From Promethearchaeati archaeon (GTDB lineage: Archaea > Asgardarchaeota > Atabeyarchaeia > Atabeyarchaeales > Atabeyarchaeaceae), in NCBI GenBank assembly GCA_019058495.1, contig JAHPYV010000007.1:1-33043 (forward strand): DNA of 33,043 bases. Direction: 5' to 3'. Under the pieces are notes generated by a model. That model saw only the letters and a program-made list of their open reading frames with translations, searched no databases and was not told where the DNA came from. Shown here one piece after another: positions 1 through 33,043 of the stretch (its first letter is position 1; each line of letters begins with the position of its first letter). The translations under genes were made by a program, and so were the position numbers.

Positions 1-148
1 ATATAAGAACCCTCAAAATGCGGAAGTTACGCTAATAAAGCAGGCCATAAAACACGGATTACGTGCGTAAAATGCACACCGTAAAATCGTAATTAGGAAA
101 GCACAGGAAGGGAAAGACGCGCCTTGCTTCTTCGTTCACAAATAGTGA

Positions 149-685
149 TCAAAAAAGTTCATCAAACATTATATCCACCCTTCTCTCCGCTACACTCGCA
201 TGTTCCCCTACCCAAGCAGGGAGGCATGGCGAAAAAGAATCTGAAGCTAAGCTATGAAACGCAACAAGTTTAGTAGGTATTATCAATCCAAAATAGTATT
301 TCATCCCACCCAGTTTGCTCCACGTCGTATCCACAACCCTTCCACCAACAGCATTCCAAGCATGTCGATGTGGAACCCGTCCTCCCTCGATTTCCAACAC
401 CGCCCACCCTTCACAATACGAGTAAATAGCTGTAGCATCAAGAATAACTAGTTGAGAATTAGCATAACAATCCCCTGCATTTGCTTCGAAACTAAACATA
501 GGAAGATCCTGGATTCCTTCAACTTCATACTCCTTGCCTGCAGCCAGAATGAATTGAAGTATCCTCGATGCATCGACCTTCCAACGTTCATCCTTCCCCT
601 TCAATATCGCATCTTCAAATATCTGTCTCACCACGAGTTTGACCGCGCTCATACCACATCGCCCCCATTTTCTGTCGTATTTCAC
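149..685 (-). CDS. Cys-His-Asp hydrolase-like protein (transglutaminase/C39-like fold suspected)
   Basis: The 178-residue product has no signal peptide or membrane segment. Its middle contains Cys73 (GDCYANS), a short glycine-rich stretch, His108 (PHRHAWN) and Asp119 (VVDTTW). The order Cys, then His-Ala-Trp-Asn, then Asp-x-Thr matches papain-like or transglutaminase-like cysteine enzymes, and short proteins of this layout occur in viruses and mobile elements; that is recalled, not searched. The first start is GTG; an internal ATG at residue 12 (position 652) is an alternative. It sits alone on the minus strand, with no recognisable partner. It could be a peptidase, an amidase or a non-catalytic relative. 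That it is a real gene is fairly secure because the motif spacing is coherent; the function is not. Confidence 0.6.
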   Translation of the reverse strand: MKYDRKWGRCGMSAVKLVVRQIFEDAILKGKDERWKVDASRILQFILAAGKEYEVEGIQDLPMFSFEANAGDCYANSQLVILDATAIYSYCEGWAVLEIEGGRVPHRHAWNAVGGRVVDTTWSKLGGMKYYFGLIIPTKLVAFHSLASDSFSPCLPAWVGEHASVAERRVDIMFDELF

Positions 686-785
686 CAGATCCCAACCGCT
701 CGCAGATCCCGTCTTCCATCATTCCCCATTATTAACCCCCCAACGCATTTTACAAGAGTGCTCTACAAGTTAAAACCACCGTAAA

Positions 786-1274
786 ATGTGCTACGGGGAC
801 TTTAGATACGGTATGGAAAAACAAGCATTTTACGCGACCAGAAAACTCATGGAAAATGCGGAAACCAGATTCAAACCAAGAAAATGCTCCTTGAGCAAAA
901 ACGGAGCATTCGGAGAACGTGTTGTTTCAAACTGTGCTGAAACCTTGCTAAAACAAGACTACATCGATGGCGTGATCGTCATAGGAATCGGATTGCTTGA
1001 AGCCTTCACCTACGTGCTAGGAGATAAGACGATAACCGAGATGGGAACAAAGAGAGAACTAGACGAAGCGAAATTACTAGCCGAACTCAAGAACAAGTAC
1101 GGAAAACCAATAGTAGGTTTAACAATATACGCTAATGAGAATAGCAGGGTTCTGCAATACCTTAGAGGTGACGGAGGCGTTCCAGTATACGAGGATCCTC
1201 AGACCGCAGCACAAGCGATAAGGGCCATGCTTGACTACAGAGATTACTTGAAACGCGTCGCGAATAATCAGTGA
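786..1274 (+). CDS. C-terminal fragment of an ADP-forming acetyl/acyl-CoA synthetase alpha subunit
   Basis: The last ~115 of 162 residues resemble the end of the alpha (CoA-binding, succinyl-CoA-ligase-like) part of NDP-forming acyl-CoA synthetases. A segment YIDGVIVIGIG is followed by GKPIVGLTIY and by the typical tail GGVPVYEDPQTAAQAIRAM leading to an Arg-rich YRDYLKR end. Complete alpha subunits have about 460 residues, and fused forms about 700. The Rossmann CoA-binding domain and the domain carrying the catalytic phosphohistidine are absent, and nothing upstream restores them because the minus-strand gene occupies that space. The first ~40 residues look unrelated to the family. It is either a decayed remnant or a stand-alone domain; a remnant is more likely. 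ATG at 816 is an alternative start. Confidence 0.6.
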   Translation: MCYGDFRYGMEKQAFYATRKLMENAETRFKPRKCSLSKNGAFGERVVSNCAETLLKQDYIDGVIVIGIGLLEAFTYVLGDKTITEMGTKRELDEAKLLAELKNKYGKPIVGLTIYANENSRVLQYLRGDGGVPVYEDPQTAAQAIRAMLDYRDYLKRVANNQ

Positions 1275-1402
1275 CTAATGTCAGTCCGAGTTACATCGTG
1301 TTTGGTGCGAGTTGGACTCCGTCCTTATCTCTGCGTAGCTGGTTTTCTATCATTGCCAAATCGCTAGAATCTCTTCTTGAGAAAAGAGACATCTTGTTTG
1401 GT

Positions 1403-1413
1403 AAAGATTAAAA
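1403..1413 (+). promoter_or_regulatory. TATA-like box before the rhodanese gene
   Basis: An AT-rich stretch, AAGATTAAAAG, lies about 25-35 nt before the GTG at 1438. A purine-rich ribosome site (GAGGAGAT, about 1427-1434) lies between them. The spacing suits an archaeal TATA box with a very short leader. This is position and composition only. Confidence 0.35.
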
Positions 1414-1437
1414 GGACAGACAATTAGAGGAGATAGA

Positions 1438-1536
1438 GTGAGAGTGAATACTGGGATTATGAGTTCACACAAGGGCAAAGTGGCAGTAGGCGCGATTCTC
1501 GTCACCATGTTTCTCTTTGCTTTCGTGTATGCGTAG
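1438..1536 (+). other. Signal-peptide exon-like segment ending in an in-frame TAG, upstream of the rhodanese ORF
   Basis: From GTG 1438 (or ATG 1459) the reading frame encodes a classic secretion signal: basic residues Arg, Lys and Lys, then a hydrophobic core AVGAILVTMFLFAFVYA. A TAG at 1534-1536 follows, then Pro-Ala-Met-Ala-Cys in the same frame as the 430-codon rhodanese ORF. A ribosome site (GAGGAGAT) precedes GTG 1438 by 3-4 nt, whereas nothing resembling one precedes ATG 1543. The signal segment is therefore almost certainly the true N-terminus of the downstream protein, separated from it by one nonsense codon. Readthrough, a recent mutation or a sequence error are all possible. Confidence 0.7.
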
Positions 1537-1542
1537 CCAGCG

Positions 1543-2835
1543 ATGGCATGTGAGCAGATTCCTCAGCCGGGAACGTATCAGAACATTTCGGTTCAAGTCG
1601 CCCACCGGATGATAGAGGAAGACCACCATAATCGGATTCTAATCCTAGATGTCAGATATCAATGCGAGTACGATCTGGGACACTTGTACGGAGCGGTGCT
1701 GATGCCGTACGACCAGCTTCAGGCAAATATCAGTAGATTCCAGGCCTACAAGAATCAGGTGATAATAGTGTACTGCAAGACTGGGGCGAGAAGCATGATA
1801 GCGTCTGAGATCCTTGCAAACAACAGCTTCACGCGAGTCTACAACATGGTGGGAGGCATCTTCGCATGGATAAACGCGGGCTACCAGATCTACACAACAT
1901 ACCACTACGCCACAGTAAATGTAACAGACGGGAAAGTCTTGACGCACATAGAGCCTCTACTTCTACTTCAGACAGGTCCACCATGCACCCAGAACAAAAC
2001 ATGTTCTAGTGGTGGAAACGTCTTGACATATCAGTCTACGGTGTTGAAACAGAATGGGACATACACATTCTTTGACATAACATTTAACATCAATGGCACG
2101 ATATTCGAGTTCACAGTTGCCCGCACTCAGCTGTGGAGTTGGAAAGAAGATACAGACGGATACAATAGGTCTGCTAGTTTCACCTCAACAGAAATCACGG
2201 GGCAGAATTTGTTCACACAGTTCTATAGTCTTGGATATATGGTTCAGTGTGCGAAATACAATTTGACTATACAGTCGGTTCTCACACCATTGAACTCTGG
2301 AGCTTACAACGCATCCCTCACAACGATTAACTCTGCGCCAGCCGATAAGTCTGGAGTCGTCTCTTTCGAGTTCGTCGACTTCAACTCTTCCGTTACACTA
2401 TCAGACCAGTACTCCATCTTAGGTGGAGTCGCACAGAAACTAGGGAATGCTTATGAGAAGAGCGGAGATGAAGGTCTAACACGACTTGCACCGAGCTATC
2501 ATGCCATGAAGGAAGAGGCGGAATATCTGTCTAATCTAGTGGAGACTCAACTACAGGAATACAATAGACTGACGATGAAGAGCTATGCGATCTTGGTTGA
2601 CCCCTGCACTGTTGATTGCTGGGCTGCCATGTTTGTAGCTGTCACAGGCGCTAATTTTCCATTTGACGTACTGCTATGCATTTTCGGTTGCGTCACCGGA
2701 TGCTTGCCACTACTAATCTGGGGTTTTTACCAAGTTTGCGCAGGAACTTGTCTACAGTGGGTTTGTGGGATGGCAATAGGAGTTGATTTTCTTATCTACG
2801 CCCTGTATGCTGCGCATCTTTGTGGATGTTACTAG
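1543..2835 (+). CDS. Extracytoplasmic rhodanese-domain protein with Cys-rich hydrophobic C-terminus
   Basis: Residues ~12-115 form a rhodanese domain: ILDVRYQCEYDLGHLYGAV, then the active-site loop with Cys78 (YCKTGARS), which in this family carries a persulfide. The middle ~220 residues are beta-rich and unassigned. Eleven Asn-x-Ser/Thr sequons in the frame fit a surface-exposed, glycosylated protein. The last ~80 residues are hydrophobic and hold ten cysteines (355, 359, 379, 383, 387, 399, 403, 408, 427, 429), many spaced C-x3-C. This recalls halocin-C8-type Cys-rich peptides, which also have ten, although membrane helices are equally possible. The secretion signal lies upstream in the same frame behind a TAG (1534-1536); the listed ATG has no ribosome site of its own. 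Small membrane-protein genes follow 23 nt downstream. Confidence 0.75.
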   Translation: MACEQIPQPGTYQNISVQVAHRMIEEDHHNRILILDVRYQCEYDLGHLYGAVLMPYDQLQANISRFQAYKNQVIIVYCKTGARSMIASEILANNSFTRVYNMVGGIFAWINAGYQIYTTYHYATVNVTDGKVLTHIEPLLLLQTGPPCTQNKTCSSGGNVLTYQSTVLKQNGTYTFFDITFNINGTIFEFTVARTQLWSWKEDTDGYNRSASFTSTEITGQNLFTQFYSLGYMVQCAKYNLTIQSVLTPLNSGAYNASLTTINSAPADKSGVVSFEFVDFNSSVTLSDQYSILGGVAQKLGNAYEKSGDEGLTRLAPSYHAMKEEAEYLSNLVETQLQEYNRLTMKSYAILVDPCTVDCWAAMFVAVTGANFPFDVLLCIFGCVTGCLPLLIWGFYQVCAGTCLQWVCGMAIGVDFLIYALYAAHLCGCY

Positions 2836-2858
2836 CTATAGACTTTGAGGACTGAGAT

Positions 2859-3212
2859 ATGGGTCTTAAAAGGTTATGGCAGAGGTACAGTCAGTGGCTC
2901 AGAAGAAGCTTGCTCGCGTTCCGCAGTAGAATCAAAGAGAGGGGAGGGTGGCTTTCCGCACATGGGGGTGCGCTCACCCTCACCTTTTTCTTATGCGTTC
3001 TGGCCATCACTGCTATGTCGTACGTCAAACCTCCACCGTCTTACCTCTATCTGCTTGCTCTGCCATTTATTCTTGCGGGGCTGGGCCTAGCGGTCTTGTT
3101 AATTGTGAGGTTTCTAATGCTGTTAGGGAGACGCGGGCGTCTATTCGCACTAGCATTAATAGCAACACTTGCAGCTGTCAGAATTCTCCAACTTTGGCTA
3201 TCCACACCTTAG
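2859..3212 (+). CDS. Small multi-spanning membrane protein
   Basis: The 117 residues begin with a strongly basic segment (residues 1-28, many Arg/Lys). Three or four hydrophobic helices follow, at roughly 39-57, 62-88 and 95-115. It starts 23 nt after the rhodanese gene, with TTTGAGG upstream of the ATG, so co-transcription is likely. I do not recognise a family. A small basic membrane protein directly behind a secreted Cys-rich protein is the usual position of an immunity or export partner, but that is only positional inference. A TAG stop is followed in the same frame by a further 52-codon open stretch. Confidence 0.5.
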   Translation: MGLKRLWQRYSQWLRRSLLAFRSRIKERGGWLSAHGGALTLTFFLCVLAITAMSYVKPPPSYLYLLALPFILAGLGLAVLLIVRFLMLLGRRGRLFALALIATLAAVRILQLWLSTP

Positions 3213-3221
3213 CGCGCTCCT

Positions 3222-3380
3222 ATGGGATTAGTCGTAGCCTTTACGCTAATAGAGAGAGATCGGGGATTTCTACACTGCATTGCAGAGGTCTTCGGGATCA
3301 GAGTAGGAGTGATACTTATTGCCATTGCGAGAGGTGTGGTAATTGCATATTACCGTACGTTCCTTGCGAAGGCTACATAG
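3222..3380 (+). CDS. Possible 52-residue membrane peptide
   Basis: An ATG nine nt after the previous stop opens 52 codons with one hydrophobic helix (VGVILIAIARGVVIAYY). It is in the same frame as the 117-residue gene, from which it is separated by a single TAG. It may be a separate small gene, the lost C-terminus of its neighbour, or chance. There is no clear ribosome site. Confidence is low. Confidence 0.25.
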   Translation: MGLVVAFTLIERDRGFLHCIAEVFGIRVGVILIAIARGVVIAYYRTFLAKAT

Positions 3381-3828
3381 CTATGTGCGTCTTTTTGCAG
3401 GAAATGCACGGATGATCCTCCAAGATGTCTATCTTGCTTATAGCGGGTGTCGCAGGGCTACCTGACGCTATACGTTTAGCAACCAGAAGAAATCTTTAGC
3501 AACGCTTGAAAGTTGCTTTCATGTTAGCCGTGCAATGCTTGCTTTGCATACTACCGGATCTTATTACAAGAATGGCGTATAGCAATCTATACAAGAACAC
3601 GGAGAACACTTTGCCGCCCTCTATTCACATCTTGCCGTCGCTTGCGTTAGATGCCTCGTTTTCGCCTTAAATACGACCTGTGACTGATGTCCAATTTAGC
3701 ATGGATTGCTGCCTACCTCATCTTTAGAGTCTACTCCCCCCAGGGGCAGGTCACGGGGTGGAATTATTAAGTCACGGCCAGGACGACGCGAGTGAGAATA
3801 ACATGCGTTGATGTGCGAGGTGAAGATA
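3381..3828. other. Gene-poor stretch
   Basis: I see no convincing gene here. The frame of the two upstream membrane ORFs continues with a Cys-rich stretch (CASFCRKC and CLSC, about 3384-3440) before TAGs at 3441 and 3477 and a TGA at 3507. This may be a decayed tail. No tRNA-like or strong hairpin structure was noticed. The end holds the GAGGTGA ribosome site (3817-3823) of the next gene. Confidence 0.4.
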
Positions 3829-4407
3829 ATGTCTGATGATGGGGTCTGTATTTTCATCGATGGGGAGAACCTATTCTATTCCGAGAAGCGGCAGGGCATT
3901 GAATTAGATTACCTCAAGCTAAAAGAGGCTCTTGTCGCGGGAAGAAAACTTGTTAGGCCATATTACTATGGTACTATGATGAGGGAGCGAGGGCAGAACA
4001 GGTTCCTCGACTTGCTGCGCCACGCTGGCTACGAGGTGAGGCTCCTCCAGTCCATCCAGTATGGGTCTACGAGATTTGAGAAGGGACTGGATGTCATGCT
4101 CGTCACCGACATGCTGGTGCTCGCCCACAGAGACATCTACGATGTAGCAGTATTGGTTGCGGGTGATAGAGACTACCTGTACGCTGTTAAGGCGTTGAAA
4201 GACATGGGGAAGCGGGTTGAAGTTGCCTCATTCGATGATTCATGCTCAAGAGACCTGGGTCTCACCGCGGATCGGATAATATCGCTAACCCGGATAGTAC
4301 CTAGGATCCAGCTTCGCTCGCGCAAACCTAAGATATCTGGTGGAAGAGAAATGTTAGGAACAGAGGCGGAGGGAGCTGTCGTCTTCAAGGCCGGTTCATC
4401 TACTTAG
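3829..4407 (+). CDS. NYN-domain (LabA/DUF88-like, PIN-fold) putative ribonuclease
   Basis: Residues ~3-155 match the NYN/LabA-type PIN fold. The first strand is CIFIDGENL with the first metal-binding Asp, then a basic segment, then VMLVTDMLVLA with acidic residues and VAVLVAGDRDYLYAV, the typical G-D-x-D motif. Helix and strand KRVEVASF complete the fold. Such proteins are generally metal-dependent RNases or nucleic-acid-binding proteins of the cytoplasm. The C-terminal ~40 residues are basic and unstructured-looking. The start at 3829 was chosen because GAGGTGA lies five nt upstream; in-frame TTG 3808 and ATG 3811 are upstream of that site. It is probably followed by the next gene in one transcript (29-nt gap). 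Substrate unknown. Confidence 0.75.
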   Translation: MSDDGVCIFIDGENLFYSEKRQGIELDYLKLKEALVAGRKLVRPYYYGTMMRERGQNRFLDLLRHAGYEVRLLQSIQYGSTRFEKGLDVMLVTDMLVLAHRDIYDVAVLVAGDRDYLYAVKALKDMGKRVEVASFDDSCSRDLGLTADRIISLTRIVPRIQLRSRKPKISGGREMLGTEAEGAVVFKAGSST

Positions 4408-4436
4408 CTGGACTATTAACTAACTTTGAAAGGGAG

Positions 4437-4850
4437 TTGGTCTCTCACTTGGAATACGAGAAGAGGGTGAGAATATTCTCATTGGCTTTTTTCGCGATGG
4501 CTGAGTTGGTCTTGTTCTTCCCCTCCATTCTGCAGGAGCTTCCCGCTCCAGAGTTGATGGGTCCACTGACGTGTCTCCTTGCCGTTTCTTCTCTCATCAT
4601 GGTGGTATTTCCTCCTCCACCTCCACAACAGGAGAAGAGAACTGAGTTGAGTAGAAGGGATGTACGCAGATTAGTCAAGGTTAAGAAGGTGACCTCGATA
4701 GCGTGTCACGGTAGCTGTGGACTCGTCTATTCAAGGTTGTTTCTAAGAGGGGACTATTTCGGGAGAATTGTTGGCAGGTGTCCTAATTGTGGAGGGGAGC
4801 TGTACGTGAGATTTATCCAGGCGCCTGCATTTAAAATAGTTGGGGTTTGA
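4437..4850 (+). CDS. Two-helix membrane protein with zinc-ribbon domain
   Basis: Two hydrophobic helices (about residues 12-30 and 40-60) are followed by a Pro-rich linker (PPPPPQQ) and a basic segment. The C-terminal domain has CHGSC and, later, CPNCGG, a probable treble-clef or ribbon zinc site. The start is TTG with AAAGGGA just upstream; an internal TTG four codons later is possible. No family is recognised. Membrane anchoring with a cytoplasmic zinc ribbon is a common plan in archaeal proteins of unknown function. The gene lies 29 nt behind the NYN gene and is probably co-transcribed. Confidence 0.55.
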   Translation: MVSHLEYEKRVRIFSLAFFAMAELVLFFPSILQELPAPELMGPLTCLLAVSSLIMVVFPPPPPQQEKRTELSRRDVRRLVKVKKVTSIACHGSCGLVYSRLFLRGDYFGRIVGRCPNCGGELYVRFIQAPAFKIVGV

Positions 4851-5102
4851 TTGGCGCGATGGTATGAGAAGTATTTTTGGTCGATGGGGCTCAGACTAGC
4901 CTACCCTTATGTCTGAAGATCCTGGCAGTCTACTGTTTTATCCTCAGAAGCTGCTGGTATTGGGTTGAGACTAGTACTGCAATCATGTCGGGCTCTTCGG
5001 TGAATATGAATCTGACATATCCGTGGTCAAACGAACCCGAGGGCACCTTGACTTCTCGTCCGTACTAGTTAGTATTATTCTTACAGCCACGGAGGAATAT
5101 TC

Positions 5103-5143
5103 GGTGGGCCCACCCAAAAAAAAAGAAGTTTTTTAAACTTCTT
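5103..5143. terminator. Palindrome plus A/T hairpin, possible terminator
   Basis: GGTGGGCCCACC (5103-5114) is a perfect 12-bp palindrome. It is followed by a run of nine A and then a perfect 9-bp inverted repeat, AAGAAGTTT (5123-5131) with AAACTTCTT (5135-5143), enclosing a 3-nt T loop. It may end transcription of the 4437-4850 gene, 250 nt upstream, but its role is unproven. Confidence 0.4.
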
Positions 5144-5481
5144 ACAGTTGAGGAGGGGGGAGGGGAATTTTCTAGGTAGACCGTATTCCGCTTCCCCCGT
5201 AGCTGAGCTAAAGGTACTTCTGCAATGATTTCAATATATCTTTATTGATCTCAAGTTCCGTTAACTCTTAGTTGACTCACGTCGCCGTTAGCTGTCAGGC
5301 GAACGTTGGTGAGATGTTGGTTGCCACTCAGGTGATAACCGCTCCAAAAGAGACGCCGCACAGAGCTTGCTTCTTCTGTAACGATATTGAGCAGGTTGAT
5401 ATAGTTCCTACCGTTTTCCGATTAACTTAACAACGACTACGTGCTTCATAACTGGGTTTCAGTGCACATTCCATGCGAAAA

Positions 5482-5490
5482 CTATACATA
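5482..5490 (+). promoter_or_regulatory. TATA-like box of the acyl-CoA cluster
   Basis: CTATACATA lies 34-42 nt before the ATG at 5524. A GGTGA ribosome site (about 5513-5517) sits six nt before that ATG. The geometry suits an archaeal promoter giving a short leader. Confidence 0.4.
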
Positions 5491-5523
5491 GTTCGGCATA
5501 CGTCAACTTATCGGTGAACTAAT

Positions 5524-6567
5524 ATGGTGGGCATAGTTGGCGTAGGAGCATACGTTCCTACTTACAGGATAAAATTGAGTGAAATTCTAAAGGCAGACAA
5601 CTACCCGCCGCCCTTAATGGATGTCGAGAAGGCGGTACCGAACATCGATGAAGATGTTGTGACGATGGCGGCAGAAGCAACCACTAACGCCGTTCGTCAT
5701 TCGGGTATATCACCAGAAAAGATCGAGGCTGTCTACTTTGGGACTACCTCAAGTCCCTACACAGAAAGGATGATTGCAACCACGATCGCAGCTCACATTG
5801 GATTGCCCAGTACGGCCACGGTTATGGAATTCGGTGGTTCTGCAAGAGCGGGAACGTCCGCGTTATTGGCATGCATGGATCTAATCAACGCCGGTAGAGC
5901 TAAGTACGGCATAGCTATTGGCGCAGACGGTCTTCTGGGGGCGCCCGGTTCCATGCTTGAATTCTATTCCGGCGCTGGCGCTGGAGCTGTCGTAATCAGT
6001 AAAGAGAACACCGTAACGGAGTTTGAAGGCGCAAGCTCTTCTTCCTCGGAGTTCGCTGACAAGTGGAAAAGAATCGGAGACCCATATGAAAGGGATAGCG
6101 GAGACGACAGGTTTTCTAGGGAGTATGGTTATACCAAAGCCGTAGTTGAGGCGGCCAGCGGCTTGATCAAGAAACTTGGCAAGACTTCGAAGGACTTCAA
6201 GTATGTAGTGCAGCAGATGCTACCCTTCGGCATTGATCCTTCTAAAGGGATAGACGCTTCTAGGAAAATCGGTTTCGAGATGTCAAATCTGATGCCTGGA
6301 GTGACGTTCAACTCTTTTGGAGAAACCGGAGCTGCATACGTATTGCTGGGCCTTGCGCAGGTCTTGGAACAATCAAAAGCAAATGACAGGATCATGCTAT
6401 TGTCGTATGGCGGAGGGTGCAGTGATGCTATAAGTCTGAAGGTGGCTCCAACTGCAGAAAGTAGAAAGAGTGCATTCTACTCAATGAAGAATTTCCAGAA
6501 GTCGAAGGAAATAGTAAACTACATTCAATACGTCAAGATGAAAGGAATGTTTGTGGCGAGCCCTTGA
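5524..6567 (+). CDS. HMG-CoA-synthase-like thiolase-fold protein lacking the expected catalytic triad
   Basis: The 347 residues have the length and fold markers of archaeal hydroxymethylglutaryl-CoA synthase: N-terminal MVGIVGVGAYVPTYR, DEDVVTMA, and a C-terminal LLSYGGG. Genuine archaeal enzymes, as I recall them, carry Glu in G-S-E-S, the nucleophile in A-C-K-A-G-T, and His in F-H-Q-P. The corresponding places read GTTSSPY (Thr75), GGSARAGT (Ala107) and VVQQMLP (Gln230). All three catalytic residues therefore appear replaced, and the only cysteine near the site is Cys117 in a helix. The operon (this gene, DUF35, thiolase) is that of the archaeal synthase/thiolase channelling complex, so a structural or altered catalytic role is likely. 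The mevalonate-pathway enzyme may be encoded elsewhere. Confidence 0.8.
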   Translation: MVGIVGVGAYVPTYRIKLSEILKADNYPPPLMDVEKAVPNIDEDVVTMAAEATTNAVRHSGISPEKIEAVYFGTTSSPYTERMIATTIAAHIGLPSTATVMEFGGSARAGTSALLACMDLINAGRAKYGIAIGADGLLGAPGSMLEFYSGAGAGAVVISKENTVTEFEGASSSSSEFADKWKRIGDPYERDSGDDRFSREYGYTKAVVEAASGLIKKLGKTSKDFKYVVQQMLPFGIDPSKGIDASRKIGFEMSNLMPGVTFNSFGETGAAYVLLGLAQVLEQSKANDRIMLLSYGGGCSDAISLKVAPTAESRKSAFYSMKNFQKSKEIVNYIQYVKMKGMFVASP

Positions 6568-6587
6568 AGAGGAGGTTGAAATAGAAA

Positions 6588-7001
6588 ATGTCGATTGCTT
6601 CTCCAATGTTATGGAGGGAGATTCCACAGCTGTATAGACTGGTAGGTCTGAAATGCAAGAAATGTGGTTACATAAACTTCCCGAGAATGGGAAGCATTTG
6701 CATCAAATGCGGTAGCGCAGAAGGATTTGAGGAGCACCACATCAGCAGAAGGGGTAAACTCGTGACTTTCACAGTTGAACATGTTATGCCCCCAGGTTTT
6801 GAGACTCCGACGATTATGACGATAGTCGACACTGAAGACGGCGCAAGGCTTATGGTTTCAATGACACAGGCGAAACCAGAGGAAGTAAAAATAGACATGC
6901 CCGTGGAACTCGTCTTCAGGCGATTCGGCGAGGCCGAAGGACTTCTCAGGTACGGTTTCCGCGCAAAGCCAGTGAAGCAGGCAATGGAAGCTAAGAAGTA
7001 G
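6588..7001 (+). CDS. DUF35 zinc-ribbon/OB-fold protein, partner of synthase and thiolase
   Basis: The N-terminal rubredoxin-like zinc ribbon has Cys23, Cys26, Cys38 and Cys41 (CKKC and CIKC). An OB-fold follows (residues ~50-130), beginning GKLVTFTVEHVMPPGFETP. In archaeal HMG-CoA synthesis the DUF35 protein bridges thiolase and synthase and forms the shared CoA pocket; related subunits bind thiolase-fold partners in PhlB, BbsA and steroid aldolase systems. The length (137 aa) is typical. GGAGG lies 12 nt upstream of the ATG, overlapping the end of the synthase-like gene region (20-nt gap), so the genes are co-transcribed and perhaps translationally linked. This stand-alone form supports a three-subunit complex. 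Confidence 0.88.
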   Translation: MSIASPMLWREIPQLYRLVGLKCKKCGYINFPRMGSICIKCGSAEGFEEHHISRRGKLVTFTVEHVMPPGFETPTIMTIVDTEDGARLMVSMTQAKPEEVKIDMPVELVFRRFGEAEGLLRYGFRAKPVKQAMEAKK

Positions 7002-7047
7002 AAAGAACGAGCAAGAACGATTCCCTTGGTAGGGGTGTGAGAATGAT

Positions 7048-8220
7048 ATGAAGAACAAAGTCGCAGTTGTAGGTTTTGGGATGATCAAGTTCGGGGAACT
7101 TTTCGAGAAGAGTTATGAAGACATGATGAGCGAAGCATATCTGAACGCCCTTAAGAGTGTTGACAACGGAATTGATCAAAAGGAGATCCAAGCCGCATGG
7201 CTCGGAACGTGCATCGGCAGCATAATAAAACGAGAGATTCTAACTGGAGCCTCACTCGCTGAACCACTTTCATTCATGCCGAGACCAGTCTCAAGGCTCG
7301 AGAATGCTTGCGCAACTGGGTCTGATGCCTTCAGAAATGCTTGCTTCGCTGTTGCCTCAGGAGCATACGACGTAGCCTTGGCACTCGGAGCAGAAAAGAT
7401 GCGTGATGTTCCTCCAATCGAGTCTCTTCAAGGAGTCGTCGCAAGGGGCATGCATCCAATCTATGCGAGGGGAATGACCGCACCGGCAGTATTCGCATTC
7501 TATGCAAACAGACATATGCATGATTTCGGAACCACAAAGCAGCAGATGGCTTACGTCGCTGTTAAGAACCACAAGAATGGAGCGCTAGACCCATATTCCC
7601 ACTTCCAGAGACCCATTAAACTCGAGGATGCTCTAAAAGCGCCAATGGTCTGCTCCCCACTTGGTCTCTTTGACTGCTGCCCCGTAACCGATGGGGCTGC
7701 TGCAGTAATAATCACACGTGCAGAACTCGCTAAGAAGTACACAGACACACCGATCTACGTTGCAGGATTAGGCCTAGCCACAGACACATTCAACTTGGCT
7801 TCAAAACCAGACTTCACCACGTTCTACGCAACGGTTGAAGCCGGTAAAGAAGCCTACAAAATGGCTGGCATTGGACCTGACGACATAGATTTAGCTGAGG
7901 TGCATGACTGTTTCACAATAACGGAGATCTTAGACACAGAGGATCTGGGGTTCTGCAAGAAAGGGGAAGGAGGAAAATTCATAGAACAGGGCAACACGGA
8001 GATAGGCGGTAAGATCCCGATAAATCCAAGTGGCGGCTTGAAGAGTAAGGGGCACCCTATAGGCGCAACAGGGGTTGCCCAGATATGCGAAATATCATGG
8101 CACCTGAGAAATGAAGCAGACAAGAGACAGGTTAGTGGCGCCGAAATTGGGTTAACACACAACTTAGGTGGCACAGGCTCGGTAGCGAGTGTTACAATAC
8201 TATCTAACAAACAGCTGTAG
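7048..8220 (+). CDS. Thiolase-family acyltransferase (acetyl-CoA acetyltransferase / SCP-x type)
   Basis: The 390-residue thiolase has the catalytic nucleophile Cys88 in ENACATGS, His286 in EVHDCFTITEI, and the general-base loop GGLKSKGHPIGATG with His336. The last motif is HNLGGTG rather than the CxGGG of biosynthetic thiolases, as in archaeal and SCP-x-type enzymes. The active site thus looks intact, unlike that of the synthase-like partner upstream. It probably condenses or cleaves acyl-CoA with acetyl-CoA. A GGGGTGTGA ribosome site precedes the ATG by about eight nt, and the gap from the DUF35 gene is 46 nt. It may supply acetoacetyl-CoA, or be the catalytic subunit of a different ketoacyl-CoA reaction. 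Confidence 0.88.
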   Translation: MKNKVAVVGFGMIKFGELFEKSYEDMMSEAYLNALKSVDNGIDQKEIQAAWLGTCIGSIIKREILTGASLAEPLSFMPRPVSRLENACATGSDAFRNACFAVASGAYDVALALGAEKMRDVPPIESLQGVVARGMHPIYARGMTAPAVFAFYANRHMHDFGTTKQQMAYVAVKNHKNGALDPYSHFQRPIKLEDALKAPMVCSPLGLFDCCPVTDGAAAVIITRAELAKKYTDTPIYVAGLGLATDTFNLASKPDFTTFYATVEAGKEAYKMAGIGPDDIDLAEVHDCFTITEILDTEDLGFCKKGEGGKFIEQGNTEIGGKIPINPSGGLKSKGHPIGATGVAQICEISWHLRNEADKRQVSGAEIGLTHNLGGTGSVASVTILSNKQL

Positions 8221-8252
8221 ACTAATCTGTGATTCATCAACCATCCTAATTC

Positions 8253-8259
8253 TTTTTTT
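8253..8259 (+). terminator. U-tract terminator after the thiolase gene
   Basis: A run of seven T begins 33 nt after the thiolase stop, before the convergent ligase gene. Archaeal termination commonly uses such T-tracts without a strong hairpin. Confidence 0.5.
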
Positions 8260-8370
8260 GACCTTCTATATTCTTTCTTTCCGAAAAATGGAATTCGCTC
8301 TGAGTCTCTGAGCCAAATGATGGAGTAGGTCTTCAATTAAGCAGATGAGTTTTTGCTTCTCTCGTTTTTC

Positions 8371-10041
8371 CTATTTTGAGCTTTTGGACTTTTCTTCCTC
8401 TCTAAGGGAGACCTTCACAACTTTGCCTATAAGCGTCAGGGGCAGCTCCTTTCTAAACTCTATGATCTTTGGAACCTTGTATGGTGCAATCTTGTCCTTT
8501 ACAAACTGCGCGATTTCTTGTTTTAGTTTCTCGCTTTGTTCGTAACCTTGTTTCAGAACGACATACGCCTTTATTCTCTCGCTTCCTGGACGTTCAGCGT
8601 CTGGAAGTCCAACTGTTGCAGCCATCATCACTGCAGGGTGTTCACATAATAGATCGTCAACTTCTCTGGGGTACACCTTCAGTCCGCCAACGTTAATCAT
8701 GTCCTTTGTTCTGTCGACAATGTAGATGTAACCCTCTTCATCCATCCTTGCTACATCACCTGTGCGGACCCAGCCGTCGCCAATCAGTGATGCTTTAGTT
8801 TCCTCGGGCCTATTCCAATACCCCTTGAACACTTGTGGTCCTCGAACTAGAAGGTCACCAGATTCCCCCAGTGGAACTTCTTTGTCCTTTGTACCAATTT
8901 CAACGATCTTCACTTCGGTGCTCGAAAATGGCATTCCAACTGAGCCAACCTTCCTTGGATGCTCAAGGGGATTTCCAGTAACGAGCGGGGAGCACTCCGT
9001 TAAACCATACAGTTCAATAACCCGTTTTCTGGTTGCTTTCTCGAATTCCTTTATGACTTCCGCCGGAAACGGAGCCGCCGCGCTTATGAAGTATTTGACC
9101 GAACTGAAGTCGCACTTCTTGAAATCAGGGTGCCGAAGCATCAGCATATACAGAGTACTTACGTTGGCGAGTACCGTCGGCTTCTGCTCGTTGACGAGTT
9201 GGAAAATCAAGGGTAGATCCCTAGGGTTAACAACTAGTGCTTGCTGACAGGCCAATTGCACCGCGGCAGTGCATGTCAATGTACCAGCTATGTGGAAGAA
9301 CGGGAAACCGGAAACCACTGATTCTTTTCCTTTTTCCCAACCAAGCCATGTGGCGGTTTGGTTCATGTTTGACAAATGATTGTAGTGTGTTATCAGAGCG
9401 CCTTTGGGTAGACCCGTTGTTCCACCTGTATACATAAGAAAAGCGGGTGTTTCCTTCAAGTCAACCTGAATATCAGGCGGGTTTGGCTTATACTCGGTGA
9501 TGAGCTTAACAAAGTGGATCGCACTTGGTATCTCCTTGGGTTTTGCTAATGATCCCTCCGGGAAGTCACTCAGTCCTGCTGAAATGATGTGTTCAAGCTT
9601 GGTCTCAGGTTTGAGGGCGTTAACCATCTTCACATACATTTCCGCTGACACGATAACTCTCGCGCCAGAATCTTTGAGTTGATGTTTCAGATCCCACTCT
9701 TTCATCATGGGGCTTACACACATGACTACAGCGCCAGCTTTCCATGCTCCCCACATTGTGATTGGGTAGTGTGGAAGGTTAGGCATGTGCAGTCCAATGA
9801 TGTCACCTTTCCTTACGCCCATAGCTACGAAAGCAGTGGCGAGTCTGTCGGCGTAGTCCTTGAACTCTCGGAACGTTATCTTCCTTTTGTAGAATACGAG
9901 AGCGGTTTTGTCTGGAAATTCTTTTGCTATATCGTCAAGGATTTTGTGCAATGGTGTTTTTGGTTCAGGTAACTTGGCGGGAACATGTTTATCATAATTC
10001 TTCAGCCAGATTTTAGACTCGTATGGAGACTTCTTACTCAA
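8371..10041 (-). CDS. Long/medium-chain acyl-CoA ligase (AMP-forming, ANL superfamily)
   Basis: The enzyme activates a carboxylic acid to acyl-AMP and then acyl-CoA. Visible motifs in order: P-loop YTGGTTGLPKG (about residues 204-214), FFHIAGT, ELYGLTECSPL, the hinge region TGDVARMDEEGYIYIVDRTKD, GGLKVYPREVD, and a C-terminal Lys in LTLIGKVVK. The length (556 aa) is normal for the family. TTG at 10041 was chosen because GGAGGAGAGG lies 5-10 nt before it; the upstream ATG at 10077 has no such site. It is convergent with the thiolase gene and probably feeds acyl-CoA to the cluster. Chain length or aromatic preference cannot be read from sequence alone. It shares a divergent promoter region with the TPR gene. 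Confidence 0.88.
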   Translation of the reverse strand: MSKKSPYESKIWLKNYDKHVPAKLPEPKTPLHKILDDIAKEFPDKTALVFYKRKITFREFKDYADRLATAFVAMGVRKGDIIGLHMPNLPHYPITMWGAWKAGAVVMCVSPMMKEWDLKHQLKDSGARVIVSAEMYVKMVNALKPETKLEHIISAGLSDFPEGSLAKPKEIPSAIHFVKLITEYKPNPPDIQVDLKETPAFLMYTGGTTGLPKGALITHYNHLSNMNQTATWLGWEKGKESVVSGFPFFHIAGTLTCTAAVQLACQQALVVNPRDLPLIFQLVNEQKPTVLANVSTLYMLMLRHPDFKKCDFSSVKYFISAAAPFPAEVIKEFEKATRKRVIELYGLTECSPLVTGNPLEHPRKVGSVGMPFSSTEVKIVEIGTKDKEVPLGESGDLLVRGPQVFKGYWNRPEETKASLIGDGWVRTGDVARMDEEGYIYIVDRTKDMINVGGLKVYPREVDDLLCEHPAVMMAATVGLPDAERPGSERIKAYVVLKQGYEQSEKLKQEIAQFVKDKIAPYKVPKIIEFRKELPLTLIGKVVKVSLREEEKSKSSK

Positions 10042-10099
10042 ATTGCGCCTCTCCTCCTGAATGTGATGTATTACCATGACCTAGTATTTTACCTTTGGG

Positions 10100-10117
10100 T
10101 TTTCTATTCATAGAAAA
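10100..10117. promoter_or_regulatory. Perfect inverted repeat in a divergent promoter region
   Basis: TTTTCTAT-TC-ATAGAAAA is a perfect inverted repeat (8-bp arms, 2-nt centre). It lies 58 nt before the start of the acyl-CoA ligase and 68 nt before that of the TPR gene. The size and symmetry suit a dimeric regulator binding both promoters; the regulator is unknown. Confidence 0.5.
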
Positions 10118-10185
10118 TGGGAAACAGTTATGTGTCACATTAGTATTGGGTATTTAGCGGGAACTGATTAGGAGGAAAATCTGAT

Positions 10186-11238
10186 TTGGGTGAAGACGTC
10201 GAGAAACTAAAAGCTGAAGCCGAGAAATACCGTTCAATGAAAGTAAAACACGCAGCAGCCCAGAAACTTTTCGAAGCGGCATCATTATTACATGAGAAAA
10301 ACGAAGAAGCTGAAGCCCTCAAACTACTTCTTGAAGCGATAATGCTCGCTGAGGAAGTGAAAAGCCAAGCAATGGAGGATTTCTTCGAAGAGGCTGCCGC
10401 AAAACTCGACGATATGAAACAACCCAAGTTGGCTGCAGAGAACTATATCAAAACCGCGAGAATTCACACGAACAGGAAAGATCATAAGAGAGCCATCGCA
10501 CTTTTCCTCAAGGCTGAGGAGGCATATAAGAAAGCAAACCTGCCTGCAAACGCTGCAGGCTGCTTCAGATCAGTGAGCGAGGAATATGAGAGCCTAGGTG
10601 AACCTGTATTGGCGGCGCAGTACATTGAGAAGGAAGCTGACATAAGGCTTCAGTTGAAGGACACAAATGGAACAATAGGAGATCTTAACGACGCAAGAGG
10701 ACTCTATGCGAAGATTGGACGGTTCGATGAGTCAGCACGATGTCTCAAGAGAATTGGAGATCTCTTCGCTCAAACAGAAGATAGGAAGCAAGCTGAAGAA
10801 TACTATCTTCTTGCTGCTGAAGACTTGCAGCGAGCAGCAGAAGAAAGTACCAAGGTGGACGATAGTAGTCCGGCAATTGGCTTTCTGCTGTCGGCCGCTT
10901 CGATATATCAAAAAGGCGGAAGATTCAAAGAGGCAGCTGGTTGCCATCTGCGTTTAGCAGAGTCGTACGTGAAGAGTGAAGATGCAAGCGAAGCATCTGA
11001 AAACTACAGGAAAGCGGTAATAGAGCACCTACTCGAAGAGGACCTAAGAACTGCCAAAACCATAATAGATGGTATCAGAGATGAAAAAGTGAGAAGCACA
11101 CCCGCTTTCAAACAGTCTCAAAGCATAGTAGAGATCTTTGAGAAGGGTGACGAAGCGAGAATGAATAGCGCGCTAAAAGAGATCAATGATTTTAGCTGGG
11201 TTCGACTATCCCTTGCATTTGGGAGATTCATGAAATGA
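10186..11238 (+). CDS. TPR/SNAP-like helical repeat protein
   Basis: The 350-residue protein consists of helix pairs of about 40 residues, each with an A-x-x-Y/F or AA-x-x-Y pattern (AAENYIKTARIH, AAGCFRSVSEEYE, AAGCHLRLAESYV). There is no signal peptide or membrane helix. The long repeats, with patterns such as KDHKRAIALFLKAEEAYKK and many ARC/AGC turns, resemble the helical solenoid of alpha-SNAP more than short canonical TPRs; that similarity is impression-level. It probably binds proteins in the cytoplasm. The start is TTG with AGGAGG ten nt upstream. It is transcribed divergently from the acyl-CoA ligase and convergently to the KaiC-like gene. Confidence 0.75.
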   Translation: MGEDVEKLKAEAEKYRSMKVKHAAAQKLFEAASLLHEKNEEAEALKLLLEAIMLAEEVKSQAMEDFFEEAAAKLDDMKQPKLAAENYIKTARIHTNRKDHKRAIALFLKAEEAYKKANLPANAAGCFRSVSEEYESLGEPVLAAQYIEKEADIRLQLKDTNGTIGDLNDARGLYAKIGRFDESARCLKRIGDLFAQTEDRKQAEEYYLLAAEDLQRAAEESTKVDDSSPAIGFLLSAASIYQKGGRFKEAAGCHLRLAESYVKSEDASEASENYRKAVIEHLLEEDLRTAKTIIDGIRDEKVRSTPAFKQSQSIVEIFEKGDEARMNSALKEINDFSWVRLSLAFGRFMK

Positions 11239-11383
11239 GATAAGCGCGAACAAGAATCACCTTCCACGGAAAGTGATTAAGGCATCCACTATCAAAGTCT
11301 GAAAAGACGAGAAAAGTTCTGAGCATTCCATGATCTTCAAGAAACGGAGTCAGAAGAAGGAGTGACCTCCCCCTCTTCCGCTT

Positions 11384-12106
11384 CTATTCTGAGCGAGGAA
11401 TTACTTCAATTCCGTTGTCCGTAATCTTGAGTTCGTGAACTTCCTTGCTGTTAGCGGTTCCTCTCATTTTGACAATCGAGAAAGTTCTCTCAAACCTGCC
11501 ATCGGTTAGGGTGTTCTCCAATAGGTAGACCCCGTCTGCTATGAATTCTTCGATGCCGAATCTCCCGAGTCTACCGGGGATATTGACCTCTGAAACGACA
11601 AGGCTGGTACACTCTAATTCAGCAAGAAGTGAACCAAGCTGGGATATCGCCCGTCTTATCTCTGATTCAGATTCCAATCGGAGTGCAAGTCCTGGTATCG
11701 AATCAATTACAGCCCTTTTCGCTCCGATCTCATTGACAGCTTCATAGATCTTCAAGAGCAAGCTGTTTGTATCATAGTAGCTTATCTTGTACATCTCAGA
11801 TGAAGGGATCCTTGCTTTTGGAGAAGCTGCGTCGATTATTGCAAGTTTTTTCTGGTCTTCAAGTTCCTTGAGATCCCAACCAAAGCGCAGCATGTTTTGA
11901 CGAATGCTCTTGGGCCTTTCTTCAGTTGTGATCATGAGTCCTGGCTCGTTGTAATGCTTAGCTCCATAATACAGAAACTGGGTTGATAGAATACTTTTAC
12001 CAGTGCCACATCCACCTGCGACTAGGATTATTCTGCCTTTTGGTATACCCCCTTCGATCAAGGCATCGAGTGACTCTATTCCAGTCTTAACTCTCTCAAA
12101 TGACAT
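11384..12106 (-). CDS. KaiC-like RecA-superfamily ATPase (single domain)
   Basis: The 240-residue protein has a single RecA/KaiC domain: start motif VKTGIESLDALIEGGIPKG, Walker A GGCGTGKS (residues 31-38), the Glu-Glu pair in TTEERP, Walker B RAVIDSIP, and a C-terminal KMRGT typical of KaiC-family proteins. Bacterial clock KaiC has two such domains; single-domain archaeal homologues are numerous and are linked to signalling and motility rather than to a proven clock. No KaiA or KaiB homologue is near. The start is ATG with GGGGATAG eight nt upstream. The stop converges with the TPR gene. Confidence 0.88.
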   Translation of the reverse strand: MSFERVKTGIESLDALIEGGIPKGRIILVAGGCGTGKSILSTQFLYYGAKHYNEPGLMITTEERPKSIRQNMLRFGWDLKELEDQKKLAIIDAASPKARIPSSEMYKISYYDTNSLLLKIYEAVNEIGAKRAVIDSIPGLALRLESESEIRRAISQLGSLLAELECTSLVVSEVNIPGRLGRFGIEEFIADGVYLLENTLTDGRFERTFSIVKMRGTANSKEVHELKITDNGIEVIPRSE

Positions 12107-12284
12107 TGAACTATCCCCTGAATACTAGATATCAGTGAGTCGGGTGTACGATTTTCCGATCAATGTAAATTCTTGGTAGAATGCCTAAATAAGAATTGTT
12201 GTCAGGTTGCGACCTTCGCAGACAAGTGATGCAAAACAAGTAATTGAAGTATCGGAGGCGCACTAGGTCTATTTGCGCTCACAT

Positions 12285-12662
12285 TCATTTGTCTGCGTCC
12301 TGCTTCAGTTTATCGGTGAGATCGATTTCTTCCGCGCCTCTACGTTTGATCACGATCTTCGGTTCTATGCCTTTGATCCGTCTTTCCAATGCTTCTATAT
12401 CAATTGCCTCAAGTCTGTATTTCAGCTGTTGGTTTAGAGCCAGTTTTATGATTAAATTCTCGATTTCCTCAGCCGTGGGCTCATCCCTTTTCCTTAACTC
12501 TTCTAGATACTGGAAGGCAGCAGGCTCCAAGGCGACTGTGAGTATCTTTTTCTTGGTTTCCCCAGTCTTCTTTTTGTCTTGCTCCAGTTTTCGCTTTAGG
12601 TCCATTTGCCTGCGTAGCTCTTCCATTTTCCTCATTTTTATTCTTTCCAGTTCATCCACCAT
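12285..12662 (-). CDS. PDCD5-like DNA-binding protein (probable)
   Basis: The start at 12662 gives MVDELERIKMRKMEELRRQ, the usual opening of archaeal PDCD5/TFAR19 proteins, and GAGGGTG lies eight nt upstream. An in-frame ATG at 12692 adds ten residues without a clear site. A basic coiled helix follows, then a small helical bundle (ILTVALEPAAFQYLEELRKR, EEIENLIIKLALN) and a basic IVIKRRG near the end. The central helices match PDCD5 in pattern but are divergent, so it may be a distant relative. PDCD5 proteins bind DNA; their archaeal role is unclear. It lies on the same strand as tldD-tldE, 222 nt downstream of tldE. Confidence 0.5.
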   Translation of the reverse strand: MVDELERIKMRKMEELRRQMDLKRKLEQDKKKTGETKKKILTVALEPAAFQYLEELRKRDEPTAEEIENLIIKLALNQQLKYRLEAIDIEALERRIKGIEPKIVIKRRGAEEIDLTDKLKQDADK

Positions 12663-12884
12663 GCGCTGTGCACCCTCTAGGCTAGAGACCATGTCTTTGC
12701 AAGAATAGCTTGGTTCCCCCTTTTGAGGAACTTGCTGGAGATCAAGATAGAACCTTGCCGATTCTAAGCATCTCAGTTGGCAACAGCAAGGTAGTTCATG
12801 TGCGTGGCAGAACCATGATGCATCAGCGTGGATTTAAGTTTTGTTACGAGAAGGTATCATTCAGTGCTGTCAATTTGAGTCAGG

Positions 12885-14252
12885 TCATGTTCCTCCCGAG
12901 ACCATTGCCCCTCTTATTCTTATGCTGGGAGTGATTACACCTGAAATCTGTCTTGAATCATTGCCGATGGCTTCAACTTCGGTAAATAGATCTAGCAGGT
13001 TTATTCCAACCGATGCTTGCTTCAAGGGGTATGATAGGTCCCCATTCTCGATTTTGAATCCTGCAGTCACTTGGGCACTGAGTTCACCTGTCGCAAGATT
13101 GGGTCTGTCCGCAGTATATGATACGAGTATCCCTTCATTGACCTCCGACAATAGTTCCTGCAAATTACCTTTTCCAGGCATGAGTATAAGGTTAGTGTGT
13201 CCAATGCTAGGGGATGCCTTATAGTCCCACCCTCCTCCTCTGACTGCATTTCCTGTATTTCTGACCCCTTCCTTCTTTGCAGTGTATGAGTAGTGAAGGT
13301 GCGATTTCAGTATTCCTTTCTCTATGATCATGGTTTTGGTTTTGGGTGCGCCTTCTGCATCGAACTTTGATGTAGCGATTCCATTCGCGAGGGTTCCGTC
13401 ATCTATGACTGTTATCCCTTTGTCACCTATGACTTCGCCAAGTTTGCCTGTCAGGTAGCTTCTCTTTTTCTGGATGTTTTCAGCACTGGAAGCGCCTGCT
13501 ATGCCGCTCGATAGTATGCTCGCCATCACCCTTGGGGCGAAGACTACAGGTAGCTTACCTGAACCGATTTTCTTTGCCCCCAGTGATCTAATTGACTCTG
13601 TTGCAGCCTCTTCCCCGATCCAGCTAAAATCCACTTCCCTGATGCTCCTAGCTTCTTTGAACTCAAATCCCGTAGCCATTTCATCCACGGCTTTGGAAAC
13701 CACGCTCGCCGATCCGCTTACGAACGTTTCCTTTTCGGTTGCCGAAATACCCAGAGTATTGATTATGGCGACTTCTGCAGATATCAAATCAACCGAAACA
13801 TTTATTGAATAGACCCTTGGATCGACATGAGCCGAACTCTCAACCTGCATGGCCAGGTCGACAGCCTCTTCCACCTCAATGGAAGATATCCGCTTATCTA
13901 TCGACTTTATAATGCTCGGATAATTCTCATCCTCGGGCAATGACTGAAAATCTGGATCTGGAGTCATTATTCTAGCAAGAGTTATTGACTCATTGATCAC
14001 ATCTTGGACATCTTTTTCGTCTAGCGAGTTTGAATGTGAGAATCCAACAGACTTGCCTATCACTGAGCGCGCGGAAAAACCCATGTCAAAGAGCCTTTCA
14101 CCCTTCTTAACAGATCCTTTCTCAACTTCAGCTGACGTTACAGTTTCTTTGGACAGAAATATCTCAAGCTGGTCGCATTTGCCCTTATCAGCTTTCCTGA
14201 AAAGTCTCTCAGCGAGATCGAGTAAATCAACGTTCAAGCCATCACTAGGCAT
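12885..14252 (-). CDS. tldE: TldE/PmbA-family metalloprotease-related subunit
   Basis: The 455-residue protein has the TldD/PmbA architecture: an N-terminal domain with EVEKGSVKKGERLFD and GFSARSVIGKSVGFSHSN, and a C-terminal barrel with PVVFAPRVMASILSS, ITVIDDGTLANGIATSKFDAEGAP, RNTGNAVRGGG, and the end GVITPSIRIRGAMVSGG. It has no HExxxH at the position where TldD carries it, as expected for the non-catalytic TldE partner. TldD and TldE together form a heterodimeric protease that degrades unfolded peptides and, in bacteria, processes microcin B17 and CcdA. The start ATG lies ten nt after the tldD stop, and GAGGTGA overlaps that stop, so translation is coupled. Confidence 0.92.
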   Translation of the reverse strand: MPSDGLNVDLLDLAERLFRKADKGKCDQLEIFLSKETVTSAEVEKGSVKKGERLFDMGFSARSVIGKSVGFSHSNSLDEKDVQDVINESITLARIMTPDPDFQSLPEDENYPSIIKSIDKRISSIEVEEAVDLAMQVESSAHVDPRVYSINVSVDLISAEVAIINTLGISATEKETFVSGSASVVSKAVDEMATGFEFKEARSIREVDFSWIGEEAATESIRSLGAKKIGSGKLPVVFAPRVMASILSSGIAGASSAENIQKKRSYLTGKLGEVIGDKGITVIDDGTLANGIATSKFDAEGAPKTKTMIIEKGILKSHLHYSYTAKKEGVRNTGNAVRGGGWDYKASPSIGHTNLILMPGKGNLQELLSEVNEGILVSYTADRPNLATGELSAQVTAGFKIENGDLSYPLKQASVGINLLDLFTEVEAIGNDSRQISGVITPSIRIRGAMVSGGT

Positions 14253-14262
14253 GGGCCCTAGT

Positions 14263-15657
14263 TCACCTCATTCCGCCAATGACTACGTTAGCTACACGAA
14301 TATGTGGACCGCCAGTGCTGACAGGAACCGATTGCCCGGACTTACCGCATACCCCTGGCTCAAAACTTACGTCTTTTCCTACGGCTTCGACATTATTCAA
14401 CGCCTCGAGGATCAAGCCACTGAGGGCTGTGTCTCGAACTAACCCCTTCGGTTCCCCATCCTCAATAAGATGCGCATACTCGCACTTGAATGTGAACTGC
14501 CCGTTGGCTGGGATCACGTAACCGTATTCGCTGCCTACAGCATAGATACCATGTTTCACCCCTTCGAAAACCTCGTCAGGCTTGCAGCCTCCAGCGGCGA
14601 TGTAGGTATTTGACATCCTAATTATGGGGGTAGACGAGTAGTCTTGTGCGCGTGCTGCTCCATTTGTATCTACATTCATCCTGCTAGCCGTTTCAATTGA
14701 ATGAAGATAACCCTTGAGCACACCCTTCTCAATCAGCACTCGAGGACGAGTGGGAATACCCTCGTCATCATACTTGAATGATCCGTAGAGACCTTCGAGT
14801 GTAGGGTCGTCTATGGCTGTAACAGATTCGTTTCCCATTTTATTCCCGATTTTCCCTTCAACAATAGATGAACCTGCAAGAACTTTATCAGCTTCACATG
14901 CGTGTCCAAACGCTTCATGGATGAAGACACCGACGAGTCTAGGATCCATAACAACGGTGAATTTACCTGAAGGCGCCGGTTCCGCGTCTAGAAGTTTCAC
15001 TGCTCTCTCAGCCGCTGTTTGCCCCAACATATGAGCAGCTTCGCTTTGTAGGATCTCGTACCCACCAGTTCCTCCCACAACTTCAGATCCTCTTTCTCTA
15101 ACCCCGTTGTCAACTACGTATACGCTTGTTCCAGCTCTCATCCTTGAGAGCTCCTTTTTCACATGGGCACCAAATGAGTTGATGATTGTAACGTGGCCTA
15201 TCGTCTCCCCTAGAAAGGAATTGACATTGACCACCTTTGAGCTGAAGGATGTTGCCTGCTTGTTTAGTTCGAGAACAAACTTTACTTTGTCAGTCATAGG
15301 TATGTCTTGAGGTTTGATTTTGATGAGAACATCACTCACGCCTTCAGTGCCTGCAATGGTTCTTAGCTTAAATCTTTCCTTCGTGGTTTCGCTTGCCTTT
15401 TTTGCTATTTTGATCGCTGACTTCACCGTATCTTCGACGAGAGACCCTCTTAGAACTGTTGTTGCACTAAAGCCCCAGGCGCCGTCCAGAAATGCTCTTA
15501 CCCCCAACCCAGCATTTAGCGCCCCTGCTACCTCCCTGGGCCCCCCATCAACTACTAGGACGCCCGTGCCCCTGGTCCTTTCAAACCTAGCTTCAACAAA
15601 CTCGGCCCCCAGTTTCCCAACTCCCCTTTCTACAGACTTTGAGATTAGATCATCCAT
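14263..15657 (-). CDS. tldD: TldD family zinc metalloprotease
   Basis: The 464-residue protein is the catalytic half of the TldD/TldE protease. The zinc-binding motif HEAFGH (His247, Glu248, His252) is followed by ACEAD, in the segment LVGVFIHEAFGHACEAD. Other family marks are LRGSLVEDTVK in the N-terminal domain, ITVIDDPTLEGLYGSF-like residues (here VTAIDDPTLEGLYGSF), and NTYIAAGGC before the C-terminal strands. The length matches the family. It is the first gene of a tldD-tldE pair with a 10-nt gap. A TATA-like sequence (CATAAATAA on the minus strand, near 15770) lies about 110 nt upstream of the start. No modified-peptide substrate gene is recognisable nearby. Confidence 0.93.
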   Translation of the reverse strand: MDDLISKSVERGVGKLGAEFVEARFERTRGTGVLVVDGGPREVAGALNAGLGVRAFLDGAWGFSATTVLRGSLVEDTVKSAIKIAKKASETTKERFKLRTIAGTEGVSDVLIKIKPQDIPMTDKVKFVLELNKQATSFSSKVVNVNSFLGETIGHVTIINSFGAHVKKELSRMRAGTSVYVVDNGVRERGSEVVGGTGGYEILQSEAAHMLGQTAAERAVKLLDAEPAPSGKFTVVMDPRLVGVFIHEAFGHACEADKVLAGSSIVEGKIGNKMGNESVTAIDDPTLEGLYGSFKYDDEGIPTRPRVLIEKGVLKGYLHSIETASRMNVDTNGAARAQDYSSTPIIRMSNTYIAAGGCKPDEVFEGVKHGIYAVGSEYGYVIPANGQFTFKCEYAHLIEDGEPKGLVRDTALSGLILEALNNVEAVGKDVSFEPGVCGKSGQSVPVSTGGPHIRVANVVIGGMR

Positions 15658-15865
15658 TCATTTTCTACCTCGAGTGAGCAACCAAACCATGATATCAGCG
15701 CAAAACGAGCAGAAATTCCCGCTTGTTATCTTCGATTGTGACAAGAACTTCCTTAGTAACGGTAGTTATTTATGCATGTTGCTGTCAGATTAATTGACAG
15801 GTGAATGTGAGAGAGGAGAAAGAATAGAACCCTGTCAATCTAGGATGGGAGAGGCGATGTAAACG

Positions 15866-16579
15866 ATGTATCCAGTTTCCTATATTCAAGGATCGGATAT
15901 TCTGCCATCTGTCGCTGTGGGTTTTTGGTTCGTTGTAGTTGCGTATGAGTTTCTTCTCTTTGGGTACTTCTTTCTGCTAAAGAGTTTCAGGTTGTGGGCC
16001 TGGGGGCAACGCCAGAAAGGAAATACACTCTTCTTCTTGTTTTTCGCATTATTCTTCCTGTTCTTAGCTATGGGTAGAGGCTTCTTCATCGTTTGGGATT
16101 TCTACGTCCCAAACGTCGCCTCGTATCTATGGCTTTGGAGAATAGGAGAGGCATTGCAATGGATCGCGTTGACTTTCATATCCCTTGCAGTGACGATACG
16201 AATTTTTGAAAACCGCTTTCTCAGATTTGGTATACCAATAATTCCAGCAGTCTGCGCGTTCTTTTTCGTATCCCTACCAGATGAAATAGCAACCTTAGGC
16301 ACCGCTAGCCCAGTGATATTTGCTTTGAATGATGTAATAGCTCCACTCTACGCTATCGTGATACCGCTCATATACTTCTACGTGGCCATACAGAGCGCTG
16401 GCATAATCAGAAGCAGTTCTCTGCTCATCGCTGGTGGATTCCTGATCTACTATCTTGGTCGAGTACTGCACACATTATTCGTTTACGGAACGCCAAATCT
16501 TGCGGGGATGATCCTGGCTCCGGGTATTGTGATAATTGGTCTGCTTGTAATGACGGCTGGAGCAATGCTGATAAAATAG
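15866..16579 (+). CDS. Seven-helix membrane protein of unknown function
   Basis: The 237 residues form about seven hydrophobic helices. The first has WFVVVAYEFLLFGYFFLL and the last IVIIGLLVMTAGAML. Short basic loops such as GQRQKGN lie on what would be the cytoplasmic side. There is no cleavable signal and no kinase or enzymatic domain. The overall plan, with helices of aromatic character, resembles the membrane sensor domains of archaeal histidine kinases, but no such domain is attached. The start is ATG with GGGAGAGG about ten nt upstream. It is divergent from tldD and convergent with the longin-like gene, so it is probably transcribed alone. Confidence 0.65.
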   Translation: MYPVSYIQGSDILPSVAVGFWFVVVAYEFLLFGYFFLLKSFRLWAWGQRQKGNTLFFLFFALFFLFLAMGRGFFIVWDFYVPNVASYLWLWRIGEALQWIALTFISLAVTIRIFENRFLRFGIPIIPAVCAFFFVSLPDEIATLGTASPVIFALNDVIAPLYAIVIPLIYFYVAIQSAGIIRSSSLLIAGGFLIYYLGRVLHTLFVYGTPNLAGMILAPGIVIIGLLVMTAGAMLIK

Positions 16580-16695
16580 CCATAAGCAATCTCTTTTCTA
16601 TTTCTTTGAAGAGCATCGACACTGAAATCTGTCGGGGAAAAGACTTGAATTGCTAAACCCACTACAGTCAGCAAAAGTGGATGTGATACGAACTT

Positions 16696-17313
16696 CTAGG
16701 GAGTCTCTTCTTTGACGAGCCCCAGATCCTTGAGTTTTGTCATTGCACCGTAAATGATCTCCAAGTCCACGCCCATTTTTTCAGCGATTTCTCTGTAAGT
16801 TTTCGTTCCGTCGCACTTTGACGCGATCTCAAACTCCAAATCGTTAATCATCCCTAGTTTTACGGTCAGTGGGGTTAGCTTCTTCTTTAGGATTGGATAG
16901 ACTTCGGCTACTTTGCCCCCCTTCATTACCTCGTCTGCTGCGGGTTCGAACTCCGCGAACTTGCTTATGTTACCATCCCATGAGTCTATATCGACTTTGT
17001 ACTTTCTCAAGAACCCATCTAAGACGATCTTGGCAACTCCTCTAACAATTCTTGGATCATCTTTTTTATCGTGTAGAAGCACACACATCATGCCATCAGC
17101 GCTTCTAAAATCATATACGACGTTGAAGGTCTCCATTTCTATTTCCTTAACCGAATCCTTTTTCTTATCAATACTTGAAGAGATCTCACCCGAGAATTCC
17201 TTTATGGCTGTCAAAAAGCCAGCCATTAGGTCCGGATTAAGCTCAATAGTGCCGTACTTTCGGGTGAAAATCAGGCGCCCACCAGTGTCAATAAAGTAAA
17301 CCGAGTGAATCAA
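16696..17313 (-). CDS. Longin/roadblock-like N-domain fused to winged helix (probable)
   Basis: The N-terminal ~115 residues start with a strand pair typical of longin-type folds: SVYFIDTGGRLIFTRKYG, then LMAGFLTAIKEFSGEIS, then FNVVYDFRSADGMMCVLLHDK. These match small profilin-like domains of adaptor, SNARE and GTPase-regulator proteins, found in Asgard and some other archaea. The C-terminal ~45 residues form a winged helix: YREIAEKMGVDLEIIYGAMTKLKDLGLV. No membrane segment is present. The start is TTG 17313 with a weak AAGGTTG upstream. I infer a role in GTPase- or membrane-linked regulation, but no GTPase lies in the window. The fold assignment is moderate; a structure prediction would decide it. 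Confidence 0.6.
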   Translation of the reverse strand: MIHSVYFIDTGGRLIFTRKYGTIELNPDLMAGFLTAIKEFSGEISSSIDKKKDSVKEIEMETFNVVYDFRSADGMMCVLLHDKKDDPRIVRGVAKIVLDGFLRKYKVDIDSWDGNISKFAEFEPAADEVMKGGKVAEVYPILKKKLTPLTVKLGMINDLEFEIASKCDGTKTYREIAEKMGVDLEIIYGAMTKLKDLGLVKEETP

Positions 17314-17483
17314 TCACTATCAACCTTGAAGAAGTCTCGATGCATCAAATAGCTCTTTGAGGAGATCTTCAAACGACGCAATAGCTAGTAAAGATCTCAT
17401 CATATTAATCTATTCCTTTGAGTGCAAGAAGTCAGCAAATGATGTTATCGCGTCAAATAGAAGAATCAGCTGTGACTAATCGG

Positions 17484-17496
17484 TATAAACATATAT
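17484..17496 (+). promoter_or_regulatory. TATA box of the RecB-type nuclease gene
   Basis: TATAAACATATAT lies 26-38 nt before the GTG at 17522, which places the expected transcript start almost at the start codon. A leaderless or nearly leaderless message is likely; no ribosome site is visible. Confidence 0.5.
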
Positions 17497-17521
17497 GTGC
17501 AGGGTTGTCGAATGAATATTA

Positions 17522-18316
17522 GTGGCGATCATCAACTTCTGGCAGAAAGCGGTCTGGCGAACGCGGAGAGTTGGGCAAGTGCGCAACGTGATCCTCAGAA
17601 AGAAGATAACTCATAGAAGAATCACTTACTTGTTCCAATGGAACCAGACAAACCACAAGCTCTTCGTATCTGACCCATCTCTGCACGATTACGCAGGCTC
17701 ATTATGGGATTTCCTCGAACGAGTCTACAGGGATGATATACCACATCACTTATTCTCGCGCACCGATTTTGGGAGAGCTTCTACGATGAGGCTGTCGAAT
17801 ATCTCGAAGACCGATGGCGCAAACTTGGCGTACCGGCTGGCTAACGAGGGGTTGGTCAAACTCGAGTCTTCAAGCGAATTGCTGAAGCTAGTTAAGAAAG
17901 TCACGGGGTCCTCGACCAGTCACGGCAGTGTTCTGTCTTTCCTGCTTAATTTTGATCCTAACTCGGTTGCTTCAGAAATTCCGGTGTATAGTGAAGAGCT
18001 GAAGTTGACGGGACACATTGATTTGTTGCGCCTGAGGTCTGATGCGACAATTCAAGTTCTGGATTTCAAACCAGGTCTCCGAGACGTGAGTATGTTGTTG
18101 GCTATACCACAGGTCGCCGCATACGGGATCCTTTTAGGCAGACTCATACCTTCGGTAAGAGAACACATAGAATGTTCACTTTTCAACACTCAAGAATCTA
18201 TTACCTTTAAGCCCGATCTATTGGAGACATTGGGCGGCGAAATGTCGTCACCATTTCTTGAAGAGAAGGAAAAAACACACCGACTTCACCAGTCTACGCT
18301 CGATTCACTCTTGTGA
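17522..18316 (+). CDS. PD-(D/E)XK nuclease, RecB/Cas4-like core without Fe-S cysteines
   Basis: The 264-residue protein shows the nuclease motifs in order: Glu152 in SEIPVY, G-H-I-D at 164-167, D-F-K at 181-183 (VLDFKPG), and a Q-x3-Y at 197-201 (PQVAAY), the motif of RecB and Cas4 nucleases. The cysteine cluster that defines Cas4 is missing and no helicase domain is present. A basic N-terminal ~60 residues may bind nucleic acid. It is probably a stand-alone DNA exonuclease or repair nuclease; viral and plasmid origin is possible. The start is GTG (17522), just downstream of a strong TATA box. No CRISPR array is in the window. Confidence 0.72.
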   Translation: MAIINFWQKAVWRTRRVGQVRNVILRKKITHRRITYLFQWNQTNHKLFVSDPSLHDYAGSLWDFLERVYRDDIPHHLFSRTDFGRASTMRLSNISKTDGANLAYRLANEGLVKLESSSELLKLVKKVTGSSTSHGSVLSFLLNFDPNSVASEIPVYSEELKLTGHIDLLRLRSDATIQVLDFKPGLRDVSMLLAIPQVAAYGILLGRLIPSVREHIECSLFNTQESITFKPDLLETLGGEMSSPFLEEKEKTHRLHQSTLDSLL

Positions 18317-18386
18317 ACGTTGAAAGAGCAGCGCCACTTCATTTGCTCTATCCTTTTGTCTGGAATCTGCTCCCAAACGCAGAAGG

Positions 18387-19307
18387 CTATCTTTTTATCT
18401 TATCAATGACGTAACGTATAATCCTATCAGCAATATCGAAAGTTGTCACGGTCTGCAACCCATGCCAAGTTGGCGCCGCGTTAACCTCTGTAATCACAGG
18501 CCCTCTCTCGCTTTCCATAATATCCACGCCACTATACTCTAATCCAAGGGATTTCGAAGCCCTTATTGCCTGATCTTCCATTTCTCGTGGGAGTTCGCAC
18601 TTAACTGGTTTTGCGCTCTGGGCAACATTTGTTTTCCATGATCCTGGAGAGGCGATCCTATACATTGCCGAAACGACTTCGTCTCCGATCACAAATGCTC
18701 TGATATCTCTATCAGGTTTAGGAACATACTCCTGAATGTAGAGTACTTGTCTGACCGAGTAAGCGGCTTTCAGAACTCTGTATGCCACGTCGAAATCATT
18801 CGTGTGGATGGAGCCCTCGCCTCGGGCCCCGACAAGAGGTTTTATTACAACGTCGCCCAGACTTTTCACAGCGTTCAGCGCTTGCCTGAAGCTTTCAGTG
18901 ACAACAGTCCTCGGAATTGAGATGCCTTGATTCTCCAAGTAGAATAGAGTTGCATACTTATCTCTGGCTCGACGGAAGGAATATGCAGGGTTAACTACCA
19001 GAATACCATGCTTCTCCATATGTTCCAAGAGAGACACCCTGTACGTGATCTGGTCAAGTGTACCATAGGTGAGTGTCCTAACCATGGCGGCGCTCAAGTC
19101 ATCTAAACTCTTTCCTCTGAAACTGAACTTCGTAGAGTATCCCACTTCATTGTCGCCAGCTCCGCGGTTTCTTTGATTACCAATTCTAGCGGTTACTTGG
19201 TGGAGGGAAAACAATACGGGCGTGTGCCCGGTTTTCGCGATACTCTTAGTAAGCATCTTGGTAGGCCAGATGCTTGTTAAACGACCATAAATAACCCCGA
19301 TTTTCAA
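18387..19307 (-). CDS. RimK-family ATP-grasp ligase (MptN/CofF/LysX-type)
   Basis: The 306 residues have the RimK-family ATP-grasp layout: N-terminal MKIGVIYGRLTSIWPTKML, a central lid VVIKPLVGARGEGSI, then YIQEYVPKPDRDIRAFVIGDEVV and the Mg-binding end ITEVNAAPTWHGLQTVT. Enzymes of this type add an amino acid, often Glu, to a carboxylate on a cofactor (MptN, CofF), an amino-group carrier protein (LysX) or a ribosomal protein (RimK). The neighbouring genes, THEP1 and a nuclease, do not identify the substrate, so no symbol is given. The start is TTG with GGGGAG ten nt upstream. It is convergent with the nuclease gene. Confidence 0.85.
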   Translation of the reverse strand: MKIGVIYGRLTSIWPTKMLTKSIAKTGHTPVLFSLHQVTARIGNQRNRGAGDNEVGYSTKFSFRGKSLDDLSAAMVRTLTYGTLDQITYRVSLLEHMEKHGILVVNPAYSFRRARDKYATLFYLENQGISIPRTVVTESFRQALNAVKSLGDVVIKPLVGARGEGSIHTNDFDVAYRVLKAAYSVRQVLYIQEYVPKPDRDIRAFVIGDEVVSAMYRIASPGSWKTNVAQSAKPVKCELPREMEDQAIRASKSLGLEYSGVDIMESERGPVITEVNAAPTWHGLQTVTTFDIADRIIRYVIDKIKR

Positions 19308-19439
19308 CAGAGATTTACTCCCCTTGCCTGATCATGCTGGTACGTTAGACATGACAGCACGAACGGATCGGATTCATGATATCTCGTTTTAGAGGATCCT
19401 GAGTACAAAATGGCTATGAAGCTAGCTTTCTATGTTCCT

Positions 19440-19991
19440 TTACGTTTGCTCTGGTCGGAAGAGCATCTGCTTGACCTCACCATAAATCTGATCCCAGTTG
19501 GATCGAGTTAACGTCAACAACTTAACGCTAGGCAAAGCCTTTATCTTCGTTGTGAACGGATGCCTCAACCTCTCACCAACAGTGCCTAGCAAGGGCTTCG
19601 GCGAGGAAAGCGCCTCTTCAACAGTCTCCTGAAACTCCTTGGAGTATAGTTCCATCTTACCTATCTCATCTATGACTATGATGTCACATTTGCTCATTGC
19701 GCGCACTATAGCATTGACACCGACATCTCTAATGACATTGACATTTACACCGTATCTACCAACTTTCACGTCCGACTCGAAGCCAACATCAGCCATCACT
19801 TCCATCTCCCCCGTCATGATGTCTAATACGTGGAACCCAGTTCTCTCCCCTCCAACCCTCACTTCGGGAGTCAGAAGGCCTCCAACAATCGCGCCCAGTT
19901 TTTTCAGATCATCAACAACATTCTGAATTAACCGGGTCTTACCTGAGCCAGGCGGTCCGGTCAAGAGAATGTTTGTCTTTGTAAGTTGCAT
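19440..19991 (-). CDS. THEP1-family nucleoside-triphosphatase
   Basis: The 183-residue P-loop NTPase has Walker A TGPPGSGKTRLIQ (near residues 11-21) and the Walker B signature DIIVIDEIGKMELYS, which is diagnostic for the THEP1 (NTPase_1, NTPCR) family. GGLLTPEVR, typical of the group after the first helix, is also present. The proteins hydrolyse nucleoside triphosphates and deoxy forms slowly; their role is unknown. The length is normal (170-190). The start is ATG, with AGAGGTTGG and AGGG just upstream. It is on the same strand as the RimK-type ligase, 132 nt apart. Confidence 0.92.
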   Translation of the reverse strand: MQLTKTNILLTGPPGSGKTRLIQNVVDDLKKLGAIVGGLLTPEVRVGGERTGFHVLDIMTGEMEVMADVGFESDVKVGRYGVNVNVIRDVGVNAIVRAMSKCDIIVIDEIGKMELYSKEFQETVEEALSSPKPLLGTVGERLRHPFTTKIKALPSVKLLTLTRSNWDQIYGEVKQMLFRPEQT

Positions 19992-20424
19992 CCCTAAGCC
20001 AACCTCTTACGAACTAGCGCGCTAGTATATCGATTACGCATTGCTTCCGCTGTTCATCATCAAAACCTAGAGAACAGAGGCATAGATGGCTAACAAGCTT
20101 TTATTTCTTATTCATTTGGCTTCTGGTAGATCTTAGGGTCACTGCTTCAATCGGCAGGTTGGGCGGGGCTCCTAGGACAGTCATTCGTGTGCACGTATGT
20201 GAGTGCGTGGGGTTCTTATTCTTCCTCAGCTGGCAGGTTGGTGAAGGTGGTCACACCAATAGATGCAAAATGGCAAAGAACACAGGATTACTGCTGCGAC
20301 ACAAATGACTGTCTTCTTCATTCATTGTTCAATAGGACAAACCCTGTGTAGAGCGAGTCTTAGTTGCTCCACTCTCTCCCTTACCGCGAGGATTTACCGA
20401 TGCTGAGAGGCGCTACATGTACGA
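19992..20424. other. Intergenic stretch upstream of the homing endonuclease
   Basis: No confident gene. A 10-nt sequence, GGCAGGTTGG, occurs twice (about 20152 and 20232). A 31-codon minus-strand frame (20226-20321) starts with Lys-Lys and a hydrophobic core like a lone signal peptide, but has no ribosome site. Nothing resembling a tRNA or intron target was noticed. Confidence 0.35.
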
Positions 20425-21405
20425 ATGAAAGAGAAAGAAACTAATAATGGGTTGAGCACAGGGAAAAGAAAGTGCTGTTACATGAATACTTCCGGTTTGA
20501 CTCTCGAGGAGCTAAGTTACCTACTTGGACTATATTGCGCTGACGGTTACTTGTGCAAAAGAAAGAACTCAGCTGGCCTATTCTGGTACCTGCAAGGAAA
20601 CGAGGAAGTAATAGCGAGAAGAGTTGAAGCTTTGCTAGCAAAGACTGGTCTGCGTCCCAGAGTGCACTTATCAAGGCATGGAGGAATAGAAGTAGCTGTT
20701 TACTCGATGAACCTTAGTGAAGTATTTCCAGTCAAGAAGGATGTTCTGAAGACAAGCGTAGCATGGAAATTCCTTGAGAAGTATCTTAGCGTGGACTATG
20801 GAATCCCATTTGCTGCAGGACTCATCGATGGCGATGGTGGTTGTAAAGCCTATTACTATCGAGGATCGTATGGACTTCTTGGATACATTATGTCGAAGTG
20901 GAATTTTAGTCAAACCAAATTTCCATCTCTTTGCGAGTACCTCTATAGATTTGTCGAAACAAATTCGCCAAGCGGCTCAACCATCAGAACTTATCGCAGA
21001 CGAAAGGGTCCCAAGGAAAGAATAGATCGTGCAGTATTAATTCGTAAAAGTGGAATACAGACACTCTTACAATATGGAATCGATAAATATTCCTGGAAGG
21101 TTAGGAAATGGCAACAGCACATCATGGAGTTAGAGGGACGCCTATCAACACTACGGTCAAGCGTTAACACTATTGGTCAACTAGCTCATTTGATAGGTCT
21201 AAGCAGGTCTGCAGTATGGAAATGGTGTAAGACGGGCAAAGTGAAGACATTGCGAGGCGATACAAGAACTTGGTATCTTATCCCCTCAAAGGAGGTTAAA
21301 CGCCTACTCAATGACCCAGCAACACTTGCACGACAGGTCGAGCAGCTCAGAAACTCGAGGTTAGTGTATCCATGGTATACCAATGGTGCAGAGCAGGCAA
21401 AGTAA
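20425..21405 (+). CDS. LAGLIDADG homing endonuclease with C-terminal HTH
   Basis: Two LAGLIDADG motifs are present, as expected of a monomeric homing endonuclease: LLGLYCADG (residues 33-41) and FAAGLIDGDG (129-138), with acidic residues Asp40 and Asp137. A basic linker follows, then an excisionase/MerR-like helix-turn-helix at about 250-295 (LSRSAVWKWCKTGKVKTLRG, then a tyrosine-rich strand and SKEVKRLL). This HTH probably aids DNA targeting. The end, residues 306-326, looks out of frame: a second copy of the HTH continues in the -1 frame (to 21491). The gene is free-standing; no intein or intron splice site was identified. It may start at ATG 20479 instead. It is a mobile-element remnant or a still-active gene with a frameshift. 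Confidence 0.82.
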   Translation: MKEKETNNGLSTGKRKCCYMNTSGLTLEELSYLLGLYCADGYLCKRKNSAGLFWYLQGNEEVIARRVEALLAKTGLRPRVHLSRHGGIEVAVYSMNLSEVFPVKKDVLKTSVAWKFLEKYLSVDYGIPFAAGLIDGDGGCKAYYYRGSYGLLGYIMSKWNFSQTKFPSLCEYLYRFVETNSPSGSTIRTYRRRKGPKERIDRAVLIRKSGIQTLLQYGIDKYSWKVRKWQQHIMELEGRLSTLRSSVNTIGQLAHLIGLSRSAVWKWCKTGKVKTLRGDTRTWYLIPSKEVKRLLNDPATLARQVEQLRNSRLVYPWYTNGAEQAK

Positions 21406-21491
21406 GAGCCTTGCAGGGTGGTAGAAGAAAAAGGTATCTCATCCCTGTGGATGAAGTTGCTCGGCTCCTCCAGGAGCGTCGAAAGAATTGA
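21315..21491 (+). pseudogene. Frameshifted tail of the homing endonuclease: second HTH copy
   Basis: In the -1 frame relative to the endonuclease, codons from about 21340 encode SVSMVYQWCRAGKVRALQ, a loop and RYLIPVDEVARLLQERRKN, ending in TGA (21489-21491). This closely copies the upstream HTH (RSAVWKWCKTGKVKTLRG ... WYLIPSKEVKRLL). The frame opens only after a TGA at 21312, so the shift lies at about 21315-21345. The intended protein would be about 354 residues with tandem HTHs. A frameshift mutation, a programmed shift or an assembly indel could explain it. Confidence 0.7.
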
Positions 21492-21775
21492 AGGAAAATA
21501 ACGGGGAGATGGAGAAATTATTGATTGTCACACTAATGCAACGACTCCCTAGATTGACTGGATGAAGACTATTGAGCAACTGATTGAGGAGGTACCATCT
21601 CGCGTGCGCTAGTTTGTCCCTGAGCCGAACGTTAGAAGTATGTTGACTTTCTCGAATTGCATTCTAATTGACTTCTACCAAGGTGCCTGCTGACTGCAGC
21701 CTAGCTATGTACTCGTGGCGCTTTCCAGCGACTTGCTTCAGAATGAGTATACGTTGAATTTAAGTTCTATGCCCG

Positions 21776-22690
21776 CTATCCGCTTCTCCTCACCGTTTGA
21801 CTTGCTCGATATTTCAGAAGTTTTTCTTGTTTCGACGGATAAATCATTGAACGTGCTAGTCTATCTATGTTTGATGGCAGCTCTTGAATGAACTGATTCA
21901 GCTTAAAGCCCGGCACAACAGGAACATCGTTTACCATCGCTATGCTCTCGGGAAACAAAGTTATGATAACTGGAACCACCTCGGCTTCGTTCCACTCAAC
22001 TATTTGAGGAATACTTCGGACCACAGTCGGCACACTCTTGCTTAAGGCGTCGACTCTTTTCCTCTGTTTCTCGACGATTGTGCGCAATCCTTTTACGCGT
22101 CCCAAATAGTGTTTGCAATCAGCCATGACAAGTAGAGGCTTTCTTATAGCTAGAATATCACATTCAAATCGTTGGCCTCGAATTGACTTAAATCGAAATT
22201 CCTGAACACACGAGTACCCATTTTCTTCCAGAACTTTAGTACAGAACGATTCGAATTCCTTCCACGACAACATGCTCGCCGATTCTTCGATCGTTGCCCC
22301 CATTGTCACTGCTGTAACCGCCATTTTGAGTCGATCCTCTCCTGTTGGAGTAAGAATTGCTGTGTCGTTACAGATCTTCTTGATTCCAGCGGATTCCTCC
22401 AGTTTCTCTATGATCTCAAGAAGGAAATCCTCTCGAATACTCAGTTCTTCTTGGAGATTCTTGATCTTAATTGATTCTCCCTTGTTCTCCAACAGCGTCA
22501 TTACAATATAGAGCGCCGGGTTCTTGGCGTAATTCGAAGTGACAAGAGAGCAAGCTCCTCGCTTTTCGTTACTACTTAACCTTGGCAACTTTCCGCTTCC
22601 CCTTACACTCCTAGAAGCGATCAGAGAGAATGCTTCTGTTTGTCCAATCTCACGCAAATAGTTTTCGCCGACAATTACCATGTGCACCAT
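21776..22690 (-). CDS. Winged-helix plus Mrr-type PD-(D/E)XK endonuclease-like protein
   Basis: After a poorly structured ~55 residues, residues 58-125 form a winged helix (PALYIVMTLLENKGESIKIKN, LTPTGEDRL). Residues 140-260 form the nuclease domain: SWKEFESFC with Glu147, then FECDILAIRKPLLVMADCKHY with Asp178, Asp191 and Lys193. This Glu, Asp, (D/E)-x-K spacing fits Mrr/archaeal Holliday-junction-type PD-(D/E)XK nucleases, often used in modified-DNA restriction. The start ATG 22690 is given; other methionines inside the first 70 residues are possible. The gene faces away from an HTH regulator across 74 nt. Confidence 0.7.
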   Translation of the reverse strand: MVHMVIVGENYLREIGQTEAFSLIASRSVRGSGKLPRLSSNEKRGACSLVTSNYAKNPALYIVMTLLENKGESIKIKNLQEELSIREDFLLEIIEKLEESAGIKKICNDTAILTPTGEDRLKMAVTAVTMGATIEESASMLSWKEFESFCTKVLEENGYSCVQEFRFKSIRGQRFECDILAIRKPLLVMADCKHYLGRVKGLRTIVEKQRKRVDALSKSVPTVVRSIPQIVEWNEAEVVPVIITLFPESIAMVNDVPVVPGFKLNQFIQELPSNIDRLARSMIYPSKQEKLLKYRASQTVRRSG

Positions 22691-22764
22691 AGTTAAGTGA
22701 ACTTGACCAAACGCTTAAATATAGCCCTTTCTGAATCCTCCTCAGTCAAAACCATCGCTGCAAG

Positions 22765-23331
22765 GTGAAAAAGCTAGTAGGTGAGAGAGTCCTATGCCAG
22801 GTGACTGCGTTTTCAAAGTTGAGAAGATGGCTAGACGTAGTCGAGGTGACCACCAAATTAGAAAAGGTGATGGTACCCTCCAGCAACAACTCCGCAACCA
22901 ATGAAGATTGCTACAACGCTGTCAGCAACAACAATGGCACCACTCTGACGGACTCAGTTTGCCGTCCGCTGGACTTGTTTTCTAGCAAGCTTAACAGTGA
23001 ACTAGTTGAGCGACTATTTGGTCTAGCTCAATCAATCTTAACGGAGAGGCAGAAGTCTCTATTGGTCTCCGCAGTTCAGGAGCTAAGATGGAATTCTATG
23101 ACACTGACGAGACTTTGTGAGAGACTATCACGTGAACTAATGATGAGTTACTCAACAGTAAAGTGGAACATAAGACGATTAGCAACCTTGAGATTACTCA
23201 GCGGCGGAACAGAGAATTCTAAGGGAATGAAGGCGCAACTTACGACACTGGGCGAGCTGGTCGCTTCAATGCTGATTCATGATGATAGCAGATTGGCACG
23301 TAGCGGTGCGAAGAAGTCAACATCAAAATGA
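22765..23331 (+). CDS. Winged-helix/HTH transcriptional regulator (probable)
   Basis: The first ~70 residues are low in structure. Residues ~75-170 form a helical domain with ILTERQKSLLVSAVQELRW, MTLTRLCERLSRELMMSYSTVKWNIRRLATLRLL and LTTLGELVASML. The segment ending SYSTVKWNIRRL is a typical recognition helix followed by the wing and a leucine-rich helix. This matches archaeal regulators that sense a partner gene and bind their own promoter. The start is GTG 22765, 74 nt from the divergent nuclease gene, with CTTAAATATAG between them (about 22715), a candidate shared TATA element. The target and ligand are unknown. Confidence 0.6.
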   Translation: MKKLVGERVLCQVTAFSKLRRWLDVVEVTTKLEKVMVPSSNNSATNEDCYNAVSNNNGTTLTDSVCRPLDLFSSKLNSELVERLFGLAQSILTERQKSLLVSAVQELRWNSMTLTRLCERLSRELMMSYSTVKWNIRRLATLRLLSGGTENSKGMKAQLTTLGELVASMLIHDDSRLARSGAKKSTSK

Positions 23332-23758
23332 AAGACTACGGAAAGACTTTCTGCGTCGTATGGACAACAAACTCACTACGGCAGAATGAGAAACGGTGAG
23401 CGTTTGGTGACTTTGGCATCAGGTATCTGCGAAGATAGCATCAGTTGCTGCCTAGAGTGTGTCAAGACTCAAAGAAGAATACCTTGGTCGGTACGCGCAG
23501 CACAATAGTGAATGGTAAAACGATTTGCTGCAGCTATCTTTTTTTGTCGTGGTGACGCCATACATCTTTGACTGAATCTCTCGATTTTGATCCCTCAACA
23601 AAACGATGAAGAAAGTAACCCGACAAGACGGAGATAACCTAGACTCATTTTACGACCATCCATATTTGTATTGCTGGCGGATGTTCTTGCATCGAATTTC
23701 TTATTAGCCCACATAGCTTATGATTTTCCAGTGAGAATCTAGATCGAGTTGAAAGCTA
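23332..23758. other. Intergenic stretch with a T-tract
   Basis: No gene is supported. A run of seven T at 23539-23545 may be a late terminator for the HTH regulator. No tRNA-like or palindromic structure was noticed. Confidence 0.4.
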
Positions 23759-24643
23759 TTGGCGAAATGCGCTGAGTGCGGAGAATCTGTGCCTTTGCCA
23801 TATCTATGTAGACGGTGTCAGAAGTATTTCTGTGCAAAGCATAGGCTTCCAGAGTCGCATAACTGTACTGGTGCGAACGAAATCAGGAGTGAGGAGTCTT
23901 CTGAAAGTGTTAAAGCCATCTCTGCGCAGGTTCCTTCCCATCGAGAACCCATAAAGCGGGACTTGCGCAAAGACATTGACAAAGCCGAGGACCGTGCTGG
24001 ACCCTCGTATTACTACGAGACAGTTTACGGTGAGCCCTATACGGTTAGGAGGAGGGGAAAGCATTTCTCAAGGACTGAAATTGCTCACCTATTGATGGCT
24101 TTAGGTCTCCTTGCACTCTTTAGCCTTTCATTGTTTCCATCTTTCCCAATAATAAACCCTGCGTACTTCGATTTGACTTCATTCCTCATTCTGACGTTTA
24201 TTCTGTTTATTAGTTTTCTCCCGCATGAACTTATGCATAAGGCCATCGCTCAAAGGTATGGCCTGTTTGCAGAATTCAGAATGATACCGTACTATGCATT
24301 TCTGACACTTTTGACATTGTTTCTTCCCCTATTCAGAATATTCGCTCCTGGCGCCGTTATGATAGGTGGAGACGCGACTCCTCAAGCATATGGAAAGACA
24401 GCGGCAGCTGGACCCGCGACTAACCTCATAATTGGTGTTGCTATGCTTGGACTTGGTTTCGTCTTCCCTGATCTCACGGGCTTCTTCTTTCTTGGCGCTT
24501 ATCTTTGTGGCTGGCTCGCTTTCTTCAACATGATCCCTGTGGCGCCACTAGATGGTGAGAAGGTCCTCCGTTGGAGCAAAGCAATTTTCGCATTATTATT
24601 GCTAGCTTCAATCTCCTTATTCATCATCGGGCTCTTGCTTTAG
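23759..24643 (+). CDS. AN1 zinc finger fused to M50 site-2-type membrane protease
   Basis: Residues 4-36 form an AN1-type finger with exact spacing: Cys4, Cys7, Cys17, Cys20, Cys25, His28, His34, Cys36. A charged linker with a Tyr-rich patch follows. From residue ~105, six hydrophobic helices carry the metalloprotease core: HELMH (His156, Glu157, His160) and a second motif NMIPVAPLDG (Asn257 to Asp265), the M50 third-ligand site. The enzyme should cut substrates inside the membrane. The AN1 domain, which binds ubiquitin-like or other proteins in eukaryotes, would sit in the cytoplasm and may select substrates. The start is TTG (23759). It may be the first gene of a group with the MBL-fold gene, 136 nt further on. 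Confidence 0.88.
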   Translation: MAKCAECGESVPLPYLCRRCQKYFCAKHRLPESHNCTGANEIRSEESSESVKAISAQVPSHREPIKRDLRKDIDKAEDRAGPSYYYETVYGEPYTVRRRGKHFSRTEIAHLLMALGLLALFSLSLFPSFPIINPAYFDLTSFLILTFILFISFLPHELMHKAIAQRYGLFAEFRMIPYYAFLTLLTLFLPLFRIFAPGAVMIGGDATPQAYGKTAAAGPATNLIIGVAMLGLGFVFPDLTGFFFLGAYLCGWLAFFNMIPVAPLDGEKVLRWSKAIFALLLLASISLFIIGLLL

Positions 24644-24779
24644 AACTCATTGGGAGACCAGGCTGTGGTAATCCCCTTATCATGTCCATTCACTGTTATC
24701 TAGTTAACAACCTGAAATCTAGCTAGAACCAGCAGAATTAAGTGGTAAATGACCTGTAGATAATATCTGTCAGGGAGGG

Positions 24780-25742
24780 ATGAGTTTGCCTTACGAAGAA
24801 ATCACTCCCGCACTAATCAAAGTCTACGGCAAGCGTGATGGCGATGGGATTTCGAATTCAAGCTTCGTGATATTAGACAGGAAGATCGCAATCATCGACG
24901 CTGGCGCTAAGGGTGAGTTGTGGAGAGAAGTGATCGATGTTATCAAGAAACATGGAAGAGATCCCAAGAAGGAACAGAGTTATGTACTTCTGACTCATGA
25001 ACACCCTGACCACTTTGGCTCAGCTGCTGAACTCAAGGCTGCCTGCAAAGCTGAAATCTACGCTCACAGTGCGGCCGCAGACACCTTAAGGGATCCGAGT
25101 AAACTGGCAACAAAACACTTTGGCGTCTTCGGCGAGTCTAGCGGAGTGACGAATAGAGTTAAGTCGGTTTTTAGCAAGGTTACACCAGTCAATCCAGACA
25201 CCGTCTTGGGAGGGGGAGAGAAAATCGATTTGGGACTCTCATCCTTGACGGCTATACATACTGGAGGTCACTGCGCTGGACACTTGATGTACTACGATGA
25301 CTATAGGCGAGTTCTGTTTGCGGGAGATGAGGTCTTAGAAGCTCCGGGGAACCCCTGCAAGTACATGATTGACTTGACTGGGAGCGCAGATAGAAAAGAG
25401 ATCGTACTGAAAAGACTACTGGAGTTACGAATTGACCTCCTTGCCCCTTCTCACGACTCAGCGACTGCTGGCGAAGAGGTCAGAGAGCCAATTAACAGGG
25501 CGCTCGACGCGCATGAAATGTGGAAGAACGAGGTCTACGAAACAGTTAACCGACTCGGCAAAGCCTCAACCGAGGAAATCGCCAACTCCGTCCAACAAGC
25601 GCTCAGTTTGAATTGGTCAGGCGAACTGAAACAAGTTGCAGCGGCAGTGACAACAGCTGCATACCTCAGGTCCCTACGCCTCAAAGGCCAGGTTCAGGAA
25701 TCTGAAGAAAAGAAAGGGCAGAAACAGTGGACCTCAAACTAG
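24780..25742 (+). CDS. MBL-fold metallo-hydrolase with winged-helix tail
   Basis: The metal-binding motifs of the metallo-beta-lactamase fold are clear: THEHPDH (residues 72-78), HTGGHCAGH (160-168), the bridging Asp183 in FAGDEV, and SHDSA near residue 230. The C-terminal ~80 residues (NRALDAHEMWKNEVYETV, then STEEIANSV) form a helical winged-helix-like tail seen in LACTB2-type hydrolases and RNases. The substrate could be a thioester, lactone or RNA; sequence alone does not tell. GGGAGGG abuts the ATG at 24780; TTG 24786 lies at a better spacing (about six nt) and may be the real start. Confidence 0.85.
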   Translation: MSLPYEEITPALIKVYGKRDGDGISNSSFVILDRKIAIIDAGAKGELWREVIDVIKKHGRDPKKEQSYVLLTHEHPDHFGSAAELKAACKAEIYAHSAAADTLRDPSKLATKHFGVFGESSGVTNRVKSVFSKVTPVNPDTVLGGGEKIDLGLSSLTAIHTGGHCAGHLMYYDDYRRVLFAGDEVLEAPGNPCKYMIDLTGSADRKEIVLKRLLELRIDLLAPSHDSATAGEEVREPINRALDAHEMWKNEVYETVNRLGKASTEEIANSVQQALSLNWSGELKQVAAAVTTAAYLRSLRLKGQVQESEEKKGQKQWTSN

Positions 25743-25794
25743 AATTCAGTATTCAGTGAAGTTCACCCATGAAGGTTTCTAGGAGAAACTTGTC

Positions 25795-26643
25795 TTGCCT
25801 CAGAAAATGTGTTTCCCTGTCAATCATTTCCCGCCAACCATTGCGCAGAGAAGGAGGTTCTATTCGACTGAGTTCAAAATGGAAGACGCGAAAAACTGGC
25901 TCAATCACCTCCCTGAGCCCCTTAGAAACCCACTCTTTCTAGTTGATGTAGGAACTGAAAGCGGCATAGCTCGAAAGGTCTTTAGATCCTCTCGAGGCGG
26001 ACTGCTTTTCTTCTCACTGGACGATGTGAGTAAGCTGAGAGACGAGTTGGTTAATTTCGCTCCAGAAGATGTCTACTACGATAGGAACCTCTACATAGAC
26101 AAAGAGGAATGCGTTAGGTGTAAGAAGAGTAGGAAGCATGAAGACTGCGCAGCTTGTGAGAATATTACTGGGCAACACGTGATGTTTGATATCGATCCTG
26201 AGAACATTAATTGCCCGAACTGCGGAACACTAGGCGAAAGAATGGCAACAAAATCGATGTATCGGTTCTGTTATATATGCTTCAAGAAAGCTGCAATCAA
26301 TACCGTCAAGCTCTATAGGATTCTCATTCAGAAAGGGTACCACGACCTTGAAGTCATCTATTCTGGGCGTGGCTTCCACATATGTCTTGAAGATCCCGAC
26401 GCATACGCGCTCAGCTTTGAAGAGAGAGGCAAACTTGGTAGGTGGGTGAAGGAGAATTGTGGGATACCGATAGATCCATGGGTCACAAGAGGAGGAACAA
26501 GACTTGCAAGACTGCCTTATTCCCTTCACGGGCTTGTGGGCAAAATCGTCACACCTGTCAAGATTGATGATGTGACAAGAATGAATCCTTCACGCGATAG
26601 GAATCTTACCCCTGCCTCATTCCAGAACAAAAGAGTCATCTGA
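25795..26643 (+). CDS. Primase-small-subunit-like (PriS-related) protein with zinc-binding insertions
   Basis: The order of motifs follows archaeal PriS: FYSTEF at the N-terminus, FDID (Asp132, Asp134; metal-binding pair), SGRGFH (190-195) and the segment VTRGGTRLARLPYSLHG (230-246), where genuine primases have V-T-x-D-x-x-R-L before the SLHG motif. The third catalytic Asp is thus Gly233 here. Two cysteine sets are present: Cys106/109/118/121 and Cys140/143/159/162, the second like the PriS zinc knuckle. At 282 residues it is shorter than usual (330-350). It is probably a paralogue with altered or no polymerase activity. The start is TTG 25795, with AGGAG nine nt upstream. It follows the MBL gene by 52 nt. 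Confidence 0.72.
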   Translation: MPQKMCFPVNHFPPTIAQRRRFYSTEFKMEDAKNWLNHLPEPLRNPLFLVDVGTESGIARKVFRSSRGGLLFFSLDDVSKLRDELVNFAPEDVYYDRNLYIDKEECVRCKKSRKHEDCAACENITGQHVMFDIDPENINCPNCGTLGERMATKSMYRFCYICFKKAAINTVKLYRILIQKGYHDLEVIYSGRGFHICLEDPDAYALSFEERGKLGRWVKENCGIPIDPWVTRGGTRLARLPYSLHGLVGKIVTPVKIDDVTRMNPSRDRNLTPASFQNKRVI

Positions 26644-26756
26644 TGTCAAAATGGAACTGTGCGAGCTATGACACAAAACCAAAAGAAAAGGAAGGGGACT
26701 TTGGAAGAAAATACTACGCATACTGTCTGAACAGCGTTTGCTAATTGCGCGATTTA

Positions 26757-26954
26757 CTATTTCTTCTTTTTCTTTGTCGCTTTCTTCTTTACTGGTTTCT
26801 TCTTTACCGGTTTCTTCTTTGCTTGCTTCTTCTTCTTAACGGTCACTTTTTTCGCTGGCGCTTCTTTCTTCTTGTAGTATTCTTCCTTTTTCTTGATGTA
26901 CTCCTCTTTCTTCTGTGCCTCCTCCGGTGTAGGTTCCATAGGTGTAGGTTCCAT
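26757..26954 (-). CDS. Lysine-rich histone-H1-like basic peptide
   Basis: About 65 residues, more than one-third lysine. After the start MEPTPMEPTPEEAQKKEEY, it alternates lysine-rich blocks, ending in a PVKKKPVKKKATKKKKK-like tail. Such tails bind nucleic acid and recall histone H1 or HC1 proteins. ATG 26954 was chosen because GGAGAGG lies five nt before it; the longer frame (ATG 26978) adds eight residues upstream of that site. A TATA-like ATTATACAATC lies upstream on the minus strand (about 26985-26995). The Met-Glu-Pro-Thr-Pro unit is duplicated, so length may vary between strains. Confidence 0.6.
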   Translation of the reverse strand: MEPTPMEPTPEEAQKKEEYIKKKEEYYKKKEAPAKKVTVKKKKQAKKKPVKKKPVKKKATKKKKK

Positions 26955-26955
26955 A
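26926..26955 (-). repeat. Tandem 15-nt direct repeat in the Lys-rich gene
   Basis: GGTGTAGGTTCCATA (plus-strand sequence) occurs twice in tandem, 26926-26940 and 26941-26955. It encodes the duplicated Met-Glu-Pro-Thr-Pro at the start of the minus-strand gene. Confidence 0.85.
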
Positions 26956-27174
26956 GCAACCTCTCCTAGAAAATTCACATGTTGATTGTATAATATGTCT
27001 ATATCTCACTTAATTACGTATCGGTGGTCCTACCCCAGGGCTGCGATGGCATATTGTACCGGATTGGAATCTATCTTGTCGAGGGCCAAGATTAGTACGG
27101 ATGAGTCGCTCATTTACCAACAATGGAAGGCCCAATCGCGTTCAAGGTAGTATCTTAGTCAACAACCTGCACAT

Positions 27175-27182
27175 TTTAAATA
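27175..27182 (+). promoter_or_regulatory. TATA box of the DegT gene
   Basis: TTTAAATA lies 48-55 nt before the ATG at 27230 and would place a transcript start near 27205. This excludes the in-frame ATG at 27101 as a start and leaves a short leader. Confidence 0.5.
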
Positions 27183-27229
27183 TTATAGTCTCCTTATGCG
27201 TTGAGAACCGTCAGAGAGCTGATGCAATC

Positions 27230-28354
27230 ATGATACCGATAAACAGGCCGATCATCGGTCAAGAGGAAAAAGACGAGGTTCAGAAGGTGTTGGAGTCAGG
27301 AATTGTGACTAATCGTTTGGGCGAAGGACCGATGAACAAAGCTTTTCAGAACGAACTTTCAGAATTCATTGGAGTAAAGCGGGTTCTGACGGTGAGTTCT
27401 GGGACTGCCGCGCTTCATTCTGCCTTGCTTGCTGGAGGAGTTAAGAACGGTGACGAGGTCATTGTACCACCATTCACGTTCGTGGCTACGGCAAATGTTG
27501 CCCTTCTTGTCGGCGCCAAGCCAGTCTTCGCCGACATAGAACCAAGGACTTACACGCTGGACCCAAACAGGTTCAAGAAAGCAATCACTAAGAGAACCAA
27601 AGCTGTGATTCCAGTTCACTTATACGGGCATCCCGCCGACATGGATCCCATAATGGAAATAGCTGAGGACAAGGGAATTCTCGTTATCGAGGATTGTGCT
27701 CAGTCCATAGGTGCAGAATATAAAGGTAAGAAGACAGGGTCAATTGGGCACATAGGCTGCTATTCATTCTACGCCAGCAAGAACATGACGACAGGTGAAG
27801 GGGGAGCAGTGACCACAAACGACGATGAACTCGCTGAGAAAGTCTGGATGATAAGGAGACACGGCGAAAAGGAAGAATACCAATGCCAGATGCTGGGCCA
27901 CAACTATAGGATGCCTGAGATCGAAGCAGCCATAGGAAGAGTCCAATTGAGAAAGTTGCCCTCATTCATGGAGGCTAGAACAAAGAATGCTAGGGCGCTC
28001 ACGGAAGGTCTCAAGGACCTGTCAGCGTTAGAGCTACCAATAGTAAAAGACTGGGCGAAACATGCGTGGTATCTGTACACAACCCGTGTTAGAAAAGAGA
28101 AATCACCAGTGGAACGCAACGATCTGATGAAGAAACTAAGTGAGAATGGAATCACCGCAGCAGCGTATTATGAATCACCGATACATCTCTCACCGTATTA
28201 TGTTAAGACTTACAGATACAAGAAGGGGTCTTTTCCAGAATCAGAGAAGGCTGCGGACGAAGTTATGTCAATTCCGTGTCACCCAGCTGTTACAGACCGC
28301 GACCTCACAAGGATACTAGAAACGTTGTACAGGCTACTCAAACAGCAAGACTAA
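27230..28354 (+). CDS. DegT/DnrJ/EryC1-family PLP aminotransferase (sugar aminotransferase)
   Basis: The family opening is present: MIPINRPIIGQEEKDEVQKV with the double-glycine GEGPMNKAF, then SSGTAALHSALLA, the substrate cleft VPPFTFVATAN, VIEDCAQSIGAEYKGK and the PLP-binding Lys in SFYASKNMTTGEGG. The end AITKR/HPAVTDRDL is typical of sugar aminotransferases. They convert UDP- or dTDP-ketosugars to aminosugars for cell-surface glycans or secondary metabolites. The start at 27230 was chosen over the in-frame ATG at 27101 because the TATA box at 27175-27182 lies inside that longer reading frame. No sugar-modifying neighbour is adjacent; AglB lies 3.4 kb away. The product has 374 residues. Confidence 0.9.
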   Translation: MIPINRPIIGQEEKDEVQKVLESGIVTNRLGEGPMNKAFQNELSEFIGVKRVLTVSSGTAALHSALLAGGVKNGDEVIVPPFTFVATANVALLVGAKPVFADIEPRTYTLDPNRFKKAITKRTKAVIPVHLYGHPADMDPIMEIAEDKGILVIEDCAQSIGAEYKGKKTGSIGHIGCYSFYASKNMTTGEGGAVTTNDDELAEKVWMIRRHGEKEEYQCQMLGHNYRMPEIEAAIGRVQLRKLPSFMEARTKNARALTEGLKDLSALELPIVKDWAKHAWYLYTTRVRKEKSPVERNDLMKKLSENGITAAAYYESPIHLSPYYVKTYRYKKGSFPESEKAADEVMSIPCHPAVTDRDLTRILETLYRLLKQQD

Positions 28355-28442
28355 GATTGAAGTCTGATTCTCAAACACATCTCTAAGAAGATAGCAGAGA
28401 CATCTAGGATCACGAGGATACTCTTACTGTGACAAGTAGTTA

Positions 28443-28534
28443 GAGGCGCGGTGGAGGAGGGGATTGTCCCCAAGGACGATACGTCTCTTGGAGGGGACTT
28501 CTTCTAAAAAGAAGAAATAGGAAAGCCGCGCCTC
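28443..28534. ncRNA. Structured intergenic element with a 9-bp closing stem (candidate ncRNA)
   Basis: The 9-nt segment GAGGCGCGG (28443-28451) is fully complementary to CCGCGCCTC (28526-28534). Inside lie a long hairpin GTCCCC...GGGGAC (28466-28471 with 28493-28498) that continues inward with AAG/CTT and GACG/CGTC around an ATA loop, and a 7-bp hairpin TTCTTCT/AGAAGAA (28499-28505 with 28510-28516). GGGGA at 28459-28463 competes with 28493-28497 for the same TCCCC, so two alternative folds exist. An ACA triplet follows the outer stem at 28537-28539. The element lies between convergent genes, so the strand is undecided. It may be an ncRNA, a bidirectional terminator or part of a mobile element. 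I recognise no known RNA family. Confidence 0.55.
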
Positions 28535-28632
28535 CAACAGCGAACTTACATTATCAGGCAGACGATTTTAATGTCGTGGTGTAATTCACGCTACTACTAC
28601 TCTCAGTAGTTGCATTTTGCGATGTTCGCTAT

Positions 28633-28638
28633 AAAAAA
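28633..28638 (-). terminator. U-tract after the restored FAD-oxidoreductase stop
   Basis: On the minus strand, six T follow 12 nt after the TGA at 28651-28653. This suits an archaeal terminator and supports 28651 as the original gene end rather than the internal stop at 28861. Confidence 0.45.
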
Positions 28639-28650
28639 GGAGGTTTGCTT

Positions 28651-28860
28651 TCAGTCATTTGTGATCGTCTCAGCACATCTTTTCGCTGAGTGGAAAGCGA
28701 TGTCACTTCTCCCACCCTCCCCATCATAACAATCACCAGCAAAGTATAGGCCTTTTACGGGTCCGATGACCCCAATTTTATTCTTCCTTGACTGCGCGAG
28801 TGTAGGAAGACCCCCCGACAATCTCCATAGAGATTCTCCTTTTTCATAATGTAGCTTCGT
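28651..28860 (-). pseudogene. C-terminal part of the FAD oxidoreductase, behind an in-frame TGA
   Basis: Reading on from the TGA at 28861-28863 without any frame change gives 69 more codons, ending in TGA at 28651-28653. They include VKGLYFAGDCYDGEGGRSD followed by IAFHSAKRCAETI. GLYFAGD is the conserved C-terminal FAD-contact motif of phytoene-desaturase-type enzymes, so this belongs to the gene upstream. Only one nonsense codon separates the two parts. No ribosome site or start precedes this segment. Confidence 0.8.
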
Positions 28861-29943
28861 TCATTTTAGGAAAAACATCTTAAGTACAAGAGTCTCAAGG
28901 ATTTCAAAAGAATGCTCGACCAGATTCCTGTTGCTCACTTCCTCAGGCGGAAGGACACTCAGAAACGTCGCAAGTTGCTCTCCAGATGGAGCCACGGATG
29001 AATCGATGTTAGATGTGAACTGCCCCAGTATGAATGGGTCATCGACAGCAACTATTCCATTCAGGCTAGAGACTTTCTCAAGCAAGCCGAAATCCACCGC
29101 GACACGAGATGTTGGAGTCACGAATGTTGCACTCTTAAGGAATTCATGTCCAAGGTCATCCTCGGAGACAATGTTATGAAGGTGTTGACAAGGAGCAGCA
29201 CAGACGACGTTTTCAGCTTCTATTCTCGCGCCTTCTGCGATAACAGCACTGGCTCTCCTATTATCATCTACTACGATCTTCTCGGCTTTTGTGCAAGTCT
29301 TCACCTGTCCACCTTGCGCGGCTATAATGGCAAGTAGTTTCTCGATTATCGTCTTCCACCCTCCCTTAGGGTAGCCAACGGATTTTCCGGCTCTAAGCGC
29401 ACCAGATATTACGGTGAATACCTCTCCTGCCGAGAGGTCCGCGGGCGAATGAGTTGTAATACACAACTTACTGGTCAGCCGCATGATCCCGTCAAGCGGC
29501 ACGCTGCCCCCAACGTCCTTTAGCCAATGTGCGACTGATGTATCAAGAACCTTCTCAAGGGGTGTTCCGATGATTTTCGCCAGAAGGATCCCGGCAGCCT
29601 TCTTGTCTTCATTGTCAAGGAGTGGAGTTCTTCTCAAGACATCTGCTTTAGTTGGCAGCTCAAGCCGTCGACCTTCATGAAACAACTTTTCCTCCCCCGG
29701 TTCCAAGACTTCAAGCTTGTCACCTAGCATTTTGAATACTTGCTCAGCAACTCTTCTGTCGCCAAACCTGAGTAGATGAATTCCCCAGTCTACGATATAC
29801 CCACTCTTGTATGCAATGCTGTTGGCCCTGCCGCCTAGCGTCGTGCTTTGCTCAAGTAAAAGTGTCTTGAACCCTTTCTTGCACAGGAGCGCTCCAGTAG
29901 CGAGGCCTCCTACGCCGCCTCCGATGACAACGACATCATACAT
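28861..29943 (-). CDS. Phytoene-desaturase-type FAD/NAD(P)-binding oxidoreductase, truncated by in-frame TGA
   Basis: The N-terminus has the dinucleotide fold VVIGGGVGGLATGALLCKKG and the second FAD motif LLEQSTTLGGRANS; WGIHLLRFGD, PKGGWKTIIEKLLAII and VVCAAPCQHL follow. These fit the amine-oxidase/phytoene-desaturase group, which also includes prenyl reductases. The 360 residues stop at KMFFLK before the GLYFAGD motif, which is found in frame downstream to 28651; the intact protein would have about 430 residues. GGTGA lies seven nt before the ATG. Loss of the C-terminal FAD contact should abolish activity unless the TGA is read through or is an error. The gene follows serS on the same strand after 131 nt. 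Confidence 0.85.
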   Translation of the reverse strand: MYDVVVIGGGVGGLATGALLCKKGFKTLLLEQSTTLGGRANSIAYKSGYIVDWGIHLLRFGDRRVAEQVFKMLGDKLEVLEPGEEKLFHEGRRLELPTKADVLRRTPLLDNEDKKAAGILLAKIIGTPLEKVLDTSVAHWLKDVGGSVPLDGIMRLTSKLCITTHSPADLSAGEVFTVISGALRAGKSVGYPKGGWKTIIEKLLAIIAAQGGQVKTCTKAEKIVVDDNRRASAVIAEGARIEAENVVCAAPCQHLHNIVSEDDLGHEFLKSATFVTPTSRVAVDFGLLEKVSSLNGIVAVDDPFILGQFTSNIDSSVAPSGEQLATFLSVLPPEEVSNRNLVEHSFEILETLVLKMFFLK

Positions 29944-30074
29944 GCTTCGTCACCAGTACAGTAACGACCAGGCTCGCTATGACCGTTTAGCGCATCCTCA
30001 GTGCGGACAACGTAGAGGAAATAGAAGTGATCGTTTTTGATCGAAAAGTGCCTTTCAGAGGCTCCTACTGATGC

Positions 30075-31361
30075 TTATCTCTTTTTTCTGATTTCTTCAA
30101 GGCCCCCCATGTAAGGGACAAGCACTTTCGGTATCTTTATTGAGCCATCTCTCTGTTGGTAATTCTCCACTATGGCTACTATAGTTCTCTGTGTGGCTAT
30201 TGCCGTACTGTTTAACGTGTGTACGAACTCGGATTTCTCTCCTGTCTTCTCCCTATATCTGATGTTCAGTCTTCTTGCTTGGTAGTCTGTGCAGTTGCTG
30301 CATGATACGAGTTCTCTGAACATTTTTTGGACTGGCATCCATCCTTCAATGTCGTATTTCTTGGCTGCGACAGTCCCTATGTCCCCTGTACATATATTCA
30401 CTACTCTGTACGGTATGCCTAGTTTCTGGTATATTGCTTCTGCATTGGCTAACAGCCCTTCATGAAGACTCCATGAATCAATTGGCTTGCAGAAGATGAA
30501 CTGTTCAATCTTGTTGAATTGATGAACCCTAAAGATCCCCTTAGTGTCTTTACCGTGAGCCCCAGCCTCTTTCCTAAAACAGGGGCTGATGCCTGCGCAT
30601 TTAAGCGGGAGACTTTCCACGGGCAGAACCTCATTCATGAACATGGCGCCCATGGGATGCTCCGACGTAGCAATCAGGTATAGATCTTCTCCATCAACTT
30701 TGTATAGAGTATCTTCAAAGTCGGCCAATGAAGTGACTCCTTCATATGGTTCTTTCTTAATCATGAAAGGTGGCTCGATCAACACGAATCCTTTCTCTCT
30801 TAGAAAATCTAATGCAAATCTCTCCAAGGCGAGTTCCAGTAGTACGGCCTCGTTTTTCATGTAATAGAAACGTGCACCGGAGACTTTTGCTGCTCGGTCT
30901 AAGTCGAGCAAGTCCAAGTCGGCCATAAGATCTATGTGACTCTTTGGTTTGAAATCATGCTCCTTTGTATCACCCCAGCGCCTCATCTCAACGTTTTCAC
31001 TGTCGTCTTTGCCAATGGGAACAGAGTCATGAAGAATATTCGGGAGTCTCATCAGTATGTATTTAGTCTTCCCTTCCAAGATCTCTATTTCTTCTTCGAT
31101 CTTCTTTATTTCGCCTGGGATTCGCTGCGTCTCTTTTAGCTCCTTTGATACGTCGGCGTTCTTACGCTTCAGTTCAGCTATCTTTTCAGACAACAGATTT
31201 CTTCGATGCCTTAGTTGTTCGACCTGTTTCTTAGCGTCTCTCCATTTCTCATCGAGGGCGAGTAGCCTGTCAACCCAAGCTGCTTTCTCTGTGTCGCCAC
31301 GCTTGCTGAGGCTTTCCTTCACGATTTCAGGGTGTTCCCTAATCAGTTTGATGTCAAGCAT
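30075..31361 (-). CDS. serS: Seryl-tRNA synthetase (bacterial-like class II type)
   Basis: The 428-residue enzyme charges tRNA-Ser. It begins MLDIKLIREHPEIVKESLSK with the long antiparallel coiled-coil tRNA-binding arm (about residues 30-100). Class II motifs follow: CFRKEAGAHGKDTKGIFRVHQF (motif 2) and a C-terminal TLNSTAIATQRTIVAIVENYQ with the motif-3 Arg. This is the common SerRS type, not the rare methanogen form. The start ATG has AGAGGTTACTAGC upstream. The length is standard and all motifs look intact. It is probably the first gene of a two-gene unit with the FAD oxidoreductase. Confidence 0.95.
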   Translation of the reverse strand: MLDIKLIREHPEIVKESLSKRGDTEKAAWVDRLLALDEKWRDAKKQVEQLRHRRNLLSEKIAELKRKNADVSKELKETQRIPGEIKKIEEEIEILEGKTKYILMRLPNILHDSVPIGKDDSENVEMRRWGDTKEHDFKPKSHIDLMADLDLLDLDRAAKVSGARFYYMKNEAVLLELALERFALDFLREKGFVLIEPPFMIKKEPYEGVTSLADFEDTLYKVDGEDLYLIATSEHPMGAMFMNEVLPVESLPLKCAGISPCFRKEAGAHGKDTKGIFRVHQFNKIEQFIFCKPIDSWSLHEGLLANAEAIYQKLGIPYRVVNICTGDIGTVAAKKYDIEGWMPVQKMFRELVSCSNCTDYQARRLNIRYREKTGEKSEFVHTLNSTAIATQRTIVAIVENYQQRDGSIKIPKVLVPYMGGLEEIRKKR

Positions 31362-31770
31362 GCTAGTAACCTCTTAGCTCAGCTGGTCAGTCTGCTCCAC
31401 TAATACTCAATTCTTGTGGTATAGTAAGACGCCGTCCTCCGCAAATAGGAGCGCAGACGTAAATTCTTCTTGCAGGGCCGCACAGAAAGGTATTCGATCT
31501 CAAACTTAAATCTTATTGCCCCAATATGCCCAAACGGCATGCGTATGAAGATGATGAGAGGCCAGATCCACGTATGACGGGAATCGCGCGTTCAGGTGAG
31601 GGAAAGTTTATATCGCAGCTTTCTCGAATGTCAGACTGACCGTAAAATATATGAGGAACTAACCATAATTCGGTTTTTAAATCTACGCTGCTATTACAAG
31701 CGTCTTGTCCATCTGGAGGTTTCGAATCATTTCATCCGCCTGGCGATCCTTCAAGAGCCTTCTCGGGAAG
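31362..31770. other. Divergent promoter region between serS and STT3
   Basis: No confident gene. A 37-codon frame (ATG 31526 to TGA 31639) with a basic-acidic composition follows AACTTAAATCTTA, but there is no ribosome site. TTTATATC at about 31607 and TTTTTAAAT at 31674-31682 are TATA candidates for the plus-strand STT3 gene. Confidence 0.4.
31674..31682 (+). promoter_or_regulatory. TATA-like box before STT3
   Basis: TTTTTAAAT would place a transcript start near 31705, where an in-frame TTG lies. A leaderless start there, or the ATG at 31771, would both be compatible. Confidence 0.4.
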
Positions 31771-33043
31771 ATGGGTGCATTCGTCCGAAACGCAGTGAAA
31801 TCTGCGTCTACGAAGATACCCCGTGACAGCGCCATACTAGCAGTTTCCCTCGTACTTGTGTCCATAATCGCATTGCTTGTCAGGCTTGCACCAGTCTTTG
31901 TCCCTTACCCGATGCTTCTGAAGGAGTTTGACCCATTCTACTTCCTTGCCAACGTGGATTACATAGTGAAGAATGGGTTTGCCTCGTGGTTCACTTGGAC
32001 AGACACTTCTGTCTGGTACCCATTTGGGAGAGATGTCGCCGGCAATACTTATCCTGGAATGGTCTTCACAGCTGTGCTGATCTACTATTTCGTCAATGCA
32101 ATAGGAATCCCCGCATCGACCTTAGCCACAGCTTATTATATGCCAGTGATCTTCGGCGCGTTAACCCCGATAGTGGTTTATTTCCTCGGGAAGGAAGTCT
32201 ACGACAAACGCTCAGGCCTCTTGGCTGCTTTCTTCATAGCTTTGTCACCAGCTATAATCCAGCGGCAGGTGGCAGGTTTCTTTGATAATGACCCTTTCGG
32301 GGTATTCCTGATGCTAGTTACGTTTTACTTCTTCCTCAGATCGTTGAAGAGATCGTCAATTCCGTCAGCCATCATGGCGGGTCTTTTCTTGGGTTATCTT
32401 TGCATCAGTTGGGGGACTTATGTTTACGCAGTTGACATAATCGCTTTGTTCACATTTTTGATCGTGTTGGCACGTCGCTACAACTTGAGGCTATTCACAA
32501 GTTACACCATAACCATGTTGATTGGCTTGTTCATTGCGACTCTGGCACCCCGAAATGGATTAGGACTACTGGTATCTGGAGAAGCTCTCCCGGCATTATT
32601 CATGCTTGCGCTCTTAATCGCCTACGAGAGCTTAAAGTACATCACAAAGATCCCTATGGTTTCAAAGGCCGCCAAGCGGATTGCGAGGATTAACCCATTT
32701 CTGCTGGCTGCAATACTGCTTGTAGGCGGCTTTGTCACACTTGTGCTCACACCCATTGGAGGAAAATTCTACACAGTCGTCATGCCTCTGTTAAGAAACA
32801 CACAGGCAAAGATCCTTGCGTCAGTCGGTGAGCATCAACCAAGCGACTGGGCGTCATTCTTCTATTACTTAGGAATCGTTATGGTCCTTTCCATGGTTGG
32901 AGTTTACTTCAGCTTCAAGAGGCTAAAAGACGAAGACATATTTATGATACTGGCGACAATCACATTGATCTACTTCGCTGGATCGATGATTAGGATTGTC
33001 ATAAGCCTCTCACCCATTCTTGCGCTACTTGCTGGTTATGGAC
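31771..33043 (+). CDS. aglB: STT3/AglB oligosaccharyltransferase, partial at window end
   Basis: The visible 424 residues cover the N-terminal membrane half. A first helix near residues 21-40 is followed by the catalytic-metal motif EFDPFYF (Asp54), WYPFGRD, then GFFDNDPFG (the second acidic motif of the STT3 external loop) and SVGEHQPSDW, the SVxE-type loop. About ten hydrophobic helices alternate with short loops. AglB moves a lipid-linked glycan to Asn in Asn-x-Ser/Thr sequons of exported proteins. The WWDxG-containing C-terminal globular domain lies beyond the window. The start could be ATG 31771 or TTG 31705; the frame is closed by a TAA at 31678. Confidence 0.92.
   Translation, partial: MGAFVRNAVKSASTKIPRDSAILAVSLVLVSIIALLVRLAPVFVPYPMLLKEFDPFYFLANVDYIVKNGFASWFTWTDTSVWYPFGRDVAGNTYPGMVFTAVLIYYFVNAIGIPASTLATAYYMPVIFGALTPIVVYFLGKEVYDKRSGLLAAFFIALSPAIIQRQVAGFFDNDPFGVFLMLVTFYFFLRSLKRSSIPSAIMAGLFLGYLCISWGTYVYAVDIIALFTFLIVLARRYNLRLFTSYTITMLIGLFIATLAPRNGLGLLVSGEALPALFMLALLIAYESLKYITKIPMVSKAAKRIARINPFLLAAILLVGGFVTLVLTPIGGKFYTVVMPLLRNTQAKILASVGEHQPSDWASFFYYLGIVMVLSMVGVYFSFKRLKDEDIFMILATITLIYFAGSMIRIVISLSPILALLAGYG

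Follow-up and report, generated by a model that had tools for sequence, protein, structure and literature searches.

We identified a three-gene module in an Asgard genome that probably encodes a 3-ketoacyl-CoA thiolase complex built around a non-catalytic HMG-CoA-synthase-like (HMGS-like) scaffold, with a beta-oxidation-like thiolysis as the most likely reaction. The stretch of DNA analyzed here, which we call the window (33,043 nucleotides), corresponds to contig C107 in a bin of 2.88 Mb from an Asgard lineage (completeness 94.4%, contamination 5.85%). The genes for the HMGS-like protein, a DUF35 protein and a thiolase lie in the same direction with gaps of 20 and 46 bp, and their products match the Pfam families Thiolase_N, zf-ChsH2 plus OB_ChsH2_C, and Thiolase_N/Thiolase_C_1, respectively. 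The features discussed are as follows.

5524..6567, plus strand: HMGS-like subunit, 347 aa, without the active-site Glu, Cys, His and Asn (Thr75, Ala107, Gln231, Glu267) and with Gly269 in place of Tyr
5839..5847, plus strand: codons Ser106-Ala107-Arg108, site of the lost nucleophile Cys114 (6ESQ numbering)
6588..7001, plus strand: DUF35 protein, 137 aa, zinc ribbon Cys23/26/38/41 and OB fold
7048..8220, plus strand: thiolase, 390 aa, Cys88, His286-Asp-Cys288-Phe and His336 intact
8371..10077, minus strand: long-chain acyl-CoA ligase-like AMP-binding protein, convergent neighbor of the three-gene set

Contamination was rejected as the source of the window on a weak but consistent check, its GC content of 46.3% standing beside 46.9% and 46.5% for contigs C169 and C152 of the same bin. 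Two further genes of the window are recorded as side observations. The TPR protein encoded at 10186-11238 (plus strand) has a Pfam SNAP match (PF14938, 6e-20) and is alpha-SNAP-like; encoded in an Asgard genome, it may be of interest for its likeness to eukaryotic signature proteins. The free-standing open reading frame at 20425-21405 (plus strand) has a weak C-terminal HTH_17 match as its sole Pfam match and by appearance resembles a homing endonuclease.

The HMGS-like subunit retains the synthase fold without its catalytic residues

The closest solved structure to the HMGS-like protein was the archaeal HMG-CoA synthase 6ESQ from Methanothermococcus (198 bits, 2.2e-57), followed by PhlA. An AlphaFold2 model of the subunit (pLDDT 89.7, pTM 0.91) superposed on 6ESQ chain J with a TM score of 0.93 at 35% identity and on PhlA with a TM score of 0.90; together with the 6ESQ alignment, this bears out the retention of the synthase fold proposed in the first-pass annotation. 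In the alignment, Glu82, Cys114 and His238 of 6ESQ correspond to Thr75, Ala107 and Gln231 of the window protein, and Asn270 and Tyr272 correspond to Glu267 and Gly269. Thr75 and Ala107 had been assigned correctly from the sequence, whereas the residue aligned with the histidine is Gln231 and not Gln230 as originally read, a shift that adjoins a four-residue insertion and exchanges one glutamine for another. Cys117, a candidate replacement, lies ten residues past the Cys114 site and was rejected because it aligns with an extra cysteine that many active enzymes carry besides Cys114. The window protein thus lacks all three canonical synthase residues, while 117/117 canonical sequences keep Glu, Cys and His, and the HMGS-like subunit is most likely a pseudoenzyme, presumed non-catalytic on the basis of these sequence comparisons.

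A broad Cys-less clade shares the loss

We gathered 153 relatives, PhlA and MucA apart, from Asgard genomes and named genome contigs. The set Glu-Cys-His-Asn-Tyr was present at the five sites in 117/153 sequences and absent in 36/153, so that the loss in the window protein is no chance event, and all 36 Cys-less relatives carried glycine at the Tyr272 site. Replacements at the cysteine site itself varied (10 Leu, 7 Thr, also Ala, Pro, Glu and others), as expected across a family once catalysis there is no longer selected. One relative, L010, has a cysteine at the nucleophile site but neither the Glu nor the His, and its sister sequences have threonine there.

Other positions are tightly kept. 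The residue preceding the lost cysteine was serine in 35/36 Cys-less proteins, and Ser or Thr in 36/36, compared with alanine in 116/117 canonical proteins; Glu81 and Gly269 are likewise clade-specific and near-invariant. These sites would favor a subunit that remains an enzyme through another residue, such as Ser106, but the His, Asn and Glu that would act with it are gone, and a structural role is simpler. Moreover, Ser106 sits one position before the nucleophile, and the side chain at that place normally points away from the pocket in the thiolase fold, so that we regard this reading as improbable. The disappearance of every catalytic residue could also be taken as the mark of a decaying, functionless synthase paralogue. 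That reading is very unlikely, to the point of implausibility, given the deep conservation: the frame is open, the operon is conserved across many phyla, DUF35 fusions occur, the clade has invariant sites of its own, and the genome holds two copies.

In a maximum-likelihood tree of 69 sequences, whose long branches are MucA, L070, L085 and the window protein, a branch with support 100/99, recovered in 200/200 bootstrap trees, separated the Cys-less proteins together with PhlA and MucA from the other sequences. The window protein belongs to a 24-member clade (99/92), and PhlA and MucA share its side of the main branch but stand outside the clade. Archaeal Cys-less members come from Asgard genomes, Njordarchaeum, Methanoliparum and Alkanophagales, and bacterial ones from Chloroflexota, Desulfovirgula, a deltaproteobacterium, Nitrospinae and Armatimonadetes.

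The same genome encodes a canonical synthase in a mevalonate operon

The bin contains three synthase-like genes: a canonical, Cys-containing HMG-CoA synthase on contig C169 (G000:C169; 548 bits to TIGR00748), the window gene, and a second Cys-less gene on C152 that has its own DUF35 and thiolase genes. The second, Cys-containing synthase that had been sought in the genome therefore exists, beside HMG-CoA reductase, and the contrary case of an organism with no second synthase is excluded. The C169 synthase shares an operon with a thiolase, a DUF35 protein and HMG-CoA reductase, at a locus and in a gene order different from those of the window, whose HMGS-like gene is not in a mevalonate gene neighborhood. 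The separate Cys-containing operon with HMG-CoA reductase and the second Cys-less operon indicate that the window protein is not a mevalonate enzyme; with its residues lost and the true synthase elsewhere, the original placement outside the mevalonate pathway stands. A run of N with a duplicated segment interrupts the thiolase gene on C152 (L006 1570-2924), probably through faulty assembly.

Cys-less and canonical forms occur together in 11 Asgard genomes, including that of the window. In six Asgard genomes of one family, the Cys-less protein is the only form of archaeal-type synthase. Two of these six encode a separate synthase of 542-544 aa with Glu, Cys and His motifs (L189 353-1981, L190 870-2504), which has an HMG_CoA_synt_N/C match in one of the two genomes, and three more of the six have a second match in a reading frame about as long. 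This HMG_CoA_synt_N/C-type synthase has a long Cys-containing C-terminal extension and stands in for the archaeal type.

Public models differ in how they treat the family. The window protein scored 252.8 bits against the TIGR00748 equivalog, below its cut-off of 353, and passed the looser NCBIfam model PRK04262, nominally an equivalog as well, with 293 bits against a cut-off of 244. PRK04262 accepted 7/9 of the Cys-less relatives tested, and TIGR00748 rejected the window protein and all nine. Since PRK04262 passes proteins without catalytic residues, the Cys-less clade is likely to be systematically misannotated as HMG-CoA synthase.

An intact thiolase accompanies the presumably inert subunit

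The window thiolase carries the full SCP2-type set, namely the nucleophile Cys88, the HDCF motif (His286-Asp-Cys288-Phe) and the GHP histidine His336. Cys88, His286 and His336 are as first read from the sequence, and Cys288 is additional to the residues named then. Cys88, His286 and Cys288 are kept in 22/22 partner thiolases, that of the window included, and His336 in 21/22, the exception being truncated. In sequence, the window thiolase shares 44-61% identity with almost all of the partner thiolases listed, compared with 38% for the genome's own mevalonate thiolase; the archaeal acetoacetyl-CoA thiolase of 6ESQ is a homologue as well (280 bits). The 137-aa protein contains the DUF35 domains PF12172 and PF01796 (E values 2.2e-7 and 6.8e-14), with a four-cysteine zinc ribbon of the form CxxC...CxxC whose zinc cysteines are conserved in relatives. 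The three-part HMGS-like, DUF35 and thiolase set recognized at the outset is conserved as a gene module among relatives. DUF35 forms the C-terminal part of a fusion with the HMGS-like protein in roughly half of the other loci, those of Desulfovirgula, Methanoliparum and Alkanophagales among them, and such fusions argue for physical association.

From these homologies we infer that, in the source organism, the three proteins would assemble into a complex on the plan of archaeal thiolase-HMGCS (6ESQ) and PhlACB, in which the DUF35 protein would bridge the thiolase and synthase-like dimers. All chemistry would reside in the thiolase, presumably the only catalytic subunit. There, Cys88 would become acylated, Cys288 in the HDCF motif would serve as acid/base, and His286 and His336 would form the oxyanion/activation set, roles that we assume from SCP2-thiolase chemistry. 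The HMGS-like pseudoenzyme, which keeps its fold and surface, would be needed for assembly, keeping the subunits joined by way of DUF35, and probably contributes to the shape of a shared CoA/acyl site. The predicted reaction is thiolysis of a 3-ketoacyl-CoA as a fatty, branched or substituted acid is degraded.

The module differs from known DUF35-thiolase systems

The window contains the same kind of operon set as PhlACB, the PpATase Friedel-Crafts acylase (5M3K, 5MG5; CsATase 9SKH), namely an HMGS-like protein without Cys and Glu, a DUF35 protein and a thiolase-like protein that in PhlACB is the sole catalytic subunit (PMC6392133, PMC12955522). PhlA was named an inactive member of the thiolase superfamily in 2010 (PMC2954200); catalysis in PhlACB is by PhlC residues only, yet all three proteins are required, and the enzyme functions without CoA (PMC6392133). 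MucABC (9VBO, 9VBT), a set known by structure title and residue, is also multi-component, with an HMGS-like protein that has Glu at the Cys site. Given that the three parts agree, that the HMGS-like subunit shows the same loss, that PhlA and MucA fall on the Cys-less side of the tree and that Gly at the Tyr272 site is shared with them, the window complex could be a CoA-independent C-acyltransferase that moves acyl groups between small molecules. Several differences make this quite unlikely. The window thiolase keeps the full HDCF set, whereas PhlC depends on His56, Tyr124 and Tyr298 besides Cys88 and His347 (PMC6392133); PhlACB transfers acyl groups to phenols and is encoded in an antibiotic gene cluster, while the context of the module is CoA metabolism. 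The window proteins are 31-32% identical to PhlACB and on a separate branch, and about 20% identical to MucABC, which acetylates tetramic acids in Streptococcus (PMC10161427); PhlA and MucA, as noted, lie outside the 24-member clade. Furthermore, canonical and Cys-less proteins have Tyr10, Trp181 and Tyr203 in common, but PhlA and MucA carry other residues at these positions; with PhlACB being CoA-independent, the three common residues may serve CoA handling. A three-component homologue from Thermofilum pendens was inactive in a formylation test (PMC12955522).

Archaeal thiolase-HMGCS 6ESQ shares the subunit types, the fold and the thiolase Cys/HDCF/His set with the window, but its synthase keeps Glu82, Cys114 and His238 and makes HMG-CoA. 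Benzoylsuccinyl-CoA thiolase BbsAB (7PXP) likewise pairs DUF35 with a thiolase for 3-ketoacyl-CoA thiolysis but has no HMGS-like subunit, and the window proteins fell far below the NCBIfam BbsA and BbsB equivalog cut-offs (54.8 versus 250 and 211.6 versus 750 bits). The Ltp2/Sal steroid side-chain aldolases also consist of a thiolase fold bound to DUF35. Retro-aldol chemistry of the Ltp2 type, initially listed as an option, is disfavored because the window and 21 partner thiolases have HDCF where these aldolases have YDHF/YDCY (PMC12329534).

Gene neighborhoods of some relatives suggest acyl-CoA breakdown

Neighboring genes were listed at 22 related loci and a selection of them identified. In Desulfovirgula (L070) and Armatimonadetes (L116), genes for acyl-CoA dehydrogenase, 3-hydroxyacyl-CoA dehydrogenase (3HCDH) and enoyl-CoA hydratase follow or surround the module. 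The gene directly upstream in Asgard genome G005 encodes a subunit of an ADP-forming acyl-CoA synthetase. In a deltaproteobacterium and a Chloroflexi genome, the module adjoins genes for B12-dependent acyl-CoA mutase, which hints at branched or rearranged acyl-CoA substrates; the absence of a complete beta-oxidation set at these two loci counts against the thiolysis reading. These mutase genes, from two bacterial phyla (L081 10510-15336, L045 3-2054), encode one or two large subunits, a small subunit and, in one case, MeaB. The Asgard group G013/G029/G037/G056 has no telling neighbors and no beta-oxidation genes adjoining the module, and neither beta-oxidation genes nor a reductase partner adjoin the window operon itself. 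Elsewhere, the window genome has about 10 acyl-CoA dehydrogenase, 13 hydratase and 4 strong 3HCDH matches, and on its contig C47 (L147 1539-5201) a DUF35-thiolase pair, without an HMGS-like gene, diverges from 3HCDH and enoyl-CoA hydratase genes; this thiolase is 49% identical to that of the window.

The AMP-ligase gene faces the window operon stop to stop, with 150 bp between them, and among the identified neighbors of related loci an AMP-binding protein was seen only at L081. The ligase is thus not a conserved neighbor, and we discarded it as a fixed partner; the earlier suggestion that it feeds the complex is not supported.

The gene context of the relatives gives moderate support to the beta-oxidation direction. 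Thiolases are reversible, so the synthesis direction is possible too, and the homologous 6ESQ thiolase, also with HDCF, works in synthesis. The complex could accordingly carry out a biosynthetic Claisen condensation to acetoacetyl-CoA or a longer 3-ketoacyl-CoA, the synthase-like subunit pulling or channeling the product. We consider this rather unlikely, as the genome has a separate mevalonate thiolase-synthase operon, oxidation genes cluster with some relatives, and the window operon, as described above, has no adjoining reductase partner.

Implications for the family

Beyond a thiolase with an inert scaffold, a more speculative and unlikely proposal is that the emptied pseudo-synthase pocket, with Ser106, Glu81 and Gly269, forms a second acyl/CoA chamber that sets substrate range or couples thiolysis to a neighboring step, which would make the module an unrecognized, widespread three-part enzyme class. 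The literature we found contains no biochemistry for any member of the Cys-less clade, and we found no earlier description of a wide Cys-less clade tied to HDCF thiolases in the open-access literature. The module had been put forward as undescribed: this appears to hold for the broad Cys-less family tied to acyl-CoA metabolism, but not for the principle of an inert HMGS-like subunit, for which PhlA and MucA are precedents.

The label HMG-CoA synthase hides a probable acyl-CoA thiolase system, and such misnaming can yield false calls of the mevalonate pathway in Asgard archaea, whose lipid and isoprenoid metabolism bears on ideas about the origin of eukaryotes. Within the family, PhlA and MucA stand next to a wide clade with ties to acyl-CoA metabolism, and the presence of an active and an inactive synthase in one genome offers a clean comparison for the role of the inert subunit.
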